From: a virus
DNA: 64,000 nucleotides
Direction: 5' to 3' (one strand)
IMG/VR virus record: IMGVR_UViG_3300043395_001642
Span: 1 to 64,000 of that record
This document shows, piece after piece, positions 1 through 64,000 of this stretch. Under the pieces are notes generated by a model, which worked only from the letters and a program-made list of their open reading frames with translations, made no database searches and was not told the DNA's origin. Position 1 is the first letter of the stretch, and each line of letters starts with the position of its first letter. A program made the position numbers and the translations under genes.

Positions 1-82
1 AAAAAATGTCCCCTTCCACCGCATTATTCATGCGGTTCATGAGGCTATTTGTCCACTCACCCACAGAAACGTGGATGTCCAT
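1..82 (-). CDS. Partial hypothetical protein, N-terminus only
   Basis: The reading frame starts at an ATG at 82 and runs off the left edge of the window, giving 27 residues (MDIHVSVGEWTNSLMNR...). The frame is also open a few codons upstream to a TAG. It follows the 58-residue gene at 136-312 on the same strand, so it is probably the next gene of a leftward operon. The visible part looks amphipathic; no family is recognised. Confidence 0.35.
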   Translation of the reverse strand, partial: MDIHVSVGEWTNSLMNRMNNAVEGDIF

Positions 83-135
83 GAGGAGGGATTTGAGTGT
101 CTCTTTATCCTACGCCTGGCAATCCAGGGAAAAGG

Positions 136-312
136 TTACGCATTTCCAGAGATTTGAGACTCACAAGACTTGCATTTAGATTCATATTCCCGCATGATTC
201 TGTCATAGATCATCACAGGATCTTCTTTGCTTTGCAGGCAGACTGTGGTTGCAATATCCCAGGCGATACGTTTTTGTTTCTTGATCGGATCTTCTTGCGT
301 CCAAGCAATCAT
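136..312 (-). CDS. Small hypothetical protein (58 aa)
   Basis: A 58-residue protein starting MIAWTQEDPIKKQKR. Its ATG shares one base with the TAA stop of the nuclease gene upstream (TAATG), a sign of translational coupling that fixes the start. It has two C-terminal cysteines in a KCKSCES context, too few for a confident zinc site. No family recognised. The coupling suggests it is made with the nuclease and may help it; that is inference. Confidence 0.5.
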   Translation of the reverse strand: MIAWTQEDPIKKQKRIAWDIATTVCLQSKEDPVMIYDRIMREYESKCKSCESQISGNA

Positions 313-1157
313 TAGTCGTTCAGCGTATTAATTACTTCCAGTTGATTGTAGTATTCCTCTACAATCTTGTACCAGTCGGCATGAAGTGCATCCAGGAACC
401 GCCTGGAGATCTTAAAGATTTGAGTGCGTACTGGCGTTGACACCAGGATGGCGGCTTGTTGAACCGTCATGCCAAGTGTTTGCGTAATGGCAATGTCGTA
501 TGCCGCCAGTTGTTTTAATGTTTTTTTAAATTTCATGTGACCACCTAGGAGATCACGCCATTCAGGTGAACCTTTCTCCAGATCCTTGGGCCATTTGCGG
601 CTATATGGTTTAACGCTTGTCTTTAAGTCAGCAAGAGTGAGCTTATTATTAACCACCCCAATAATGTCGGGAGCACCAGCCCAAGCTCGCCCGTCAGGAT
701 CGCAACCCCACACACGAGCCACGTCATCAGCACCAACAGTAAAATTGAACTTATTAAGAACAGGTGTTTCAGCCCATAGTACCTCTTGGAATTGATCCAG
801 AATTGCTGGCATACCTGACCAAAAATCCGCATATTCAGGTGGTATTTCTGGCTCTTTATTGCCTTTAAGGTACTGCTCCATGCCATAATGAATGGCTGTA
901 CCACGTTCCGCAGCAGCTTCTTTGACCCCAGGGTTAGCCTTGGACCACATTTCAAGCTTCCGTTTGTTTGCTTCGGATGCTGTTTCACTGATGATGGTGG
1001 TTACGGACGGTGCAGGACCAGATGGAAGCGGAGTGGTATAGTGCCTTTTACCATTAAGCGTAATTCTGGTTGCGGTCCTATTAAGGTTCCGCATAAGATC
1101 TGGCTGCTGATCCTGGAGTTTTACCCAGGAATCTTGTGATTCAAGTCTAGCAACCAC
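312..1157 (-). CDS. PD-(D/E)XK superfamily nuclease (RecB/Cas4-like)
   Basis: Probable DNA exonuclease. The protein carries the motif order of RecB/Cas4-type PD-(D/E)XK nucleases: RGTAIH at residues 85-90, a glutamate in WAETPV at 130, GAPDIIG with the metal-binding Asp at 164, DLK at 177-179 (the D-x-K site) and the KQLAAY helix at 215-220. In phages this family serves recombination, end processing or host DNA breakdown; which applies here cannot be read. The 1157 start is a GTG with no ribosome site; an ATG at residue 22 (MRNLNRT) is an alternative that keeps every motif. It is coupled to the 58-residue gene downstream. Confidence 0.85.
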   Translation of the reverse strand: MVARLESQDSWVKLQDQQPDLMRNLNRTATRITLNGKRHYTTPLPSGPAPSVTTIISETASEANKRKLEMWSKANPGVKEAAAERGTAIHYGMEQYLKGNKEPEIPPEYADFWSGMPAILDQFQEVLWAETPVLNKFNFTVGADDVARVWGCDPDGRAWAGAPDIIGVVNNKLTLADLKTSVKPYSRKWPKDLEKGSPEWRDLLGGHMKFKKTLKQLAAYDIAITQTLGMTVQQAAILVSTPVRTQIFKISRRFLDALHADWYKIVEEYYNQLEVINTLND

Positions 1158-1209
1158 GTTTGGTTTTGTATATTATTCTCAGAGTATCACACTTAGAGGC
1201 TTACTGCGA

Positions 1210-1308
1210 ATGGATGATTTTAAGTATGCAATTGCTAGCATTTTATTTGCCATGCTTGCAGTAACCGCCATGGATGCTTATGTTATTTTTATTGCATCCA
1301 AACCGTGA
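1210..1308 (+). CDS. Tiny membrane protein (32 aa)
   Basis: A 32-residue frame (MDDFKYAIASILFAMLAVTA...) that is almost one transmembrane helix, about residues 6-28. Its stop overlaps the GTG start of the next gene by four bases (GTGA), which supports both as a coupled pair. Function unknown; small phage membrane proteins include holins and superinfection-exclusion factors, but nothing here picks between them. Confidence 0.45.
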   Translation: MDDFKYAIASILFAMLAVTAMDAYVIFIASKP

Positions 1309-1547
1309 ACGGTCTGCAAAAAACCTGGTACTGGATCCAAGGCTGGTACTCGTGCTTTTCATGGATTGTGCTTGTACTGCTTCAAGAATTATTTCGTTTT
1401 ATTAAAAACATGGGCTGCAATTTAACACGGTTTTATTACGACATTGATGGTTGGCCAGTAACAGAAGATATTGAAACAGCAGAAGCTGATGAATATGAAA
1501 AAAAACTAGAGGAACAGGATATTGACTATACTCGAATTGATTTATAA
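1305..1547 (+). CDS. Small membrane protein with acidic tail (80 aa)
   Basis: Starts at a GTG overlapping the stop of the 32-residue membrane protein. Residues about 12-32 (WYSCFSWIVLVLLQELF) form a likely transmembrane helix, followed by an acidic tail from about residue 45. An internal ATG at 1410 would give a soluble 45-residue protein (MGCNLTRFYY...), so two products or a wrong start are possible. No family recognised. Confidence 0.45.
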   Translation: MNGLQKTWYWIQGWYSCFSWIVLVLLQELFRFIKNMGCNLTRFYYDIDGWPVTEDIETAEADEYEKKLEEQDIDYTRIDL

Positions 1548-1558
1548 ATCATCCAACG

Positions 1559-2131
1559 ATGTGGGAAGAGTATTTTGCTGGCATCAAATCTGAACTTGGC
1601 GCCAGGTCTCACGGCTTTGAAAGAATTTTTGCACATTTAAATCAACGCCCAAATCCAACGATCATTGAAACCGGTACATACCGAGAAGAAAACAACTACC
1701 GTGGTGACGGTTGCTCCACATTATTGTTTGATAATTATGTGCACCACCAAGGTGGCACACTAATATCTGTTGACATTGATCCCAAGGCTTGTGAGTTGGC
1801 ACGAATGTCAACAACACATGCGGAAGTTGTGGAATCAGATTCAGTTGAATTCCTTTCTACGCTAAAAGGAAAAGCCGATTTACTTTATTTAGATTCTTAT
1901 AACATTGAAAACTGGGCAAACGACTGGGCACCTGCCGCACATCACCTCAAGGAATTGTTTGCCGCAAAAGATGTAATCAAAGATGGAACCTTAATTGTTG
2001 TAGATGACAACATTAAGCAAGGGAGTAAGCGCCTTGGAAAAGGTCGATTAATTTATGAGTTGATGGACTCCCTTGGCATTGAGCCATTCCTGGATGAATA
2101 CCAAGTTGGTTGGGTTTGGTACGAAATGTAA
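1559..2131 (+). CDS. Class I SAM-dependent methyltransferase-like protein
   Basis: A 190-residue single-domain protein with the core of a Rossmann methyltransferase. IETGTYREEN near residue 36 is the nucleotide-binding strand and loop, LISVDIDPKAC near 68 carries the acidic residue that contacts the ribose, DLLYLDSYN near 106 is motif IV-like and LIVVDDN near 142 follows. This layout resembles small TylF/macrocin-type O-methyltransferases and methyltransferases near phage glycan genes. Substrate unknown. It sits 11 bases after the membrane pair, probably in the same transcript. Confidence 0.75.
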   Translation: MWEEYFAGIKSELGARSHGFERIFAHLNQRPNPTIIETGTYREENNYRGDGCSTLLFDNYVHHQGGTLISVDIDPKACELARMSTTHAEVVESDSVEFLSTLKGKADLLYLDSYNIENWANDWAPAAHHLKELFAAKDVIKDGTLIVVDDNIKQGSKRLGKGRLIYELMDSLGIEPFLDEYQVGWVWYEM

Positions 2132-2149
2132 ACCGTACTCATTTGTTGT

Positions 2150-2179
2150 GGATACCGTATTTACAATTTAACGGTATCC
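2150..2179 (+). repeat. Inverted repeat after the methyltransferase gene
   Basis: A perfect 9-bp inverted repeat (GGATACCGT / ACGGTATCC) around a 12-nt loop, 19 bases after the methyltransferase stop. It is not followed by a T-run, so a protein-binding site or RNA-stabilising hairpin fits as well as a terminator. Confidence 0.5.
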
Positions 2180-2191
2180 ATTGATCATGTT

Positions 2192-2213
2192 TATAGGTTA
2201 ATTACTACCTATA
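2192..2213 (+). promoter_or_regulatory. Inverted repeat, candidate operator
   Basis: TATAGGT and ACCTATA form a 7-bp inverted repeat around an 8-nt loop just before the next start codon. The AT-rich dyad at a gene start suggests an operator or promoter element; no direct proof. Confidence 0.35.
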
Positions 2214-2255
2214 GATATGGTCTCATATATACTGAGAGGACCAAAGATTTCTGAA

Positions 2256-2474
2256 ATGGCGTTATCTAATCAAGTTAAAGATGCTATTGATCAAGCAAGT
2301 AATCATCTGCGAGACGCTTTGGCATTTGCTGCACGAGCCGAGCATCCGATCACGATCTCCACCATCACAGACATCTTGGTACGCTTGGAGTCCTTAGAGT
2401 GCATGGACGAACTCATGCAGAAATTCCGTAAGACAGGCAATGGCAGGGAAGTACCGGATACCTACGGAAGCTGA
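2256..2474 (+). CDS. Conserved-looking cyanophage small protein (72 aa)
   Basis: A mostly helical protein starting MALSNQVKDAIDQASNHLR. The frame extends to an ATG at 2217 (85 aa), but I prefer 2256: the upstream 13 residues are unlike the rest and the purine stretch GAGAGGA lies before it, although 15 bases away. I believe similar NHLRDALAFAAR proteins occur in cyanophages, from memory and unverified. Its end overlaps the next gene by 35 bases. Confidence 0.55.
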   Translation: MALSNQVKDAIDQASNHLRDALAFAARAEHPITISTITDILVRLESLECMDELMQKFRKTGNGREVPDTYGS

Positions 2475-2622
2475 GCGACTGGAGAGGTACTTCATAGAGC
2501 TTGCCCGTGTAATTCCTAACCCTGGTAGGGACTGGGCCAAGAGTGCTGCACCGTGTAAGTATCTTAAACTATTAAAAGAACGCAAGGAACGGTTACAAAA
2601 TGCCACAGAAGAAACCGGGTGA
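2440..2622 (+). CDS. Small hypothetical protein (60 aa)
   Basis: A basic, helical 60-residue protein (MAGKYRIPTEAERLERYF...). It overlaps the gene before by 35 bases and the gene after by 23 in other frames, typical of compressed phage operons. No family recognised. Confidence 0.5.
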   Translation: MAGKYRIPTEAERLERYFIELARVIPNPGRDWAKSAAPCKYLKLLKERKERLQNATEETG

Positions 2623-2767
2623 TCCTGGCTTGTATGCCAATGTTCATGCCAAGCGTGAGCGCATTGCAAAAGGCAGCGACGAAAAGATGCGTAAGCCTGG
2701 TGAGAAAGGTGCACCTACTGCCAAAGCATTTAAGCAGTCTGCTAAGACAGCAAAGAAAAAGAAATAG
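2600..2767 (+). CDS. Short lysine-rich phage protein (55 aa)
   Basis: A 55-residue, strongly basic protein starting MPQKKPGDPGLYANVHAKR and ending in a lysine tail. The pattern GLYANVHAKR-RIA-GS-EKMRKPG-KGAPTAKAFKQSAKTAKK is one I recognise from many marine and freshwater phages, where it is annotated only as hypothetical. The basic charge suggests nucleic-acid binding; the true role is unknown. It ends the plus-strand run before the terminator and tRNAs. Confidence 0.7.
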   Translation: MPQKKPGDPGLYANVHAKRERIAKGSDEKMRKPGEKGAPTAKAFKQSAKTAKKKK

Positions 2768-2844
2768 TTTATACTGATTGCGCTCAACTGTACACGCTCG
2801 CGAGTCTTCGGCCCGTGAAGTTGGAGTCGGTAAGGAAGAACTTG

Positions 2845-2874
2845 ATTCCTGGCTTGAGCAACCAGGAATTTTTT
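2845..2874 (+). terminator. Rho-independent terminator
   Basis: Stem ATTCCTGG / CCAGGAAT around a 9-nt loop followed by five Ts. It closes the plus-strand transcript before the tRNA pair. Confidence 0.75.
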
Positions 2875-2893
2875 GTGTTATCTTGATGTTGAT

Positions 2894-2967
2894 CGAGGTG
2901 TAGCGCAGTTTGGTAGCGCATCTGCTTTGGGAGCAGAGGGCCGCAGGTTCAAATCCTGCCATCTCGA
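2894..2967 (+). tRNA. trnP-UGG: tRNA-Pro (anticodon UGG)
   Basis: Full cloverleaf: acceptor CGAGGTG / CATCTCG with discriminator A, D-arm around AGCGCAGTTTGGTAGCGC, anticodon arm CTGCT-TTGGGAG-AGCAG type loop with TGG, and T-arm with GGTTCAAATCC. No CCA is encoded, so the host enzyme must add it. It lies 3 bases from tRNA-Thr. Confidence 0.93.
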
Positions 2968-2970
2968 TAT

Positions 2971-3042
2971 GCTGGATTAGCTCAGTGGTAGAGCAGCAGT
3001 TTTGTAAACTGCCGGCCGTCAGTTCAAGTCTGACATCCAGCT
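2971..3042 (+). tRNA. trnT-UGU: tRNA-Thr (anticodon UGU)
   Basis: Acceptor GCTGGAT / ATCCAGC with discriminator T, D-arm AGCTCAGTGGTAGAGC, anticodon arm GCAGT-TTTGTAA-ACTGC with TGT, and T-arm GTCAGTTCAAGTCTGAC. No encoded CCA. It would read ACA codons, which are frequent in the AT-rich phage genes. Confidence 0.93.
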
Positions 3043-3079
3043 TTAATTCGTTATATTAATAAGAGCGTATTTGATATGG

Positions 3080-3334
3080 ATGCCAAGCGCATCACGTAAG
3101 CAACGTATCAATAAGAATCGAGAGAAGCTTCTTGAGTACAAGAAGACCTTGGAGTGCGAGCAGTGTGGGTTGAAGGATTATCGCGTGATTGAATTCCATC
3201 ACGTCAGTGAAAAAGATATGAACGTATCAACGATGGTAAAAGATGGATACGGCTGGAGCCGCATCCAAGAAGAGATTAGTAAATGTATACCACTATGTTG
3301 TAATTGCCATAGAGTAGAGCATTGGTGCAATTAA
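3080..3334 (+). CDS. HNH endonuclease
   Basis: A small free-standing HNH nuclease of 84 residues. A zinc-binding CEQCG knuckle near residue 27, the HNH strand IEFHHV near 40 with the catalytic His pair, and C-PLCCNCHRVEHW near the end complete the fold. Such genes are often homing endonucleases, and this one follows a tRNA pair, a common insertion spot. A TTG at 3071 could extend it by three residues; the ATG at 3080 is preferred. It converges on the leftward gene that ends at 3331. Confidence 0.85.
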   Translation: MPSASRKQRINKNREKLLEYKKTLECEQCGLKDYRVIEFHHVSEKDMNVSTMVKDGYGWSRIQEEISKCIPLCCNCHRVEHWCN

Positions 3335-5469
3335 CGTCCAAAGATTGAACCACGATTTAATAAGTTTGCAAATTGTTCAATGCGTGAACCGGCTTGATCC
3401 CACCAAGGGCGACCAACAGTTCTAGTTCCAGCAACAGAACCATAAGGCACTTCAATGAGTCTGCCGTTTAAAACAGCTTTACCCCCCCTTGGTCGAATAG
3501 AAGGTGTAGGTCCTGCGTATGCAGCAGAAGGTGCGGGTTGATTTCTTGTAACCCAATCTTTACCTGTTTGCGCTTTATATGCACGATTAAGTGATTTACC
3601 TGTTTCAATTAATCCAAGCCCACCAAGAACACCACCAGCCAAAGGAAGACTTGATCCAATTACAGCAGCAGGTCTTGCATAACCAGCGGCACGAAGAGCT
3701 TGCAAGCCTTTAGCTGTTGCTCCACCAGCAGCTGAACCAATGGCAGTGTTCAATGCAGCTGTGGTGCCAGCCTGCGCATAATTGCCTTGAGCAAGAGCAT
3801 CAATTACTGCAGGGTCCATTGCTGTTGCAATAGCACCAGTTGCTAAACCACCAAGACCTAAACCCTGAATTGGCTTTGATTGTTCAATTAAATTCTCAAC
3901 AGTTTTATTAAGTAACTTATTGGCTGCTTGTGGACGCAAATTATCTCTATAAATAGTAATTTTACTTAAACCTTCCTCTGCATTTCCAAAAGGATCCAAA
4001 GGATTTATAGGATTTGTATAGCTATTAATTGGCGTTATTCCAAGGGCGTTATAACGAGCTCTTTCATATTTAAACATTTGATCCATTTCATCAACATTAA
4101 AAGCTGTATATCTTGCCTTATCAGAAGGAGGTAAAATACCCAACTGACGCAAATCTGTTTTACTTGCAAAAGAACCAAACGGGCTTAGTGTTTGCCCTTC
4201 TACTGGAAACTGACCAAGGATTCCGGTTACAGCTTGTGTAGCAGGAGTTGCTGGCTCTCCAACGTTTGGTACTAAACGTGCAAAGCGTTCAATGGCTTGG
4301 AACTCTGTAATGTTTTCTGCCTTTGCAAGTTGCTGCAAATTTTGGCGCAAAATATCTCCTGGCCCACGGTTTGCCCCCCGTAAATTTTGGACTGAATATG
4401 CAAAAGGTAAATTTCTTTCAGCAAGAAGCGCTTGTAAATCACCAGCTGTTAATTCCCCCCTTGCACCAATTAAATCTTTTCTAAAGTGAATATCACCAGA
4501 GCTTCCCCGACTTGAAGTAACACCCCAAGAAGGCCCTGTGCCTGGGCCAAGATCCTCATATTGTTTAAAACGTACACGTGGTTCTTTATATGGAGTTTCT
4601 AAAATATCCCCAGTATATAAATATTTTGCTTCTTTTGAAGGATCTGCGTTAATTCGCGAAATATAAATAGAAGGATTTTCCTGGGCAAACTTTTGCCCTT
4701 GCCCCCAATTACCTTCTGCATAGCTATACTGTGGTCTTTCTAGATTTCCCCAAATATATCCAGCGGCTCCAGGCGTTTTATTGGAAAGAGTTTCAAGTTT
4801 ATTTTCTAATCTTGCCAGTTCTTTTGTTGTTTCCGGACTTTTGTTTGTATGGAAAAGGCCAGAAGGAGAAACAAATTGTGAGTATTCAAAGTGAGCTTTG
4901 CCTAATTTATCTGCTAAAATTTCTGCATAATCTTTAGCAAAACGACTGGGATCTGGTCCAGGTGTAACCGTAATTGCTTGTATATCCCCTTCGGGAAAAA
5001 TTGTTTTATTTGCTACAGCTTGTTGATAAGAACCTAATTCCGAACTTGGCGTATCAGGTTTAGCCAATAAATATTCTGGGTATGTTTTTTCAGTTTTGTA
5101 TAGATCATCGGTACGAATAAGTCTATCAAATACACGGCTACTTGCAGCACGTTGGCTTAACGGAATTGTTTCCTTGTTAGTAAGTTTTCCTTGAATATTT
5201 GCACCACGAGATACATCAAATAAATTTGGATCGGCGTTAGGAAACATCCTTTGCGCTTCTTGTTGTTTAATTACGGTTGTATTTTCTAATAAATTTTGGA
5301 ATGGAAGAATTGTACCAAAAGGAACTGCTGCTGTTGCGGCTCCCAAACTACCCATTAACTTCAACGCATCTTCGCGTTGTTGTTGAGCTTCTTTAATTTT
5401 TTCTTTATCAGCAGCAGAAAGAGTGCCAACAATTGTTGTTGAATTAGGTAGTAGCTGAAAAGGATTCAT
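3331..5469 (-). CDS. Large virion-like protein of unknown function (712 aa)
   Basis: An unrecognised 712-residue protein. The first ~530 residues are mixed-charge and soluble. Residues about 540-630 are glycine/alanine-rich and hydrophobic (GLGLGGLATGAIATAMD, PLAGGVLGGLGLIETG), like membrane-spanning hairpins. The tail is proline/arginine-rich. The same hydrophobic style recurs in the plus-strand virion genes, so an internal or ejected virion protein is a reasonable guess. It is one base from the metallopeptidase-like gene and likely cotranscribed. RGGKAVLNGRLIEVPYG near the C-terminus would suit a family search. Confidence 0.6.
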   Translation of the reverse strand: MNPFQLLPNSTTIVGTLSAADKEKIKEAQQQREDALKLMGSLGAATAAVPFGTILPFQNLLENTTVIKQQEAQRMFPNADPNLFDVSRGANIQGKLTNKETIPLSQRAASSRVFDRLIRTDDLYKTEKTYPEYLLAKPDTPSSELGSYQQAVANKTIFPEGDIQAITVTPGPDPSRFAKDYAEILADKLGKAHFEYSQFVSPSGLFHTNKSPETTKELARLENKLETLSNKTPGAAGYIWGNLERPQYSYAEGNWGQGQKFAQENPSIYISRINADPSKEAKYLYTGDILETPYKEPRVRFKQYEDLGPGTGPSWGVTSSRGSSGDIHFRKDLIGARGELTAGDLQALLAERNLPFAYSVQNLRGANRGPGDILRQNLQQLAKAENITEFQAIERFARLVPNVGEPATPATQAVTGILGQFPVEGQTLSPFGSFASKTDLRQLGILPPSDKARYTAFNVDEMDQMFKYERARYNALGITPINSYTNPINPLDPFGNAEEGLSKITIYRDNLRPQAANKLLNKTVENLIEQSKPIQGLGLGGLATGAIATAMDPAVIDALAQGNYAQAGTTAALNTAIGSAAGGATAKGLQALRAAGYARPAAVIGSSLPLAGGVLGGLGLIETGKSLNRAYKAQTGKDWVTRNQPAPSAAYAGPTPSIRPRGGKAVLNGRLIEVPYGSVAGTRTVGRPWWDQAGSRIEQFANLLNRGSIFGR

Positions 5470-5470
5470 A

Positions 5471-6190
5471 TTAACGAATTAAACCATATCCTTGATTATA
5501 AACTCGTCGCATTAATGGATCTGCTGCGGCAAAGATTCGTTGGACTTCTCGACGTTCATTTGGAGAAGGTGGACCGATTTCATTTTTTGCATACATACTT
5601 ATGCCCTGCGGCACATATGTTGAAGGATAAGCTAAAACATCTTCTTGAGGATTGGGACCAGAAGCTTCATATGGAATATTTAATTTGTTAAGGACACCAG
5701 CTGCTACACCTTGTGCATGTGTTTCTTCAACAATAGAAGGTTTGCCAAACGTTTCATGTGCCCACCTTAAACGTTGACCAGTGTCTCTTGGAATTGAACC
5801 AGGAGATGAAATTCCTTCTAGTTGCGTACGACCAAATGAAGGATTGAATGTTGTTTGTTTTAATGCAGAGGGAAATACAGCATGTGCACCTTCATGTGCA
5901 ACAGTATGCACAGTTCCGCCTAATGGATCTACATAGCCTGTTGTTCTTTGACTTGGGTCATTATTAAATACGACTCCCATGCCAGTGCCCCACATTGGAG
6001 AGCCTTCTATTGCCATTACTGAATTGGCTGGTTGCAAATTAAATGTTTTACCACTTTGTTGGTTTAACAGATTAACAACAGCTTGAGTTTGTTCTGTCGG
6101 TTGGAACCCATTTCCAGGCACAAAATTAAATGCAGGAGTTTTTAGTGTCCTGCGATTCATGTAGTCTTGAAATAAAGAAGGATCAGCCAT
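5471..6190 (-). CDS. Putative zinc metallopeptidase (HExxH)
   Basis: A 239-residue protein with TVHTVAHEGAHAVF, giving H99-E100-G-A-H103, the HExxH zinc-binding and catalytic signature in a hydrophobic helix as in gluzincin-type peptidases. EETHAQG at about 155-161 could supply the third ligand (E155/E156 or H158), the right distance downstream. No signal peptide. It lies between a large virion-like protein and a Dps-like protein, so it could be a virion maturation or cell-entry protease. HExxH also occurs by chance, so the enzyme call is tentative. Confidence 0.55.
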   Translation of the reverse strand: MADPSLFQDYMNRRTLKTPAFNFVPGNGFQPTEQTQAVVNLLNQQSGKTFNLQPANSVMAIEGSPMWGTGMGVVFNNDPSQRTTGYVDPLGGTVHTVAHEGAHAVFPSALKQTTFNPSFGRTQLEGISSPGSIPRDTGQRLRWAHETFGKPSIVEETHAQGVAAGVLNKLNIPYEASGPNPQEDVLAYPSTYVPQGISMYAKNEIGPPSPNERREVQRIFAAADPLMRRVYNQGYGLIR

Positions 6191-6238
6191 TTTTTTTACC
6201 TTAAAGTAATGTATTAAGAAATTAAGGAGTTAATTCCA

Positions 6239-6790
6239 TCACGCATTCCTCAATGTTGCTTTAACAAACCAAGCAGCTTTAAACATTTGGCCGACAAGAT
6301 CAGCCATGTAGTTAGCAATATCAATGGCACCAACTTTTTGTGCAGCAGGCTCTAGTTTCTTGCAAAGGTTGGCACACTGCTCCAGGTTTTTGTAATAGGT
6401 AGCAAGCATGTCAGTTCCTTTGTAGGAAGTGACGGCTGTGAACGGGGGAGACGCATCCCGAAGTCCACATCCACACATAGGCATGAGGTAGTCCATGCTT
6501 CGGATAAACTCAGCCAGTGTGTCGAACTGCTCCAGATGGCTCTCGTATTGGTCTTTAAGGAACCCATGCACCCCGAGGAAGTTCGCCCCCTCGTAGTTCA
6601 AGTGAATGAGATGGGACTGTGTCTCAAGTTCCTTGAGGTAGGCGGTGAGGGCAATGCACTGCTGGATGAAGGACCCGACGTCACCATCCTTTGATTTAGC
6701 AGGCCCCTTGGGCTTGGGCTGAGCCTGTGGTACAGCTTGAAGAACAGGAGCTTCGGGCTGTGGTGCTTGACCAGGAGCAGGAGTATACAT
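6239..6790 (-). CDS. dps: Dps-like ferritin-family protein
   Basis: Dps proteins form 12-subunit shells that bind DNA and oxidise iron with peroxide. The segment IHLNYEGANFLGVHGFL with QFDTLAE lines up with E. coli Dps (from memory) with exact spacing: H63 and H75 here match H51 and H63, D90 and E94 match D78 and E82, and GANF is identical. The D67 position is a lysine (K79) with an aspartate next to it, so the iron site may be altered. The first ~38 residues are a Pro/Ala/Lys-rich tail, as in DNA-binding Dps. Length 183 against about 167 for E. coli. A Dps in a phage is unusual. Confidence 0.75.
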   Translation of the reverse strand: MYTPAPGQAPQPEAPVLQAVPQAQPKPKGPAKSKDGDVGSFIQQCIALTAYLKELETQSHLIHLNYEGANFLGVHGFLKDQYESHLEQFDTLAEFIRSMDYLMPMCGCGLRDASPPFTAVTSYKGTDMLATYYKNLEQCANLCKKLEPAAQKVGAIDIANYMADLVGQMFKAAWFVKATLRNA

Positions 6791-6816
6791 AGTTTTTAAT
6801 TAGTACTTACAGTTTA

Positions 6817-8151
6817 TCAGCGGCTAATTTCTTCCCAGTCAACAGCTGCATGAACAGTGGAAGTATTAGCACTTGCAGAGATTAATAAGGATAGCTCATA
6901 CGGCGTACTCGTTAAGCCATCACGTTCTAATTGAAATTTAAACAACGCTTCTCTAAGAATATCAATCGATGCATTTGATTGATTACTGGCAGAAAAATAT
7001 CCCTGGGTTAAAACACGACCACCGGATGTACCAGTTCCAGTGAGGTTGTACTCAACTGCTGAATCGGTACCGGCACTTACCCAGCTACCGCCACTTGTTG
7101 TTGCACTAGCAACCAACTGCCAGACATAGTTTGCAGTACCAGCGGCTGGCATAACAGACAATGCACTTAAGATAACGATGGCATCAAGTGCAGCAGCTTT
7201 CAAACGTAAGGAAACTACAGGATAGAATGTACCAGCAGTTGCCATGCTATAGGGTGCTGTGATTGAGGTACCAATGGCCTGCTGGAGACCACGCAATTCA
7301 TAGCCACCTTCTGAAATAACGGTAGAACAAACTTGTTTCATTGTGCTGCTACTGGCCGTAGCAGCAGTATTTTTGATTTCATAACGCAAAGGAAGAGATG
7401 CAGTTGTAATGTAAGTAGATGTAATTAAATTTGCATGATGAAATGAATGACAATGAACAAATTTACCATTAATAACAAAACCAAGACGAACAGTGCCAAG
7501 TCCTAGCCATTCAATATCCATCCATAGGATTTGAGCTTTTGTTAGATCAAGAGTAAATCCTGATTTACCCGTGCCATTTAATGGATCAACATTCCAACTT
7601 GATTGCGGCACACTGGTTTCTGTGACAACACCTGTCACAAAATTACGTTCAACAAAAGCCGGAGCAGAAGTACCGTTTTGTTCTAGATAAATGCCATTGT
7701 TAGCACCATAGTAACCAACACGCTGCCGTAGGCCAGCCTTTGCAGTATTCATTACAAAAGTAGACATAACCAGAAGTGATTTTCCTGGCTGATATGAAAA
7801 TACTTTTGTTGTTTCTCGAATAATTTCAGAACCAGATGTTGTTGTGACGTTAAGGTTTACAAGCCCAGCATTAGCATCGAACGATGTAGTGCCGCCGGTT
7901 CCACTAGATGTAGCCCAAAGATTATTGTCTCGATAGCGATGACTTGAATCAAATAATGTGAATGGATCACATGTACGTAAACGTCCAAAAGCGTCAGATC
8001 CTGTACCACCACCTTGGACATTAACAACACCACTAGAAGATGTTGTAACTTCAACAGGCTGTCCACTGGCTGTAGTAACAACAATGCCAGAAGCGTAATC
8101 TAGATAACCAGAGGTGCCATCACCATAGTCATTGATATAACGAATAATCAT
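6817..8151 (-). CDS. Conserved phage structural protein (444 aa)
   Basis: A beta-rich protein of a type I recognise from marine cyanophage and uncultured phage genomes: GRLRT-DPFTLFDSSHRY near residue 56, YQPGKSLLVMSTFVMN near 120, LRQRVGYYGANNG near 142, ILWMDIEWLGLGTVR near 210, KFVHCHSFHHANL and MKQVCSTVISEGGYE. Those relatives are labelled structural or tail/fibre proteins; the exact place in the virion is not known to me. It starts just after a terminator, so it probably has its own promoter. Confidence 0.7.
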   Translation of the reverse strand: MIIRYINDYGDGTSGYLDYASGIVVTTASGQPVEVTTSSSGVVNVQGGGTGSDAFGRLRTCDPFTLFDSSHRYRDNNLWATSSGTGGTTSFDANAGLVNLNVTTTSGSEIIRETTKVFSYQPGKSLLVMSTFVMNTAKAGLRQRVGYYGANNGIYLEQNGTSAPAFVERNFVTGVVTETSVPQSSWNVDPLNGTGKSGFTLDLTKAQILWMDIEWLGLGTVRLGFVINGKFVHCHSFHHANLITSTYITTASLPLRYEIKNTAATASSSTMKQVCSTVISEGGYELRGLQQAIGTSITAPYSMATAGTFYPVVSLRLKAAALDAIVILSALSVMPAAGTANYVWQLVASATTSGGSWVSAGTDSAVEYNLTGTGTSGGRVLTQGYFSASNQSNASIDILREALFKFQLERDGLTSTPYELSLLISASANTSTVHAAVDWEEISR

Positions 8152-8199
8152 TGGTGAAGCACAGTATTTCTTTTATTTTAATTCCGATAACGTCTCAAC

Positions 8200-8227
8200 A
8201 AAAAACCCAGGGCATTGAATCCCTGGG
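8200..8227 (-). terminator. Rho-independent terminator, leftward
   Basis: On the minus strand CCCAGGG, a loop, CCCTGGG and then six Ts. It ends transcription from the small zinc-binding gene and insulates the 444-residue structural gene. Confidence 0.8.
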
Positions 8228-8251
8228 CTATACCCTTTTAACTAGACTTAT

Positions 8252-8512
8252 TTATTTTAGGACAATACCATCGAGGTTACGAGTGAGGTGCCCATAATCC
8301 CTGGGTTCTGTGACGGCAATGTTAGTGGTACCACAGACCTCACAGACGCCATGATGGTAGGTGGCACAGTGATTCTTGGGACCAATGTAGGCACCATCAT
8401 CTTGGTACCACCCACCGTGCTTAATGCCACAGGAATAGCAAACCCAGTCTGGCCCGTAAGATTTTTTATTTAGCTTCACAGTTTTTTTGACAGGTCCGGC
8501 CGTGAACGACAT
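8252..8512 (-). CDS. Small putative zinc-binding protein (86 aa)
   Basis: Starts MSFTAGPVKKTVKLNKK. Two CxxC pairs (VCYSCGIKHGG and CEVCGTTN) with histidines between them suggest a zinc ribbon. The frame extends upstream to 8590, but that part lies inside the neighbour and is N/T-rich, so the shorter start is preferred. The overlap with the gene upstream is then 47 bases. Confidence 0.5.
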   Translation of the reverse strand: MSFTAGPVKKTVKLNKKSYGPDWVCYSCGIKHGGWYQDDGAYIGPKNHCATYHHGVCEVCGTTNIAVTEPRDYGHLTRNLDGIVLK

Positions 8513-8858
8513 CGTGGAATTGTTTGATGTTGTCAAGTTGTTTTTGTTGGTTGGTGTAGTAGTTAGTAACTGCTTGTTTAAAACAGTCAAATAGTTCTGG
8601 GCCGGTCATTTCATCAATGAATTCACAGATGGTGTCCGAGAAGTACTCAATTGCTTTTTCTTTGTAAATGTTGTTGTTTTCCATGGAGGGTGAGAAATTA
8701 AATTTTGTCATGCTCGTTGGCGACTCAGCGCCAACGTAAAGTTTTTTATCTGAGTCTTGTGAAACCAAAGATGTGTCAAGGATGTTGACTTTGCGTTGAG
8801 CACGGTACCATTCCTGCCATTGCTGAATGGTTTCCATTGGTTTGTCTGTGATATCCAT
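8466..8858 (-). CDS. Hypothetical protein (130 aa)
   Basis: A soluble, acidic, mainly helical protein starting MDITDKPMETIQQWQ. The start at 8858 is chosen because the five codons upstream overlap a terminator hairpin. The C-terminus has two cysteines (GRTCQKNC). No family recognised. Confidence 0.55.
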   Translation of the reverse strand: MDITDKPMETIQQWQEWYRAQRKVNILDTSLVSQDSDKKLYVGAESPTSMTKFNFSPSMENNNIYKEKAIEYFSDTICEFIDEMTGPELFDCFKQAVTNYYTNQQKQLDNIKQFHDVVHGRTCQKNCEAK

Positions 8859-8864
8859 AAATAG

Positions 8865-8891
8865 AAAAGGCACATCCCAGTGTGATGTGCC
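8865..8891 (-). terminator. Rho-independent terminator, leftward
   Basis: GGCACATC / GATGTGCC, an 8-bp stem with a 7-nt loop, followed by TTTTCT on the minus strand, just before the start of the 8466-8858 gene. Confidence 0.75.
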
Positions 8892-8917
8892 ATGTAGTGT
8901 TTGGGATATTGTAAAGC

Positions 8918-9244
8918 TTAAGACATAGAAACAGTTGGTTCTGTATCTACAACAACTTGTTGAGCTTTACTTTCTTCGTACATACGTACTGCTTCTAGCA
9001 TTTCAAAGTACTGGTTACGTACCAAAGGTCCAGCTTCTTTGACGCAGAAGTCATGCCATAGGCACGTGTACAGACCATGCAAGGGATGGGCAGGATCCTG
9101 GCGACCAGCACAGTTGTACATGTGTTCCATGAAGTCAGCTTTCTTTTGTTCTTCAATGGCATTCCAATTGCGCAGTTGCTCTTTAAGCCATGGCGTATCA
9201 AAGGCACCAGCAGTGTTAAGTTTAGTTGCCAGGTCGTCAGTCAT
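8918..9244 (-). CDS. Hypothetical protein (108 aa)
   Basis: Starts MTDDLATKLNTAGAFDTPW. The upstream extension of this frame is hydrophobic nonsense inside the previous gene, and the ATG at 9244 overlaps the TGA of that gene by eight bases, so coupled translation decides the start. Helical, rich in aromatic residues (HDFCVKEAGPLVRNQYFEM). Function unknown. Confidence 0.6.
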   Translation of the reverse strand: MTDDLATKLNTAGAFDTPWLKEQLRNWNAIEEQKKADFMEHMYNCAGRQDPAHPLHGLYTCLWHDFCVKEAGPLVRNQYFEMLEAVRMYEESKAQQVVVDTEPTVSMS

Positions 9245-9434
9245 TGGAATCAATTGCTGTAATGGAAGTGTAGACAGAAGAAACATTAGATGCTGCTTCG
9301 TAGAGGAGATCATCAATCTCATCCTGAAGAGCAATAGCAATATCCTGTGGAGTTTTACCGCCAAAGGAATCGTATTCTACGTCAATGTCAACAGCAAAAG
9401 AGACAGTAAGTTTTGGCACTACAACCAGTTCCAT
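9237..9434 (-). CDS. Hypothetical protein (65 aa)
   Basis: Starts MELVVVPKLTVSFAVDIDV: a beta strand-rich N-terminus, then a helix with TPQDIAIALQDEIDDLLYEA. The pattern (a DVEYDSF strand and a DIA-ALQDEI helix) resembles small cyanophage proteins I have seen, but no function is known to me. Coupled to the 108-residue gene. Confidence 0.55.
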   Translation of the reverse strand: MELVVVPKLTVSFAVDIDVEYDSFGGKTPQDIAIALQDEIDDLLYEAASNVSSVYTSITAIDSND

Positions 9435-9462
9435 AGCAAGGATTTACTACGAGAACAGTGTA

Positions 9463-9882
9463 TCAGAAATAGTTGTAAAGACGCCCAGCTAAAGCGTTAT
9501 TTAACATTGTCGGACCAAATTCAATTGCTTTGTTCATTCGGTTTTGATAATCTACCGCTTGACTCAAATCAATATTTCTTTTTGCTTGTGTAGCATTAGA
9601 AAAAACATTTGAAAAAACATCTTCAGGAAACCCTGATAAATTAAATGGTTGCGTACGTAAATTCCTGAGATCAGGAATTAATGAAAACCTGACATAATAA
9701 TTGGGTTGTGATGGTATATCAGATCTAGAGTAATTAGGTTGCGCTGGTATATCAGATCCAGCATTAAGACTATTAAAAAATTTTTGCCTATGTTGTGGAG
9801 CCGCACTGTAGTCATAGGCATTTGTATTGCCTATAAGCCTATCAGTTGAAAAAGCATTTAAATATCTTTGCGCCAAGGACAT
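9463..9882 (-). CDS. Hypothetical protein with a short duplicated motif
   Basis: 139 residues, N/Q/Y-rich. Two adjacent copies of SDIP(A/S)QPNY around residues 44-62 show a recent in-frame duplication, visible in the DNA near 9700-9765. It lies one base from the gene upstream and in the same leftward run as the virion-like genes at 3.3-8.2 kb. No family recognised. Confidence 0.55.
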   Translation of the reverse strand: MSLAQRYLNAFSTDRLIGNTNAYDYSAAPQHRQKFFNSLNAGSDIPAQPNYSRSDIPSQPNYYVRFSLIPDLRNLRTQPFNLSGFPEDVFSNVFSNATQAKRNIDLSQAVDYQNRMNKAIEFGPTMLNNALAGRLYNYF

Positions 9883-9883
9883 T

Positions 9884-10147
9884 TTAATTTCCCAGTAAAC
9901 GCTCTAAAGAATGTGCTTGATGCTGCTGGTAGTAGCCCAGCCGTTCTTGAATTAAGTTGTAGTAGTTAATAGAAGCATCAACCATTTCCTCTGCGTCCAT
10001 GGAGGACGCAAGGTTTTCATTGGCAAGCATACCAGCAGTCAAGATAACAACACCTAGTTCTTGTTTAGAACCAAGCAATGCGGTAAGAGGTGTCCCGTCC
10101 TGCGTGAAACCAGCAATCAATTTATTTAAAATGCTGTCTCCACCCAT
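9884..10147 (-). CDS. Hypothetical protein (87 aa)
   Basis: Starts MGGDSILNKLIAGFTQDG. Helical throughout, with a moderately hydrophobic middle (LGVVILTAGMLANENL) too polar for a sure membrane span, and a C-terminal helix rich in Q and Y. Function unknown. Confidence 0.55.
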   Translation of the reverse strand: MGGDSILNKLIAGFTQDGTPLTALLGSKQELGVVILTAGMLANENLASSMDAEEMVDASINYYNLIQERLGYYQQHQAHSLERLLGN

Positions 10148-10183
10148 GGGACACCTCGTGTTGTTTCTTAATTGTATGACAGT

Positions 10184-10501
10184 TTATTTACCTATCTTGG
10201 CTAGGTAATACCAATAGGCGTTCATGGCATTTTGATGGAACCGTTTGCCAAGCAACAGTTTGAGTTTTTTTTGCTCTAGTTCATCAGCACGGGATTCATT
10301 GTATGGAAGGATTTCCCCATGATCTTTAAGCATGTCAAGTTCTAAGTCATTCATTTCAATTTGCAAATCAAAATCGCTGACTGCATGTTGATGACAATTC
10401 ATCCGGATACGTGCATCATCACTGGATGCAGGAGGTTCAATCTTTTGGTAGAAGCTCTCCTGGATACTCGGATGTTTGTAGTTCCACTCGTGGTTCGACA
10501 T
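10184..10501 (-). CDS. Hypothetical protein (105 aa)
   Basis: Starts MSNHEWNYKHPSIQESF. The frame is open to 10759, but that part lies wholly inside the Gp157-like gene and has shadow composition, so the ATG at 10501 is chosen, leaving a 65-base overlap. It has a histidine-rich stretch (MNCHQHAVSDFD) and a charged helix. Unknown; possibly a partner of the Gp157-like protein. Confidence 0.55.
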   Translation of the reverse strand: MSNHEWNYKHPSIQESFYQKIEPPASSDDARIRMNCHQHAVSDFDLQIEMNDLELDMLKDHGEILPYNESRADELEQKKLKLLLGKRFHQNAMNAYWYYLAKIGK

Positions 10502-11138
10502 AGATTCGTTTGGAGCGGACGCTGTATTCTTGAGTGACTTTGACTCCAGACGGTAGGTGTTGTCCTGTTTGGTAGGCATTACGTATGGCATCGAGGTTAG
10601 GGAGAACTTTAGTTTTGGTTGTAGGTTCTGTTGTGTCTGAGATAACAGCACCTGAGATTGACCGTAGCACAACTCGTTTTGTTGTGGTGGTTTCTTCTTC
10701 AACGCAATAACGTTCTCTTTCTTCAGGACTCCATACGTCCGGATCCGAGGAGATTTCAACAGTTAAGTCCCTTTTCTTAACGAGTGTGAACTGGTAGTTG
10801 CGTCCCGTGATCTTGTTGGTGTTGAAGGGGAGGGAACGCTTGAGCCAGTTTAACAATCCCTTAAGCGACCGCAGTTGGGATTCGTGGTGACGTTTGGCAT
10901 TCGTGATGAGTTCAGATTCTTTCTTGATGCGTTCCAGGGCGTCTTCGTGCGCCGCCATGGCGTAGTAGATACGATCAATCTTTTCAGAGCGAAGCTGGGA
11001 GCAAGTCTCCAGTTCCGCTTTAGCAAGCTCTTGGGACTCAGGAGTGAGAAGAGGGAGAGACTGCTCGAGAGCAGCATAATGCTTGTACAACTCGTAAACA
11101 TTTAGTTTATTCAGTTTTGTTTCTGTGATCTGGGCCAT
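10437..11138 (-). CDS. Siphovirus Gp157-like protein
   Basis: The N-terminal ~90 residues form a long coiled coil (LNVYELYKHYAALEQ...), followed by a helix, LKGLLNWLKRSLPFNTNKI and ITGRNYQFTLVKKRDLTVEI near 115-135. This layout matches the Gp157 family of phage proteins (Pfam Siphovirus Gp157), usually encoded among replication genes and sometimes linked to phage resistance in lactic bacteria. The C-terminal ~60 residues are an extra beta-rich extension. It heads the leftward run of small genes and has a CAACTCAACTGACCC leader without a ribosome site. Confidence 0.65.
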   Translation of the reverse strand: MAQITETKLNKLNVYELYKHYAALEQSLPLLTPESQELAKAELETCSQLRSEKIDRIYYAMAAHEDALERIKKESELITNAKRHHESQLRSLKGLLNWLKRSLPFNTNKITGRNYQFTLVKKRDLTVEISSDPDVWSPEERERYCVEEETTTTKRVVLRSISGAVISDTTEPTTKTKVLPNLDAIRNAYQTGQHLPSGVKVTQEYSVRSKRIYVEPRVELQTSEYPGELLPKD

Positions 11139-11141
11139 GGG

Positions 11142-11357
11142 TCAGTTGAGTTGGGTAATGATATTAAAATTGGTTATTTGTTTAAACTTTTTATTTTGTC
11201 TTGCTAAACGTCGTCGTGATTCCCGAGCAGACTCAAGAACTAGCTTCAAGCCTATTCCATTGTTAGCGTCAACCATGGCAGAATAATTTCCATGAATTAA
11301 CTCACGCAATTTGTACTCACTAGTGCCATTACGAAAATCAGGTTCGCTGTTAGTCAT
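11142..11357 (-). CDS. Small basic protein (71 aa)
   Basis: Starts MTNSEPDFRNGTSEYKL three bases after the stop of the tiny membrane gene. The second half is highly basic (ESRRRLARQNKKFKQ), suggesting nucleic-acid binding. No family recognised. Confidence 0.5.
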   Translation of the reverse strand: MTNSEPDFRNGTSEYKLRELIHGNYSAMVDANNGIGLKLVLESARESRRRLARQNKKFKQITNFNIITQLN

Positions 11358-11360
11358 TGT

Positions 11361-11480
11361 TTAAACGGTATGGAAATGGGATTGAACTTTGTTGATGCAG
11401 TAGGACAGCAGCATGCCTGCTGCTGCCCACAACAAATCTTTCAGCACTGGGACAATAGCACCAAGAATGGATTCAAACAT
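11361..11480 (-). CDS. Tiny membrane protein (39 aa)
   Basis: MFESILGAIVPVLKDLLWAA..., with one strong hydrophobic helix over residues 16-28 and a short polar tail. It is the first gene after the conserved hairpin/TTAAACTG element at 11511-11534, with its ATG 30 bases downstream, which supports it as real despite its size. Role unknown. Confidence 0.5.
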   Translation of the reverse strand: MFESILGAIVPVLKDLLWAAAGMLLSYCINKVQSHFHTV

Positions 11481-11510
11481 GAATGAGATGAGTTGATGAA
11501 ATGTGTTAGT

Positions 11511-11534
11511 CAGTTTAACGTCATGACTAGGACG
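11511..11534 (-). promoter_or_regulatory. Conserved hairpin/TTAAACTG element, copy 1
   Basis: On the minus strand a 6-bp stem AACGTC / GACGTT around an 8-nt loop, then TTAAACTG. This is one of seven copies, each 22-32 nt before a leftward start codon. Either a phage-type promoter (TAAACT as a -10 box) or an RNA element at the 5' end of the transcript. Confidence 0.7.
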
Positions 11535-11539
11535 TTTTA

Positions 11540-11866
11540 TTAATCATCGAGCTGCTCCAGTGCGCGGCGGATGATGTGGTAGCGCTCGTTGTGTTGCCCT
11601 TGATCAATGTGAAGCAACGCATGTAGCGCCTGCTCCTTCAAGCTCGGCGGCTTGGGGCGGCGGTTAGAGCGCAGACGGTCTGCACCGGTTTTCCATATCT
11701 CAACAGCGCAAAGCCACTCACAGCACGCCTCCAGCTCCTGGTCGGCGCCCCAGCGGGCGGCTTGGGTGGCGATGTAACGCTGATCTGCCATTGGTGCAGT
11801 GGCAGCTTCTTCGTTCCACTTGCGGATCAGCTCCGGCGGTGGGGTGATTGGGTGTTGGTCAGTCAT
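11540..11866 (-). CDS. Cyanophage/cyanobacterial small protein, QHPI-PPEL family
   Basis: Starts MTDQHPITPPPELIRKW; the ATG overlaps the TGA of the gene upstream by four bases. Typical parts are a WGADQELEACCEWL helix and RRPKPPSLKEQAL. I recognise this kind of protein from Synechococcus and cyanophage genomes, function unknown. A second member is at 26551-26901. This gene is clearly more GC-rich than its neighbours, suggesting recent arrival from a GC-rich cyanobacterium or phage. Confidence 0.65.
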   Translation of the reverse strand: MTDQHPITPPPELIRKWNEEAATAPMADQRYIATQAARWGADQELEACCEWLCAVEIWKTGADRLRSNRRPKPPSLKEQALHALLHIDQGQHNERYHIIRRALEQLDD

Positions 11867-12189
11867 TTTTTGAGTTGCCATTTGCTGAGATAATCCATAA
11901 GAGTGTCAACTTTATTGCTGACAGCTTTAATTTCATCCATCATTTCTTTGCGAGATACATAGATCTCTGGCAAGTAAGGATCATTTTTACCATCAGGGTC
12001 TGAGATCTTTTGTGCTTCAGCTTCTGCTGCATACACACATTCTTGGAACATCTCCCAGGCAAGTTTCTCGTCCATGACTTGACGAGTACCTGGATCAAAA
12101 GCAACTAATAGTTTGCCAAGGAACTTAGCTTTTTCTCGGAAGATCTCAATGAATTGATCTTCAGGTAAGCCGCAGGGGTTCAATTTCAT
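11863..12189 (-). CDS. Hypothetical protein (108 aa)
   Basis: Starts MKLNPCGLPEDQFIEIF. The earlier part of the frame is hydrophobic shadow of the neighbour. Helical and charged, with a C-terminal coiled coil (MMDEIKAVSNKVDTLMDYL). It couples by ATGA to the QHPI family gene. No family recognised. Confidence 0.55.
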   Translation of the reverse strand: MKLNPCGLPEDQFIEIFREKAKFLGKLLVAFDPGTRQVMDEKLAWEMFQECVYAAEAEAQKISDPDGKNDPYLPEIYVSRKEMMDEIKAVSNKVDTLMDYLSKWQLKK

Positions 12190-12376
12190 CTTCAGGAAGA
12201 GCGTCAGATACAGCAATAGTAAGGGCATCAAGGATGAATTGTTTTTGTTTGTCTTCACCCCATGATGTCCATTCAGCAAGTTCTAAGTCATTTTCATCCC
12301 ATTCGATGGTGATGTCACCACCACCATCTGGGTTTTCTTTGTATTCAATGTGTAGTTTGTCGATGAAGGAGGGCAT
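12161..12376 (-). CDS. Hypothetical acidic protein (71 aa)
   Basis: Starts MPSFIDKLHIEYKENPD. Acidic, with ITIEWDENDLELAEWTSW in the middle. It overlaps both neighbours (29 and 32 bases) in other frames. Function unknown. Confidence 0.55.
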   Translation of the reverse strand: MPSFIDKLHIEYKENPDGGGDITIEWDENDLELAEWTSWGEDKQKQFILDALTIAVSDALPEDEIEPLRLT

Positions 12377-12506
12377 GGTTTGTAAGAACAGATTCAGCGT
12401 ATTCTTCTATGTGCATTTTATATTCTGCACCTGCCTTAATGAGAAGCCAATAAGTTTCTTCATCAATCTCTAAATCAAGTTTGTATTTGCCATTGGAAAG
12501 GATCAT
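12345..12506 (-). CDS. Small hypothetical protein (53 aa)
   Basis: MILSNGKYKLDLEIDEETY..., a short protein whose ATG overlaps the stop of the SWIM-type gene by four bases (ATGA), strong support for a coupled gene. Beta strands then a helix; no family recognised. Confidence 0.5.
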   Translation of the reverse strand: MILSNGKYKLDLEIDEETYWLLIKAGAEYKMHIEEYAESVLTNHALLHRQTTH

Positions 12507-13456
12507 GATTTCTTAACAGCCTCCTTGAGTTGAGGTAGTGCAGTACCAGGGAATGGAACGTAGCCTGCCTCCATCATATTGAAGAACAGATCCCACGCAT
12601 GGTGCTGTGTCAATACGTCATTGGGTTTGTAGGTACGCCAGTGGCTGAGCGGTGCTTGTGCACCTGACTTGGTATGTAGCAATACAAAACGTCCGTCACT
12701 GTTGGCGTCAACGGGAGGGGCATACCACCAAGCGACGCACTTATCAGACACACCACTAGGTGCTGCATTGCGTAGTTCCGTGCGTTTGCAGAGCAACTCA
12801 CGATACTTCTGGAACCAGGTCAGGTGTATACACCACGGTTCAAATCCCTGGATCTCTTCTTGGAAAGCAGATAAGTTGTTGAGCTGACGTTGAAACGACC
12901 CACACGAGCATGTAGGTTTGCCAAACAGCGGCTCTTGTTCGGTATCAGAGTCCAGTTCAGAGTCCAGATCAAGCGGTTGATTCGGAAGCCGAAGTCCGTC
13001 GGGCGCCACCAAATGGCCCAGGTCCGTCTGGTCAGACTGAAGCAGGGTGATGAGTTTGTTTGGGTCTGAGAGATGGATGAATCGATCTGCCCAGTGGGCT
13101 TGGAGCTTGGCGTTTGGTGTGAGGTGTCCGAGAGCATGGGTGTAGGTCCATCCTTTGAAGAGTACGTAAGCGTTATTACGCCAGACACTGGGACCACGGT
13201 AGTTAGGTCCGAGGTAGGAGAAGAAATTCTTGAGGCGATGGGTGTAGGTACTGTAAGCAGATTTAATCAGTGTCCTGTCGTAAGTTTGCTCAGTACCATC
13301 GCGACGCACCACAATGCAATTGTTATCTCGCACACCAATGCCAGCAATCTCGGTGTCATCAAAGTCGGGATACGCACGACGGATGTTAGTACGGGTATAG
13401 ATGCATGCCTGGGCAGCATTGAGTTCCAGGACTGTGGCAAAGTGTTTGGTTGTCAT
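12503..13456 (-). CDS. SWIM-type zinc-finger protein
   Basis: 317 residues. C183-S-C185 followed by C209-I-H211 gives the CxCx(n)CxH signature of SWIM zinc fingers, which bind DNA or partner proteins and occur in recombination mediators. The first ~130 residues are rich in aromatic residues and arginine (KNFFSYLGPNYRGPSVW). No other domain is recognised. The leader has CTTAACTCAACTC directly before the ATG and no Shine-Dalgarno sequence. The DNA-metabolism neighbourhood agrees with a nucleic-acid role. Confidence 0.55.
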   Translation of the reverse strand: MTTKHFATVLELNAAQACIYTRTNIRRAYPDFDDTEIAGIGVRDNNCIVVRRDGTEQTYDRTLIKSAYSTYTHRLKNFFSYLGPNYRGPSVWRNNAYVLFKGWTYTHALGHLTPNAKLQAHWADRFIHLSDPNKLITLLQSDQTDLGHLVAPDGLRLPNQPLDLDSELDSDTEQEPLFGKPTCSCGSFQRQLNNLSAFQEEIQGFEPWCIHLTWFQKYRELLCKRTELRNAAPSGVSDKCVAWWYAPPVDANSDGRFVLLHTKSGAQAPLSHWRTYKPNDVLTQHHAWDLFFNMMEAGYVPFPGTALPQLKEAVKKS

Positions 13457-13479
13457 GAGTTGAGTTAAGTGAGTTGGAT

Positions 13480-13677
13480 TCAGATGAAGAGATCATCTTC
13501 TTTGATACCAGCGGCTTGCCGGTCTTTAGACGCCTGGTAGGCCGTCTTCCCCATCCTATAGGCACCGTAAAGGACGGCAGCCCATGCGACAGGATTTGCA
13601 ATAGTAGCAGCTACTGCACCAGCTAGCAAGGCCGTGGCACCTGCTGCTTTGACTGCCGCTTTTTCTTCACGTTTCAT
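13480..13677 (-). CDS. Small alanine-rich membrane protein (65 aa)
   Basis: Basic start (MKREEKAAVKAAG), then a hydrophobic alanine-rich stretch over about residues 14-40 (ALLAGAVAATIANPVAWAAV), then a charged tail. Probably one or two membrane helices. It is the first leftward gene left of a divergent gap shared with the plus-strand gene at 13756. Confidence 0.55.
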   Translation of the reverse strand: MKREEKAAVKAAGATALLAGAVAATIANPVAWAAVLYGAYRMGKTAYQASKDRQAAGIKEDDLFI

Positions 13678-13755
13678 GGAAATGTTAATGCAATTGGAAG
13701 ATTTGAATACAGTTTAATTGTATGGTTAGAATAAACGGTAACAATTTAATACACA

Positions 13756-14025
13756 ATGGAAGAGATTAAGTACGTACCGTTGACTCAATTCCAGATCGAA
13801 CCAACGATTGATGATAAGTTTTGGTTAGAAAAAATCAAACGCTCCATACAAGATTGTGGATCAGTAAGTGAGTTAAAGGAAATGGCGACCTTGCTTGCGC
13901 AGATCGCCACGAATCGCCAGGGGGTAATTAGGGGATTGGTTCAAGATATGTTCATCTTCAATAACGTTGCCATTAATGAAGATGATATTGTTAATCCCCC
14001 AATTAAAACTCAATCAGAGACTTGA
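13756..14025 (+). CDS. Hypothetical protein (89 aa) on the opposite strand
   Basis: Starts MEEIKYVPLTQFQIEPTID. The central LKEMATLLAQIATNRQGVIRGL helix looks like a conserved cyanophage/cyanobacterial small protein (from memory). It is a lone plus-strand gene in a 25-kb leftward stretch; its 3' end overlaps the convergent gene by 12 bases. Independent orientation hints at separate control, as for a regulator or early gene. No DNA-binding motif is obvious. Confidence 0.55.
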   Translation: MEEIKYVPLTQFQIEPTIDDKFWLEKIKRSIQDCGSVSELKEMATLLAQIATNRQGVIRGLVQDMFIFNNVAINEDDIVNPPIKTQSET

Positions 14026-15114
14026 GTCTTCACCTGTTACTTCATCTCGGGAGGGCAAGGATTTGACATCAATGGCTTCAGTGGTACGTGATTCGGGAAG
14101 AATTTGTACACCAGCTTTAATGCCGTAAGCGCCCCCAAGCTTTTCAGCGTCTTGGCGCGAATGTGCGTTGATGTAGTCATCAAACATCTCCTGCATTTTC
14201 CAGGTGGATTCCCGATCTTCATCAGGGATTGAGAGACGGTTCAATGATTCGATTGCATCTTCCTGGCTGCTGTAGTCAGGGATATCAAACGATTCAATAG
14301 CACAGATCTCTACGTTGTTTGCACCACGCATCTCGTTGGCAAGGACGGGAGCAAACACAGTGGTGGCATAGAACTTCTCGTTGAATGCCAGTGGCACCTC
14401 AGAATCAAGCGCTTTGCTCAAACACTTAGACATTTCTTTTTCATACAGCCGCACTTTATCTGAAACATCAGTGCCATTCAATCCCTTAAGTGTCAGTACC
14501 ATTGGGATCTTGTGCGCACGCTTATTGTCCTTGGTAACAATAAATACCAAGTACTTGGTACGCACACTGTACTTACGCTTGTACATCTCACCTTTACTGG
14601 AAGCAAGATCAGCTGCAATCTTGTCAGCTTCAAATAATTCTTTGACCTCTGGATTCTCAAAGGTACCAATTGTCATGCGCATCCCAGTTGTCTCTTCCAC
14701 CATTAGTGGTGAGCGCAACAGAATTTGAATGCGCGGCTCAACAAAGTTCAAGCCTTCTTCGACGGATGTATTGGGTGCCATGCCAAAGGTTTGCTTGTAA
14801 CCCCAGATAACTGAGCCTTTGGCAAACTCATCTTCAGTTGCAGTCCAACCACAAGTATCAAGGTCAGACTTACGAATAAACCAACCTCGTGTCTTGGATT
14901 TATTTAGAGGTTGAATAGTAACAAGATTCTGGTAACCAGAAACAAATTCTTTGGACTGGAACATTTGAAAAGATTCCAGGCCACGGGTAGCAAGAGCAGA
15001 GGATTTTTTCGTGGTCATTTTGTTGAGAGTTTTCAGGGAAGGAGGAGTGACAGTTTCAGCTTGGATGTTATCCATCCATTCATCAGTCAGGGGATCAATC
15101 GGTGTTTGTGTCAT
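14014..15114 (-). CDS. Conserved replication-module protein of unknown function
   Basis: 366 residues from the ATG at 15114 (MTQTPIDPLTDEWMDN). The frame is open to 15153, but that earlier ATG lies inside the conserved regulatory element and is rejected. LESFQMFQSKEFVSGYQNLV, RGWFIRKSDLDTCGW and KYSVRTKYLVFIVTKD suggest a compact mixed fold; it may belong to the cyanobacterial DUF5895 group, a guess. It lies downstream of the SSB gene in its own transcription unit. A DNA-annealing or accessory role would fit, but nothing proves it. Confidence 0.55.
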   Translation of the reverse strand: MTQTPIDPLTDEWMDNIQAETVTPPSLKTLNKMTTKKSSALATRGLESFQMFQSKEFVSGYQNLVTIQPLNKSKTRGWFIRKSDLDTCGWTATEDEFAKGSVIWGYKQTFGMAPNTSVEEGLNFVEPRIQILLRSPLMVEETTGMRMTIGTFENPEVKELFEADKIAADLASSKGEMYKRKYSVRTKYLVFIVTKDNKRAHKIPMVLTLKGLNGTDVSDKVRLYEKEMSKCLSKALDSEVPLAFNEKFYATTVFAPVLANEMRGANNVEICAIESFDIPDYSSQEDAIESLNRLSIPDEDRESTWKMQEMFDDYINAHSRQDAEKLGGAYGIKAGVQILPESRTTEAIDVKSLPSRDEVTGEDSSL

Positions 15115-15140
15115 GGTGTGTTCAGGGTGAACAGTGGATG

Positions 15141-15162
15141 AGTTTAGCGTCATCCCAGGACG
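15141..15162 (-). promoter_or_regulatory. Conserved hairpin/TTAAACTG element, copy 2
   Basis: CGTC / GACG stem followed by CTAAACTC on the minus strand, 26 nt before the ATG at 15114. The most divergent of the well-matched copies (GACGCTAAACTC). Confidence 0.6.
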
Positions 15163-15167
15163 TGACC

Positions 15168-15401
15168 TCAGTTTACCTCGAAGGGAAGATCAGCTTTGAG
15201 TCCTTCATAAGACTTGAGGTAATCATCATGTTCTTCCACGATTTCACGCATGGCATCTTGAACAGTTTCCCGTCCATAACCAATGCCAACCATAAACTGA
15301 ACAAAGTGGTGCATTACCTCATGTGATGTAACACCTTGGGACTCAAACGAGATTGTAAAGTCATCCTCTTTGCAGAGAAAAGTGAGGGTGCGTTCTTGCA
15401 T
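15168..15401 (-). CDS. Hypothetical protein (77 aa)
   Basis: Starts MQERTLTFLCKEDDFTISF; the ATG shares one base with the TGA of the SSB gene (TGATG), so it is translated with SSB. It has an N-terminal beta hairpin, a middle helix with HEVMHHFVQFM and an acidic tail ending KADLPFEVN. Possibly an SSB partner, by position only. Confidence 0.55.
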   Translation of the reverse strand: MQERTLTFLCKEDDFTISFESQGVTSHEVMHHFVQFMVGIGYGRETVQDAMREIVEEHDDYLKSYEGLKADLPFEVN

Positions 15402-16207
15402 CAGAAAGGTTGATCGTCTAGTTCAGGAGCAGGACCATAATGACCAGGTAGGTCAGGAAGGCCACCACCAGAAGCCACGTTCCAAGGATCAACAGGAGCG
15501 TTGTTGGTGTTGTTCCAAAGGGGTTGGACTTCCGTGGCATCACGCACAGTTGTTTGTGGTTGCACCGTTTTAGGCTCTGCTGCTCCCCTTGGAGCAAGGG
15601 TCATGCTGACTAATTGAATTTTGGTTTGCGACTTGCGTTCTTTAGTGGATTGATCAGTCCAGCTATCGGTAACAAGACGACCACGCAAAGTAAGACCAGT
15701 GCCTTTACGTGTAAAATTCAACAAAAGTTCTGCGTTATTCAGCTTATCACTAGCTGAATTAATTGCATAAAAGTTAAATAAATCTGCCTGATTTTTACCC
15801 GTGCTAACAGATAATGTTTGTTGGCAAATCATCAGCCCACCTTCGGTGGTCTTAAATGCCCTGGCATCACCATCTAAATCTTTGACACATCGTCCAACAA
15901 GGATGACGTCATTGAAAATTGGGAACTGATCATTAACCGCTGCAATAGTTCCTCCATGGAGCGAGTGCGTTCTGGTGTCGAGATCATGACGTAGCTTGGC
16001 GCCGTGAATGTACACATGGGCTCCCTTGGGCGCTCGTGCAAATCGCTCTGCGTTTTTGCCGTAGACATTGAGTTCAATGTGAGTTGCTGCTTTGTTACCA
16101 ACTGCTGGAATCCCTACCATGCAACGGATGGCGGTTGATGTAGCAGATGTATACACCTCCCTTGGTTCTTCCAAGGTTTGTGCATAAGCAGAAACAAAGT
16201 TGTTCAT
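15401..16207 (-). CDS. ssb: Single-stranded DNA-binding protein with two OB folds
   Basis: SSB coats single-stranded DNA during replication. The second domain (about 98-205) reads like a bacterial SSB: NDVILVGRCVKDLDGD, a strand with LMICQQTLSVS, then LLLNFTRKGTGLTLRGRLVTDSW. The first domain (about 1-97) has a similar strand pattern (CMVGIPAVGN, IELNVYGKNAERFARAPKGAHVYIHG), so two OB folds are fused. The tail is Gly/Pro-rich and ends LDDQPF, the acidic-aromatic tip that recruits replication proteins in bacterial SSBs. It follows regulatory copy 3 and is coupled to the 77-residue gene. Confidence 0.85.
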   Translation of the reverse strand: MNNFVSAYAQTLEEPREVYTSATSTAIRCMVGIPAVGNKAATHIELNVYGKNAERFARAPKGAHVYIHGAKLRHDLDTRTHSLHGGTIAAVNDQFPIFNDVILVGRCVKDLDGDARAFKTTEGGLMICQQTLSVSTGKNQADLFNFYAINSASDKLNNAELLLNFTRKGTGLTLRGRLVTDSWTDQSTKERKSQTKIQLVSMTLAPRGAAEPKTVQPQTTVRDATEVQPLWNNTNNAPVDPWNVASGGGLPDLPGHYGPAPELDDQPF

Positions 16208-16230
16208 GTGTGTGATGGGTAGTGGTAAGG

Positions 16231-16255
16231 CAGTTTAACGTCATACCTAAGGACG
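16231..16255 (-). promoter_or_regulatory. Conserved hairpin/TTAAACTG element, copy 3
   Basis: CGTC, loop, GACG then TTAAACTG on the minus strand, 23 nt before the SSB start; the loop is one base longer than in most copies. Confidence 0.7.
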
Positions 16256-16260
16256 AGGAA

Positions 16261-18108
16261 TCAGTGTGTCTCGTACCAGGTGTGGCCCACCTTAGCATCG
16301 CCCTCAATGTCACATCTGAAATTAAAGAATTTCTGCGCTTGGGGGAATGAGATCAGTGCCTTCTCTTTGAGCAGCTCGGTGTGCTGTGGCTTGCATCCCA
16401 CCTGGATCTCATCATGAACCATCGCATGTTGGATCCAATCTTCTCCATAGATGAGACCAGTGGTCTCCATATTGGCATGAAGATTAATGACAACTTGTTT
16501 CATGATGATGGCACCAGCTGATTGCAGTAAAACATTCAATGCTTTGAAATCAGAGCGGCAGTAAAGCACGCGTTGATCAAGACCCCGCAGGACACCACGA
16601 TTACCAAGGTTTGCACTGAGTTTTTCTTTAAGTTCACGCAGTGCTGGCACACCACGCATAAATGAATTGATAGCAGTACTTCCTAGTTTGCGCAGAACTG
16701 TTTCATCTTTTTCATTCGGGTCAATGATGGTACCAGCCTTAACTGCACCACATCCATATAACATCCCATACAGCAAACGCTTGCTGATATCCCTGGTTGC
16801 CACACCAAATTGTTGTCTGTTGTATTCATGGATATCAACAGTGTCATCTGTTACCAGAGCAGCGTATTCACCGTGGTCCCAGTAGGCGAGGTATCCAGCA
16901 AGGCAACGTAATTCAAGTGCTTTAGCGTCAACACCAATGAGGTTCCAGCCGTGAGGAGCAGAGAACAAACTGCGACACTCCTTTCCATAAGGAGAGTAAG
17001 CTGCTGGGACCTGACCCATATTTGGATTGCGGTGTGCACAGCGCCCAGTAATGCAACCGTTAGTAATAATGTCGCCGTGGATACAACCAGTGTCATTGTT
17101 ATAGAGCTTGGTCCAGGCATTGTTGCCATCGGCAATCTGACCAAGACGCTTATTCAACAACATATATTCTGCCAGCGGCTGTGCTTCAGGATACGGAAGT
17201 GCTGCCAATACATCATCATCCAAGATTGGATTACCTTTCTCAGTTGTTTTCTCTGGGACCCAACCGTATTTCTTTTGCAAGCGATCAACAATTTGCTGAC
17301 GCGAACCAGGGTTAAATGTTTCGTACGTTACCTTGGTGAACGGTACGCCTTTGACATAGCCCCTAGTTTTGTTATTGACCTTAGGAGTGAATACAGTTTC
17401 GTGTTTAATAGGCGGAAAGATTTCTTTTAGTTTGTCCTCAAGTTCTTTTTGTTTTGTTCTGAGATCATCCACCAGATCAAGACATGCATCCATATCGAAA
17501 GGAAAACCAGCTCTAATCTGTCGATTAATTGCCAGCGCAAAGTCATGTTCCAGTTTGAGTGTGGAGCCTGGATAGTTTTGTACTGCAATGAGTTCCCAAA
17601 GGTTTGTTGTGACGACCACATCCTGGACACAGTAGTCCAACATCTCTTGAGAATATTCTTTGAAGTCTTTGAAGTCGATCTTATGGTTGGCCAAGCGCCA
17701 TCCCCAGGCCTTAAGCGATGGGGATCCACGTAGGTGCGATGGAACCTGCGTATATTGTTCTGTGTCAAGGTCATACAAAAGTTCCTTGGGCCAGATGAGA
17801 CGGCTGCATACCAGGGTATCGATGATGCGTGCGGTTGGCTGGAAGGAAGGATAAAGCTTTTGCAGAACCGGTACGTCGTAGAAGATTACATTGTGGCCAA
17901 TGAGTACGTCAGCGGTTGCCAGATGAGTAATAGCATCAGCAATGCGATCAGGCCCATAAGTAAAAGTTTGTTGTCTGTTGATGTCATAGATAACAATGCA
18001 ATGAATGACAGATACCTTGTCATACAACCCATCAGTTTCACAATCGAACACGAGAAAAGTCTCATTGCTCTTGGGAGTTAAACTAAATTCCGAGTCTTTA
18101 ACTTTCAT
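16261..18108 (-). CDS. polA: Family A DNA polymerase (T7-like) with 3'-5' exonuclease
   Basis: Replicative polymerase of 615 residues (T7 gp5 has 704). Exonuclease motifs: D22-C-E24 (ExoI), N73 and D78 (ExoII) and Y159-x3-D163 (ExoIII), all intact, so proofreading is expected. Polymerase motifs: D394 in VDAKALELR (A), R439, K443, Y447 and YG at 451-452 (B), and H565-D566-E567 in MVHDEIQ (C). Residue 447, equivalent to E. coli 762, is tyrosine as in T7. There is no 5'-nuclease domain. The 5' end overlaps an HNH endonuclease gene by 11 bases. The stop lies just before regulatory copy 3. Confidence 0.96.
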   Translation of the reverse strand: MKVKDSEFSLTPKSNETFLVFDCETDGLYDKVSVIHCIVIYDINRQQTFTYGPDRIADAITHLATADVLIGHNVIFYDVPVLQKLYPSFQPTARIIDTLVCSRLIWPKELLYDLDTEQYTQVPSHLRGSPSLKAWGWRLANHKIDFKDFKEYSQEMLDYCVQDVVVTTNLWELIAVQNYPGSTLKLEHDFALAINRQIRAGFPFDMDACLDLVDDLRTKQKELEDKLKEIFPPIKHETVFTPKVNNKTRGYVKGVPFTKVTYETFNPGSRQQIVDRLQKKYGWVPEKTTEKGNPILDDDVLAALPYPEAQPLAEYMLLNKRLGQIADGNNAWTKLYNNDTGCIHGDIITNGCITGRCAHRNPNMGQVPAAYSPYGKECRSLFSAPHGWNLIGVDAKALELRCLAGYLAYWDHGEYAALVTDDTVDIHEYNRQQFGVATRDISKRLLYGMLYGCGAVKAGTIIDPNEKDETVLRKLGSTAINSFMRGVPALRELKEKLSANLGNRGVLRGLDQRVLYCRSDFKALNVLLQSAGAIIMKQVVINLHANMETTGLIYGEDWIQHAMVHDEIQVGCKPQHTELLKEKALISFPQAQKFFNFRCDIEGDAKVGHTWYETH

Positions 18109-18604
18109 GCAACCTCTTTAAATCTTGCAACACAAGTTCCAGTTCGGAAACTGTAGCATCACTTTTTAAAAGGTTTGCACGAGCACTAATGACTCTGACA
18201 TTTCCTTTTACATAACCAAGTTCAGGAATAATTCTGTCAAGTGAAGGTGCATTTGGATGATAACCCTTTTTAGGTTCTTCATCAATTGAAAGTTGTTTAA
18301 TTTCAATCCCAAGCACAGGACAGAACTTGGGAATGACAATGTCATCTTTTGTAAGATTAAAAGGGATTCCACGTTGTTTAGCCCTGTGTTTACAACGAGA
18401 AAGCATTAAGGATTCCCGATGAGTAATTCGAGATCGTTTAAAACGTTCACGAGTACGCTCAGGACTTTTGTTATAATGTGTTCTATTTCTTCTGCGATTA
18501 CCACAGAGATTAGAACACCATTTAGCATCTTTTCGTTTGCCAGTAAAGTATTTACCACAATGCTGACAGACCAGCCAATTCTCAACGTCGGAACTGGGCT
18601 TCAT
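18098..18604 (-). CDS. Free-standing HNH homing endonuclease
   Basis: 168 residues from MKPSSDVENWLVC. An N-terminal zinc ribbon (C-x2-C in VCQHCGKYF and WCSNLCGN) is followed by a basic linker and an HNH-type core: CPVLGIEI, then NAPSLDRI-PELGYVKGNVRVIS near residues 125-150, then a helix. This is the common phage HNH type that nicks near its own gene. It overlaps the gene before by 23 bases and the polymerase start by 11, as expected for an endonuclease gene wedged beside polymerase. A longer start at 18643 is possible. Confidence 0.85.
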   Translation of the reverse strand: MKPSSDVENWLVCQHCGKYFTGKRKDAKWCSNLCGNRRRNRTHYNKSPERTRERFKRSRITHRESLMLSRCKHRAKQRGIPFNLTKDDIVIPKFCPVLGIEIKQLSIDEEPKKGYHPNAPSLDRIIPELGYVKGNVRVISARANLLKSDATVSELELVLQDLKRLHES

Positions 18605-18815
18605 CGTGAATGTGGAGTTCTTGACAGGCGAGCTGGTCATCATTCTTGTTAATCCAGGTCAAGATCTGTTGTGCCCCAGCGCGATAAGGATGGGAGAAGA
18701 TCTTGTTAAGAGCTACGTCAGAGTCTAATGGAATCAACTCAAATGAGTTGGATTCACTACATGCACGAATGGCATGTGGACTACCTGATTTCCAAGAGAC
18801 AATGACGTAGCTCAT
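18582..18815 (-). CDS. Hypothetical protein (77 aa)
   Basis: Starts MSYVIVSWKSGSPHAIRAC. Beta-alpha layout with SFELIPLDSDVALNKIFSH. Its 3' end overlaps the HNH gene by 23 bases, so before that gene arrived it may have been adjacent to the polymerase. Function unknown. Confidence 0.5.
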   Translation of the reverse strand: MSYVIVSWKSGSPHAIRACSESNSFELIPLDSDVALNKIFSHPYRAGAQQILTWINKNDDQLACQELHIHDEAQFRR

Positions 18816-18871
18816 CTGAACAAGAAGATAACTGTCAGATGTTATCTGGTTTTATCTGATATGCAAATTAT

Positions 18872-19639
18872 TCAGGAAGTCTTCTTGTTTGATGTGCCAT
18901 AGCCCACAAATCCACCTTCCTTCTTGCGTTGAGACAACGCTTTAGATGCGTCAGTTCCAGCACGCTGGGAGCCATGCACCAGTAGTGCAAATGGTTTATT
19001 ACCTAAGCAGTGGCTGTCATCATGATCAATCTCAAGGCCGCGTTCCGCTGCCTCTTGCTCTGTGTAAACAACGTACGCAATACGTTGAAACACATCTTGA
19101 TGTTTGGGGATCAAATAGTCGAGTGTGCCACCGTACGATGCAGTGAGATAGAAGTTAGATGGAATGATGTCACGCAGATTGAGCCACATACCAAGGGACT
19201 TGGTGTAGGCATAGAAGGTTTGCTTGGGTCGTTGCTTGGCAACCATCAACCATGCCTTGAGGTAATTCTCTGTAAAGAAATCACCTGACTCATGCACACG
19301 CACCAATTCCTTAGGCGGTTGCATGGTGAGTGATAGATCAATCAAATCACGCAGCAGCAGTGCCTGGTTGCCATTGGCATGGATTGTTTCACGGATGAGA
19401 TCCCAGTTATACCAGCGTGCTTCCCGCACGGTAGGCCTGGTCTCTGCCATGGCAGCAAAGCAACGGAACTCCTCTGCTGTGGTGCCAGTGAACTGAGGCA
19501 GGTCATAGATCAGACCTGTGGTGCGATCAGCCATGGTCTTGCACACACCAGCGTGAGGGCATGCGTAGCCCGCTGGCAGCGAGAAGATGAGACGGTTCTT
19601 GAGCTTGCCGTTACCGGTGGAGAACTTGAGCAGTTTCAT
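18872..19639 (-). CDS. Gp88-like phage protein
   Basis: 255 residues from MKLLKFSTGNGKLKNR. The N-terminus has the signature of the Gp88 domain: IFSLPAGYACPHAGVCKTMAD, two cysteines in a Pro/Gly context, then EEFRCFAAMAETRPTVREARW and a long charged helix. LVRVHESGDFFTENYLKAW and TFYAYTKSLG follow. Gp88 proteins occur in mycobacteriophages and cyanophages and have no assigned function. The ATG at 19675 (MTLN...) lies in the regulatory element and is rejected; the true start is 22 nt after it. Confidence 0.7.
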   Translation of the reverse strand: MKLLKFSTGNGKLKNRLIFSLPAGYACPHAGVCKTMADRTTGLIYDLPQFTGTTAEEFRCFAAMAETRPTVREARWYNWDLIRETIHANGNQALLLRDLIDLSLTMQPPKELVRVHESGDFFTENYLKAWLMVAKQRPKQTFYAYTKSLGMWLNLRDIIPSNFYLTASYGGTLDYLIPKHQDVFQRIAYVVYTEQEAAERGLEIDHDDSHCLGNKPFALLVHGSQRAGTDASKALSQRKKEGGFVGYGTSNKKTS

Positions 19640-19661
19640 GATGAGTTGAGTTGGAGTGCAG

Positions 19662-19685
19662 CAGTTTAACGTCATGCTTAGGACA
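19662..19685 (-). promoter_or_regulatory. Conserved hairpin/TTAAACTG element, copy 4
   Basis: TGTC / GACG with one G-T wobble pair, loop CTAAGCAT, then TTAAACTG on the minus strand, 22 nt before the Gp88-like start. The wobble keeps the stem possible in RNA. Confidence 0.7.
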
Positions 19686-19786
19686 AGTAAGATATATAAG
19701 GACCGCAGAAGAGCAGCGTCAGGTCCGAGGGAACCAGGGTTTCTGCTGCTTCCTCTGGTTGGAAAGCGAATGACCTTGCAGGTTGA

Positions 19787-20053
19787 TCACTGTGGGGTCA
19801 CACCCTCCAGCTCGGCGGCGATGGCGAGAAGCGCGGCGCGTGTTTCTTCCCGCTCTTGTTCGACTACTCGCTCGCAACAGTTACCACAAAAGAACTCTGG
19901 GTCGTCAATGAGCGGCACCACCTGATCCGCAGCAGCACGCAGGGCGGCGGCGATTTGCTGGCGGCGGCGATCCTCATGGCTTTTGCAGTTGACGGGACTG
20001 AGTTGCCAAGCGGCGTCCCAAACAGCTTGCGCGGCGGGAGAGAGGTCAGCCAT
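19787..20053 (-). CDS. LSPAAQ-family small protein, copy A (88 aa)
   Basis: Starts MADLSPAAQAVWDAAWQL. Typical parts are RRQQIAAALRAAADQVVP and a C-terminal LLAIAAELEG. I recognise this family from Synechococcus and cyanophage genomes; function unknown. The gene is very GC-rich, unlike its neighbours. It is a tandem paralogue of the next gene, sharing a 42-nt identical DNA block. The ATG overlaps the neighbour's stop by eight bases. Confidence 0.7.
   Translation of the reverse strand: MADLSPAAQAVWDAAWQLSPVNCKSHEDRRRQQIAAALRAAADQVVPLIDDPEFFCGNCCERVVEQEREETRAALLAIAAELEGVTPQ
19913..19954 (+). repeat. 42-nt direct repeat, copy 1
   Basis: A GC-rich block starting CGGCACCACCTGATCCGC, identical to the one at 20163-20204, encoding the AAALRAAADQVV core of copy A. 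Offset 250 bases. Confidence 0.85.
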
Positions 20054-20291
20054 CAGCACCCTCCAGCTCGGCGGCAATAGCGAGGAGTTGATGGCGGGTT
20101 ACGCGGCGCTGGATCTCATAAGCCCTGGGTGCGCCAGGCACAAAATCACTGTTTTGTTCTTCCGGCACCACCTGATCCGCAGCAGCACGCAGGGCGGCGG
20201 CGATGCTGGGGCAATCACGCAGGTCAGGCACAGCACGGAACGCATCCAGCACCGCCTGCGCGGCGGGACTTAGTGAGGTGGGGTTAGTCAT
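20046..20291 (-). CDS. LSPAAQ-family small protein, copy B (81 aa)
   Basis: Starts MTNPTSLSPAAQAVLDAF. Same plan as copy A: SIAAALRAAADQVVPEE and LLAIAAELEGADG at the end. Copies A and B differ in the central segment, where A has a CGNCCERV cysteine cluster and B has none, so they have diverged or each was recruited separately. GC-rich, suggesting transfer from a picocyanobacterium. Confidence 0.7.
   Translation of the reverse strand: MTNPTSLSPAAQAVLDAFRAVPDLRDCPSIAAALRAAADQVVPEEQNSDFVPGAPRAYEIQRRVTRHQLLAIAAELEGADG
20163..20204 (+). repeat. 42-nt direct repeat, copy 2
   Basis: Second identical copy, within copy B of the paralogue pair. Such identity favours recombination that could delete or amplify one gene. 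Confidence 0.85.
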
Positions 20292-20336
20292 GATTAAAAA
20301 AACAAACGGGCGTAACCTTCATTGATCCATTGCTCC

Positions 20337-20987
20337 TCAGCAGATTCCTTCTGCTGATTGAAAGACAGCTTCTCCAATGATTGGGAATTGTTCGCAGAAG
20401 ATTTCTTTGATGTGTTCTGCAATGACTCGGTGTTCGAGTTGGGTTCCGTTGTCACAACGTAGTTGTAGGTAATGTATCCACGAACGGAGTGTTCCGTTCA
20501 TGTATAGCTTAGTAGGAGTTGCAAGCGGCAGGATGCTACGTGCGCATTCCTTGGCAACACCACTGCTAACCATCTCACGATAAAGGTGTTCAGCATCTTC
20601 AAACAGCTGACTGATGCGACGGTAGTAATGGCTGATGTGCTCTGGATCTAGATCATCAATAGAGTTCTGTCTGTTCTTGGTATCTTGCCGACGCAGATGC
20701 GGCATGACACAAGAGCCTAGCTCACTGGTGTCTGCATAACGCTGGCTAAATTCCTGAAAGCTGAAAGAACGATGACGTAATATCTGAGCTGAGATAGCAC
20801 GTGTTGTACTGATTTCAATACACATACCAGCCATCTCATATGGACTCCAGTGTTTATGCGTAATGAGATAACGCAATAACTTTGGAGCTGTATCCATGTT
20901 GGATTGATTCTTTGGTGCAGAAACTCGCGCCATATAGGTGATGAGTTCCTCTGCGTTAGGTGTTGCCCAGACCAAGGATACTGTCAT
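20337..20987 (-). CDS. thyX: FAD-dependent thymidylate synthase ThyX
   Basis: Makes dTMP from dUMP using methylene-tetrahydrofolate and FAD, raising thymidine supply during phage replication. The ThyX signature RHR-x3-S-x4-SQRY is at residues 71-84 (RHRSFSFQEFSQRY), with the conserved N-terminal YMARVS and a C-terminal RSWIHYLQLRC region. 216 residues, normal for the family. Its ATG overlaps the stop of the small gene before it by four bases, so the two are coupled. Phages often carry ThyX in place of ThyA. Confidence 0.96.
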   Translation of the reverse strand: MTVSLVWATPNAEELITYMARVSAPKNQSNMDTAPKLLRYLITHKHWSPYEMAGMCIEISTTRAISAQILRHRSFSFQEFSQRYADTSELGSCVMPHLRRQDTKNRQNSIDDLDPEHISHYYRRISQLFEDAEHLYREMVSSGVAKECARSILPLATPTKLYMNGTLRSWIHYLQLRCDNGTQLEHRVIAEHIKEIFCEQFPIIGEAVFQSAEGIC

Positions 20988-21139
20988 TTGGATTCTTCAG
21001 TTTTGTTTTGAGATTCAATGCCAGCTTTATAGCCAAAGCTATAGGCAGTACTTACCAGGTAACGAACAACCTCATTTTGTTGTTTAAGTTTGTAATCTTT
21101 TGCCATAGCAATAATTTCATTGAAAGTTGTTTCGTCCAT
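20984..21139 (-). CDS. Small hypothetical protein (51 aa)
   Basis: MDETTFNEIIAMAKDYKLK..., ending TEESK. A helical 51-residue protein whose TGA overlaps the ThyX ATG (ATGA). Function unknown; the coupling places it in the nucleotide-synthesis unit. Confidence 0.55.
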   Translation of the reverse strand: MDETTFNEIIAMAKDYKLKQQNEVVRYLVSTAYSFGYKAGIESQNKTEESK

Positions 21140-21157
21140 GGTTTGAAATAAAATCGG

Positions 21158-21454
21158 TTATTCCCCTGGAACATTAACAGAGGAGGTCAGCTTGGCAAGT
21201 TCATCAATAGGACAGATGCGATGTCTCGCATGAACCATTGGAGACTTGAGGTGGTCCCATTGAATAACAAGAAATTTAGTGCGTGCACCATTCTTGTTTA
21301 ATTTGGTTTCATAACCAAGGACTGTGCCATAACGCTGACTGCGATTACGTTTAGCAATCTCCAATGATTCTGGCCTAACGGCCATTAATGCATGTGCCTT
21401 GGGACGCTCTGCGACACGATCACCAATTTGAAAACTGTATTGTTTCTTGGTCAT
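21158..21454 (-). CDS. Small beta-barrel-like protein (98 aa)
   Basis: From MTKKQYSFQIGDRVAERPK. GDRV, RYGTVLGY and TKFLVIQWDHLKSP resemble the strand pattern of SH3/KOW-like small barrels that bind nucleic acids or proteins. The ATG shares one base with the TAA of the zinc-ribbon/HTH gene upstream (TAATG). No family name is certain. Confidence 0.55.
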   Translation of the reverse strand: MTKKQYSFQIGDRVAERPKAHALMAVRPESLEIAKRNRSQRYGTVLGYETKLNKNGARTKFLVIQWDHLKSPMVHARHRICPIDELAKLTSSVNVPGE

Positions 21455-21798
21455 TAAACATGCCTCCAAGCTTTGCGGTTGACAATGCGTGATGTGTAAG
21501 ATGTACTGATTCCATATTTGTCTGCAATTGATTTCAGGGTTTGCCCTTCTTCAAATAGCAGACGCATCATATGGATATCAGCTTCTGTAAATACAGAAGA
21601 TCCATGGGATGAACCACGAGCAATTTTACCTGGCCTTGGTTTGCCAAACGCAGGGCCAGGCTTTGGTTTTTCATACTGCTCAACAGTACGAAACTTAGCG
21701 CCACAATCAAGACACCGACAATAACGCTTGGTAAATTTGTCGTAGTGATCAGTGCATGTAACGCGTGTGTTCGTGCTGTTGCATTCACGACACCTCAT
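21454..21798 (-). CDS. Zinc-ribbon plus helix-turn-helix protein
   Basis: 114 residues. N-terminal zinc ribbon: MRCRECNSTNTRVTC then YCRCLDCGAKFRTVEQY, the NrdR-like CxxC ... CxxC pattern. C-terminal HTH: SVFTEADIHMMRLLFEEG then SIADKYGISTSYTSRI and RKAWRHV, the type of helix-turn-helix often attached to HNH homing nucleases. A DNA-binding regulator or the remnant of a nuclease are both possible. The same AWRH ending is found in the gene at 29859-30296. Coupled by ATGA to the gene upstream. Confidence 0.65.
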   Translation of the reverse strand: MRCRECNSTNTRVTCTDHYDKFTKRYCRCLDCGAKFRTVEQYEKPKPGPAFGKPRPGKIARGSSHGSSVFTEADIHMMRLLFEEGQTLKSIADKYGISTSYTSRIVNRKAWRHV

Positions 21799-22112
21799 GC
21801 AAAATCACCTGTTCTAATTTTGTCTAGTTGTAAACGATCAAGAAGATTAACAGTAGCTTCAATACCAGAAATTTTAATAAGGTCAATGATAAGTTCTTTA
21901 CCCATCATTGGAATGTCATAGTAATTGTCAAGGATGATTTCTGCTTTCTCAAAACCATCAGGCTCGCCTGTTAATTTGGTTAATACATCAGATGTCATGT
22001 TGTCTACAAAGTATTCAACAATAGCTGTCTTGACAATGTCCCAAGTGTGAGATGGAATGTGTTGAACGATTTGATCAACAAGATCAAGATCGATAAGTTC
22101 AGTAGTTGACAT
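21795..22112 (-). CDS. Hypothetical protein (105 aa)
   Basis: Starts MSTTELIDLDLVDQIVQHI. All-helical and acidic, with a leucine-rich end (GIEATVNLLDRLQLDK). Expressed with the zinc-ribbon/HTH gene (4-base overlap). It starts just after a terminator, suggesting its own promoter. Function unknown. Confidence 0.55.
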   Translation of the reverse strand: MSTTELIDLDLVDQIVQHIPSHTWDIVKTAIVEYFVDNMTSDVLTKLTGEPDGFEKAEIILDNYYDIPMMGKELIIDLIKISGIEATVNLLDRLQLDKIRTGDFA

Positions 22113-22113
22113 A

Positions 22114-22140
22114 AAGAAAGGCCCCTGGAAAACCAGGGGC
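22114..22140 (-). terminator. Rho-independent terminator, leftward
   Basis: GCCCCTGG / CCAGGGGC, an 8-bp GC-rich stem with loop TTTT, followed by CTTTCTTT on the minus strand. It ends the 22158-22520 transcript. Confidence 0.8.
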
Positions 22141-22157
22141 GTAGTTGCGTTCAGAGA

Positions 22158-22520
22158 TTAGGCAGGCTGTGCGTCTGTGTCCACGATGCTGCTCAAAACG
22201 CCAGCATCTTGTAACTTTTGAAGCATACCAACCATGATTGAGGCATGGGTCTGAGTCTGCTCCATGAAGTGCTTGGCACGTTCAGCAGACATGGTATGGA
22301 CGTTGCCATTGGGCTCCACGTAACGCCAGCTGCCATCAGGCTGAGGCTCGCCTTGGAGGGCAAGGCGCTCTGAGTTGTGGACGTACCTAAACTCGATGTT
22401 GTGGTAGTCCTGGAGGTTATCAGTGCCAGTCCATGTAGCACCTACGTTGTAACGATTGTCATCGTCAGCGTAGGCATGGAACTGAGGAATGATGTGCTTG
22501 AGTGCAGCAAAGATTGACAT
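22158..22520 (-). CDS. Hypothetical protein (120 aa)
   Basis: Starts MSIFAALKHIIPQFHAYAD. It contains GSWRYVEPNGNVHTMSAERAKHF and a C-terminal helical region. A leader with CAACTTCAACATC precedes the ATG and the tRNA-Leu gene lies just upstream, so both may be read from one transcript. Function unknown. Confidence 0.55.
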   Translation of the reverse strand: MSIFAALKHIIPQFHAYADDDNRYNVGATWTGTDNLQDYHNIEFRYVHNSERLALQGEPQPDGSWRYVEPNGNVHTMSAERAKHFMEQTQTHASIMVGMLQKLQDAGVLSSIVDTDAQPA

Positions 22521-22540
22521 GATGTTGAAGTTGAGTGTGT

Positions 22541-22626
22541 TGGTAGGGACAGAGAGACTTGAACTCTCACAGCCAATGGCTTACGGATTTTAAGTCCGTT
22601 GCGTCTACCGATTCCGCCATGTCCCC
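22541..22626 (-). tRNA. trnL-UAA: tRNA-Leu (anticodon UAA) with encoded CCA
   Basis: Minus-strand cloverleaf: acceptor GGGGACA / TGTCCCT (G-T closing pair), D-arm GCGGAATCGGTAGACGC, anticodon arm ACGGA-CTTAAAA-TCCGT with TAA, a long class II variable arm (GCCATTGGC) and T-arm GAGAG-TTCAAGT-CTCTC. CCA follows discriminator A in the DNA, unlike the two plus-strand tRNAs. It would read UUA, a codon favoured by AT-rich genes. Confidence 0.95.
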
Positions 22627-22643
22627 ATGAGTCACATCTTAAC

Positions 22644-23618
22644 TCATAAACCAAGATACGATCTGATCTGTTGTTGTAAAAATTGAGATGCCGTTGGAAG
22701 ATTCTCTTTAACTTTTTGAATGCCGGCTGCCTGTGCTGTGCCTGTTAAAAAGTTCATTGCAATAGGTTCATCATGATACATTTGTACACGACGAACATTG
22801 GTTGGATCAACAATTGCTTTTGTACCACGAATTTCTGCAATAGGTTGTGCAACCCAATCAACTCTTCCAACTTTTGGATTGATTCGAACATTAAAACGTT
22901 CGGTATCATTGACAGGAATGTTGCCTTCATACTTAAGTACATCAGGGCGTTGTTGGGAAATAATGCGATAGTCAGGATCAACATCAAGTAATTCAAATGA
23001 TGGATTGTATTGAGTTGGTGATTGTCTCGTAGTCAAATCAAAAGCACGATAACCCCCTGGAGATTGATAAAGCCTGAGTGTTGATTGTGGATTTTGTGAT
23101 AGATAATTTTGAATGCGATCTTCAACGTCACCTAAATGACGTATTGTTGCATTGCGTTCAGCATGATAAGGACCAGCAACATCCCAATCCATCATTGGTG
23201 TGTCTTTAAATCCCACAAACTCTTGGATTACACCTGGAGAAGATGGAGTGGGACGTGCTTGATTGGATGGAATTTTATGTTGGCGTTTGTAATAAACACC
23301 TGGCTCTAACACATAATGTGTTGTTGGGTATTTAAGTGTTTCAGAAAGATTAGATGTAATGCCAATAGATCCAAGGATCTTATCTAGTTCATAAGCACCA
23401 GAATCAATTTGTTGTTGTAATGCTCTTTGAGCAAATTGCTGTGACTTATGTAGAGCTTGGGTTAGATCACCATTGTTTTGACGATTAACAATTGTTTCAG
23501 GATCAATTACAAAACGTTGTTTTGACTGTGCAAATAACTCATCAAACAACTGTTGTTTTGTTACATTAGATGGACCTGGATTAACAATCCTGCCGATACT
23601 TTTTAAAACGCCGTTCAT
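22644..23618 (-). CDS. Hypothetical protein (324 aa)
   Basis: Not recognised. The first half is helical and glutamine-rich (LHKSQQFAQRALQQQID). The centre has TLRLYQSPGGYRAFDLTT and FELLDVDPDYRIISQQRPD, then VDWVAQPIAEIRGTKAIVD. The strand pattern R-YQSPGGYR-F faintly recalls primase-polymerase palms, but the catalytic acids cannot be placed, so no call is made. Its 5' end overlaps the 57-residue gene by 38 bases. The tRNA-Leu follows. Confidence 0.5.
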   Translation of the reverse strand: MNGVLKSIGRIVNPGPSNVTKQQLFDELFAQSKQRFVIDPETIVNRQNNGDLTQALHKSQQFAQRALQQQIDSGAYELDKILGSIGITSNLSETLKYPTTHYVLEPGVYYKRQHKIPSNQARPTPSSPGVIQEFVGFKDTPMMDWDVAGPYHAERNATIRHLGDVEDRIQNYLSQNPQSTLRLYQSPGGYRAFDLTTRQSPTQYNPSFELLDVDPDYRIISQQRPDVLKYEGNIPVNDTERFNVRINPKVGRVDWVAQPIAEIRGTKAIVDPTNVRRVQMYHDEPIAMNFLTGTAQAAGIQKVKENLPTASQFLQQQIRSYLGL

Positions 23619-23754
23619 ATCTATTTAATGCTTTGTGTTTTAAATGTAGGCAGCGATTGTACTCATCTTGTTTCTGCTGGTAAGCAAACTGCCAACAAAG
23701 TTTTTCTAAAACCTGGAACAAAGAATATGATTGTTCCAAAAGATCTTTTGTCAT
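23581..23754 (-). CDS. Small basic protein (57 aa)
   Basis: MTKDLLEQSYSLFQVLEKL..., a helical, basic 57-residue protein. Its ATG overlaps the TGA of the gene upstream (ATGA) and its end overlaps the 324-residue gene. Function unknown. Confidence 0.5.
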   Translation of the reverse strand: MTKDLLEQSYSLFQVLEKLCWQFAYQQKQDEYNRCLHLKHKALNRYERRFKKYRQDC

Positions 23755-23963
23755 TTTACTTCAGTTGAATTGATTTCTACTGACGTTGAACGCCAGGTGT
23801 GGTCATGAGGTAATGGCTCAGTGCCATAACTCCATGTATCGTAGTCATCCTCATTGCGAGGATCATCTTCAATCAAGATGTACTGTGGTGAATTGTCATG
23901 AATGTACTCACCAATGTTGGCCATGGCCATGGCAAGTAGTTGTTCGTCAGTGAAGTCAGACAT
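23751..23963 (-). CDS. Hypothetical acidic protein (70 aa)
   Basis: Starts MSDFTDEQLLAMAMANIGE. The frame reaches up to a TTG at 24017, but that part is the terminator hairpin of the gene before, so the ATG after the hairpin is used. Acidic centre (IEDDPRNEDDYDTW). Function unknown. Confidence 0.55.
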   Translation of the reverse strand: MSDFTDEQLLAMAMANIGEYIHDNSPQYILIEDDPRNEDDYDTWSYGTEPLPHDHTWRSTSVEINSTEVK

Positions 23964-23965
23964 AA

Positions 23966-24006
23966 AGAAATGGACCTGCCCCTTAACGAGGATAGGACAG
24001 GTCCAT
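23966..24006 (-). terminator. Probable terminator after the PcfJ-like gene
   Basis: An inverted repeat of ATGGACCTG and CAGGTCCAT with a TTTCTTT tract on the minus strand, between the stop of the 591-residue gene and the start of the next. Its long GC-poor loop makes it weaker than the other terminators. Confidence 0.55.
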
Positions 24007-24013
24007 GTTGGCT

Positions 24014-25789
24014 TCAACGTTCTGATTTTAGTTGCTCATCACGAATGCGCAATGCGTTGCTAAACACTTGCGTGTAAATGTTACGTTCTGTATCGCTGAG
24101 TCTGGTGTTGGCAAAACCAACAATCTGCTCAACAGACATGACACCCATGTTGACCTTGAGCTGAATGGTAAACGTAGGCTTGCCATTCAACATACCAAGG
24201 ACAATGAAGTGTTGCTTCTTACGTACACCTTCGGCATACGATGCAGCATTGCCAACGCAATTGCGTACGGCCTGGCCCCATTGCGCAAGTTGATGTGTAT
24301 CAATGGGCTGGAAGAATGACCAGTTGTCATCTTGATAAGTAACCTTGACAGGTTGTGGGAATAGATCTTGTGGTAGTGAGTGATTTGGATTCTGAATTTT
24401 CCATGATTCTGCTTGCACATGATCATGGAATTCTGTGATGCGCCAACGACGTGGCGGATCAATTGTCTTGCCGTTATCAAAGATACGAGCAAGCATTGAG
24501 AATGTGTCGTTGAGTTCATTGAATCGGAACAGCCAATGGTCAGTGTCCTCATCCCAATCCCAACGACGACGCCTTTCTGATGCAGCAGTAGATTCTGCTA
24601 CTTTGTCTGTATAGTATTTGTTCATGATCTGAAACAATGATGCAACAGGCATGTGCTCACGCAACCATGCTTTGCACAGAGGAACGTCTGGCTCATAGAG
24701 ACGACGGATGCCAAGCAGTACATCAAGATGATTCTGATAGTAATCAATTGGAGTATCAGGCCAGATGCGATTGATTGTACTAATTGCATCTGCCAGTTGA
24801 TAGATGCGTTGTATTGGTACAACAATACTTTTACGTGTACAGTTGTCTGGATCATGGAATCGTTGCGTGGCTAAATCGCATTGCAATTGAATCCACTTAC
24901 GAAAGAATGGTGTACTTAGAATCTTTTTGCTATCACAAATAGAACGGATACCAACATAACCATAGCCAATGTCGTTTGTATGACATACATCAATTAATTC
25001 AAAGAATGTATCAGATGTCAGCTGCCAATTGTCAAGTGTCATCTGATATTTCTCTTGGCAGATATCAAAGTACTTATCTTTGTATTTACCAGAGATACGT
25101 TCAAACAATACTTTGAATAGATCATTACCAATACGTAGACGCTCAAAGCTATTGACTGAATCATCCCATGTAGGTACAGATGCAAATAGCTGTTTGTCAA
25201 ATCGACGCACAGCTTCGCCCATCAGTCTGCCCTTCTGGCCGTAGCTATTGCACATAGACCATGGACGATCACGCCATCTCTCTGATTGTTGAATAAATTC
25301 CTTGGTGACATATACAGTCTTAATAAGGTAATCGCTGCGACCAACAGTTTCACGCAAGAATGTAGTGTCTGACACAATACTGTGCATCAACATCTTGCGT
25401 GTTGTTGCAGTGTCCTTGTAACAATGTGTATAGGCGTAGATGTATTCAGATTCCTTGCCCTTAGGCGGCAGCCATGCTGCTACCCATAAACCTTCCCAGT
25501 GATAGATCACTGCATGTGTGATGTATTCAACATCGGGTATGGTGCCAACAGGCATACGGAATTCATGGAAACGCTCTGGTGCAGGATTAGCATTGATGTC
25601 ATCAATTGCACCTTCATACAATGAAGAACGCACCACATCGTTTGGTATCAGGACTGGTGGCAGTCCAACAGGATACTTAGGTTTCTTAGTCTTAGATGTT
25701 TGAGCTTTCTCTTGCCGTGCCAACTTCTTAAGCGTTGGATCGTAGGCAAGCAGCTCAGTTTGCAGGTTAGTAGGGAGTTGGAATTGCAT
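24014..25789 (-). CDS. PcfJ-like protein (591 aa)
   Basis: A large protein whose C-terminal ~130 residues match the PcfJ-like pattern: LAQWGQAVRNCVGNAASYAEGV, a strand with GKPTFTIQLKV, then VEQIVGFANTRLS. PcfJ-like domains occur in plasmid and phage proteins; their activity is not established. The first ~430 residues are Tyr/Trp-rich and helical with no recognised domain. It follows regulatory copy 5 and ends in a probable terminator, so it is likely a single-gene transcript. The size and separate control suggest an important mid-infection role. Confidence 0.6.
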   Translation of the reverse strand: MQFQLPTNLQTELLAYDPTLKKLARQEKAQTSKTKKPKYPVGLPPVLIPNDVVRSSLYEGAIDDINANPAPERFHEFRMPVGTIPDVEYITHAVIYHWEGLWVAAWLPPKGKESEYIYAYTHCYKDTATTRKMLMHSIVSDTTFLRETVGRSDYLIKTVYVTKEFIQQSERWRDRPWSMCNSYGQKGRLMGEAVRRFDKQLFASVPTWDDSVNSFERLRIGNDLFKVLFERISGKYKDKYFDICQEKYQMTLDNWQLTSDTFFELIDVCHTNDIGYGYVGIRSICDSKKILSTPFFRKWIQLQCDLATQRFHDPDNCTRKSIVVPIQRIYQLADAISTINRIWPDTPIDYYQNHLDVLLGIRRLYEPDVPLCKAWLREHMPVASLFQIMNKYYTDKVAESTAASERRRRWDWDEDTDHWLFRFNELNDTFSMLARIFDNGKTIDPPRRWRITEFHDHVQAESWKIQNPNHSLPQDLFPQPVKVTYQDDNWSFFQPIDTHQLAQWGQAVRNCVGNAASYAEGVRKKQHFIVLGMLNGKPTFTIQLKVNMGVMSVEQIVGFANTRLSDTERNIYTQVFSNALRIRDEQLKSER

Positions 25790-25821
25790 GGTAGGTTCAG
25801 GGTTTAGTTCAGGGTAGTGAG

Positions 25822-25845
25822 CAGTTTAACGTCATGCTCAGGACG
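25822..25845 (-). promoter_or_regulatory. Conserved hairpin/TTAAACTG element, copy 5
   Basis: CGTC-CTGAGCAT-GACG then TTAAACTG on the minus strand, 32 nt before the PcfJ-like start. Confidence 0.7.
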
Positions 25846-25850
25846 GATGA

Positions 25851-26111
25851 TCAATCTAAATACCAGTCGGAGGTATCGACGAGTTGCCAGTCAAGATCGA
25901 GGTGAGCAAGATACTCGCAGAACCCATCTTCATCAACAGGGATTGATTCTTCTGGATCCAGAGTAAAACTTGCTGAACACAATGCTGGAGCGTACTCAGC
26001 AGGGTCTTCATGGCTGCCTTTATAGATGCAGCGCATGTCATTAACCACTGCTTCAACTGTGACATTGTTGTTCTTGATGGTGGTGGATTCGACAGCAAGG
26101 ATGTAAGTCAT
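25851..26111 (-). CDS. Hypothetical protein (86 aa)
   Basis: From MTYILAVESTTIKNNNVTV; the ATG shares one base with the TGA of the gene upstream. Beta-rich N-terminus, acidic C-terminus (FTLDPEESIPVDEDGF). Function unknown. Confidence 0.55.
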   Translation of the reverse strand: MTYILAVESTTIKNNNVTVEAVVNDMRCIYKGSHEDPAEYAPALCSASFTLDPEESIPVDEDGFCEYLAHLDLDWQLVDTSDWYLD

Positions 26112-26296
26112 CAGTGGTTCTCTACGTACTGGTACTTCTTGGAAATGATGCAACGATACTTGTTCCAATGACGAGCAGTTTCATACTCGTCAATGAATCG
26201 TTCTTTGTTGCATACGTTTTGTTCGGCACGCTTCATTGCACAATGTGCAAGGTTAATGCGGTCGAACAAAGTAAGTTCATCAATTAATGCAGACAT
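26111..26296 (-). CDS. Hypothetical protein (61 aa)
   Basis: MSALIDELTLFDRINLAHC..., a helical, charged protein. Preceded by CAACTCAACTC and no Shine-Dalgarno site, and by the structured element at 26321-26380. Function unknown. Confidence 0.5.
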   Translation of the reverse strand: MSALIDELTLFDRINLAHCAMKRAEQNVCNKERFIDEYETARHWNKYRCIISKKYQYVENH

Positions 26297-26320
26297 GAGT
26301 TGAGTTGCAATGGGAATTTG

Positions 26321-26380
26321 GCCTGGGACTTACACTGTATCTTTCTGTGCTATGTGCACAGCGATTACAGATGCCCAGGC
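26321..26380 (-). other. Structured RNA candidate with nested stems
   Basis: On the minus strand GCCTGGG pairs with CCCAGGC 46 bases on; inside it CTGTA pairs with TACAG, and inside that CTGTGC / GCACAG forms a hairpin with loop ACATA. Three stacked stems in 60 nt, between a stop codon and the leader of the 61-residue gene. No T-run follows, so it is not a plain terminator. Confidence 0.5.
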
Positions 26381-26381
26381 A

Positions 26382-26579
26382 TTAGAACAGTCTGATGTTG
26401 CGCTTGCTAATACCAGTGCCTGGGATACTGATCGATCCAAGGACACCAGACTTGCGTGCATTCAACGTTAGTTGGAATGGACCAAGTTGAAATGATTTGG
26501 TGTAGGACTTAACACCATGTTCAGTGATGTTAAATCCTGCAATTGTTTTGTCAAAGTTTAATGGAGATTTCTGAGTCAT
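26382..26579 (-). CDS. DUF4236-like small protein (65 aa)
   Basis: From MTQKSPLNFDKTIAGFN. The C-terminal half, SFQLGPFQLTLNARKSGVLG then SIPGTGIS, resembles the N-terminus of DUF4236 proteins (R-K-KLGP-LRLNLSKSG-S). That domain has no known function. Here only one such unit is present. Confidence 0.5.
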   Translation of the reverse strand: MTQKSPLNFDKTIAGFNITEHGVKSYTKSFQLGPFQLTLNARKSGVLGSISIPGTGISKRNIRLF

Positions 26580-26901
26580 GTTTGAGTTTTGTAATGAGTT
26601 GTTCAATTTCAAGTTCAGTACCAGTAATAGATACTGTCACTGATACTTTCTTAGGTTTAGGTCTACGTGCATTACGCAGATCACGTACAGAAGAATTCCT
26701 TTGGAACTTAGTGCCGCATACAGAATTTGATTGAAATAATCTGCAGCACTCTTCTAATTCCTGATCTGCGCCCCACTGGGCAGCAGTAATTGCAATAAGC
26801 TCAATTAGTTCATAATGTTTGACTTTGGTGTCATACCAAGTATTTAACCAATTCTTTATAAGTTCAGGCGATGGTTTAATTGGGTGCTGTTGATTAATCA
26901 T
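26551..26901 (-). CDS. QHPI family small protein, second member (116 aa)
   Basis: From MINQQHPIKPSPELIKNWL. Shares the plan of the gene at 11540-11866: QHPI-P-PELI at the start, AQWGADQELEECC in the middle and RNARRPKP after it, then an added C-terminal region (VSVTVSITGTELEIEQLI). Less GC-rich than its relative, so it has probably been in this phage longer. The upstream frame to 27024 is shadow. Confidence 0.6.
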   Translation of the reverse strand: MINQQHPIKPSPELIKNWLNTWYDTKVKHYELIELIAITAAQWGADQELEECCRLFQSNSVCGTKFQRNSSVRDLRNARRPKPKKVSVTVSITGTELEIEQLITKLKHDSEISIKL

Positions 26902-27196
26902 TGTCATTGAATGCTTCAGCGAGTACAAACTTGAGATGGAAATACTCTTGATCTTTATCTGTCGCTGGATGGTAACGAGCATGGAACCCACCACTACCAA
27001 TAGATTCAAGCTTGATTGCTTCACGTAATAAATGTGAAGCAGCAGCTTTCAATCGTGGTATGGATGGAAGTTCCAGTCCATTACCTCTAGTTGTTTGCCA
27101 GCGCCAGTCAAGAGCTGTCATTGCAGCATGGACTTTAATGAAGTCAAATGCTTCAATAACTTCCATGATTAATTCTTCATGAACATTAGATGTCAT
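26894..27196 (-). CDS. Hypothetical cyanophage-type protein (100 aa)
   Basis: Starts MTSNVHEELIMEVIEAFDF. Pattern ALDWRWQTTRGNGLELPSIP, AASHLLREAIK then GGFHARY looks like a family seen in cyanophages (from memory). Coupled by ATGA to the gene upstream. Function unknown. Confidence 0.6.
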   Translation of the reverse strand: MTSNVHEELIMEVIEAFDFIKVHAAMTALDWRWQTTRGNGLELPSIPRLKAAASHLLREAIKLESIGSGGFHARYHPATDKDQEYFHLKFVLAEAFNDND

Positions 27197-27396
27197 TGGA
27201 GTTCATCAGGCATGAGGTACTGAACATCATCATCTTCCATATTTGTCATTACAAATTTCTCTCCATTGGGGGCAATGAAGCCCCCAATGAATCCAACGCC
27301 ATGTTTATCTGCTGATTCCTTCATGCGTGCAACAAGTTGCATAGCAGCAAGACGTTGGTTGTCAATGGAATCAGGAATGCGTGGTTTGTCGGACAT
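27193..27396 (-). CDS. Hypothetical cyanophage-type protein (67 aa)
   Basis: Starts MSDKPRIPDSIDNQRLAAM, contains GVGFIGGFIAPNGEKFVMTN. Soluble, one helix then a beta hairpin. First gene of a coupled trio (with 26894 and 26551). Function unknown. Confidence 0.6.
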   Translation of the reverse strand: MSDKPRIPDSIDNQRLAAMQLVARMKESADKHGVGFIGGFIAPNGEKFVMTNMEDDDVQYLMPDELQ

Positions 27397-27429
27397 TTGA
27401 TGTGTGATTTGTAGAGTGAATTGAAGTTG

Positions 27430-27475
27430 GGTCTGAGACCTGGTCAGTCTACCCCGGATGTCAAGTCCAGGGTAG
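27430..27475 (-). repeat. Two-hairpin spacer upstream of the 67-residue gene
   Basis: On the minus strand a 9-bp hairpin CTACCCTGG / CCGGGGTAG (with a wobble pair), then the small inverted repeat GGTCTCAGACC. Same order as in the spacers at 31.0-33.6 kb: strong hairpin, short hairpin, leader, ATG. Confidence 0.55.
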
Positions 27476-27507
27476 AGCTACAGATTCTCTTAATGTTTCG
27501 TAGTGAT

Positions 27508-27798
27508 TTACTTGTGCATCTCCTGGTGCTGTTGCCATGCAGCAGTGTGCATCTCATCAGCAGTCATGGGTGGTTCAGTGATTTCATCATCTGAATAATC
27601 AACATCTAATTCATTGTCAAGCATGGGGATAATCTCATCGGTTAACAATGAGTACATGCTTGGTGTTAGATGTTGATCCATCTCATGACGTTTATCCTCA
27701 CGAGCAATGATGTCTTTGAGGATTGTCAATGCTTGTTGTACATGGACATACTCATTCTTAGTCCATGTAATCTCTGGGTACTTCTGTTGTTGATTCAT
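27508..27798 (-). CDS. Hypothetical protein (96 aa)
   Basis: From MNQQQKYPEITWTKNEYVH. Helical and acidic (LDNELDVDYSDDEITEPP). The upstream 42 codons of the frame are hydroxyl-rich shadow. It is the first gene after the palindrome cluster at 27799-28036. Function unknown. Confidence 0.5.
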   Translation of the reverse strand: MNQQQKYPEITWTKNEYVHVQQALTILKDIIAREDKRHEMDQHLTPSMYSLLTDEIIPMLDNELDVDYSDDEITEPPMTADEMHTAAWQQHQEMHK

Positions 27799-28036
27799 GG
27801 TTAGTGTGTGGAATGAATGGTATGTATCTAATAGAAATATAAGTGTGCTCCTGGTACTCCTTTCGGGGGTGCAGGGGGTAGGCCAACGAAGCTGTGGTGA
27901 TTTGCTGTGATGGTTAATAACCACACATAGTTAAACACTGTGTTTACCACACTTCGTGTCTGGCATTACCCTGTGCATTCTCTATTCGCGAATAGCGAAT
28001 AATGCTACCGTTATATAAGCTGAGCTTATATGTTGG
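27799..28036. promoter_or_regulatory. Non-coding region with four inverted repeats
   Basis: 238 bases without a supported gene. In order: GGTTA/TAACC at 27912-27922, TAAACAC-T-GTGTTTA at 27932-27946, the perfect 14-bp palindrome CTATTCGCGAATAG at 27982-27995, and ATATAAGCT-G-AGCTTATAT at 28013-28031. It resembles an operator cluster or a small replication origin. Repeats of the AAGCTTATA kind are AT-rich and could be melted. Confidence 0.5.
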
Positions 28037-28312
28037 TTACATGTTACCTTGCGGTTTCTCTGGATCAAGCATGATCCAACCGGTGTATCGAAACGCTGTA
28101 CGATCCACGCGTATTAATCCGTATTCTTCCAGACGTCTTAATGCATGTAGATAGTCTCTAATCCTGGTGGATTGCATCGGAAGCTTTGGTACAAAACACG
28201 GTGTGTTTCTATGTTTCTTCCTGTGATTCAGGAAGTAGAACCAAAGATTCCGTTGGTTGATTGATAGCTTGATCTTTGGGTCAAGCTTGGGCAAATCCAG
28301 TTGGCTTGGCAC
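28037..28312 (-). CDS. Putative winged-helix DNA-binding protein
   Basis: From a GTG at 28312 (91 aa; VPSQLDLPKLD...). The part LSINQRNLWFYFLNHRKKH, STRIRDYLHALRRLEEYGLI and VDRTAFRYTGWIML has the helix-helix-wing order of winged-helix domains, including the ARRLEEYGLI recognition-wing join. An ATG at 28408 would lengthen it by 32 residues inside the gene upstream, which I find less likely. It lies next to the palindrome cluster, so it may bind there. Confidence 0.5.
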   Translation of the reverse strand: MPSQLDLPKLDPKIKLSINQRNLWFYFLNHRKKHRNTPCFVPKLPMQSTRIRDYLHALRRLEEYGLIRVDRTAFRYTGWIMLDPEKPQGNM

Positions 28313-28766
28313 GGAGTTCTTTGGGTTGTGTGTTAGCAGTAGTACGGGCGCTCCTGCGGGTACGGCTTGGCGTATCCGTTGGAGAAGGTAACAGACCATG
28401 CGTCCCAACCGAGGTTGTCACGCTGTGGTCCGTAGGTTTCTGTTGCTTCTGCTTCAAGCTTGATTGCTTCACGGATGGCTTGCTTCTTGGAGAAGACACA
28501 GACCGTTTTGACGGGCCATCCTTGCTGGTAGTACCAACCTCCTTCTTCTGGTCCACCGTACCTGCTGTCGCATTCGTAGACACAAATGGTGGTTGGTTCT
28601 TGGTCTTCAAAGGTACAGTGCAGGTTGTACCTTGAGATCCAACGGCGGGCTGGTGCAGTGTCAATAGACATTTGATGAAATCTCCAATGAGTGTGATTGT
28701 GATGCTGATGCAGACAATGCATAGGATGATTGGATCTTCATCCCATACATTCTTGGTTTCAGTCAT
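28281..28766 (-). CDS. Possible overlapping membrane protein gene
   Basis: From the ATG at 28766 (MTETKNVWDEDPIILCIVC...), which overlaps the previous stop by eight bases. Residues about 11-33 are a strong membrane helix, and 28672-28758 is otherwise uncovered. After residue ~45 the frame runs through the next gene and is Ser/Thr/Lys-rich, like shadow. The N-terminal part may be real and the long tail real or incidental; a 339-base fully overlapped gene would be unusual. Confidence 0.35.
   Translation of the reverse strand: MTETKNVWDEDPIILCIVCISITITLIGDFIKCLLTLHQPAVGSQGTTCTVPLKTKNQPPFVSTNATAGTVDQKKEVGTTSKDGPSKRSVSSPRSKPSVKQSSLKQKQQKPTDHSVTTSVGTHGLLPSPTDTPSRTRRSARTTANTQPKELRAKPTGFAQA
28333..28671 (-). 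CDS. Hypothetical protein (112 aa)
   Basis: From MSIDTAPARRWISRYNLHC. It has a CTFEDQEPTTICVYECDSR beta region and SKKQAIREAIKLEAEATET helix with normal protein composition, which is why this frame is preferred over the overlapping one. Cysteine-rich N-terminal half. Function unknown. Confidence 0.55.
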   Translation of the reverse strand: MSIDTAPARRWISRYNLHCTFEDQEPTTICVYECDSRYGGPEEGGWYYQQGWPVKTVCVFSKKQAIREAIKLEAEATETYGPQRDNLGWDAWSVTFSNGYAKPYPQERPYYC

Positions 28767-28962
28767 GGTAGTCATGAGCATACCTCTCGTTGTAGTGGTC
28801 ACATGCGTAGCGTTCTTCATTTGATATCTCATCATTGAAGACGCCTGTCCAACCGTCTTGTTCTGCCTCACGCATGGCTTCTTCTAATTCGTATACACGA
28901 TCAGCCATGGCATCGAGGTAATTAGCATTGCGTTGTTCGTCAATGAAGTCAGAGTCTCTCAT
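28759..28962 (-). CDS. Hypothetical acidic protein (67 aa)
   Basis: Starts MRDSDFIDEQRNANYLDAM. Charged helix followed by a His/Tyr-rich end (ACDHYNERYAHDYHD) that could bind metal. Leader CATTGCAACTCAACC, no ribosome site. Divergent from the plus-strand gene at 29044 across an 81-base gap. Confidence 0.5.
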   Translation of the reverse strand: MRDSDFIDEQRNANYLDAMADRVYELEEAMREAEQDGWTGVFNDEISNEERYACDHYNERYAHDYHD

Positions 28963-29043
28963 GGTTGAGTTGCAATGGTGTAGTCTGCGTTTATAGGATG
29001 CGCAGCCCCCTGATAATATAAATAATTATTGGTTAACAAATAA

Positions 29044-29607
29044 ATGCCTGTGCCAGTTACTAAATTTCAAGATTTGCTAAATGCGTTTACCAAAAATCCT
29101 GAATACTTTACGCCTGGTTACACACAGGGATCTCCATTGTATAAAGGTGCACCTGGTCAGATGTTGAACGCATTTAAGTCCTTTGTCCCCGGACAAGGCG
29201 GCATGTTAACACGCGCAGATGAAACAGGTATGTTTGGCATTTCGCCTTTGAGTGGACAAATGACATTAAAATCTAGTACCGGCTGGGGCTTTAATGCTAA
29301 TCCTGTAACTAAATCAATAGGGTTTGATAAAGGTAGTTTTGCAGTTGGCGGTTCTTTCAATAAGTATTCACCTAGTGCATACATAAATTATGGTCCAGTT
29401 AATATACAAGGTTCTTTAGGCTTTGATCCAAGTATTCAAATGAATATTAATACTAATGCCAGTAAAGACTTTATTGAACCAACAATGATGCAAGAGTTTC
29501 TTGCTGGTGATACAGTGCCACAACAATCAGATCCAACTGCAAGAGAAGAGTTGGAACAACAAATTAATCAATATCGCAATTCAAATCCAACCTGGTACAG
29601 ACCATAG
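29044..29607 (+). CDS. Virion-like protein on its own plus-strand unit
   Basis: 187 residues starting MPVPVTKFQDLLNAFTKNP. Glycine/serine-rich beta-strand repeats around residues 75-135 (GWGFNANPVTKSIGFDKGSF then GGSFNKYSPSAYINYG) look like a beta-barrel or fibre-like structure. Not recognised. It is a lone plus-strand gene in the leftward half; its style matches the virion proteins, so it may be a displaced structural gene. It converges on the small gene at 29568-29759, overlapping by 40 bases. Confidence 0.55.
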   Translation: MPVPVTKFQDLLNAFTKNPEYFTPGYTQGSPLYKGAPGQMLNAFKSFVPGQGGMLTRADETGMFGISPLSGQMTLKSSTGWGFNANPVTKSIGFDKGSFAVGGSFNKYSPSAYINYGPVNIQGSLGFDPSIQMNINTNASKDFIEPTMMQEFLAGDTVPQQSDPTAREELEQQINQYRNSNPTWYRP

Positions 29608-29759
29608 GATTGATTGCAACGATAAATCTGTTGTTGTTGTGTGCAATAATAAATACCATTTTGGGATTGATAAAGAAAATGCATGCCATCACTTAATATG
29701 ATTCCACCAACACCAAGGTATTGCTGTAAGCATGCAAATGTTGTGCAAATAAAGTTCAT
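29568..29759 (-). CDS. Small hypothetical protein (63 aa)
   Basis: MNFICTTFACLQQYLGVGG..., a short Q/Y/C-rich protein. I accept it because its ATG lies 25 nt after regulatory copy 6, the same spacing as at the other copies. It overlaps the convergent plus-strand gene. The longer start in the regulatory element (29798) is rejected. Confidence 0.45.
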   Translation of the reverse strand: MNFICTTFACLQQYLGVGGIILSDGMHFLYQSQNGIYYCTQQQQIYRCNQSYGLYQVGFELRY

Positions 29760-29784
29760 AGTTAGACCAAATAAAAACAATGAG

Positions 29785-29808
29785 CAGTTTAACGTCATAC
29801 TCAGGACG
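29785..29808 (-). promoter_or_regulatory. Conserved hairpin/TTAAACTG element, copy 6
   Basis: CGTC-CTGAGTAT-GACG then TTAAACTG on the minus strand, 25 nt before the ATG at 29759. Confidence 0.7.
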
Positions 29809-29815
29809 GCAATAG

Positions 29816-29838
29816 TACCACCCCAGAAAAGGGTGGTA
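29816..29838 (-). terminator. Hairpin after the HTH gene
   Basis: TACCACCC / GGGTGGTA, an 8-bp stem around a T-rich loop. It lies just before regulatory copy 6, so strong hairpin, then conserved hairpin, then gene, echoing the spacer array. No T-run after the stem, so termination is uncertain. Confidence 0.5.
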
Positions 29839-29858
29839 TCACTCCATGAAGGGGTAGT

Positions 29859-30296
29859 TCATACAGTGATGTGACGCCAGGCAATGCCACGTGCAATGTT
29901 GCCAATGGCACAGCCTGTCACACTGTATGCTTTACCGATCTCTTCATATGCTTTCGTCTTACTTGAATACTTACTCATGATGTCTGGATCGTTGACCATC
30001 ATCTTGATGTCACGAACATCAGACGGAGTAAGTTTTGGTGTGTAGCCAGTGTAACGAACATGTGTAGTACCCACTCCACCCACAGGCTTAAGCCTGGGTC
30101 CATCTCCAGTTACTTGCTTTGTCACCACTGCAGCCGGTGCTGCTGGTGGCGTAATGGAGAGGGGAGTGGTTTTAAGTGGGAACCCAAGTGTCACTGATGT
30201 GCCGTCTTTGACAACGGAGATCGTGACCTTGCCATCACGCGTGATGACAGATACGTGATCTGGGTGTTGAACGTCGAGTTGGCTGAGTGCTTCCAT
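29859..30296 (-). CDS. Helix-turn-helix protein with AWRH ending
   Basis: 145 residues from MEALSQLDVQHPDHVSVIT. N-terminal beta-rich part, a Pro-rich linker, then a C-terminal HTH: LTPSDVRDIKMMVNDPDIM, SSKTKAYEEIGKAYSVTGC, IGNIARGIAWRHI. The end strongly resembles that of 21454-21798 and the DNA-binding tails of HNH homing nucleases. A regulator or a nuclease remnant are both possible. The upstream frame to 30503 is arginine/serine-rich shadow of the neighbour. Confidence 0.6.
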   Translation of the reverse strand: MEALSQLDVQHPDHVSVITRDGKVTISVVKDGTSVTLGFPLKTTPLSITPPAAPAAVVTKQVTGDGPRLKPVGGVGTTHVRYTGYTPKLTPSDVRDIKMMVNDPDIMSKYSSKTKAYEEIGKAYSVTGCAIGNIARGIAWRHITV

Positions 30297-30393
30297 TGAG
30301 ATGAGATGGTCTGAGTTGATGGATGCAAAGCAAGAATAGCTGGTACGTACAAGGATGCAAGTACCAGCCGTAGCGTTTGGCTGACGTAGGACA

Positions 30394-30621
30394 CTAGCCG
30401 TGTGGTATGAAGTCAGAGTCGTTGAGGAGCTGATGAACTGACAAGCAGTCTTCAGCAATCTCCTCCTTGCTACAACCAACCCAGTCGTCAGTCTGGTCCT
30501 CAATCACCTCGCAGCCAATGTCTTCGAGTTGATCTGAGAACTTAGACCATGTTGGTGCGTTGCCCCAGACATGGGCATAACGACCGGATGCGTCAGCGAC
30601 TAACGCGATGTAGTTGTTCAT
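30394..30621 (-). CDS. Hypothetical protein (75 aa)
   Basis: From MNNYIALVADASGRYAHVW. Acidic with a GCEVIEDQTDDWVGCSKEE centre. It overlaps the membrane gene before by 29 bases. Function unknown. The 97 bases between it and the HTH gene hold an 8-bp hairpin (GCTGGTAC / GTACCAGC). Confidence 0.5.
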   Translation of the reverse strand: MNNYIALVADASGRYAHVWGNAPTWSKFSDQLEDIGCEVIEDQTDDWVGCSKEEIAEDCLSVHQLLNDSDFIPHG

Positions 30622-30799
30622 GGTCAGGTGAGGATTGAGGTGATGTGATATCAATGCCAAGCATGGCACCGATAGTGATTGAACTGATGGCAATGGCAAT
30701 GACACCAATGAATAGATTCCACCGTCGAGTCTTATGAGACTCACCGTAAGAATCAAGGTGCATGAACCTGCCCTTGCCAAGAGGAACGATGTGTTTCAT
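30593..30799 (-). CDS. Small membrane protein (68 aa)
   Basis: From MKHIVPLGKGRFMHLDSYG. A basic N-terminus, then a clear membrane helix at about 30-50 (LFIGVIAIAISSITIGAML) and a polar tail. Directly follows the 87-residue gene. Function unknown. Confidence 0.5.
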   Translation of the reverse strand: MKHIVPLGKGRFMHLDSYGESHKTRRWNLFIGVIAIAISSITIGAMLGIDITSPQSSPDHEQLHRVSR

Positions 30800-30800
30800 A

Positions 30801-31064
30801 TCAGAGTGTGTTGAGAATGTATCGAACGCAGACCAAAGGTTCTGGTTCGTAGTTCGGGGGCAGTTCTTCATAACAGAACCATTGCCCCTTGATGTCAATG
30901 TCCATGCATTCTGTAAACGATGCTAAATGAAAAGCATTTGGACCCTTGGTGCACCAAACGATATAAATAACGTTAGGTTCACACAATAAATAATAATCAT
31001 CTTCCTTAATGTTGAACCGCTTGAGTGCGTCTTGTATCTCTTGATGATCTGTTGTCAATGCCAT
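30801..31064 (-). CDS. Small paralogue pair, member 1 (87 aa)
   Basis: From MALTTDHQEIQDALKRFNI. Shares with the gene at 31144-31506 the plan D-QDI-…-F-I-…-DD-Y-…-IKG-W (EDDYYLLCE, then MDIDIKGQWFCYEELPP). The pair is probably an old duplication. Function unknown; the fold looks alpha/beta. Confidence 0.55.
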   Translation of the reverse strand: MALTTDHQEIQDALKRFNIKEDDYYLLCEPNVIYIVWCTKGPNAFHLASFTECMDIDIKGQWFCYEELPPNYEPEPLVCVRYILNTL

Positions 31065-31143
31065 GGTTGAGTTGAGATGTTGGGTGGATGCAGGATGTTG
31101 AGTCCTGCAGAAACCCATCATTGCTGATGGGAATGTGCAGAAA
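31065..31143 (-). repeat. Two-hairpin spacer 1
   Basis: 79 nt. CTGATTTCTGCA start, hairpin CCCATCA-GCAA-TGATGGG, TTTCTGCAG, hairpin GCAGGA-CTCAACA-TCCTGC, leader CTCAACTCAACC, ATG. The TGA is the stop codon of the gene upstream. Confidence 0.75.
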
Positions 31144-31506
31144 TCAGCTAAACGGACCTTCAGGATCACCAATAGAACCTGTTCCAGTGCCATCAATAAA
31201 ATAACGGCATTTAACGTGCTTCTGTCTTTTCAGCCAATCAATAATTTCTTGATAAATCAAAAAATCTGATTCGTCATAATCCATATGACACCACTTGCCT
31301 TTAATCTCTAAATAAACATTGTCAATTTCACAAGGTAAATCTTGGTAATAATTAAAAACGTCTGGTTGTCCAATCCAATACATATGTGCTGAAATCTGTT
31401 TGCCAGAATTTTCAGTCTTCACAGCAAAATAAACATCATCAATAGTGATGTTCATAATTTCAAAAACCCGTTTAATGTCTTGATAATCAAAAGTAAGTTC
31501 CATCAT
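31144..31506 (-). CDS. Small paralogue pair, member 2 (120 aa)
   Basis: From MMELTFDYQDIKRVFEIMN. Contains DDVYFAVKTENSGKQ and VYLEIKGKWCHMDYDESDF, matching the plan of the 87-residue gene downstream. It is more complete, with an added C-terminal helix and KCRYFIDGTG. Function unknown. Confidence 0.6.
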   Translation of the reverse strand: MMELTFDYQDIKRVFEIMNITIDDVYFAVKTENSGKQISAHMYWIGQPDVFNYYQDLPCEIDNVYLEIKGKWCHMDYDESDFLIYQEIIDWLKRQKHVKCRYFIDGTGTGSIGDPEGPFS

Positions 31507-31588
31507 GGTGTAGATAATTAAGTAATGACAGCAGGATATTGAGTCCTGCAAGAAAGGCCCTGGTAACCCAAGGCCCTTGATGCAGAAG
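31507..31588 (-). repeat. Two-hairpin spacer 2
   Basis: 82 nt. CTGACTTCTGCA, an 11-bp hairpin with loop GTTA (AAGGGCC arm) followed by TTTCTTGCAG, then GCAGGA-CTCAATA-TCCTGC and the leader. The first hairpin has a strong terminator look. Confidence 0.75.
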
Positions 31589-31990
31589 TCAGAATGGAAT
31601 TTCTTCCAGTGTGGGCACAGCTGGTGCTGATGCCATAGCCACTGGTATTGCAGAAGCAGGAGGCAGATATTGCGGTGCGGCACCAATGATAGCCCTCACA
31701 TTCGTGAGGTTGATCTGTGGGTAACGCAATGCAATAAGCTGACCATCCTTGATGTAATGGCTGCGGATCGTATTGATACGAACCTCCCACTGCGTGAGGA
31801 TAAGTTCTTGTCCTACGACCAGGGTGCCATTACGAAATGCTGTAAGCAAACCATTGGCATTATTGAATTTGATGCGGCAACCATTACCAGACTTGTCGTT
31901 GACAGCCATGGTAACTGCAAGGAACTCGCTACCTTCATGGGTAGCAACTTCCAAGTAGCAGATGTTGCCGACAATCGCTTGAGTAAACAT
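31589..31990 (-). CDS. Second SSB-like protein (133 aa)
   Basis: From MFTQAIVGNICYLEVATHE. The strands ICYLEVATHEGSEFLAVTMAV, C-IKFNNANG and QLIALRYPQINLTNVRAII look like a small OB fold, and the protein ends Pro-rich then PTLEEIPF. That EEIPF tip resembles the acidic-aromatic tail (DDDIPF) of SSB proteins. So a single-domain SSB-like protein is likely, but the OB fold call rests on pattern only. It lies inside the array of small genes, not beside the first SSB. Confidence 0.5.
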   Translation of the reverse strand: MFTQAIVGNICYLEVATHEGSEFLAVTMAVNDKSGNGCRIKFNNANGLLTAFRNGTLVVGQELILTQWEVRINTIRSHYIKDGQLIALRYPQINLTNVRAIIGAAPQYLPPASAIPVAMASAPAVPTLEEIPF

Positions 31991-32089
31991 GTTAGTAATG
32001 AGTTGAATTGAGGTACAGGATATTGAGTCCTGCAGAAAACCCACCGTCCGATACGAATTCGTATCAAACGGAAGGGTTAAGTGCAAGAG
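31991..32089 (-). repeat. Two-hairpin spacer 3
   Basis: 99 nt. CTGACTCTTGCA, a long imperfect hairpin built on the 16-bp palindrome at 32050-32065 and closed by ACCC / GGGT with TTTT after it, then CAGGA-CTCAATA-TCCTG and the leader CAATTCAACTC. Confidence 0.75.
32050..32065. repeat. 16-bp perfect palindrome, copy 1
   Basis: GATACGAATTCGTATC, the same as at 33888-33903. The identity extends to 20 bases (CGATACGAATTCGTATCAAA). Confidence 0.9.
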
Positions 32090-32329
32090 TCAGTCTGCGT
32101 TACGGTACTCCCACTTGAGTAGTTCTCGGTTGAGATCTACCTTCCGTTGGAGCACCACGCAGAATGGCATCAGGTCTTGAAACTCACGCATGCCGTCCTG
32201 CCATTGGAAGAACAAGTCGAGTGCAGCTTGACGCTGGCTCTCAAGTTCTGTGTCAATGACAGGGGCATCCCTCCTGGCAAGCAGGCGGGCATCTTGCGTG
32301 AGCAGATATTCAACAGCTTTAGGAGTCAT
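32090..32329 (-). CDS. Hypothetical protein (79 aa)
   Basis: Starts MTPKAVEYLLTQDARLLAR. Helical and charged, ends LKWEYRNAD. Function unknown. Lies between spacers 3 and 4. Confidence 0.5.
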   Translation of the reverse strand: MTPKAVEYLLTQDARLLARRDAPVIDTELESQRQAALDLFFQWQDGMREFQDLMPFCVVLQRKVDLNRELLKWEYRNAD

Positions 32330-32415
32330 GGTTGATTCCAGTTGGTGTGAATTGAGCTGAGTTTGATGCAGACTTGAGGTCTGCAGAGAAGGCCCGTAGG
32401 CCCTCAGTGCAAACG
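32330..32415 (-). repeat. Two-hairpin spacer 4
   Basis: 86 nt. CTGACGTTTGCAC, hairpin AGGGCC-TACG-GGCCTT with a UNCG-class tetraloop, CTCTGCAG, hairpin GCAGAC-CTCAA-GTCTGC, leader AATTCACACC..., ATG. Confidence 0.75.
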
Positions 32416-32604
32416 TCAGATATTAATCTTGGGTGTAATAACGAATGCCATATCGTTCGGCATGACGAGTGCCGCTGCCCGAACCCTGAGTTCGTTCAGC
32501 TTCTCGGATGCCTGTGCCTTGGTAGGCACCTTGGCATTCTCTACTGCCGATGCGGCAAGCCGCATGATATTGGCAGTGTTCTTCCTGATGTTGAGTGCAG
32601 TCAT
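32416..32604 (-). CDS. Hypothetical protein (62 aa)
   Basis: From MTALNIRKNTANIMRLAAS. Basic helix with EKLNELRVRAAALVMPND then VITPKINI. Its stop codon is part of the CTGACGTTTGCA start of spacer 4. Function unknown. Confidence 0.5.
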   Translation of the reverse strand: MTALNIRKNTANIMRLAASAVENAKVPTKAQASEKLNELRVRAAALVMPNDMAFVITPKINI

Positions 32605-32685
32605 AGTATGGTGTTGAGTTGAGTAAATGCCACGGGATTGTGGCAATAGTTGTGTGGGGGATTCGATCCCCCGGCTCACGCCTGG
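32605..32685 (-). repeat. Two-hairpin spacer 5
   Basis: 81 nt. First hairpin GGGGG-ATCGAAT-CCCCC, a T-arm look-alike; second TGCCAC-AATCCC-GTGGCA, then leader CAACTCAACACC. This spacer may fold into a small cloverleaf together with the end of the gene upstream (32649-32703). Confidence 0.7.
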
Positions 32686-32880
32686 TCAAATGACCATCAC
32701 AACATCGTCGGCTTCCATCATCTCCTGGAAGGACATGATCTGCACGTCATGCGTGCCTTGGATGCCGTCGTTAAGTTCAGGTGAGTTGAGTTCGAAGTCG
32801 TATTGTGCAGCTTCGATAAGCGCTTCTTCCCAAAGGAAGGAAACGCCATGCTGCACACCATTGATCACGATGTAATACAT
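32686..32880 (-). CDS. Hypothetical protein (64 aa)
   Basis: From MYYIVINGVQHGVSFLWEE. Small beta hairpin then acidic helix (LNSPELNDGIQGTHDV). The 3' end of this gene contributes one strand of the cloverleaf-like fold in spacer 5. Function unknown. Confidence 0.5.
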   Translation of the reverse strand: MYYIVINGVQHGVSFLWEEALIEAAQYDFELNSPELNDGIQGTHDVQIMSFQEMMEADDVVMVI

Positions 32881-32955
32881 GAGTCGAGTTGTAAGTTGAA
32901 CGCAGACTTGAGGTCTGCAGTAACCCCTGGCTTTCACCAGGGGAAAGTGCAAACG
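32881..32955 (-). repeat. Two-hairpin spacer 6
   Basis: 75 nt. CTGACGTTTGCAC, hairpin CCCCTGG-TGAAAG-CCAGGGG, TTACTGCAG, hairpin GCAGAC-CTCAA-GTCTGC (same as spacer 4), leader CAACTCGACTC. Confidence 0.75.
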
Positions 32956-33141
32956 TCAGTTAGTCTTGTAACCATTATCTGCACACCAGTCCATATGGAT
33001 CTGATGCGCAGCTTTAGGCCATGCGTGATCACGGCATTGCTTGGCAGCAGCTTGGTCCAGCATGTGTGCACCAATCTGGCTAGCAATGCCTGCACCGATG
33101 GCAGTAACAATGACAAGGATAAAGAACTGATTCTTGGTCAT
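32956..33141 (-). CDS. Small protein with N-terminal membrane segment (61 aa)
   Basis: From MTKNQFFILVIVTAIGAGI. Residues 5-20 are hydrophobic, like a membrane anchor or signal peptide; the rest has two cysteines (QCRDHAW, DWCADNGY) and is His/Trp-rich, suiting an exported domain. Function unknown. Confidence 0.5.
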   Translation of the reverse strand: MTKNQFFILVIVTAIGAGIASQIGAHMLDQAAAKQCRDHAWPKAAHQIHMDWCADNGYKTN

Positions 33142-33222
33142 AAGTTGAGTTGAATGTAAGCCACACTCAGTGTGTGGCAATAACTGGGCCAGGGTTTGCA
33201 CCTGGCCTCCCGCTTTAACGGA
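33142..33222 (-). repeat. Two-hairpin spacer 7
   Basis: 81 nt. Hairpin GGCCAGG-TGCAAAC-CCTGGCC, then TTATTGCCACAC, hairpin GCCACAC-ACTGA-GTGTGGC, leader CAACTCAACTT. Confidence 0.75.
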
Positions 33223-33468
33223 TCAGCTTGCAAGCTTCAGCACCTGAATGCTGAAATTAGGAAACAGATGAAGGCGATAATCGCAGTCACGCTTACCGCA
33301 CTCACATGGATTGGAATCCCAATCCTCCTGTTCCTTAACAATGGCTTCTGCTTTAAGCAATGCCATTGCATTCTCCGCACTCTGACGAGTGGGATAAAGA
33401 GTGTCCTGGTGAATCCAACGATAATAAGAATCGTCTGGAGTAGAAACCTGGACGGCAAAGAGTTCCAC
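33223..33468 (-). CDS. Hypothetical protein (81 aa)
   Basis: From a GTG at 33468 preceded by AGGAG, one of the few leftward genes with a Shine-Dalgarno site. MELFAVQVSTPDDSYYRW..., a helix, and CECGKRDCDYR, which may bind zinc. Function unknown. Confidence 0.55.
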   Translation of the reverse strand: MELFAVQVSTPDDSYYRWIHQDTLYPTRQSAENAMALLKAEAIVKEQEDWDSNPCECGKRDCDYRLHLFPNFSIQVLKLAS

Positions 33469-33552
33469 AAGGAATCTCCTGTTGTGCGGTGCCTATCTCC
33501 GCTGGAGGCAATAACCAGAGCCAGGCATTGCACCTGGCATGGGAGCTATCAC
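33469..33552 (-). repeat. Two-hairpin spacer 8
   Basis: 84 nt. Hairpin GCCAGG-TGCAATG-CCTGGC, then TTATTGCC, hairpin built on TGCC/GGCA and CTCC-AGC-GGAG, then AGGAG before a GTG start. Confidence 0.7.
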
Positions 33553-33732
33553 TCACCTGGCCTGGAGTTGACGCACGAACTTGCGTGCGTTCTCCACTGA
33601 CATTGTGGTACTGCAGTCATAACCCCTCTGGCCCTTGCGGACCAGCTTGGTGATGCGTGCCATACCTACTTCCTTGTTAACAACAAAGCAGTACGTGGCC
33701 TGCTTGGTTGCAACAGTGCAGAAAATGTCCAT
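33553..33732 (-). CDS. Small basic protein (59 aa)
   Basis: MDIFCTVATKQATYCFVVN..., then MARITKLVRKGQRGYDC. Beta-rich and basic, 59 residues. It is the first gene of the leftward array and lies 32 nt after regulatory copy 7, supporting its reality. Function unknown. Confidence 0.5.
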   Translation of the reverse strand: MDIFCTVATKQATYCFVVNKEVGMARITKLVRKGQRGYDCSTTMSVENARKFVRQLQAR

Positions 33733-33764
33733 GATGAATCGAATGCGATGGAGTTGAATGCGCT

Positions 33765-33788
33765 ACGTTTAACGCCCAGCTTGGCGTG
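33765..33788 (-). promoter_or_regulatory. Conserved hairpin/TTAAAC element, copy 7 (divergent)
   Basis: ACGCC-AAGCTG-GGCGT then TTAAAC on the minus strand, 32 nt before the ATG at 33732. The stem differs from the other copies but both arms changed together, so pairing is kept. Confidence 0.6.
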
Positions 33789-33887
33789 ATTAATCCCGAG
33801 TTGTCAGGTCGGAATTAACAAACTGTAATTATGGCAACTGTTCTGTATGAACAAACGTGCGGCGTGGGGCGCGACACTCCCATGTGC

Positions 33888-33903
33888 GATACGAATTCGT
33901 ATC
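33888..33903. repeat. 16-bp perfect palindrome, copy 2
   Basis: GATACGAATTCGTATC, identical with copy 1 in spacer 3; 20 bases are shared. Here it stands alone in the hub with A6 on its right, so it is not a terminator in either direction. Confidence 0.9.
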
Positions 33904-34124
33904 AAAAAACAGTATAAAAGTAGGTAGAAGTACCTAAAATCCTCACTAAATTGTCGCTCGCTCCTCCGGGCGAACGCAGTGAGCATTCCTTAGCCTTCTC
34001 TTAACGAACGAAGTGAGTTCTAACCCCCACTTACTCTTACCCATCACACATTTCTTTTTTTCTTCCCACATTTCGTGTCGCGTAGGTGTGTGGAGAAGCC
34101 CCAGAAATTTTATTTTCCTTTTTA

Positions 34125-34148
34125 GGCCCTATACGAGGGCCGGTTTTT
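34125..34148 (+). terminator. Terminator, rightward
   Basis: GGCCCT-ATACG-AGGGCC then GGTTTTT on the plus strand. No gene supplies the transcript, so an unannotated plus-strand RNA may start in the hub. Confidence 0.65.
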
Positions 34149-34194
34149 AGCAAAAAGTGTCGGCATATCAAGGGTTTTGCCCTAATTTTTAGAC

Positions 34195-34220
34195 AAAAAA
34201 GCCAGGATTTTACTCCTGGC
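34195..34220 (-). terminator. Terminator, leftward
   Basis: GCCAGGA-GTAAAA-TCCTGGC then six Ts on the minus strand, right after the stop of the 34246-34458 gene. Confidence 0.85.
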
Positions 34221-34245
34221 GGTAATTTAAATTGTTTTTATGTAA

Positions 34246-34458
34246 TTAATTTTTATTTGCATCTGCCCATTTCATGGCAGCAGTAGCAGCTTTTGCCCTG
34301 CTATCTAAATCAGGACGTTCTTTAGACAGCTCTTCCTTGGCACCAATAATAAAATTGGTGACTTCTAGATTATTTGCGCCTGCTTTTTCCATTTGTTCTG
34401 CGGAATCAGCAATTGCGTGTAAAGCAAGACCGCGCTCCATGCGATTACGTGGGTGCAT
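34246..34458 (-). CDS. Hypothetical protein (70 aa)
   Basis: Starts MHPRNRMERGLALHAIADS. All-helical with DSRAKAATAAMKWADANK at the end. A single-gene leftward unit with its own strong terminator and divergent from the rightward virion module, arranged like a regulator. No HTH is obvious. Confidence 0.6.
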   Translation of the reverse strand: MHPRNRMERGLALHAIADSAEQMEKAGANNLEVTNFIIGAKEELSKERPDLDSRAKAATAAMKWADANKN

Positions 34459-34579
34459 TGTCCTTTTTTTTGCGTAAACAACTTGTTTTCAATAAAGATA
34501 GTCTATAGCATGGCGTTTTTTCTTTATTTATCCACAGTAGAATTCAACTATTAATGAATACGTAAATAAAAGGTATCTA

Positions 34580-37384
34580 ATGGCGCTAGCACCTGCTGAT
34601 TTTTACGCTTATAGCCGCGCTACTGGTACGCCAGTTCCAGAAGATCCAGAAGAACGAGCGCAGATGGCGCCTGAGGTGCTTGAATTCCGCCGTAATCAGC
34701 TCAAAGCTCCACAACAAGAATCAAACCCGCTGGCTGCCCTTGGGACTGTAGCTGCAGGTTTAGGTTTATTGGCCGGTGGCTTGTATGCTGCCAAGCGATT
34801 TGGTACTGGTCGTGCTGCTGTAGCCCCTTCTAAGGTGCCAAACCTGACGCAGCAGGGTATTTCTGATGTTAGTGCCGTTGCAAAACAACAAAATGCTGAA
34901 CGTGTACAACGTGAGTTGAGTAAACAACGTCCACAAGGCGTGGTGCAGACAGATCTTGGTTTTGTTGATGAATTACTCAATGATCCAAGTTTACTTTCGC
35001 AAGTTGAGTACCAAGAATTTACCGAAGGTTTAACTGGGCCAGCCCTATCTCAACTTCGTGGCGCTGAATCTAGAGCACGTAATGAGTATCGCGGTTTGGT
35101 AACAGAGATTGGTGATCAGATTATTGCAGAAGAACGTGCCAAAGTCCAATCACAAACTTTAAGTGCACTGGAGTCTGGCGAAGACCAGATGACAGGTCGT
35201 GTCAAAATGCAACTGTCGCGTAATGAAGATTTAGATTTAAGTCAAATTGAAACGCTTGAAAATATTGCAGAAGAAAATAATGCGCTAATGCGAGAGCAAG
35301 CAGATCCCTCTCAAATGCAAGGATATGTGCCAGACCAAGCAATTAACCAAGCAGCATCTCAGTTACCAGATGGCCCTCCCCTGGACCAAGCGGAAGGAAA
35401 ACGTGTTTTTGATTTGAGTGGGGGCAAATCAAAAATTACTGGAAATATTGTTACGCAAGGTTCAAAACAATATTTTACGGCTTCTCCTAATGTTTTAAAT
35501 CAAGGACAAGCTGATGACGCATTAGTGCAAGAAGCAATACGTCATTTGCGAGCTCAAGAAATTGATACTGATTTTGATTATTCGCTAGAAAACAAAATTC
35601 AAGCTGCACAAGTTAACGATCGTATTCAAAGAGCGCAAGCATTACAAAACCAAGCAAATCAAATCCTTTCTGAAATTCAAGCAGAAGCACAACCAGTTAC
35701 ACAACAACTATCTCCTGAAGAATTTGCTTCAGCTTTTAATAAGCAATACCGAGAAGAGTTAAATGCTTCATTGCAACTTGTTGATAATGCACGCCAACGT
35801 GCTGAGCAACGTTCTGCACAAACAGAAGCAACAGGCGAAGATCTCGAATCCCTGCTTTTAGGTGAACCTGGAACTATTGAAACCACCATGCAAGGCAAAG
35901 CCCTCCGTGGCGGGAAGCCAAACATTACTGGTGATATTGTTTATCAAAATGATGCAGGGAATTTTGTTACTGCAGATGCCGGATTAAAAACACGTTTAAA
36001 TCAAGGTCAACAATATGAACAACGTGCACGCCGTTTAAATCAACTAAGGTCTGCTTCAGATGAAGAATTAACAGGGTTGTTCTTCCAGGGTCAGCAAGCT
36101 ATTGCAAATAAACAACCCATGACGCAATTAGATTTAGATACAATGAGATTTGCGTCTGAAATTTTGCGCACCAGGGCATTAAAAGAAGTAGAACCTACCC
36201 GTTTGCAACTAGACGCATTAGAACGATCAAAAGCTTCGATTGCAAAATCCCAAGAGATTTTACAAGCTGCTAGAAATTTACGGCCAACCGTTTCCCCTGG
36301 ACCTGCGCAAGATGTTGCACGTTCTATGGAAACACTGCGTCGTGCAATGATTGTTGATCCTTCGGAACCGCTGCCTAGCTATCCATCTGTACAACAACTC
36401 AGGACAGGTTTTATTGATGCAGGTGATTACGCTGAATTAGGGCCAATTGTTGGTGCTCCTGATGTTTATACCGGAGCTGCGGCAGAAGCTGCTGGACCTG
36501 TGATTTTTACTGGCAAAAGCAAAGCTAATACTGTTATTAAACAACCAGATATTACCGGATCCGTCACTACGCCAGTTGGCAAATATTTAACACAAGATAA
36601 TCCAGATGTCCTTGGCACAGTTTATAGAGTTGCCGGTACTCCAGCCAATCGTGCAATTTCGGCACAGGTGGAAGCAAATGCACAAGCATTTTTAGCAGAT
36701 GCTCTTACTGGTGGTTTACAACAAAAAACACAACGCGTTCCAGAACCTTATCGAACCCCAGGTACTTATGGGGTTCAACAACTTAATCTTTTAACTCCTC
36801 CTCTTTCTGAAAAAGGTTTCTCCCAGAATCCTCTCGGCCTTACAGGTTCTGCGCCAAGTCAACGTACTTTGTATGCTCAGTATCAACCTGGCCGCAGTGC
36901 TTCAACTCCTTTAAGTCCATTTATTGGCGAGATGCTTGGTGGCACGGTAAATGTTGTACCACCTTCTACTGCTGGTGCTGCAATGCGGCGTGATATTGGC
37001 GCTCCACCCGGCAGTATTGATTTGACGCGGCGTGGCGAACGTGGACGTTACTTCAGCCGCTATCCTGAGCAACCTTTTGTTACGGGTATGGAGCCAGCTC
37101 CAATTGGACCCATCGTTCCTTCACCAGGTTTATCTCGCGTTGGTGGCATGCAACAAAAAACAATTAAAGGTGCCGGTAATTTGCCGATCACTCAATTGAC
37201 TACACAAGGACAAAAGATTTCATATCCACACATGGATCCCCTAGTTAAAGCAACTGGTTTCCGTGGAGAGCAAATTACAAATGTTCCACGTTATGGTATT
37301 AACCCAGGAGCTGAAGATTGGCGCACGGATTTAATGCGTTCAGAGTTTAGGCGCAGCGGTCCTCTTCGCAGGTATCAAGCGTAA
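34580..37384 (+). CDS. Large virion-like protein with three internal repeats (934 aa)
   Basis: First gene of the rightward virion module. N-terminal hydrophobic Gly/Ala hairpin at about 48-70 (LAALGTVAAGLGLLAGGLYA), then long helical coiled-coil regions. A unit of the form K-x-x-ITG(N/D/S)-I/V-…-F/Y-x-T-A/Q-D-…-LNQGQ occurs near residues 283, 447 and 660, suggesting three small domains. It could be an internal virion or tape-measure-like protein. The leader AAAAGGTATCTA suggests an AAGG ribosome site. Confidence 0.6.
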   Translation: MALAPADFYAYSRATGTPVPEDPEERAQMAPEVLEFRRNQLKAPQQESNPLAALGTVAAGLGLLAGGLYAAKRFGTGRAAVAPSKVPNLTQQGISDVSAVAKQQNAERVQRELSKQRPQGVVQTDLGFVDELLNDPSLLSQVEYQEFTEGLTGPALSQLRGAESRARNEYRGLVTEIGDQIIAEERAKVQSQTLSALESGEDQMTGRVKMQLSRNEDLDLSQIETLENIAEENNALMREQADPSQMQGYVPDQAINQAASQLPDGPPLDQAEGKRVFDLSGGKSKITGNIVTQGSKQYFTASPNVLNQGQADDALVQEAIRHLRAQEIDTDFDYSLENKIQAAQVNDRIQRAQALQNQANQILSEIQAEAQPVTQQLSPEEFASAFNKQYREELNASLQLVDNARQRAEQRSAQTEATGEDLESLLLGEPGTIETTMQGKALRGGKPNITGDIVYQNDAGNFVTADAGLKTRLNQGQQYEQRARRLNQLRSASDEELTGLFFQGQQAIANKQPMTQLDLDTMRFASEILRTRALKEVEPTRLQLDALERSKASIAKSQEILQAARNLRPTVSPGPAQDVARSMETLRRAMIVDPSEPLPSYPSVQQLRTGFIDAGDYAELGPIVGAPDVYTGAAAEAAGPVIFTGKSKANTVIKQPDITGSVTTPVGKYLTQDNPDVLGTVYRVAGTPANRAISAQVEANAQAFLADALTGGLQQKTQRVPEPYRTPGTYGVQQLNLLTPPLSEKGFSQNPLGLTGSAPSQRTLYAQYQPGRSASTPLSPFIGEMLGGTVNVVPPSTAGAAMRRDIGAPPGSIDLTRRGERGRYFSRYPEQPFVTGMEPAPIGPIVPSPGLSRVGGMQQKTIKGAGNLPITQLTTQGQKISYPHMDPLVKATGFRGEQITNVPRYGINPGAEDWRTDLMRSEFRRSGPLRRYQA

Positions 37385-37417
37385 TCTTGATAAAATTAAA
37401 ACATCATCTTTAAACTA

Positions 37418-37729
37418 ATGGCTGACGACAAGAAAGACAAAAAGTGGATTCAAGACATGGATATGAAGGAAGGTGCCTTTACTGCTAAAGCACGCCGTAA
37501 AGGCATCACCTCTGCTCAGCTTCAAGAAAACGTATTATCTGATCCAGATAAATACGATGAAAAAACAGTAAAGCAAGCACGGTTGCGTCAAACATTAGTA
37601 AGCTTAAAAAAGAAAAAGAAACGAGGCAAAGGCGTGCAAGGCTCTACGGGCAACACTGGAGCACAAGGTACCACCGGAGCACAAGGTACCACCGGAGCAC
37701 AAGATTCAAAACGTAAAGCAGAAAGCTGA
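37418..37729 (+). CDS. Basic protein with short collagen-like run (103 aa)
   Basis: A lysine-rich helical N-terminus (MADDKKDKKWIQDMDMKE), a polylysine stretch and then GVQGSTGNTGAQGTTGAQG, six G-x-y triplets from an 18-nt tandem DNA repeat (GCACAAGGTACCACCGGA). Such a run makes a triple helix in longer proteins; here it may be a flexible or trimerising tail. Its TGA overlaps the next ATG by one base. Confidence 0.6.
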   Translation: MADDKKDKKWIQDMDMKEGAFTAKARRKGITSAQLQENVLSDPDKYDEKTVKQARLRQTLVSLKKKKKRGKGVQGSTGNTGAQGTTGAQGTTGAQDSKRKAES

Positions 37730-38322
37730 TGGCTAAAGATTATCGTTTAGACCTTGGTCGTTACATTGATTACTCCAAGGATGTTTTTGCCAAAAAGAAA
37801 CAGTTAAATTTTGATGATCTGTTTTCAGCCAAAGCATCAACAGGTGCAGCCCCTTGGATGCCAAGCAGGTTTGAAACGACAGACTTGCTTCGTCGCATTC
37901 AAACGCGTAAGCTAAAACTTAATCCATCTCTTAATTTTGTTGGTGATACACCAGAAGAGTATGAGGTTTTTGCAAATATTGGTAGGTTTACACGTAAAGA
38001 AGGATATGACTTTACAGTTGGCCGCCCACTTACAAAATTAAGGCCGCAAGAACAGCCTGGCTATAGTTCAACCTGGATGGATGCATACAATTTAAGTCCA
38101 ACACTTAAACCTGATGATCGAGTAAGTAATCCAATGCCTCGGTTGAGCAACCCAGATCCCAACGGTTATATTATGGCGGCAGCAGAAAACCGTGCTAAAA
38201 ATGAATTAGAAGGCAATCGATCTGTTGCTCAATTACTTTCCAACAAAACAGAAGATAAGCCAACAGATGGTCCATCAGAAAAATCCGACTATCGCTCGGC
38301 ACCAGAAGCAAAACCAGCTTAA
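37729..38322 (+). CDS. Hypothetical virion-module protein (197 aa)
   Basis: Starts MAKDYRLDLGRYIDYSKDV. Charged, basic N-terminus, TDLLRRIQTRKLKLNPSLNF near 60, Pro/Ser-rich C-terminus. Not recognised. Coupled to the collagen-like gene (TGATG). Confidence 0.6.
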   Translation: MAKDYRLDLGRYIDYSKDVFAKKKQLNFDDLFSAKASTGAAPWMPSRFETTDLLRRIQTRKLKLNPSLNFVGDTPEEYEVFANIGRFTRKEGYDFTVGRPLTKLRPQEQPGYSSTWMDAYNLSPTLKPDDRVSNPMPRLSNPDPNGYIMAAAENRAKNELEGNRSVAQLLSNKTEDKPTDGPSEKSDYRSAPEAKPA

Positions 38323-38368
38323 TTATTTAATACCCACACTTTATAATAATTAAAAAGGAAATGGATAA

Positions 38369-38959
38369 GTGAGCTTTCTGCGCCGCCTGAATCTTGCCGG
38401 ACGTAACGCACCAACGTCCTTTTCGCCTGCTCAGTTGATGTCTCAAGTGGCCAAACCCTCTTTAACGAGTGGTGCTTATTCAGGTGGCTTATCACTGTTG
38501 TTGGGTGCTAATCCCATACAAGCACTTGCTGCCGGTGCCGTTGATGCTGGTGCGTCTGCAGCTTCTCTAGGTTTATTGCGTAAATTAAATCCCAAATCTT
38601 ATGGACAACGTACGTTAATTGATACTAAAACCGGTGAAAAAATAACACAAGAAATTACCCATCCTTTAGAGACACCTCTTAATGTTGCTACAAGTATTGG
38701 TGTGAATTTTTTAGCAGGCCCTCTTATCTATGGAGGCGGACAAAAAGAGCAAATTTCTCAACAAATCGAACAGCGCTCTCTTGTAAATCAAACACCCATT
38801 AATCAACAACTTGTTTCCCCTGGCACGCAATTCCAAATGGCTGGGTTACCCGATGCAAGTCAATTCGAGCAACTTCTTAACCAACGTGGCAATTGGACTC
38901 AATATCTGAGCCCAGAAGATCAGGCCTTAATTGCCGGCGTTGTTTCACCAAGGTTGTGA
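38369..38959 (+). CDS. Gly/Ala-rich membrane-type virion protein (196 aa)
   Basis: GTG start after AAAAAGGAAATGG (good AGGA site). Residues 30-70 (GAYSGGLSLLLGANPIQALA...) and 110-130 (NVATSIGVNFLAGPLIYGG) are hydrophobic hairpins. C-terminus rich in Q. Similar in style to several neighbours; an internal protein that enters membranes is an inference. Confidence 0.55.
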   Translation: MSFLRRLNLAGRNAPTSFSPAQLMSQVAKPSLTSGAYSGGLSLLLGANPIQALAAGAVDAGASAASLGLLRKLNPKSYGQRTLIDTKTGEKITQEITHPLETPLNVATSIGVNFLAGPLIYGGGQKEQISQQIEQRSLVNQTPINQQLVSPGTQFQMAGLPDASQFEQLLNQRGNWTQYLSPEDQALIAGVVSPRL

Positions 38960-38960
38960 T

Positions 38961-39923
38961 ATGTTTCAAGAGTTTCTTAACAAATTAACAACAGGTGCAC
39001 GTAAAAGTGCAGAGGCATCAAAACGTGCAGCTTCCTACGATCCTGATCTGCCTGCCGGCATTAAACAAGATGTTGAACGCAATCCAACTATTCTTAAAAG
39101 TATTCCTGGCTTGCGTGGTCGTTACCATGACGAGCTACGTGCTCTTGGTGTCTCGTTAAAAGAAACACCTATCGAAGCAGCCGGTGCATTTGGCACTCGT
39201 TTGCTTACTGATTTAACCAATGACGGTACACGCGGCATTTACTGGCGTTACAACCATCCCCTTGCCTGGTTAGAAGAGGGTGCTAAAGCAGCAATTGGCG
39301 AGAAGGCATATAAAGAACTTGGCCCCACAAAAACCGGTCTTATTGTCGGTGCTGGTGTTGCATTACCTGCCACTGCATTAACAGGCGCATACGACATCTT
39401 GAATCCAGGGGAGATGTTTCGCCCCAAAGGATTTGCTCAAGGTTATGCAGAAGAAGGTTCACAAGATCGTAGAGAAACATCGCAACCTGTACCAGAGTTA
39501 TTTGAACGTTTCTTCCTTGGACGCACTGGCCGCCCATTAAGTTATGAAACAGCAAAAGAAGATATTCCTTCTTTAACGCCAGAGCGTTATGGTAACTATC
39601 TGCGTAATTATTATCAAGACCATGGATTTATGGGTCTTGTAAAAGCAACTCCAGAAAATCTGCAAGGTGTACCAGAAGCTCGAGTTCTTGGTTATCCAGT
39701 TACTATTCCATCTGTGACTACAGCGGTTGGTGGTATTGCTGGTGCAGCATTATCCATTCGTACTGCACCAACGGTTAAGAATGCATTCCGTCGTGGCCTT
39801 GCTGGCGCTGCTGCAGGTTCTGCTGCTGGTGCAATGGTAGGTAATCTTGCCAATGCAGTATTAGCATCAAAAGCAACACAACAGACCATGCCTACCACTG
39901 CTCAGTATGAAATGATGCAGTGA
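38961..39923 (+). CDS. Hypothetical virion-module protein with membrane hairpins (320 aa)
   Basis: Starts at ATG 38961 (MFQEFLNKLTTGARKSAEA), one base after the previous stop; a start at 38931 would overlap it. Hydrophobic stretches at about 120-145 (TKTGLIVGAGVALPATALTG) and two near 250-300. Basic N-terminus. Family unknown. Confidence 0.6.
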   Translation: MFQEFLNKLTTGARKSAEASKRAASYDPDLPAGIKQDVERNPTILKSIPGLRGRYHDELRALGVSLKETPIEAAGAFGTRLLTDLTNDGTRGIYWRYNHPLAWLEEGAKAAIGEKAYKELGPTKTGLIVGAGVALPATALTGAYDILNPGEMFRPKGFAQGYAEEGSQDRRETSQPVPELFERFFLGRTGRPLSYETAKEDIPSLTPERYGNYLRNYYQDHGFMGLVKATPENLQGVPEARVLGYPVTIPSVTTAVGGIAGAALSIRTAPTVKNAFRRGLAGAAAGSAAGAMVGNLANAVLASKATQQTMPTTAQYEMMQ

Positions 39924-39953
39924 TAGAATTTATAAAAAAGGTAGAGTGTTGAA

Positions 39954-40913
39954 GTGCTTAATCCTTACGCATCTTACGGAATTACGCCTAATTTTCAATT
40001 AGGAACGACAGGATCTTTTGCTCCACAGCCTGGCATGTTCGCTGGTGGTGCAGCACCTTCTGTACGTCTTGATCCACGAGCACAACAAGTTTTGGCAGAT
40101 CAATCAGCAGCTGCAGGCGCTGTTAATCTTGGTGGTATTGCAGGTGGTCCTCAAGCACCTCAACCTGGTACCGGCCAACGCATTCGAGAAGGGCTTCAGA
40201 CAGCGAAAGGTAAGGGACAAGAATTTTTAAATGCGTTTCTTCAGGGTGCCTCTGCCCTGCCAGTTGGCCGTATTGGTGCAGCTGCTGGAATGATTTCACC
40301 AGCCATTACAGCTATCGGGGAAGCAACTGAAGGCCGTCCAGTCGGTGCTCTGGGTGCCATTGGTGGTGGTGCCGCTGGTGTCGGTCTTGGCGCCGCCGCA
40401 GCCCGCTTAATTCCTGGCCGTCTGGGTAAGATTGCTGGTGCTGTTCTTCCCACTGTGGGCGGTATGATCGGCGCTCCTACAGGCGCTCAAGCGGCTGAGT
40501 CCATTCGTCAAAAAGCAACAGGTGAGCCCACCAAAGGTAAAGAGGGTGAGTTCAGTACTCAAATGGCAATGGCTCAGCAAATCAATGAGTTAGGTGCCAC
40601 GCAATATCGCGATCAGATGGGTACATATACAAGTGCTCTTAAAGATCTTTCCAAACATTATTCTGATCAACAGTATTACGATCTGCAGCGCAATATGCCG
40701 CTGATCGAAAAAATGAAGAACTCTGAGCTTGTTCGTCAGCAAGCCCTTAATGCACACATGGCGCAACAACAGGCCATGCTTGGTACTTTGGCAACTGCAG
40801 GTGCCCTGGCACAAGGTGCACAAGCTGAGTCTGGTGCAACACTCCGCACAGCATTAACATCTGCTCCATATGCAGGCGCTGTACTGCAAGCTCCCCAAAT
40901 TCGCTTTGGTTGA
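39954..40913 (+). CDS. Gly/Ala-rich virion-module protein (319 aa)
   Basis: GTG start after AAAAAAGGTAGAG. A Gly/Ala-rich hydrophobic centre at about 100-165 (RIGAAAGMISPAITAIGEA, GALGAIGGGAAGVGLGAAAA) followed by a helical, M/Q-rich end. It resembles a channel-forming internal protein in composition only. Downstream gene starts two bases after its stop. Confidence 0.6.
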   Translation: MLNPYASYGITPNFQLGTTGSFAPQPGMFAGGAAPSVRLDPRAQQVLADQSAAAGAVNLGGIAGGPQAPQPGTGQRIREGLQTAKGKGQEFLNAFLQGASALPVGRIGAAAGMISPAITAIGEATEGRPVGALGAIGGGAAGVGLGAAAARLIPGRLGKIAGAVLPTVGGMIGAPTGAQAAESIRQKATGEPTKGKEGEFSTQMAMAQQINELGATQYRDQMGTYTSALKDLSKHYSDQQYYDLQRNMPLIEKMKNSELVRQQALNAHMAQQQAMLGTLATAGALAQGAQAESGATLRTALTSAPYAGAVLQAPQIRFG

Positions 40914-40915
40914 TC

Positions 40916-41437
40916 ATGGCACCACGCAACTTTTTTGAGAAACCAAATGCATTGAGCTGGGTGAACTACTACGGTTCTCAGGAACCCCAGGTCACCATGC
41001 GGGATTTTACCCCGCAACAAACACCTGCTGCAACCACGCCACAACTATGGAATGGTGAAATTCCAGTAGCTGGGCAAACATCTACCGGCAATGCATATCA
41101 ACGGGTAATGTCACAGTTGCCACCAGAGTTATTTGGTGATGACAAAGACCCAATGTCCAAATTAATGCGTTGGTCAATCTTCCGCGATATGTATGAAAAT
41201 GATCCAGAGATCATTCGTCAACGTGGACAGATTTATGGTGACATCATGAATCAAATGGCAGATAAAGCAAATGCTCGTGCCATGCAAAGCAATCTTTTTG
41301 CTGGTCTATTAAGCCTGCCAAAACAATTTGCTACAGCAGCTGAACGTCGCCTGGAGTACCTGCCTTATCAGTTACAGGTTGCTCAACCGCCGCAAAACTC
41401 TAGTTTTGTAACCAGGCAATACGCAACTGTTGTTTAA
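40916..41437 (+). CDS. Hypothetical virion-module protein (173 aa)
   Basis: Starts MAPRNFFEKPNALSWVNYY. Soluble and helical; PELFGDDKDPMSKLMRWSIF near 80. Not recognised. Part of the tight run of structural genes. Confidence 0.6.
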   Translation: MAPRNFFEKPNALSWVNYYGSQEPQVTMRDFTPQQTPAATTPQLWNGEIPVAGQTSTGNAYQRVMSQLPPELFGDDKDPMSKLMRWSIFRDMYENDPEIIRQRGQIYGDIMNQMADKANARAMQSNLFAGLLSLPKQFATAAERRLEYLPYQLQVAQPPQNSSFVTRQYATVV

Positions 41438-41468
41438 TCTTTTATGTTAATCTAAAAGAAAAATAATC

Positions 41469-41888
41469 ATGGACTTAGGAAGTATTCTTTCTGGCATTAG
41501 TCAATACGGAGCAATTCCAGATCAACCAACAATTAATTCTTTTCCTTTAGCTAAAGGTGCTACTGGTGGCTTTGGTTTGTTTGGTGGCTACAATCCAATG
41601 CAGATGGCTGGCATGCTAGGCATTGGCCAGTTTGGTGCTCAGCTTGCGGGTCAAGAAGCAGCCGGTAAATCTGGACAAGCGGGTTTGGATACCATGGCTG
41701 ACTTACGTGATATTGATTTTGGTACAGATCTTTTTGCTGCAAATAAAGATATTTTTGAACAAAGAGATATGCCACGGTTTTTTGATAAGTACCGTGCCAC
41801 TAATCCTTTCTATCGTCAAAATCAACTACGCCAAAATCTGCCAGATCTCGCTGGACGCTATGGTCGCTTTGGTGCCTTCGTCGCTTAA
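41469..41888 (+). CDS. Hypothetical virion-module protein (139 aa)
   Basis: Starts MDLGSILSGISQYGAIPDQ. Gly-rich middle (GGFGLFGGYNPMQMAGMLGIG), then a charged region with FDKYRATNPFYRQNQLRQN. Not recognised. Confidence 0.6.
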   Translation: MDLGSILSGISQYGAIPDQPTINSFPLAKGATGGFGLFGGYNPMQMAGMLGIGQFGAQLAGQEAAGKSGQAGLDTMADLRDIDFGTDLFAANKDIFEQRDMPRFFDKYRATNPFYRQNQLRQNLPDLAGRYGRFGAFVA

Positions 41889-41927
41889 ATTTTTACAGTT
41901 AAAATATACATAATATGAGTATCAAAT

Positions 41928-42623
41928 ATGGCTTTTAGTTTAGGTGGCTTCCTAGGTGGCGCAGGCTCTGGTGCAGCAGCGGGCTCTACCTTTGGTCCAA
42001 TTGGTACTGCAATCGGCGCAATCGGTGGTGGCCTGTTTGGTGGCATCGGTGGATCCGGTCAAACACCACAATACCAACCAACTGAATTACAAAAAGATTT
42101 AACAAGCTACGGGCAAAAACAAGTTAAAGCAACTCGCGCAACACAAGATCGTATTATTAGCGAATACGAATCGATGATACGCGCGGGTAACCGTGGTGCG
42201 GCAGAGAATTTCCTAGAGCAATATGTAAATCGTTACTCCAATTCCAAGCCTTTTGAAAAAGCATTGGCAAAGAGCTATCAGCAAGATATTGATTACAGCC
42301 AAGGTAGTTATTGGAATGAAGCAAACGAATTGTACAAACAACAAAACTTAGGATTTAGCCCTGAAGATTTTGCTTCCTTTGCTGACCGGGCCAGGGGGCT
42401 CAATATCCGTAGTCCACAGGCTTTTAGTGATATGTTAAAACAGCAGTTAATTGCAGGGGGCAAGGTGATGACCCCGCAACAAGAGCAATTAAGCCTGGTA
42501 TTTGGAGATCCATATCGTGATGAAACGGGACGTTATAGAAACTATTATCAAGCCCTGCGAACATCTACCAAACCTGGCTTTGTTTCAAAATTTGAAACTT
42601 CTCAACTAGCACCAACTACATAA
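41928..42623 (+). CDS. Hypothetical virion-module protein with Gly-rich hairpin (231 aa)
   Basis: A strong Gly-rich N-terminal hairpin (residues 5-50, GGFLGGAGSGAAAGSTFGP and GAIGGGLFGGIGGSG), then a soluble helical domain with ENFLEQYVNRYSNSKPFEKAL. The N-terminal glycine hairpin is typical of phage proteins that enter membranes. Confidence 0.6.
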   Translation: MAFSLGGFLGGAGSGAAAGSTFGPIGTAIGAIGGGLFGGIGGSGQTPQYQPTELQKDLTSYGQKQVKATRATQDRIISEYESMIRAGNRGAAENFLEQYVNRYSNSKPFEKALAKSYQQDIDYSQGSYWNEANELYKQQNLGFSPEDFASFADRARGLNIRSPQAFSDMLKQQLIAGGKVMTPQQEQLSLVFGDPYRDETGRYRNYYQALRTSTKPGFVSKFETSQLAPTT

Positions 42624-42651
42624 TAAAATTAATATAACAAAGAGAGTTGAC

Positions 42652-43530
42652 ATGGCCAAGTGGAAACGAGAATTACAAGAACTTTCTTTAGGTGGTTTAA
42701 GCCATGAAGAATACGATCAGTTTAAAACTTCTTATGGTAACGTATCGGCAGACAAGCTAAATGCTTTTGCCTTAAAAAAGAATATTCTTTTTCCCTCTGG
42801 AAGTACAACCACTACTACACCAACATATCAAGGAGGAGGCACCACTACAACAAGCGGAGATACCACTACAAGTGGAAATGCTTCTGGCATTGCTCCCAGT
42901 GGATATGCCACAAATCTTCAAAACCAGTATGATTATGAGCTCGGTTTAATTAACGCACAAGGTGAATATTCCGTAAGGGCTGCTGATATTGCGGCAAATG
43001 CACAGCTTAGTTCTACGCAAACTAGAGCTGAGGCCGATAAAGAAATTAATCGTGCCCGAACTGAAGCTGATCGATATGCGGCAGAACTTGGCTTAAAAGG
43101 AATTGAGTCCCAAACCTCTGCACAACGTTATCTTGGTGAGCTTGGATTAAAAGGCACACAACTTCAAACAGACGCTCAGCGTTATCTTGGTGAGTTAGGC
43201 TTACAAGGTACACAACTTCAAACAGACGCGCAACGTTATCTCGGTGAGTTAGGTTTACAAGGTACTAAATATTCTGCTGATAAAGAATCAGAGTGGCGCA
43301 AGGCAGTTGCTGGAATTGAAGTAGAAGGTCGATTAAATCTCCAGCCAATTATCAATGCTGGCCTTGCACGTGTTGCTGAGATTGAAGGTGCAGCCGCTCG
43401 TGATGTTGCTGAAACAACCGGTCGTTATAGCCTGGAGTCCATGCGCACACGCTCTGAAGCAGACAAAGCCATCGGCAAAATGCAGCTCGCTGGCGCGCAG
43501 TATGGATTAATTGGTTCAGTATTTGGTTAA
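42652..43530 (+). CDS. Coiled-coil virion-module protein with tandem repeats (292 aa)
   Basis: A Thr/Ser/Gly linker at about 55-80, then a long helix with three copies of a 17-residue unit around AQRYLGELGL(K/Q)GTQLQTD at about 160-205. The repeats are also near-identical in DNA (43126-43265). A fibrous or rod-like protein fits. Confidence 0.65.
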   Translation: MAKWKRELQELSLGGLSHEEYDQFKTSYGNVSADKLNAFALKKNILFPSGSTTTTTPTYQGGGTTTTSGDTTTSGNASGIAPSGYATNLQNQYDYELGLINAQGEYSVRAADIAANAQLSSTQTRAEADKEINRARTEADRYAAELGLKGIESQTSAQRYLGELGLKGTQLQTDAQRYLGELGLQGTQLQTDAQRYLGELGLQGTKYSADKESEWRKAVAGIEVEGRLNLQPIINAGLARVAEIEGAAARDVAETTGRYSLESMRTRSEADKAIGKMQLAGAQYGLIGSVFG

Positions 43531-43568
43531 TTTGCTATAAAATATAGAGAGATTAACGGGCATTATCT

Positions 43569-43748
43569 ATGACAGCTTCTGTGCCTGCTGGCCAAAGTGC
43601 TGCAGACGACTATTTTAATATCGATCGTTTTCAGCAGCTTTTAGACAAGCTGGAGGCCTCTAAAGGTCGTCAAACACGTCAAAAATCCGTAGAGGGTCGA
43701 CGCGATGTGTTTGCCCAAGGCCTTGCCAGCATGATGAGCAACTTCTGA
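43569..43748 (+). CDS. Tandem small paralogue 1 (59 aa)
   Basis: MTASVPAGQSAADDYFNID..., then helix RFQQLLDKLEASKGRQTRQK and DVFAQGLASMMSNF. One of three adjacent related genes. Not recognised outside this set; the upstream gap has a TATAAAAT box. Confidence 0.65.
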   Translation: MTASVPAGQSAADDYFNIDRFQQLLDKLEASKGRQTRQKSVEGRRDVFAQGLASMMSNF

Positions 43749-43759
43749 TTTAACTAGCC

Positions 43760-43939
43760 ATGACATCTTCTGTACCTACTGGTCAAACCGAAGCAGACGA
43801 TTATTTTAATATTGATCGCTTCCAGCAACTCCTCGATAAATTAGAGGCTTCCAAGGGTCGTCAAACACGCCAAAAGTCGATTGAAGGTCGTCGTGACGTG
43901 TTTGCCCAAGGTCTTGCCAGCATGATGAGCAACTTCTGA
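43760..43939 (+). CDS. Tandem small paralogue 2 (59 aa)
   Basis: MTSSVPTGQTEADDYFNID..., only a few residues different from paralogue 1. The DNA has drifted more at third codon positions, so both are under protein-level selection. Function unknown. Confidence 0.7.
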   Translation: MTSSVPTGQTEADDYFNIDRFQQLLDKLEASKGRQTRQKSIEGRRDVFAQGLASMMSNF

Positions 43940-43950
43940 TTTAAATCCCA

Positions 43951-44199
43951 ATGACATCCAGCGTTCCCACTGGTCAGCTAGATACTGATGACTGGTTTGA
44001 TCTAGATAAATACAAACAAGCTGCTGAAGTAGCTTATAGTTTCTCTAAGAAAAAAATGGAGACTGCTGGTGAACAGGAACGCGAAACCATTGGAAAAGGA
44101 GCAGAAGAACAGCGCACTTCCGCAGAGCAAGGGCAACAGTTCCGTCAAGCAGACGAAGCAAGGGATTACAACCAAGCCCAACGAGCTTATCGATATTGA
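43951..44199 (+). CDS. Tandem small paralogue 3, diverged (82 aa)
   Basis: MTSSVPTGQLDTDDWFDLD..., matching the first 20 positions of the other two, then a different helical Q/E/R-rich end. It overlaps the next gene by 131 bases in another frame. Confidence 0.6.
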   Translation: MTSSVPTGQLDTDDWFDLDKYKQAAEVAYSFSKKKMETAGEQERETIGKGAEEQRTSAEQGQQFRQADEARDYNQAQRAYRY

Positions 44200-44689
44200 G
44201 TTATTTGACCAATGGGTTGATAACTTAACTTGCTCAGAACAAGAAGCGTTTACTTCTTTTTCTGCCAGCAATTATTCAATTATTGAAGCCTTCCTTTATG
44301 CCCGGTTCCTTGGGTATAGAGGAAGCATTGTTGCTTGTGAAGCTTGGGTTAATGATCGGTATCCCAAGCCCGATCATCGTAAAACCCTGCTGTATGAAAT
44401 TGAAGAGATGCAAGAAGACATTCGCAAGCTTCGCAGTGATGTGGATGAAGGTCTTGTTAAGCGTGATGCTGGTGTTGCACGAATTGCTTCTATGCAAAAA
44501 GAATTACGCGGCACCATTGCACAGATTGAACAGTTTGTTAATAACCGTGATCGCAAAGGTTTATTGATGGCAGGTGCTGATCGTGCCATTCGTGAATTAC
44601 TTTCTGTGTTTAAAGACGATCCAATTGAAATTCCTCTGGAAGAAGCTTCGATGAGCGTCTGGGCTAAAATACAATTTGATGAAGGTTAA
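44069..44689 (+). CDS. Candidate terminase small subunit (206 aa)
   Basis: The gene lies shortly before the large terminase, the usual place for the small subunit that recognises DNA for packaging. A helical N-terminal domain (LFDQWVDNLTCSEQEAFTSF, AFLYARFLGYRGSIVACEAW) suggests DNA-binding, followed by a coiled coil (LLYEIEEMQEDIRKLRSDVD) for oligomerisation. The start is uncertain: GTG at 44069 lies inside the paralogue 3 gene and the first 40 residues are low-complexity. The call is by position and form only. Confidence 0.5.
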   Translation: MNRNAKPLEKEQKNSALPQSKGNSSVKQTKQGITTKPNELIDIELFDQWVDNLTCSEQEAFTSFSASNYSIIEAFLYARFLGYRGSIVACEAWVNDRYPKPDHRKTLLYEIEEMQEDIRKLRSDVDEGLVKRDAGVARIASMQKELRGTIAQIEQFVNNRDRKGLLMAGADRAIRELLSVFKDDPIEIPLEEASMSVWAKIQFDEG

Positions 44690-44703
44690 CTTAAAGTAGA
44701 TAC

Positions 44704-45018
44704 ATGGATCCCAACGCACAACCACCTGCAGCTTCCGACGCCCGTCTTGCGGGTGGTTTGATGTCTGTGGTACAACAACTCCAAAAGAATCGTTTTGGTG
44801 GATTACGTGAACTGCAAGGTTCTCCTATCGGAGCCGAAGCAAAAGGATCTGCTGTTTTGAATGCTTTAAGTAAAAACAAACAACAAAATGAGCAAGAACA
44901 AAATGCCGCCCCAGCTCCTGGAGCACTTCAAGAAGAAAGAAGCCAAGAACAAGGACGGCAGCGAAATGTCGGACAACGAGAAGCGCAAGGCCGCTTTGGA
45001 CAAGGCCCGCAAGTATAA
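44704..45018 (+). CDS. Hypothetical protein (104 aa)
   Basis: MDPNAQPPAASDARLAGGL..., with the second half Q/E-rich. The last 131 bases overlap the 53-residue gene in another frame. Between TerS-like and TerL genes. Family unknown; the N-terminal half (LMSVVQQLQKNRFGGLREL) looks protein-like. Confidence 0.55.
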   Translation: MDPNAQPPAASDARLAGGLMSVVQQLQKNRFGGLRELQGSPIGAEAKGSAVLNALSKNKQQNEQEQNAAPAPGALQEERSQEQGRQRNVGQREAQGRFGQGPQV

Positions 45019-45049
45019 AAATCAAAAAGACAAAGATTCTGATAAATGA
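44888..45049 (+). CDS. Overlapping small basic protein (53 aa)
   Basis: MSKNKMPPQLLEHFKKKEA..., then SEMSDNEKRKAALDKARKY. I recognise this type (M-P-PQLLE-FKKKE...RK-AL-KAR) from cyanophages, where it precedes terminase. It lies in another frame over the end of the 104-residue gene, so both frames may be coding over 131 bases. Confidence 0.6.
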   Translation: MSKNKMPPQLLEHFKKKEAKNKDGSEMSDNEKRKAALDKARKYKNQKDKDSDK

Positions 45050-45083
45050 GTTAGTATTCAGTAACTGACTGAATGCTTAAGCT

Positions 45084-46610
45084 GTGCCAGCATATCAACA
45101 TCTTGCTTATCGACGCAATGCACGCGCGGCTGCGCAACAGCAACAAATTAGACCACCTAAAAATGCCGAAGCTCTTCAGCGTGCACGCGAGGACTTTGGC
45201 TTTTTTTGTGAGTATGTAGCCGATAAACCCCCAGCAGAGCATCATAAACATTGGCACAGGCAATTCGTAACAGAAGAAAACAGTAGTTGCCTGATTAAAA
45301 TTGCTGGACCAAATATTGATTTACTTGCGCCTCGTGGCTCTGCAAAATCCACTGTTCTTGGCCTTCTAACGGCATGGGCAATTGGTATTCACACACATGC
45401 CAAAATGCCTCTGCAGATTCTCTATTTGTCATACACGGTTGATATTGCACGCTCCAAATCTGCAACTATTAAGCGGATCATTGAAAGCAAGCGATATCAA
45501 GAAGTATTTCCCAAGGTTCGTTTACTGAAGAGTGCAACCAGTAATGAGTACTGGTCTATTGACCACAAATTTGCTGGCATTGCTACAACAGGTGATGAAC
45601 AATTTACTCTCTGCGCTGCAGGTCTAAAAGGTTCCGTGACATCAAAACGATCACACCTTGTGATGATTGATGACGCCATTAAATCTGCTGCTGATATTGC
45701 AAATCCAGATATCCGCAAGCAGATGCAGGAGAACTGGAATGCGGTGATTGCGCCAACCATGTTTGAGGGTGCCAGGGCCATCTGTCTTGGCACTCGATTC
45801 CGACATGATGACATTCATTCAACTACATTCAATGAACAAAACAACTGGCGTCAAATTGTCTTATCTGCAATCTTGAATGATCCCAAGACAGGTGAGGAAT
45901 TATCGTATTGGCCAGAGATGTGGTCACTGGATTACTTAAAAGAAAAGAAAAGGCAGGCGCCAATTGCTTTTTCTTTCCAGTACATGAATCAAGTCATCAG
46001 GCAAAATGAGTTATCACTTGCACCTGAACTGATTGTTAAAGCAGAAATTTCAACAGAGTTTGATACCTTAGGAGTTGGCATTGATTTGTCTGCTGGCACT
46101 AAAGAGAAGAATGACTATACCGTCATGGTACTTGGTGGCCGTATTGGCGATCAGATTCACATTATTGATTATCGCCGTATTCGTGTAATGGGCAATCTTG
46201 AGAAATTAGATGCGCTCAAAGAACTACTTAATGATTGGTCAATCCTCGGCAAAGATGAAAACGGTAATTACTTCCCAACCCACTCAACGTGTGACATCTG
46301 GTCAGAAGCTGTACAGTACCAGGCATCCCTGGAAGCAGACTTCAAACGTATCTGCTTAAACAATGAGGGCCTCTGGAACTTGTTGTGGCATCCCGTCAAA
46401 GGCTTCCGTTCCGATAAGCTGGCGCGATTCCGTGGGTGCATGGGTCTATTTGAGGAACGCAAGATTATCTTTAATCGCTACCGTAATTTCACTGCCATGT
46501 TTGAAGAGTTAACCAACTTTGGTGTTAGTAGTCATGATGACTGTGTTGATGCTTTAGTTTGGTTGATTAACGGATTAATGCGTAAGGGTAATCTTCATCT
46601 TGATTACTGA
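45084..46610 (+). CDS. terL: Terminase large subunit
   Basis: Motor that pumps DNA into the prohead and cuts it. ATPase: Walker A APRGSAKST at 82-90 and Walker B HLVMIDDA with D196-D197; coupling region GTRFRHDDIH near 236-245. Nuclease: GVGIDLSAG with Asp334 and HDDCVDALVW near the C-terminus, the RNase H-type metal site. 508 residues, complete. Starts at a GTG (45084) with no strong ribosome site. Confidence 0.96.
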   Translation: MPAYQHLAYRRNARAAAQQQQIRPPKNAEALQRAREDFGFFCEYVADKPPAEHHKHWHRQFVTEENSSCLIKIAGPNIDLLAPRGSAKSTVLGLLTAWAIGIHTHAKMPLQILYLSYTVDIARSKSATIKRIIESKRYQEVFPKVRLLKSATSNEYWSIDHKFAGIATTGDEQFTLCAAGLKGSVTSKRSHLVMIDDAIKSAADIANPDIRKQMQENWNAVIAPTMFEGARAICLGTRFRHDDIHSTTFNEQNNWRQIVLSAILNDPKTGEELSYWPEMWSLDYLKEKKRQAPIAFSFQYMNQVIRQNELSLAPELIVKAEISTEFDTLGVGIDLSAGTKEKNDYTVMVLGGRIGDQIHIIDYRRIRVMGNLEKLDALKELLNDWSILGKDENGNYFPTHSTCDIWSEAVQYQASLEADFKRICLNNEGLWNLLWHPVKGFRSDKLARFRGCMGLFEERKIIFNRYRNFTAMFEELTNFGVSSHDDCVDALVWLINGLMRKGNLHLDY

Positions 46611-46639
46611 ATCTAGAATTAGAAAAAAGCTTTATTCCA

Positions 46640-46933
46640 GTGGGACCAGAATATTTAGCTGTTGGCCTTACGGCTATCATTTCTGCTGTTACAGGCGGTA
46701 GTTGGGCTATGAATAAACTACTGGGCAGGCAGCAGGAAAAGCTGGATCAGGCCTATAGTTACATCAGTTCTCAGAAACGGCGTGTTGATATGCTTGAAGA
46801 TCAGATCAACCGCATGCCTATTGAATATGTACTGAAGGTTGATTTCTTAAGAGAAATTCAAGAAATGCAGGATAATTTCCGTGAGATCAACAATAAACTT
46901 GATAAACTGATTGAAAAGTTACTTAGCAAATGA
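46640..46933 (+). CDS. Membrane-anchored coiled-coil protein (97 aa)
   Basis: GTG start; one membrane helix at about residues 5-25 (YLAVGLTAIISAVTGGSWAM), then a long coiled coil to the C-terminus. Such a plan is found in holin-like, XhlA-type and spanin-like proteins. No lysis enzyme is adjacent, so a lysis role is only a possibility. Its TGA overlaps the next ATG. Confidence 0.55.
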   Translation: MGPEYLAVGLTAIISAVTGGSWAMNKLLGRQQEKLDQAYSYISSQKRRVDMLEDQINRMPIEYVLKVDFLREIQEMQDNFREINNKLDKLIEKLLSK

Positions 46934-47115
46934 CTAGCTACATTCTTGAGGTTCAAGAAGACGAAAACGGAGATTGTTACATCACCCTTCCAGATGAAGT
47001 GATTGAAGATCTCGGCTGGCAAGAAGGCGATGTTCTCGATTGGGATGTCAAAGGAAATGGTATTGTTTTATCCAAGGTGAATGACGCATCCGGATATGAA
47101 GTTTTAGAAGATTAG
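46930..47115 (+). CDS. AbrB-like small protein (61 aa)
   Basis: EVQEDENGDCYITLPDEVIE then DLGWQEGDVLDWDVK and IVLSKV, the swapped-hairpin pattern of AbrB/SpoVT-type DNA-binding domains. Very similar small proteins occur in T4-like cyanophages, from memory. It may regulate transcription, though no partner is visible. Coupled to the coiled-coil gene (ATGA). Confidence 0.65.
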   Translation: MTSYILEVQEDENGDCYITLPDEVIEDLGWQEGDVLDWDVKGNGIVLSKVNDASGYEVLED

Positions 47116-47135
47116 AATAAAGAAAAAATAAGATC

Positions 47136-47462
47136 ATGTTTTATAGCGGCGAATCAAACGTTCCAGGAGCACCAGGTAATTTACTTGCTGGTGGCCCTAG
47201 TTTTGACATTAATCGTACCCCCGGCTCACTTGGTGGGCGTTCTGGCGAACAGTTGAAGCGCTTGTATGAAGGCGGGACGCAGCAAAACCAGCAGTTGAAT
47301 GAGGAACTCCGTCGTCGGGGTATCATGCCAGGTTCTGGTCCACAACTTCCGCTTGCATACAACCCCATGTTTGGCCCTGTTCCTATGGGTAATGCCGGCT
47401 TCTTTGCTGGACCGCAGATGGGACAAATGCCAGCCGGATTCCAAAATAAATTTGTTTCTTGA
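47136..47462 (+). CDS. Hypothetical virion-module protein (108 aa)
   Basis: Gly/Pro/Asn-rich and disordered-looking (MFYSGESNVPGAPGNLLAG) with one helix (EQLKRLYEGGTQQNQQLNEE). Its TGA shares one base with the next ATG. Confidence 0.6.
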   Translation: MFYSGESNVPGAPGNLLAGGPSFDINRTPGSLGGRSGEQLKRLYEGGTQQNQQLNEELRRRGIMPGSGPQLPLAYNPMFGPVPMGNAGFFAGPQMGQMPAGFQNKFVS

Positions 47463-47617
47463 TGAAAAAGAAAAAACTGGTAAAACTTGCCCTTAAAAAT
47501 CCAGGGTTATATACACCGGCTGAACTTGCTTATTTTCAATGCTGGTTGCGCTTACGAAAAGAGCGCAAGAAAGCTGCTAAGATGAATTTAAACAATAAGG
47601 AAGATATTAATGGCTGA
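47462..47617 (+). CDS. Small basic protein before the portal (51 aa)
   Basis: MKKKKLVKLALKNPGLYTP..., then AELAYFQCWLRLRKERKKAA. Highly basic helix. Cyanophage portal genes are often preceded by similar short proteins (from memory). Overlaps the portal start by eight bases. Confidence 0.6.
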   Translation: MKKKKLVKLALKNPGLYTPAELAYFQCWLRLRKERKKAAKMNLNNKEDING

Positions 47618-49907
47618 CGCCAAGGCACGGCTTCAAGAAATCATCAATTCCTATCTTGAAAAAGATAGTGACATTGTTGTTGACACCGGCGTTGTTGCGT
47701 CTCATGTTGCACAGATGAAATTATTTGGCATCCGCCAGGGTGTTGAATTTTTTCCCTCGCAAGATAACTTTGGCGGGCAGCGCAAAGATTTTATCGATCG
47801 CGTCCTCAAATACAACAAGATGGATACCCGCTTGGATTCCATCTGGGAATATTTTTTGTGCGATGGAAAAGGCCTGTTTTATATCCGCCCAACAGAGCAG
47901 AGTTATCGTCTGTATTATTTTCGTGAGCATGAATATCGATCTTATTACAATGTGGATGGCGAGCTGGATGAAGTTGTAATTATCTACAGCTACAAGGTGC
48001 GTCGGGGCAACGGCTTTGGTACCGATATTGCAACCAGCAATATTTCTGGTGGCAAATCAACCTGGAGCCCAGGAGCTAAAAGGTATATTCGTTTATCAAT
48101 TAAACAACGCGAAATTGAAGAAACGCACTCAGACTCAGAGTTGTCGTTTGAAATGCCAACGTATGCCTTGACGGGCACTACCAAAAATTTCAAGAACACC
48201 CTTGGGTTTATTCCTTGTGTTGAGATCTTTAATAATCCCAAAGGTTTCTCCACTGAAGGCGTCGGTGAGTTTGATGCCATGGCAAATCATATTTGTACTC
48301 ACGACGAATTGATGCGAACGATACGCAAAAACATTACATTCTTTGGTAACCCAACATTACTGTCTTCCAGGCCCAAGACAGATCTCATGGAAGCAGGAGA
48401 TACTGCAGTTGTACAGCGGCCATCGATTGCGGCAAACTCTGGCTTCACCAGTGCCGCACCTTTAAGTCGTTCTATGTTTAAGGCTGATCCAGTCAGCCGT
48501 GGCATGGATGGTGCAATTCGTGTGCCGCGTATCATTGCAAACCTGGAGCCAAACGATCGAGTTGGTTACATTGTTCCAGATGCAATTACTGGTGACCAGA
48601 ATGCATTTGCTCGTCAATATCGAGAAGAAATTCGCACGGCATTAGGCGGCGTGGATGAGCTGTCTATTTCTGCTGGTGTTACTGCAACTGAATACAAATC
48701 ATTATTTGGTCGTGTTGCCGCAACATCCAAAAAGAAAGCAAATGCAATCTATACACATGGCATTTGTCGTTGCCTTGAGTTAATTATTTATCAAGAAGAG
48801 CAGTTATTCAAGACAACACTTGCGGCGGCAGCAGGTATTGAAAAACCGGTTGATCTTGGACCTAATGCAACACCAGAAGAAGAGCAGGCATATAAAGAAG
48901 CAATGAAACAACATAATGACATCCTGAAAAGGATTATGCTTGCTCTTGTGGAGACCCAGGTGATTCCACCTGGAGTTATGGGTCTTATTCCGGATGGTGA
49001 CGTTACTGTCCTTTGGCGTTGGCTTGGTCCTGTTTATGAGGAATCTACACAGGACATCCTGAACAACTCCATTGTGGTGCGAAACCTTCAGGAATTAGGT
49101 GTTGATAGCATTGAAGCACTGAAATACCTCTTCCCGTCTAAGACGGATGAGGAACGGGCCGAGATGTTATCTGGGTTCCCGTTCAGGATGGTTAATGAGT
49201 TGCAGGGTGCATACGCTGCATTCTCAAAGCTAGTGGGGGGAATGATGCAGACTCCTCACCCGCAAGCACCGGATCTTCCGATGGCTGCGGATCCAAGATT
49301 GGATTTAACACCATATCTGTATCGAACATTAGAAGCTCTACAAAAGGAGATGAGTTATGCAGGACGCTACCGTCCAATCGATCCCACAGACGAGCCAAAC
49401 TCCGGCAGCGGTGGCTCCAAGCAGCTACGTGGTCCCAACACCCAGCTACCAGGCAGCTCCAGCTCAGACAGCACCGGTGGCTTATCAGGTGGGTACCAGT
49501 TACCCACAGGCGGTACCTCAGGCGGTCCCCAGCTACCAATCCGCCCCTACTCAGTACGCCCCCCAATCCCAACCGGAGGCTCCGAGCAGCAACCCATGGG
49601 AATCGGCGTTCAACAAGGTGGTGAACCTTCTGAGCGCACCAGTTCAATCCCCGTTCCAGAATCAATCGTCAACACCGACGATTCAGTACAGTCCGGCCAA
49701 CTACGGCCAGCAGTACAGCAGCCCAGCTACGCAACAATCGGCTCCGCAGACCTGGTCTCCCAGCCAGACATCCTCGCCCAACTCTTCCCCAACTTCCTCC
49801 AATCAGTACTTGGAGCAGGCGGCGCAAGCAGTAGTGCAAAACCTGAGCCCGGAAAGCCAGTACGTAATCAGCGCGTACGGTCTCGAGGCGCCCGCAATCC
49901 TAAATAA
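47610..49907 (+). CDS. Portal protein
   Basis: Forms the dodecameric ring at the capsid vertex through which DNA enters. 765 residues, located between terminase and capsid as usual. Portal-like core: FPSQDNFGGQRKDFIDRVLK, YLRTEQ-type contact YFREHEYRSYYNVDGELDEV near 105, RNITFFGNPTLLSS near 240 and ALGGVDELSISAGVTATEYK near 345. Residues 583-765 are Gly/Ser/Pro/Gln-rich, look disordered and are encoded in a stretch that also encodes the next gene in another frame. AAGGAAG precedes the ATG. T7-type rather than HK97-type in size, inferred. Confidence 0.8.
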   Translation: MADAKARLQEIINSYLEKDSDIVVDTGVVASHVAQMKLFGIRQGVEFFPSQDNFGGQRKDFIDRVLKYNKMDTRLDSIWEYFLCDGKGLFYIRPTEQSYRLYYFREHEYRSYYNVDGELDEVVIIYSYKVRRGNGFGTDIATSNISGGKSTWSPGAKRYIRLSIKQREIEETHSDSELSFEMPTYALTGTTKNFKNTLGFIPCVEIFNNPKGFSTEGVGEFDAMANHICTHDELMRTIRKNITFFGNPTLLSSRPKTDLMEAGDTAVVQRPSIAANSGFTSAAPLSRSMFKADPVSRGMDGAIRVPRIIANLEPNDRVGYIVPDAITGDQNAFARQYREEIRTALGGVDELSISAGVTATEYKSLFGRVAATSKKKANAIYTHGICRCLELIIYQEEQLFKTTLAAAAGIEKPVDLGPNATPEEEQAYKEAMKQHNDILKRIMLALVETQVIPPGVMGLIPDGDVTVLWRWLGPVYEESTQDILNNSIVVRNLQELGVDSIEALKYLFPSKTDEERAEMLSGFPFRMVNELQGAYAAFSKLVGGMMQTPHPQAPDLPMAADPRLDLTPYLYRTLEALQKEMSYAGRYRPIDPTDEPNSGSGGSKQLRGPNTQLPGSSSSDSTGGLSGGYQLPTGGTSGGPQLPIRPYSVRPPIPTGGSEQQPMGIGVQQGGEPSERTSSIPVPESIVNTDDSVQSGQLRPAVQQPSYATIGSADLVSQPDILAQLFPNFLQSVLGAGGASSSAKPEPGKPVRNQRVRSRGARNPK

Positions 49908-50331
49908 CTATGCCCTCCAGCTGGAAGGCATGCTGGATAGTGCAGTTGCTTGGGGCGGTCAAGCCAAAGAATTGATCGAGGGCTACGCCAATTTTGCTGT
50001 CAATGAGCATCAAGAGAATCTTGCTTATAACGAGATCCTCACCAATCCCGATGTGCTGAGTGACTACACCCTGAAGTTCTTTGGTCCAGAAGGTCCGTAC
50101 CCTGTGTATGAGAACGAAGGCGAACTGGAGACCCAAGGTTATCCGACTCAAGCGGTGAATCCTGCATTTAATCAGTTCCCGGCACCTCCTGCCGCAGCTG
50201 CTCCTCAGCAGCCAGAGAATTTCTGGGGCACCTTTAAGCAACAAATGGATATGGACCCCAGCCAAGCCTGGCGCATCCTGAACCAAGCTCAGCCTCAAGT
50301 TGTTGCAAACAAACTGTTTGTGATGGAGTGA
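49357..50331 (+). CDS. Scaffold-like protein overlapping the portal
   Basis: 324 residues. Position between portal and capsid and a Pro/Gln/Ser-rich N-terminus (about 1-140) followed by a helical, acidic C-terminal part suit a scaffolding protein that shapes the prohead. The first 551 bases overlap the portal tail in the +1 frame. After 49907 it is the only open frame and has normal protein composition (ILNNYALQLEGMLDSAVAW). AGGAG at 49347 and the ATG spacing support an internal start. No sequence family is recognised; the scaffold call is positional. Confidence 0.6.
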   Translation: MQDATVQSIPQTSQTPAAVAPSSYVVPTPSYQAAPAQTAPVAYQVGTSYPQAVPQAVPSYQSAPTQYAPQSQPEAPSSNPWESAFNKVVNLLSAPVQSPFQNQSSTPTIQYSPANYGQQYSSPATQQSAPQTWSPSQTSSPNSSPTSSNQYLEQAAQAVVQNLSPESQYVISAYGLEAPAILNNYALQLEGMLDSAVAWGGQAKELIEGYANFAVNEHQENLAYNEILTNPDVLSDYTLKFFGPEGPYPVYENEGELETQGYPTQAVNPAFNQFPAPPAAAAPQQPENFWGTFKQQMDMDPSQAWRILNQAQPQVVANKLFVME

Positions 50332-50335
50332 TGCC

Positions 50336-50911
50336 ATGCGTGGCGCTCTTAAATATGGCGTACCTATTGCCGCTGGCTTAGCCACGGGTGGGTACGCCCT
50401 TTCTCAAGGTGAAGATCCTGGTTCTGCAATTCTTGCTGGTGCTGCAGGTGGCCTAGGTGGTGCCGCAGGTTTACTTGGCGCAGGTAAACTCGCAGGTAAA
50501 TATGGCCAAGTTGTTCCAGGGCTAATCGAAAAAGGTTTGGACAAGTCTGTAGGTAAGTCCGGTCTTTCTACGCGTCAACGGATTAATCAAGCAATTGTTA
50601 ATAGTCCTGAATACATGCGTCGCGGTCAATCTGCGACTCTTTATTCTCCTGCCACTGCTGGCAACATTGCAAGAACAGGTTTACTTGCAGCACCAGCAAA
50701 TATTGCTGCAGCAGCAAAACCTGCCTTTGCAGCGGCTGCAGTACCAGCGTCCGCCGTTGCCGCTGGCCTTGGTGGCGTAGCCCTTGGCGCTATTCCTGGT
50801 GCTATGGGTATCCCAGGATTCCAGCAGAATGTTGCCCTTGATCCTGAATCTTACGGTTCTAGTAATTCTGAAGGTGCTCGCTATAAAGCACCTACCATGC
50901 AGTATGTGTAA
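50336..50911 (+). CDS. Gly/Ala-rich membrane-type virion protein (191 aa)
   Basis: MRGALKYGVPIAAGLATGG... with several hydrophobic Gly/Ala hairpins (residues 10-60 and 110-160, AAAAKPAFAAAAVPASAVAA). Between scaffold and capsid genes. The composition suggests an ejected internal protein. Confidence 0.6.
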   Translation: MRGALKYGVPIAAGLATGGYALSQGEDPGSAILAGAAGGLGGAAGLLGAGKLAGKYGQVVPGLIEKGLDKSVGKSGLSTRQRINQAIVNSPEYMRRGQSATLYSPATAGNIARTGLLAAPANIAAAAKPAFAAAAVPASAVAAGLGGVALGAIPGAMGIPGFQQNVALDPESYGSSNSEGARYKAPTMQYV

Positions 50912-51015
50912 TAAATAAATTACCGACTGCTAAAATTTGTGTTAGATAAGACATAATAATGTCTGAATCTTTCACCCGATAAAAACACTTCCGCGACACT
51001 GGAGGATAAACCAAA

Positions 51016-52179
51016 GTGTTCATTGATAACGATTTTCCAAAAATCTTGGGCGCCGAACTCTATCGGCCCCATCCTGCTTATATTGCTGAAATGGCTGTCG
51101 AGCCAGTGGTCGTGCATGACTTCACTCGTCAGCCCGGTCAAACCGTTCAGTTAGACCGCTATAAGTTCTGGGGTACCCCTGGTACGAAGGACAGCCGTGA
51201 GCGTATTGCTGATCAAACGATCGGTACCGCTAACAGCCGTAACATCACCAAGGAGAAAGTCCTGGTGGTGCTCAAGGAGTACACTGGTCCTGCCGACCCG
51301 GGTGATCCGACCCAGCCCAGCACTTTCAAGATTGCCCGCGAGACCCTGATCACAGCTCAGCGCCTGCTGCTGGATTCGGGCAACCTGAATATGTTCCACC
51401 AGTCCATCGGCAGCCTGACACTGCTGGATGACTACCGCCGGTGGCGCGACCGCGTGTTCATCGACGAACTCGCCAAAGCTGAAGCTAACGGTGCTGCTTC
51501 TACCAGCCAAGGTGGTTACTTCTTCCCTGGCGGCAAGATCAAAGATTCCTCTGGTCGTATTTCGTACACTGGTACTGAGTACACGGCCGACCTCCAGCAG
51601 TTCTCGGTGCGTACCGACCTGCTGAATGTTGTCAAGGATCTGCGTAAGCGCAACACTCCGACATTTGCTGATGGTCTGTATCGCTGCATCTGCGATCCTA
51701 CCTTCATGATGCATCTGCGTCGTGATCCAGACTTCCGTGAGATCGCTCGTTACGCTGGTAATCCTGGCCAAGGCATGTACATGGGCAACCCCATGATGCC
51801 TAACAACGCCAGCTTCTACATGGGTCCTCAAGCTGGTCAAGGTTATTTCCTGGCCGGTGAACCTGTTATGCCGACCGGTGTGCAGTTTGAAGGCGTTAAG
51901 TTCTTCGAGTCGACCAACTTCCCCACCAAAAACGTTAATACTTCGTTCGATGGTGGTTCGACCTATGCTTCCAAGGAAGTTGCTCAGGGCTTCTTCTTCG
52001 GTCCTCAGTCGGTTGGCGTTGGTATCGGCGGCCCGAACGCCCAGGTGCTCATCAACAACAACGATGACTTCAGCCGCTTCATCATTCTGATTTGGCAACT
52101 GTATGCTGGTTTCGAGATTCTGAACAAAGACTTTGTTACCACTGCTTACAGCTACGTTCAAGATGACGGTACCGTCTGA
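51016..52179 (+). CDS. Major capsid protein
   Basis: Forms the icosahedral shell. 387 residues, GTG start with GGAGG eleven bases before. N-terminal ELYRPHPAYIAEMAVEPVVV, an E-loop-like part with DRYKFWGTPGTK, helix LLDDYRRWRDRVFIDELAKA (spine helix position), and RFIILIWQLYAGFEILNKDF near the end agree with an HK97-like fold as seen in related marine phages, by pattern. Codons end in C/G more often than in neighbours, as for a very highly expressed gene. No maturation cleavage site is obvious. Confidence 0.85.
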   Translation: MFIDNDFPKILGAELYRPHPAYIAEMAVEPVVVHDFTRQPGQTVQLDRYKFWGTPGTKDSRERIADQTIGTANSRNITKEKVLVVLKEYTGPADPGDPTQPSTFKIARETLITAQRLLLDSGNLNMFHQSIGSLTLLDDYRRWRDRVFIDELAKAEANGAASTSQGGYFFPGGKIKDSSGRISYTGTEYTADLQQFSVRTDLLNVVKDLRKRNTPTFADGLYRCICDPTFMMHLRRDPDFREIARYAGNPGQGMYMGNPMMPNNASFYMGPQAGQGYFLAGEPVMPTGVQFEGVKFFESTNFPTKNVNTSFDGGSTYASKEVAQGFFFGPQSVGVGIGGPNAQVLINNNDDFSRFIILIWQLYAGFEILNKDFVTTAYSYVQDDGTV

Positions 52180-52213
52180 TAATTAGTTAACAAACAAACA
52201 TAGGAAAAGATAA

Positions 52214-53017
52214 ATGACCTATTTGTCCGCTAAAAAAATCTACCCAGGTAACTGGGCTGAGCCTCTGAACGGCTGGTATAAGAACATTGATACCGACGAC
52301 AGCGGCGCTATTGATGGCTCTAAAGGTGGCCCTACTTCGGTGCTGGCTATCCCTGGCTATCGCTACTTCCAGCAGCGTGGTTATGTCCCCGTGACAACCA
52401 CCTCTGGTGCTGGTGCAGTCGCTTCTGCTGATGTGATTGTTCCTTCGCCTTATCGTCAGGATGACACACGTCCTGATATCACGGGCATGGTGATCTCTGG
52501 CAGCAGCACTCTGCCTGCTTATGTGTATCGTGCCACCATCTCCGTTGCTTCTGGCTGGGGTGATGGCCGCGTTGCTTCTGGTGTTTATGCCGCTACCGGT
52601 AACGTTCTTTCGTTTGGCCGTAGTAACGCCGGCAGCCCTACCGCTGCTTCCGGTATTGGCGAAGCTGTGATTCAGGCCAACCTGACATCTACCACCTCTG
52701 GTACCCAGGCTGGCGAGATCCTGTTTGCTGCTGGTTCCGCTGGTTATAGTGCCAACCCCTTCCTGATTGCCAGCGGTGCTGCTGGCGTGACCGCCGGTAA
52801 CGTGTACTACGCTGCTACCGCGTCTACTACTCTGAAGGTGTTCGCCAAAGAGACTGCTAACTCCACCACAACTTCTGGTGGTTTCTACATCTCCAGCGGT
52901 GATGCAAGTGCCGGCCGTACTGGCTACCTCGTGGTTGAGTGCTGCTACATTCAGCCTGATGTTGCGCCTGGCTACGAAGACATTGATGGTTACCTCCTGG
53001 GCCGCACTGTCAGCTGA
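52214..53017 (+). CDS. Probable capsid decoration or minor capsid protein
   Basis: 267 residues directly after the capsid gene, with the same C/G-rich codon use. Ser/Thr/Gly/Ala-rich beta protein (TSGAGAVASADVIVPSPY, TSTTSGTQAGEILFAAG). RBS AGGAAAAG before the ATG. Probably abundant in the virion. Family unknown. Confidence 0.65.
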   Translation: MTYLSAKKIYPGNWAEPLNGWYKNIDTDDSGAIDGSKGGPTSVLAIPGYRYFQQRGYVPVTTTSGAGAVASADVIVPSPYRQDDTRPDITGMVISGSSTLPAYVYRATISVASGWGDGRVASGVYAATGNVLSFGRSNAGSPTAASGIGEAVIQANLTSTTSGTQAGEILFAAGSAGYSANPFLIASGAAGVTAGNVYYAATASTTLKVFAKETANSTTTSGGFYISSGDASAGRTGYLVVECCYIQPDVAPGYEDIDGYLLGRTVS

Positions 53018-53052
53018 GTGAGTTAAACTAGGACCAGACAATAACTGGTCCT

Positions 53053-53484
53053 ATGACAACTCTTTCGGCAGAAATGCTTTATCAGCATAAAAAAACAGGT
53101 GCACGTGTCAAGGTTGTAAGTGAATGGGATAATGGCGATTGGTACATGGTCGAAGATCAGGACGGTCGCCTTTTCACCGCTTACAAAACTGAGCTTGCAC
53201 CTGATGAAGATGCAACCAAAAAGGTTAAAACTCTTCAGGTGAAAGATAAAGCAGCGAAAGAAGAGCCACGCACTTTCCCGCCCGATCACCGTTTGAATAT
53301 CAATTCAGCTACCGCCCAGATGATCGCTGATCACATTAAGGGTATTGGATTGAAAACGGCACGAGAGATTAAAGATCTTCAGATGTCCTTATCGGGTGAA
53401 AGGTTTAATAATCTTGAGCAACTCAAGCAAATCAAGCGGGTTGATTGGGACGCTGTACTGGCTGCAGACCTCATCCGTGTATAA
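53053..53484 (+). CDS. Helix-hairpin-helix protein (143 aa)
   Basis: N-terminal small barrel (MLYQHKKTGARVKVVSEWD), a linker, then a ComEA-like HhH domain: LNINSATAQMIADHIKGIG, LKTAREIKDL, then FNNLEQLKQIKRV. HhH domains bind DNA without sequence choice. After the capsid genes it may be a head-completion or neck protein that touches DNA, or a packaged DNA-binding protein. Confidence 0.65.
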   Translation: MTTLSAEMLYQHKKTGARVKVVSEWDNGDWYMVEDQDGRLFTAYKTELAPDEDATKKVKTLQVKDKAAKEEPRTFPPDHRLNINSATAQMIADHIKGIGLKTAREIKDLQMSLSGERFNNLEQLKQIKRVDWDAVLAADLIRV

Positions 53485-53509
53485 TTACTTTTATAGGAAA
53501 AAGGCACAG

Positions 53510-53533
53510 CCCCTGGGAAACCAGGGGTTTTTT
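53510..53533 (+). terminator. Rho-independent terminator
   Basis: CCCCTGG-GAAA-CCAGGGG then TTTTTTC on the plus strand. It closes the capsid gene block and separates it from the tail genes. Confidence 0.85.
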
Positions 53534-53561
53534 CGTTTTACAATGAAAAATAAAACATATA

Positions 53562-54317
53562 ATGTCTTACGTTCCAATTCGATCTGGATACACTGGACCC
53601 AGCGCGAAAATTGGTGGTTCAACCGATTATCACATCGATTTAAAATTACTTGAATCATTGCCGATTGGCGAGCGCGTAAAAGCATTAGATACACTTGCAA
53701 AGCAATACAGATCAATTGGACGTGAGATTGAATTCTCTAATCCTGCTGTATCCGGTAGGCGCTGGAATCCTGAGTCTGATTTAAGTGATCGAGTACAGTT
53801 ATTGAATCAAGCGGCTGCTGCTCATGGACATAGCCAGCATCCTGGTTGGCAATCGCTCGACTTTTATGTACCTTTTAAGGGCAAATCTCGTTTTGATCCT
53901 GGCGCAGTAGAAGATGCTTCTATTTTTATTCCAGGTGTAGCAGGAGGAAAAGTTAAACGTAGCTCTGGTGGTGGGTATGGCTACTTTTCTGAATCACTTA
54001 ATCCACAAGGGCAAGTAATCTTTAGAGTTGGACATGGCAACATTGATCGGCCTGAGCAGGAAGCAGAGCTTGCGATTCCCGGAGCACCTCAGTTACCTGG
54101 TCCTCAAGTTGTTCAAGGTCAAACACAACAACAACCTGAAGCACAGATAAGCGATAAAGAATTCCTCGAAAAATACATTAAAGAAAACCTTGAGAGTCAA
54201 TTAATGAGTGGGATGCTATCCGAAATGTTCCAACGCAAACGGAAAGATCCCTTTGCTGAGTTTCAGGAAATGATGCAGGCTTATGGTGTACCAGGTATTT
54301 CTAATCCCCTGCTTTAA
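53562..54317 (+). CDS. Possible M23-like domain protein (251 aa)
   Basis: Residues about 88-165 have HSQHPGWQSLDFYVPFKG and ASIFIPGVAGGKVK, GGGYGYFSESL and FRVGHGNI. This follows the order of M23 peptidases (HxG-D, V-…-G-V, GYG, HxH), but the final HxH is GHG, so if related, a zinc ligand is lost or moved. The C-terminal part is helical with MLSEMFQRKRKDPFAEFQEM. A cell-wall role or a non-catalytic structural role are possible. Confidence 0.45.
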   Translation: MSYVPIRSGYTGPSAKIGGSTDYHIDLKLLESLPIGERVKALDTLAKQYRSIGREIEFSNPAVSGRRWNPESDLSDRVQLLNQAAAAHGHSQHPGWQSLDFYVPFKGKSRFDPGAVEDASIFIPGVAGGKVKRSSGGGYGYFSESLNPQGQVIFRVGHGNIDRPEQEAELAIPGAPQLPGPQVVQGQTQQQPEAQISDKEFLEKYIKENLESQLMSGMLSEMFQRKRKDPFAEFQEMMQAYGVPGISNPLL

Positions 54318-54356
54318 TTCAGTTCATCTATAATTAAAAACATACGGAAATAAACT

Positions 54357-54818
54357 GTGCAGCTGTCAGATTTTGACAAAAGTAGAGTCCGGTATCACCT
54401 GGGCTACTTCACGGTATCCGTGCCAGCGGGCGATTACGCGCGTTTAGAGGAAGCACTTAACACTGTTCCTGATTCGTATTTTTACGACAAAATTGTTATT
54501 CAATTAGGTCGTTGTGATACGGCAGAAAAGAAAACTGAGGTTGCTACTTCTCCTTCCACGCGTCTTGAAAGCATTGCTGGCGACGTTGATCGTACGATTC
54601 GCTCCAGTAATGCACGAGAAGCATTAAAGGTTTGGGACGAAATCTACCTGTACGAAACCAATCGTCTTGCTGGAATCCTTTACGTGCCTAACTACAAAGA
54701 TCCAATGCAAGCACGGTATCGTTACGAACGATCTGGTGCAGAGTTTATTCAGGCATTACCAGGACCTGCAGATACTGCAATTGGTTCACGCATCTATTTA
54801 CATGAGGTTTGGCGCTAA
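54357..54818 (+). CDS. Probable head-tail adaptor (153 aa)
   Basis: GTG start. LSDFDKSRVRYHLGYF at the N-terminus, RLESIAGDVDRTIRSSNARE helical pair and RYRYERSGAEFIQALPGPAD. Similar proteins are found after capsid genes in uncultured marine phages (from memory), and the position fits an adaptor or connector. Its TAA shares a base with the next ATG. Confidence 0.5.
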   Translation: MQLSDFDKSRVRYHLGYFTVSVPAGDYARLEEALNTVPDSYFYDKIVIQLGRCDTAEKKTEVATSPSTRLESIAGDVDRTIRSSNAREALKVWDEIYLYETNRLAGILYVPNYKDPMQARYRYERSGAEFIQALPGPADTAIGSRIYLHEVWR

Positions 54819-56125
54819 TGAATCCGTTTCTCGCTCAGTTTATTCAACGTGCTCCTCAAGTATTAAGGGCTGTACAAGGTTTTGGTGCTAAAGCAGCGCC
54901 TAAAGCTGTACAAGGTGTTGTAGATACTGTTACAAATCCCCAGACATATCGCCGTTTAGCGGCTAGCGCAGAAAATACACTTCAACGCACATTACCAAAA
55001 GCATTTGCTGGTCCAAACTTTGGCAATATTCCTGCTCGTTTTACCGGTTTAATCAGTGATGTTGCACAGATGCCGGCTGGTTTAGCTCGTGATGTGCAAT
55101 CTGGAATGGTTGGACGTGCAATTCAAGAAGCAGCTGGTTTTGCGCCACAACTATCCCGTGGTGCCAGTCAGGCTGCAACAGGTGCATTACGTGCTCCGGT
55201 CATTGGAGACGCACTGCGTGCAGGTCAATCTGTATTAACAAGTCCACTGCAGACTGCAATTCAAACCGGTGGTCAATTTGCCAGGGATCCTGGGTTACGC
55301 CGTGAGTTCTTGAAGCAATTTGGTGGCACTACAGAGAAAGCAGCACGTGCTTTAAGCGGCACTACAAATGTTGGCCGCGTCGGCGGGTTACTGCAGAGCC
55401 TTTCTCCTGGTGGTGTGACAGGACTGCGTGGATCACTTGCGCTGCCAGGTGCTCTTGGTGGCGCTGCATGGGAAGTCCCTAATATAATCGAAGCAAGTAG
55501 TTGGTTGGGTGATCGCTTGTCTGATGTTGGCATTGGATATGATCCGCGCAGAGATCCTCGTGTTACACCAATTCAAAATCGTCCAGTTGTAAATCCTGGT
55601 GAACTTGCACCCGATTACAGTGGCGCCGCAGATCGTGCAGCTCGTTTTGCTCAATATGCAAACATGGGCCAAGGATTACAAGATGCTAACCTGACTCCTG
55701 GTGCAACACCACCAAACCAACCTGCTCCCCCACCGCCGCAGTTACCTGCTGCTCGGGGCTCAGTTGAGCAGCAAGCCGGACAACCGACTTTACCACCACC
55801 TCCAGGCGGCATGCTTGGTCAAGTGGTTCTGTCGAACGGGGCCGGTGTTCCCGCACAACGTCAGAATGTTCAAGAACGCGCACTCTCTCAAGAAGTACTT
55901 AATGCTGCTCAGCAGTACGCTGCTCCTACAGGTGTCCCCCTTCCTTCCTTCTATGCGGGCCAGCAGCAATTGGGTAGGAGTATGGCACAGACTGGAGAGT
56001 TGCAACGGCGTCTGACGGATCTTGGAGCTGCTCCGGATATGCAACAGGAGGCTCTGAAGTCCTGGGTGAGAGAGAACCCTGGTCTTGCTTACCGCGAACT
56101 GATGAAACTCCAGAGAGGCCAGTGA
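54818..56125 (+). CDS. Hydrophobic, proline-rich virion-module protein (435 aa)
   Basis: Starts at the ATG in TAATG (54818). Many basic and hydrophobic helices in the first 250 residues (ALRAPVIGDALRAGQSVLTS), then Pro-rich (NQPAPPPPQLPAARG) and a helical end. Unknown. In an internal-protein style like several other genes here; precedes the muramidase. Confidence 0.55.
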   Translation: MNPFLAQFIQRAPQVLRAVQGFGAKAAPKAVQGVVDTVTNPQTYRRLAASAENTLQRTLPKAFAGPNFGNIPARFTGLISDVAQMPAGLARDVQSGMVGRAIQEAAGFAPQLSRGASQAATGALRAPVIGDALRAGQSVLTSPLQTAIQTGGQFARDPGLRREFLKQFGGTTEKAARALSGTTNVGRVGGLLQSLSPGGVTGLRGSLALPGALGGAAWEVPNIIEASSWLGDRLSDVGIGYDPRRDPRVTPIQNRPVVNPGELAPDYSGAADRAARFAQYANMGQGLQDANLTPGATPPNQPAPPPPQLPAARGSVEQQAGQPTLPPPPGGMLGQVVLSNGAGVPAQRQNVQERALSQEVLNAAQQYAAPTGVPLPSFYAGQQQLGRSMAQTGELQRRLTDLGAAPDMQQEALKSWVRENPGLAYRELMKLQRGQ

Positions 56126-56823
56126 AAACCATGCCAGCAAATCCAATTCGTCAAAAATACGAACAGATCTTAAACAAACCTTATTCTCAAGGTTTGTTAA
56201 ATATGATCCGGACCGGCGAAGGCACTGCTGGGCCAGAAGGATATCGCACGCAGTTTACTGGCAAGTTGTTTGATACATCCAGAGGATGGCGCCATCCTAA
56301 CGAGGCAATTTCTTCTGGTGGATACACAAGCACAGCCGCTGGAGCCTATCAGTTTTTAACACCTACATGGAACGAAGCAGCAAGAACGCTAGGTTTAACC
56401 AGCATGGATCCACGTTCCCAAGATCTTGCTGCGTTGTATCTTGCTGATAGAAGAGGTGCTTTAGGCATCCTTCAACAAGGTGGCAAATTGGTCGATGTTG
56501 CAGATAAGCTGGCGCCTGAATGGGCTTCTATCCCAACAAGAGAAGGGAAAAGTTACTACGGGCAACCTGTTAAAAGTATGTCTGACCTTGCAAAAGCATA
56601 CGAACAAGGCAAGGCGCGAGTTGTTGGATCCCCTGCAGTAACAACAACAACAGTACAAAAGCCACAAGTACAACCCCAGCTTGCAGGGCAAGCAGATCCT
56701 GCATTAATGAATATGGCGCAGCAGTTGGTTGCACCATTGGTTGGTTCGTTCTTAAATCGAGGCAGTAGCCCAACTTCTTCTTTTGGTAATTTTTTGAATA
56801 TGTTCGGATCAATGCTTCGGTAA
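56122..56823 (+). CDS. Lambda-lysozyme-like muramidase with C-terminal extension
   Basis: Cleaves peptidoglycan. LLNMIRTGEGTAGPEGYRTQF holds the catalytic Glu33 (GEGT), followed by STAAGAYQFLTPTWNEAART and DPRSQDLAALYLADRRGAL, in the order of glycoside hydrolase family 104 / lambda R. The ~75-residue C-terminal tail (TTTTVQKPQVQPQLAGQ...) is low-complexity and ends in a hydrophobic patch. Being inside the virion block rather than near a holin, it is probably a tail-tip enzyme. GTG at 56122 (GTGA overlap) or ATG at 56131. Confidence 0.85.
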   Translation: MKTMPANPIRQKYEQILNKPYSQGLLNMIRTGEGTAGPEGYRTQFTGKLFDTSRGWRHPNEAISSGGYTSTAAGAYQFLTPTWNEAARTLGLTSMDPRSQDLAALYLADRRGALGILQQGGKLVDVADKLAPEWASIPTREGKSYYGQPVKSMSDLAKAYEQGKARVVGSPAVTTTTVQKPQVQPQLAGQADPALMNMAQQLVAPLVGSFLNRGSSPTSSFGNFLNMFGSMLR

Positions 56824-56856
56824 CGTCTATAATAAGTAAAAATAGGAAGTATAGCC

Positions 56857-57642
56857 TTGGCCTCGACATCTACTAATAAACAACCAATGTTGGTTGATCG
56901 GCCGTTATTTGATTCGGTTCGAGTAACTACACAAACAGTTGGTAGTGCTTCTACGAATACATTATTTGTACAAGGCGGCCAGGCTCCATCCATTCTTGTT
57001 GATATGGATGCCGGATTAGAAGAAGATAATAATAGTGGTGGTGTTGTAGACTCCATTACAATCGCACGTAATGATTTTTATAGGGATGCAGATTACACGG
57101 TCAATGCGTCGACTTCTGGTACTCCTGTATCTCTTGTCAGTGGTCAAATTGTTTTTATTTCTTCCACTGGGGTCTTGACTGGTGGAGGTGCGCCGTTTAG
57201 TGGTTATGGTTACTATCAATACACTGGTGCAACTACGTTGACGGGTATCAATACTGCTCTTAATTATTCAGGCGGTATTGCATCTGGCTTTGATTACAAA
57301 GGTGTTGCTTACGGTTATCAACCAGCGGTGACTTTTGTTTTCTACCAAACCCGTGGCACAACGACACCTATTCCCGCTTCTGGGGATTACCGCTTACTCT
57401 TTTCTAAAACAGTTCCGGCAGATAGTGGAATTGTTGATTGTTCTGATGTGATGCCACAACTTGCGGTACCCTCTGTTTCTGCTGGTAATACCAATGGCTT
57501 AGGTGCAACTGCGCCACTACGCAATAAAGGGATTTACCTGGAGCGCGGCGATCGTTTATACGTTGGCGTGTTTCCCGATGGCCCAAATAGTTCAGGTTAT
57601 ATTCCAGGTGTACACATTACTGCGCAGGGCGGGTTCTTCTGA
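56857..57642 (+). CDS. Structural protein (261 aa)
   Basis: TTG start with AGGAAG nine bases before. Beta-rich with Ser/Thr/Gly (TQTVGSASTNTLFVQGG, GYGYYQYTGATTLTGINTA); ends with a VHITAQGGFF strand. Likely a tail or neck protein. Not recognised. Confidence 0.6.
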   Translation: MASTSTNKQPMLVDRPLFDSVRVTTQTVGSASTNTLFVQGGQAPSILVDMDAGLEEDNNSGGVVDSITIARNDFYRDADYTVNASTSGTPVSLVSGQIVFISSTGVLTGGGAPFSGYGYYQYTGATTLTGINTALNYSGGIASGFDYKGVAYGYQPAVTFVFYQTRGTTTPIPASGDYRLLFSKTVPADSGIVDCSDVMPQLAVPSVSAGNTNGLGATAPLRNKGIYLERGDRLYVGVFPDGPNSSGYIPGVHITAQGGFF

Positions 57643-57644
57643 TC

Positions 57645-59279
57645 ATGGCCAAAAAGAGTGGCAACTCTTTTGGTGATTTTACACAAGTAAAAGACTTTGT
57701 GCCTCGCAAGGTACAGCCGATTAAAACTGAATTTTCCAAAGGATCAATTCCCGATTCTTTTTATGCAGTTAATAGGGAATCTTCATGGACGCGCTGGCGG
57801 CGTGGCTATGAACTGGCAACTGCAACAGTAACCGATACAGCATACGAATATCCATTTAATTATCAAATTCCACTGCCACAAGGTGTGCAACAGAGTGGTA
57901 ATAACCCACCTACAATTCCGGGAATTTTCAAGGGGTTCCCAACTGTCCACAAAGAATTTGGTATGCACTGGGCAGGCATACGCGTTGCTGGAAGCCTAAG
58001 ATTTGACAATATACGAAACACAAGAGTCACCAATCCTTTTTATTGGCACGACGCACAATTTAATGATTACGAAAATATCGGTCAATGGTTTGATCCGGAG
58101 TTCTATATCACTAACAGTATTGCGTCCATTGAGTCTGTTACAGAAGATGATGAGTATTGGTACGTAAAGATTAAAGGTGATTGGAGTACTCAAAACCCAC
58201 TTCCTCCACCGCTTTATGTGCCAATCCCAGGTGTACCTGGCGGTCTAAAAGCAATTAATGGTGAAGTACTTGAAGATCGAATTATTGAAGCAAATGGTGT
58301 GCCAATCACCAGAGACACGATTGATCCAACAACACAAAAACGTTATGGATATGTCCAAGCTATTTTGGTTGACACTAATCCTTTTACAGGTGTTTTAACA
58401 CTAAGAAAAAGAGGATCAGTAGAAGCAACCCCAGACCGCGCTTTGGTTACGCCAGCAACAAGACCACCGAATGTGGGTCGATTTTTCATGACCGGCACAC
58501 GTTATTGCTGTTCATGTCAAGATTTCAATCGTCGTGATTTTATGTTCATGACAAATTTAAAAGGAGGCAATTGGAAGCCATTCCCAAGAAATACTATTAG
58601 TACTGTTAAACCAGGTCGTCGTGAGATCATCACACTTAGCGGATTATTAAATAATGCAGCCATGACACCTGGTGCAACAAACCGTGACATGGCTATCATT
58701 TCACCCGCAGTGGAATATAACGTACCTCCAACTATTACACCAACATCAACAACAGTATCTGGAACAGCACGCGACAACCCTGGTGTATATACAGATTTTG
58801 GATCTGTTTACCTACGCGGAACAAACCCTGCCCTACCAGGGAGCAAGGCAGATGGTATGGTGACATATGAAGATTACGCAACTTCAAATGAAGAGCTGAC
58901 CTCTCTTACTGATACATGGACTCCTTTACTAGATGAATTTCGCTATTGCAAACACATTTATGCCATGCGATTTAAAGAAGGCGTGTTTCCACCAGAGCCT
59001 TCTGATATCCCCGTTGAAAATGGTAGTCTTGTATCCTGGGAGCAAAAGCTAGTTTCTGATAATGAAAAAGACCAAGAAAAAATACGCGTAGAACTTGCAC
59101 GTCAATCTTTGTCATACATGGATGTACCGCCCTATAACTGTCAATCTCCAATGATGATGCCAATGATGCAGAAACTGTTTAATGTGCCAAGTAGCTTTGT
59201 TCGCATGCAAGGTTTTACCATGTATGACAAAGAAGGCAATCAATACATTCCATCTCAGAATCAAAAACCAGCAACTTAA
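57645..59279 (+). CDS. Large structural protein, tail-type (544 aa)
   Basis: Beta-rich with many aromatic residues (ESSWTRWRRGYELATATV, FGMHWAGIRVAGSLRFDNI). GTRYCCSCQDFNRRDFMFM near 283-302 is a CxC motif I recall from marine phage structural proteins of unknown place. It may be a baseplate or tail-hub protein, and a zinc site could be formed. Three bases after the previous gene. Confidence 0.65.
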   Translation: MAKKSGNSFGDFTQVKDFVPRKVQPIKTEFSKGSIPDSFYAVNRESSWTRWRRGYELATATVTDTAYEYPFNYQIPLPQGVQQSGNNPPTIPGIFKGFPTVHKEFGMHWAGIRVAGSLRFDNIRNTRVTNPFYWHDAQFNDYENIGQWFDPEFYITNSIASIESVTEDDEYWYVKIKGDWSTQNPLPPPLYVPIPGVPGGLKAINGEVLEDRIIEANGVPITRDTIDPTTQKRYGYVQAILVDTNPFTGVLTLRKRGSVEATPDRALVTPATRPPNVGRFFMTGTRYCCSCQDFNRRDFMFMTNLKGGNWKPFPRNTISTVKPGRREIITLSGLLNNAAMTPGATNRDMAIISPAVEYNVPPTITPTSTTVSGTARDNPGVYTDFGSVYLRGTNPALPGSKADGMVTYEDYATSNEELTSLTDTWTPLLDEFRYCKHIYAMRFKEGVFPPEPSDIPVENGSLVSWEQKLVSDNEKDQEKIRVELARQSLSYMDVPPYNCQSPMMMPMMQKLFNVPSSFVRMQGFTMYDKEGNQYIPSQNQKPAT

Positions 59280-59321
59280 ACTTCGTCTACAATAGGAATA
59301 CTGCTTCAAGGTATTGCCAAT

Positions 59322-62198
59322 ATGTTGCTTCTTACGTCGACTGTCGATATCGTTCAGATCGTAGCGACAAGTGCAACACAATTAGAAATCCATGCTTCTT
59401 ATGCAGACAATGCATCAGGAGTGGTTACCGCTGGGCGCAAAGACACTATTGTTACAACTGCTACAACCGCTACAATCGTTAGTTCTCCTGCTCAAAATAT
59501 TCAACGCAATGTACGTACGATTGTTGTACGCAATGATGATCCATCAACTTCCAACACTATAAAAGTAGAGCATTACGACGGCACCAATACGATTACACTT
59601 TGGTATGGTGCTTTAGCAGCAGGAGAAGAAGCAATACTTAGCCAGGAAGGCACATGGCATGTCTACGATATTACTGGGTTAGAAAAAAACTATAATGTAA
59701 TTGGACCGACTGGTCCAACAGGTCCTTCTGGTGGGCCTACTGGTCCACAAGGGGCAACAGGCCCACTAGGTCCTACTGGACCCACAGGCCCAACAGGTGC
59801 AACAGGCCCACAAGGTGCAACAGGACCGCAAGGGACAACTGGTCCTATCGGCCCTTCTGGTGCGACAGGCGTACAAGGTGCAACCGGTGTTCAAGGCAGT
59901 ACAGGTATACAAGGCCCCTCGGGTGCCACTGGAGTACAAGGTGCCACAGGCATTCAAGGTCCAACAGGAACACAAGGTTCGACTGGCCCTCAAGGTACAA
60001 CAGGCCCCACGGGATTACAGGGAACTACTGGTCCTACAGGCGTACAAGGTGCCACGGGTCCACAAGGTGCTACTGGAATTGAGGGTCCAACTGGGGTAAC
60101 AGGCGTACAAGGTGCCACAGGTCCGCAGGGTACAACAGGTCCCACTGGAGCAACTGGTGTTACAGGCGTTCAAGGAGCCACAGGTGTACAAGGAGCTACT
60201 GGTCCGCAGGGAACCACTGGCCCCACTGGAGTACAAGGTGTCACAGGACCGATTGGCCCCACAGGCGCTACTGGTATTCAAGGGCCTACGGGAGCCACGG
60301 GTCCGCAAGGATTTTCGTCTAGTGTTTTTAAATATCAAGCCAAAACAACGGCAACCAGTGGATATCCAGGGGACGGTTTTATCTTATGGAATAACGCCAC
60401 CCAAACCAGTGCGTCAACTATTCTTGTTAGTCATTTAACATTTGACAATGTTGATGCAGATATTTTTCTTTCTCAATTAGAGCAAACAGAGCAAATTACG
60501 ATTCAAGATCAAAGCGCAAGTGCCAATTTTCAAGTATGGACAATTAATGGTACGCCAACCAACACAAACCCTGGCGCCGCTAATAGTTATTGGTCTTATC
60601 CTGTAACACTTTCAAGCTCCGGTGGAACAGGAACAACAAACTTTGCAAATAACCTCAATATTTTTATTGCTTTAACAAGTGGTGTTGATGGTGCCACTGG
60701 TGCCACTGGTGTTGCTGGCCCAACAGGTGCTACAGGTCCACAGGGCGTCACTGGTGCTACAGGTATTGGAATCACTGGTGCCACAGGTGCGACAGGGGTA
60801 CAAGGTGTTCAAGGCACTACAGGTCCCACTGGGGCAACTGGTGTTGCCGGCCCAACAGGCGCTACGGGTCCGCAAGGCACTACAGGTCCCACTGGAGTGC
60901 AAGGTATAGAAGGACCAACCGGAGCCACAGGCGTACAAGGTGCTACTGGTATTCAAGGCACTACAGGTCCCACAGGCGTACAAGGTGCCACTGGTATTCA
61001 AGGCCCCAGCGGTCCCACAGGCGCTACTGGAGTACAAGGTGCCACAGGTATTCAAGGTGCCACTGGTGCTACTGGAGTACAAGGAATCACAGGACCTACA
61101 GGTGCCACTGGTGTACAAGGTGCCACTGGTGCAACAGGTGTACAAGGAATTACTGGACCCACCGGTGCCACTGGCGTTGAAGGACCCACTGGTGCAACAG
61201 GAGTGCAAGGGCCAACAGGCGCTACAGGTGTGCAAGGTGCTACGGGTGCCACTGGTGTTGCGACCATCGGCGGCAGTAATGGCCAGGTTCAGTACAATAA
61301 CTCTGGAGCATTTGGTGGTGCCGCTGACGTAACTATCGAAAGCGGCGATCTTGTATTACTAAACCAAGCTTCTATTACATCTCCAACTGGCACGGGCACA
61401 AAGCTTGGAGCGCAATCAATTGGCGGCAGGTCACTTTTGGTCGCTAAAAATAATTCATCTTCAGCGGCTTATGCAATACAGCCTACGCTTGCGCAAAATC
61501 GAGTTAATATGTGGATTGGTATCGTCAATAACTCAACACTCGGCACTTTTGGTACAACTGCTTTTACTGCAACAGGCACAAACACCGCTACAGCGGTAGC
61601 AACAACTAATCGTTTTACAAGAACTCAAAGACTTGAATATCTTGTTACTGTTGCTGCTGCAACCGCAGTTGCGGGCTGGCGAATTGTAAACAACGTTTGG
61701 AGTATTGGTGGAACAGCAAGTGATGAAGGTGGATTCTATTTTATTTGCCGCTGGGGTCCAGCAACAGGCGTTGCAACAACAACAAACCGTGCATTCGTTG
61801 GCATGACTAACTCTACAGTGGCGCCAACAGACGTTGAACCAAGTTCCATTACAAACATCGTTGGCATGGGCTGGGATGCTGCAGATGCAAACATACAAAT
61901 GATGCATCGTGGTACTGGCGCCGTTACAAAAATTGATCTTGGCGCTAGTTTTGCTGTGCCGACAACAGATCGAACAAAGGTATATGAGTTGGCAATGTTC
62001 TCGCCTCCGGGATCAACACAATCGGTTTCTTACTTAGTAACAGACTTGGTCACCGGATCCACAGCAAGTGGCAGCATTACAACAAACATGCCTACTACCA
62101 CCACGCTCTTGTCTCCACGAGGGTGGATGAGCGTTGGAGGCACAAGTAGTGTGATTGGCATTGCTTTTATGAGTTGCTATATTGAAACAGATTATTGA
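59322..62198 (+). CDS. Collagen-like tail fibre (958 aa)
   Basis: N-terminal ~125-residue domain that probably attaches to the tail, then two collagen-like G-x-y blocks (about residues 126-331 and 454-648, [16 protein letters not shown] type), split by a ~120-residue globular domain, and a C-terminal ~300-residue domain ([20 protein letters not shown] onwards). Thr fills most y positions. Collagen blocks make trimeric rods, so this is likely a host-binding fibre. The DNA repeats are also highly similar (59700-60315 and 60680-61265). Confidence 0.85.
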
Positions 62199-62245
62199 CG
62201 CCATAAATCCGATTGGTTACTATACCTAAAGCTTAGGTTTTTTAA

Positions 62246-63862
62246 ATGCGGCTGCATTTGGTTGGTATTTTTCATACCCTTGCAAAAAGCAGTTATTCAC
62301 ATTGTGCTTTTACAGGAAAAGCCCTTCGTTTCCCGCGCATGATGCAAGCGCAAGGATATGAAGTCATTGAGTACAGTAATGAAGGAAGCGAAGCAAATGC
62401 AACTGAGCATGTCACCATGCTTACGTCATACGAATTTGACGAGCTATATGGACAACGAAAAGACACTGAATTCTATGGTGATAATGCAACGGTAGGTAGT
62501 ACCGGTCATCAAAAATTTGAAGAACGCCTAATCGTTGAAATGCGCAAACGTCTGGAGCCAGGCGATATTATCTGTCATCCATTTGGACACGCACATCAAA
62601 TCCTGATGGATAAATTTCCAGATTACAAGCATGTAGAAACTGGAATAGGCTATCCAACATTAATGCCTAATAGTTTTCGCATCTTTGAGTCATACGCCTG
62701 GATGCACTATCATCAAGGCAAAGAAAACAGGCAGGGACGTAACTATGAATGGGTTGTGCCCAACTATTTTGATATTGAAGAATGGGAGCCAAATTATGAG
62801 CCTGGACAGTATTTAGCTTTCCTCGGTCGTATTTGTTCCGTCAAGGGAATGGATACAATTTTGGAAATAGCTAAATATAGTCCATGGCCCATTGTCATTC
62901 ATGGACAAGGTGACCCCATGCCCTGGAGCCATCCCAACATTCATTATGGAGGCCCAATTTCTGGTAAAGCACGTTCTGATTTTCTGCGTAATGCACGTGC
63001 GGCTTTAATGCCCACAAACTTTACAGAACCATTTGGCGGCAGTGGAGTAGAAGCAATGCTGTGCGGTACACCATTGATTGCGGTTGATTACGGGGCATTT
63101 ACAGAAACCATATCTAATGGCATCACTGGATTTAGATGTCATACCCTCCAGGAATGGCTTGATGCCATTGTTGATGTTGATCTATTAGATCGAAGAGTAG
63201 TTGCAGCTAATGCACGCAGTCGATACAGCCTGGATGCATGCGGTAAACAATATGATCAAATCTTTAGAACGCTAGATAATTTGCAACACAAGGGATGGTA
63301 TGAATTACGCGGCATTGAAACGCAAGCCATTGATTACTCTTTTTTAGATCAAGAAGAAAAGCCATTTGCACAACGTCTTGTTCCTTATCTTGTTGATACT
63401 TTTAAGCCAGATACTGTACTTGATCTTGGCTGCGGCCCAGGTACATATGTCAATGTATTTAATGACTTAGGCGTTGACTGCATTGGTTACGACACAGACG
63501 TGCGTGTCAAAGGTATGCCAAATATTTATTGCAAGAGCCTACATGAAGCAGAAGAGAAAGCAGACCTTGTTCTGTGTATGGAGGTAGCAGAACACATTGA
63601 TTCTTCTCAGAATGAATCAATTGTTCAAGTTATGTATGACGCTTTAAACCCAGGGGGAGTTTTAATTTGGACCGCTGCAAAACCAGGTCAAGGCGGCGTA
63701 GGACACATTAATTGCCAAGAAAAAACATATTGGGAAAAACTATTAAATGCAACTGGTTTAGTTCGTGATACTGTTGAAGAACAAAAAACCATCGAATATA
63801 TCCGCAATGGATATCATATGGGTTGGTTTTTACAAAACCTTATGATCTATAGAAAACCATGA
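62246..63862 (+). CDS. Glycosyltransferase-methyltransferase fusion
   Basis: Two enzymes in one chain. Residues 1-350: GT-B glycosyltransferase of GT4 type, with LAFLGRICSVKGMDTILEIA near 190, IHGQGDPMP and TEPFGGSGVEAMLCGTPLIA near 268, the donor-binding Glu-x7-Glu-like segment. Residues 380-538: class I methyltransferase, VLDLGCGPGTYVNVFNDLG, CIGYDTDV, LVLCMEVAEHID and ALNPGGVLIWTAAK. Probably adds and methylates a sugar on a virion or host molecule. Lies after the fibre gene and couples by ATGA to the partial gene. Confidence 0.85.
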   Translation: MRLHLVGIFHTLAKSSYSHCAFTGKALRFPRMMQAQGYEVIEYSNEGSEANATEHVTMLTSYEFDELYGQRKDTEFYGDNATVGSTGHQKFEERLIVEMRKRLEPGDIICHPFGHAHQILMDKFPDYKHVETGIGYPTLMPNSFRIFESYAWMHYHQGKENRQGRNYEWVVPNYFDIEEWEPNYEPGQYLAFLGRICSVKGMDTILEIAKYSPWPIVIHGQGDPMPWSHPNIHYGGPISGKARSDFLRNARAALMPTNFTEPFGGSGVEAMLCGTPLIAVDYGAFTETISNGITGFRCHTLQEWLDAIVDVDLLDRRVVAANARSRYSLDACGKQYDQIFRTLDNLQHKGWYELRGIETQAIDYSFLDQEEKPFAQRLVPYLVDTFKPDTVLDLGCGPGTYVNVFNDLGVDCIGYDTDVRVKGMPNIYCKSLHEAEEKADLVLCMEVAEHIDSSQNESIVQVMYDALNPGGVLIWTAAKPGQGGVGHINCQEKTYWEKLLNATGLVRDTVEEQKTIEYIRNGYHMGWFLQNLMIYRKP

Positions 63863-64000
63863 CTAACACACCAAGCTTTGGTGACGTGGTGGATTCAACT
63901 TCACCAGCATCCCAAGAACAATTAGCTAAGCGCCAATACGGTTTTAGTACCATTTCTTACGACGGTTCTCCAACTGTTTACAAAGGAGGTGACGTTGTTC
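63859..64000 (+). CDS. Partial protein at the right edge
   Basis: MTNTPSFGDVVDSTSPASQ..., 47 residues visible, open to the window edge. The ATG overlaps the TGA of the fusion gene. Contains YGFSTISYDGSPTVYKGGDV; probably another structural or tail protein. No family recognised. Confidence 0.6.
   Translation, partial: MTNTPSFGDVVDSTSPASQEQLAKRQYGFSTISYDGSPTVYKGGDVV

Follow-up and report, generated by a model that had tools for sequence, protein, structure and literature searches.

The eight spacers between nine tiny leftward genes in the window (the whole 64-kb stretch of viral DNA that was analysed) belong to two large, strongly structured RNA families that are absent from Rfam, here termed type A and type B (Table 1). 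Judged from their sequence, these linkers may serve both as intercistronic RNA elements that punctuate the leftward multi-gene transcript and as homologous joints at which tiny genes are gained or lost, a reading to which we give a probability of about 0.48. The structure of the linkers is near certain, while the mechanism by which they would be processed is one that we infer.

An earlier note on this DNA had described eight spacers of 79, 82, 99, 86, 81, 75, 81, and 84 nt (from low to high coordinate); all eight were present and every length was exact. The single plan it had drawn for all of them failed, however, since CTGAC-TTTGCA followed by TGCAG was found in only five of the eight, the remaining three ending in TATTGCC, and a single family was ruled out in favour of two. 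The leader CAACTCAAC, given there as a fixed feature, stands only as a tendency. The nine small proteins had no significant match in Pfam or PHROGs. At the gathering score, Rfam gave no match in the array, and allowing E values up to 5 gave weak, implausible matches, none of them in the spacers. Stop-codon read-through or recoding across the spacers is unlikely, as their lengths are not all multiples of three.

Table 1. Small genes and linkers of the array, by position in the window.
Feature	Position	Strand	Details
Small gene, 87 aa	30801..31064	-	
Spacer, type A	31065..31143	-	Triplets TTC/GGA/TCC; element including stop codon 31089-31146; covariance model 66.6 bits
Small gene, 120 aa	31144..31506	-	
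Spacer, type A	31507..31588	-	Triplets TTC/GGA/TCC; element 31530-31591; covariance model 54.2 bits
Small gene, 133 aa	31589..31990	-	Conserved in clade
Spacer, type A	31991..32089	-	Triplets TCT/GGA/TCC; element 32014-32092; covariance model 65.8 bits; palindrome GATACGAATTCGTATC (32050-32065) inside its long inner hairpin
Small gene, 79 aa	32090..32329	-	Conserved
Spacer, type A	32330..32415	-	Triplets GTT/GAC/GTC; element 32365-32418; covariance model 62.3 bits
Small gene, 62 aa	32416..32604	-	Missing from L005/L077
Spacer, type B	32605..32685	-	T-arm-like hairpin GGGGGATCGAATCCCCC, then ATTGCC and hairpin GCCACAATCCCGTGGC; closing stem GTTGTG:CACAAC starts within upstream gene
Small gene, 64 aa	32686..32880	-	Missing from L005/L077
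Spacer, type A	32881..32955	-	Triplets GTT/GAC/GTC; element 32899-32958; covariance model 60.3 bits
Small gene, 61 aa	32956..33141	-	
Spacer, type B	33142..33222	-	Hairpin CCGTTAAAGCGG, T-arm-like GGCCAGGTGCAAACCCTGGCC, ATTGCC, hairpin GCCACACACTGAGTGTGGC
Small gene, 81 aa	33223..33468	-	GTG start; missing from L005/L077
Spacer, type B	33469..33552	-	T-arm-like GCCAGGTGCAATGCCTGGC, ATTGCC, GCC..GGC hairpin; hairpin loop GCGG can pair with downstream CCGC
Small gene, 59 aa	33553..33732	-	First of array

Type A linkers follow the layout TGA(stop)-N-NNNTGCA / inner GC hairpin / TGCANNN-N-TCA / loop / NNYTGC, in which the outer arm of a hairpin of about 14-28 bp usually carries the stop of the preceding gene. 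The middle arm pairs either with the 5' arm (form I) or with a third strand just downstream, the 3' arm (form II), but never with both together. Such exclusive pairing, suspected earlier as a possible switch in the first spacer, is shared by the five type A spacers and occurs in relatives too. Of 52 non-redundant copies, a set that leaves out two false or reverse-strand hits (L011 and L076) and includes nine different triplets, 46 have a variable middle-arm triplet that matches the 5' arm and 50 have one that matches the 3' arm; shuffled triplets gave a mean of 19 matches, and none of 20,000 shuffles reached 50. In the alignment, 92.4% of cells were paired and 11 pairs had changed on both sides, and 0 of 500 shuffles were as high in the share of paired cells and in the covariation score, far beyond chance. 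RNAalifold, unaided, gave the same hairpin. Covariation across the three strands supports the switch that the earlier note had considered possible.

G-U wobbles occupied 35 cells on the sense strand, against three C-A/A-C cells, and RNA is therefore the working molecule; protein binding to a DNA palindrome was ruled out by the same sense-strand G-U pairs and by covariation that differs between linkers of one genome. The core variants TGTA/TACA and TACA/TGTA keep pairing, and the stem pairs TAA:TTA and TCA:TGA are retained exactly where the gene's own stop lies upstream of the element. In at least 34 of 50 copies the preceding gene ends at the linker TGA, in keeping with the earlier idea of genes inserted into a standard linker; some others place the real stop 4-16 nt farther upstream, with compensating pairs still holding the structure. 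Form I has on average 18.7 bp (range 14-28), interrupted by a 1x1 mismatch and usually also by an internal loop. Its mean folding energy was -13.2 versus -8.9 for form II, an advantage of about 4 kcal/mol, so that form II requires the 5' arm to be removed or masked. The type A structure is near certain.

Type B linkers combine a stem that lies near the stop codon or surrounds it with a small hairpin and a hairpin resembling a tRNA T-arm, after which comes a second hairpin or a pseudoknot. The T-arm-like loop is mostly NNCRANN with a G-C closing pair, an agreement that is partly by construction because the 57 copies were picked via a list of T-arm-like loops; together with the closing stem, these are features of tRNA-like t-elements. 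The P3 stem was 5-8 bp long in the 57 copies, and the P1 stem averaged 5.77, versus 4.80 with shuffled partners (maximum 5.04 in 200 shuffles). As in tRNA punctuation and mitochondrial t-elements (PMC9181182, PMC4919922), a T-arm-like hairpin and a closing stem stand between cistrons, but type B has no anticodon arm and no Rfam tRNA match: in Rfam searches a full cloverleaf was not recognised and the array gave zero tRNA matches.

The type A covariance model matched exactly the five type A spacers and no other place in the window. Carriers form a group of freshwater cyanobacterial viruses, with type A present in S-EIV1-like phages as well as in an unrelated T7-like lineage (isolate S-SRP02). 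S-SRP02 is a T7-like cyanophage that encodes a single-subunit RNA polymerase of its own, and three type A copies stand in a row in its early region; a terminase match between this lineage and the window was not detectable. Short-query BLAST for named phages returned unrelated partial matches only, yet S-EIV1 and S-SRP02 carry the element, and BLAST is therefore too weak for type A. When 84,980 genomes of bacteria and archaea were searched with a strict type A pattern, two matched (MAGs titled Bacteroidales and Desulfobacterales), roughly as many as an estimate predicts, and on this ground borrowing from the host was rejected.

Six whole-gene gains or losses were found between close relatives, and every junction lay within linkers; overlaps of about 19-78 nt were seen at several. 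A natural two-gene deletion in L005/L077 had spacer 32881..32955 as left and 32330..32415 as right partner, and a natural one-gene deletion joined spacers 33469..33552 (left) and 33142..33222 (right). Junctions fell variously in the 5' arm, the middle arm, and the leader, and the recombination is therefore homologous and not site-specific. The earlier suggestion of recombination sites for gene swapping is thus upheld by the six events but not in the sense of dedicated site-specific sites, given the varying crossovers and a tyrosine integrase (PF00589) not found in the 70-kb phage record, which may be incomplete. Since they mark sites of gene gain and loss, the linkers resemble standard joints that serve RNA handling as well as gene swapping.

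Under the punctuation reading, a double-strand-specific host nuclease of the RNase III type would cut type A 3' of the inner hairpin, leaving the upstream mRNA with a 3'-terminal hairpin; the freed middle arm and third strand would then refold into a hairpin capping the new 5' end, some 20-25 nt ahead of the next start codon. Type B would play an equivalent role, with a T-arm-like cap followed by the second hairpin or pseudoknot, and RNase Z and RNase P as candidate nucleases. Homologous recombination between linkers would add or remove whole genes cleanly, because each gene is flanked by near-standard linkers, one of which usually provides its stop codon. A Pfam model search did not find RNase III in the phage record, and a host enzyme must therefore be assumed. 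In size and layout, form I is similar to the T7 early spacers folded here, with a hairpin of about 15-25 bp and an internal loop between cistrons as at RNase III sites; this fit is generic, as RNase III follows no strict consensus. Two features speak against the RNase III model, namely the TGCA core, which hardly varies, and the conserved pyrimidine-pyrimidine mismatch, since both point to a binder of greater specificity; nor is type B an obvious substrate of RNase III. A broader version, which we consider doubtful, is a universal gene slot: a portable bistable RNA, anchored on each gene's stop in two unrelated cyanophage lineages, would sense translation termination or cleavage and reset the ends of the next mRNA, making any gene between two linkers an independently processed unit, and the T-arm-like family would do likewise by tRNA-style punctuation.

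Alternatively, though this seems rather unlikely, the linker could be a switch set by the terminating ribosome, which at the linker TGA would mask the 5' arm and favour the 3' hairpin, whereas an untranslated linker would form the long hairpin, so that the downstream gene receives a report of upstream translation. The 5' arm is the TGA plus 8 nt, and the downstream footprint of a terminating ribosome is about that size; the TGA is commonly the gene's stop (see above), the next start codon lies mostly 27-38 nt 3' of the TCA, and a masked 5' arm is what the energies demand for form II. Where the real stop lies 4-16 nt upstream, however, compensating pairs still keep the structure and the ribosome would not cover the 5' arm; neither form was seen to sequester a start site or a Shine-Dalgarno sequence, and type B has no matching switch at its closing stem.

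That the linkers are transcription attenuators or partial terminators grading expression along the operon, as the earlier note had proposed, is improbable. Such a role would suit the GC-rich hairpins with short T stretches after them, the two alternative folds, which attenuators also have, and the weak terminator-like matches in the spacers starting at 31991 and 33469, but the 8 nt that follow the inner hairpin contain no more than 1-4 T in any of the 52 type A copies, the type B T-arm is not followed by a U-tract, and a proper terminator with six T exists in the array flank (34201-34220). Intrinsic terminators were accordingly rejected, on T counts in type A and on sequence in type B.

Comparably improbable is a purely recombinational role, whether as short conserved repeats for gene shuffling without RNA function or as site-specific sites like integron attC. 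In integrons, single-gene cassettes line up in one direction, and behind each gene stands a hairpin element (attC) with a variable middle; the arrays here are likewise unidirectional, with a hairpin element after each gene and the stop codon inside that element. The six gain and loss events with their overlaps also fit. Repeats alone, however, need no compensating changes on three strands, G-U pairs confined to one strand mean RNA, and, unlike attC, the linkers show no fixed crossover and no tyrosine integrase was found in the record. Least probable of all is binding by a phage or host protein that would stabilise or silence the individual small mRNAs: the TGCA core, CTCA loop, and pyrimidine-pyrimidine mismatch are conserved beyond the needs of pairing alone, but TGCA invariance also follows from pairing in two structures, core variants exist, and no candidate protein emerged.

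The statement that no described phage system is like this one was too strong, as partial precedents exist, but none of them has this element. T7 early RNase III sites (Autographiviridae) share hairpins of similar size between early genes, with outer stem, internal loop, and inner stem; in the T7 0.4/0.5 spacer, as folded here, the outer stem encloses the stop codon as in type A, and the early region of T7-like S-SRP02 has type A as well. A third strand or second hairpin is not apparent in the T7 early spacers, and type A is set apart by its near-invariant core, conserved mismatch, and strictly placed stop codon. The PeSLs of T4-type phages (Arbiol 2010, Comeau 2014, as cited in PMC4503421) are stem-loop cassettes repeated between small genes that mediate gene shuffling and combine a promoter with a terminator stem-loop. 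The likeness lies in repetition between small genes and in the hosting of gene shuffling, and the difference in that the linkers here have no promoter excess (7 promoter-like sites in the array region against 8.5 expected) and no good terminator, type A being a bistable three-strand RNA that includes the stop codon. Cluster K mycobacteriophages carry SAS, a 13-bp asymmetric repeat (GGGATAGGAGCCC) near the start codon, and ESAS, one pair of 17-bp imperfect inverted repeats (PMC3203893). They too recur at many of the small non-structural genes within one phage group and are rare elsewhere, and the inverted repeats precede the start codons, but three-strand covariation and a stop codon within the element are not described there. 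The SAS repeat was not seen on reading the window's linkers.

Linker RNAs of this kind occur in phages with at least two isolates, S-EIV1 and S-SRP02, and the mechanism is therefore directly testable. They offer a concrete route for the fast turnover of tiny early phage genes without breaking the operon, because it is the linker that lends the genes a stop codon and RNA ends. Should cutting and refolding take place as proposed, the linkers could serve as insulating joints in the building of cyanobacterial operons.

The virus record containing the window is 70,092 bases long in full, and its best named relative is Synechococcus phage S-EIV1; terminase identity to the window was 67-89% in the other records of the clade and 75-84% in S-EIV1 (two pieces). 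A longer version of the same phage, IMGVR_UViG_3300047546_002006 (79,218 bp), was identical over the 8.5 kb compared. None of the nine array proteins had a significant match in Pfam or PHROGs. The spacers between their genes (79, 82, 99, 86, 81, 75, 81 and 84 nt), to which the earlier note had ascribed a single design, were sorted into types A and B.

Coordinates of the array, its spacers and related features
Feature	Genome	Position	Strand	Remarks
Nine tiny genes	window	30801-33732	leftward	eight spacers in between
Type A spacers	window	31065, 31507, 31991, 32330, 32881 (low coordinates)		
Type B spacers	window	32605, 33142, 33469 (low coordinates)		
Perfect 16-bp palindrome GATACGAATTCGTATC	window	32050-32065; 33888-33903		type A inner hairpin; upstream of array; again in inner hairpins of relatives L066, L079, L028
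Structured spacer GCCTGGGCATCTG...GTAAGTCCCAGGC	window	26321-26380	-	same ends in L087
Copies with the same ends	S-EIV1	about 10735-10790; 11435-11485		
Repeated spacer motif GTCCTGAGYATGACGTTAAACTGCTCA	window	29781-29807; 25818-25844	-	hairpin TGAGCA/TGCTCA; also in S-EIV1 and L087
Hairpin GGGGGCTGCGCATCCTATAAACGCAG	window	28985-29010	-	ahead of small gene; near copy in L022
Near copy of GGGGGCTGCGCATCCTATAAACGCAG	S-EIV1	about 14068-14095		
Long type A-like hairpin GGGAGAGCTCTGCA...TGCAGGGCTTTCCC	S-SRP02	12527-12591		early region

The five type A spacers follow the plan TGA-N-NNNTGCA, inner hairpin, TGCANNN-N-TCA, loop, NNYTGC, in which the middle arm can pair with the 5' arm (long hairpin) or the 3' arm (3' hairpin). 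The middle triplet was fully paired with the 5' arm in 46 of 52 non-redundant copies, collected by a search that itself demanded partial 5'-arm pairing, and with the 3' arm, whose triplet that search left free, in 50. The 3'-arm result is therefore the cleaner test, and shuffled 3' arms gave a mean of 19 matches, with 50 reached in 0 of 20,000 trials. Nine kinds of middle triplet occurred, different ones being present inside single genomes. In the aligned set, 92.4% of cells were paired in the hairpin form, 11 pairs had changes on both sides, and the covariation score was 0.487 versus 0.175 in shuffles, a control that leaves relatedness in, for which reason copies less than 90% alike were used. 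Sliding the partners along the alignment reduced paired cells to 36-47%, and unguided RNAalifold recovered the same hairpin. Even the TGCA core covaried with its partner in the wider covariance-model set (TGTA/TACA, TACA/TGTA).

On the coding strand, the 5'-arm stem had 35 G-U cells versus three C-A or A-C, an asymmetry that fits transcribed RNA, not DNA, as the probable working form. The 3' hairpin was almost purely Watson-Crick (153/156 cells). Computed mean contributions were -13.2 kcal/mol for the 5' arm and -8.9 for the 3' arm, and the long hairpin was favoured in 51 of 52 copies, so that the 3' hairpin could form only once the 5' arm had been cleaved off or masked. The TGA was the upstream gene's stop in at least 34 of 50 copies; the count is a minimum because the script placed at least two others in the wrong frame. 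In several exceptions the stop lay 4-16 nt before the element, whose first bases then drift, often with pairing kept (TAA:TTA in relative L014, flipped TCA:TGA in L092). The next start codon was mostly 27-38 nt downstream of TCA.

A degenerate type A pattern matched 73 IMG/VR stretches, representing about 45 distinct sequences; the inner hairpin was clear in most of them, and a few were plainly chance matches. Whole-record searches gave matches in 47 of 49 records versus one for a control pattern. Among the matches listed, each record's copies lie together in a stretch of one or two kilobases. The covariance model found 170 matches in 75 sources and, within the window, exactly the five type A spacers. 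The strict type A pattern matched twice in 84,980 bacterial and archaeal genomes, about the estimated chance expectation. Rfam had a match for neither type. The window's terminase found no match in a second set of type A carriers (L009, L013, L025, L057, L060, L070, L072, L074), several of which are fragments. Of these, L057 is a relative of S-SRP02, a Synechococcus-infecting Autographiviridae isolate encoding a T7-type RNA polymerase and an integrase. The early region of S-SRP02 carries type A three times, one copy having the further triplet CAC/GTG/CAC; the words 'hairpin', 'stem-loop' and 'intergenic' are absent from the phage's genome paper (PMC8790148).

Type B is also present in many spacers of relatives, and a strict pattern for it matched 87 IMG/VR stretches. 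Its closing stem lies close to the stop codon or encloses it; a small hairpin and a T-arm-like one are followed by ATTGCC and a second hairpin. The T-arm-like loop is mostly NNCRANN, a conservation partly by construction, since copies were collected by this motif. In one subtype the second-hairpin loop can pair downstream, through a helix that varies with pairing kept (GCGG:CCGC, TGTGG:CCACA, GCCG:CGGC, GTAGG:CCTAC) and may form a pseudoknot or another exclusive fold. The structured spacer outside the array, with its relatives, looks like a third RNA family.

Gene content also differed at the linkers. Records L005 and L077, which share 94-99.5% identity with the window in the array region, are missing one gene (between spacers 33469 and 33142) and a two-gene stretch (between 32881 and 32330), and each deletion junction is a hybrid linker. 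Gene indels with linker junctions were also found in the pairs L020/L043, L029/L042, L057/L070 and L018/L038, at the 5' arm, middle arm, leader or type B core; such overlaps were missing from the indel in L004/L052 and from another one in L029/L042. From these comparisons, the varying junction points argue for gene gain and loss by homologous recombination. A search of the window's record for a tyrosine integrase found none.

Type A is most likely RNA punctuation, a reading preferred for its lack of U-runs and its likeness to T7 early spacers. The latter are RNase III sites and, as folded here, resemble the type A hairpin in size and internal loop; the T7 0.4/0.5 hairpin likewise encloses a stop codon. 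The main rival is that the linker acts as a terminating-ribosome switch. Type A was also likened to PeSL shuffling cassettes, but differs in that promoter and terminator were both absent by the tests here. These tests rejected an attC site and an intrinsic terminator, and the lack of U-runs excludes terminators for type A. Under RNA punctuation, a cut after the inner hairpin, with RNase III as the candidate activity, would leave the upstream mRNA with a hairpin at its 3' end; refolding of the middle arm with the 3' arm would cap the next mRNA. Cutting followed by refolding would explain why both pairings of one strand are conserved.
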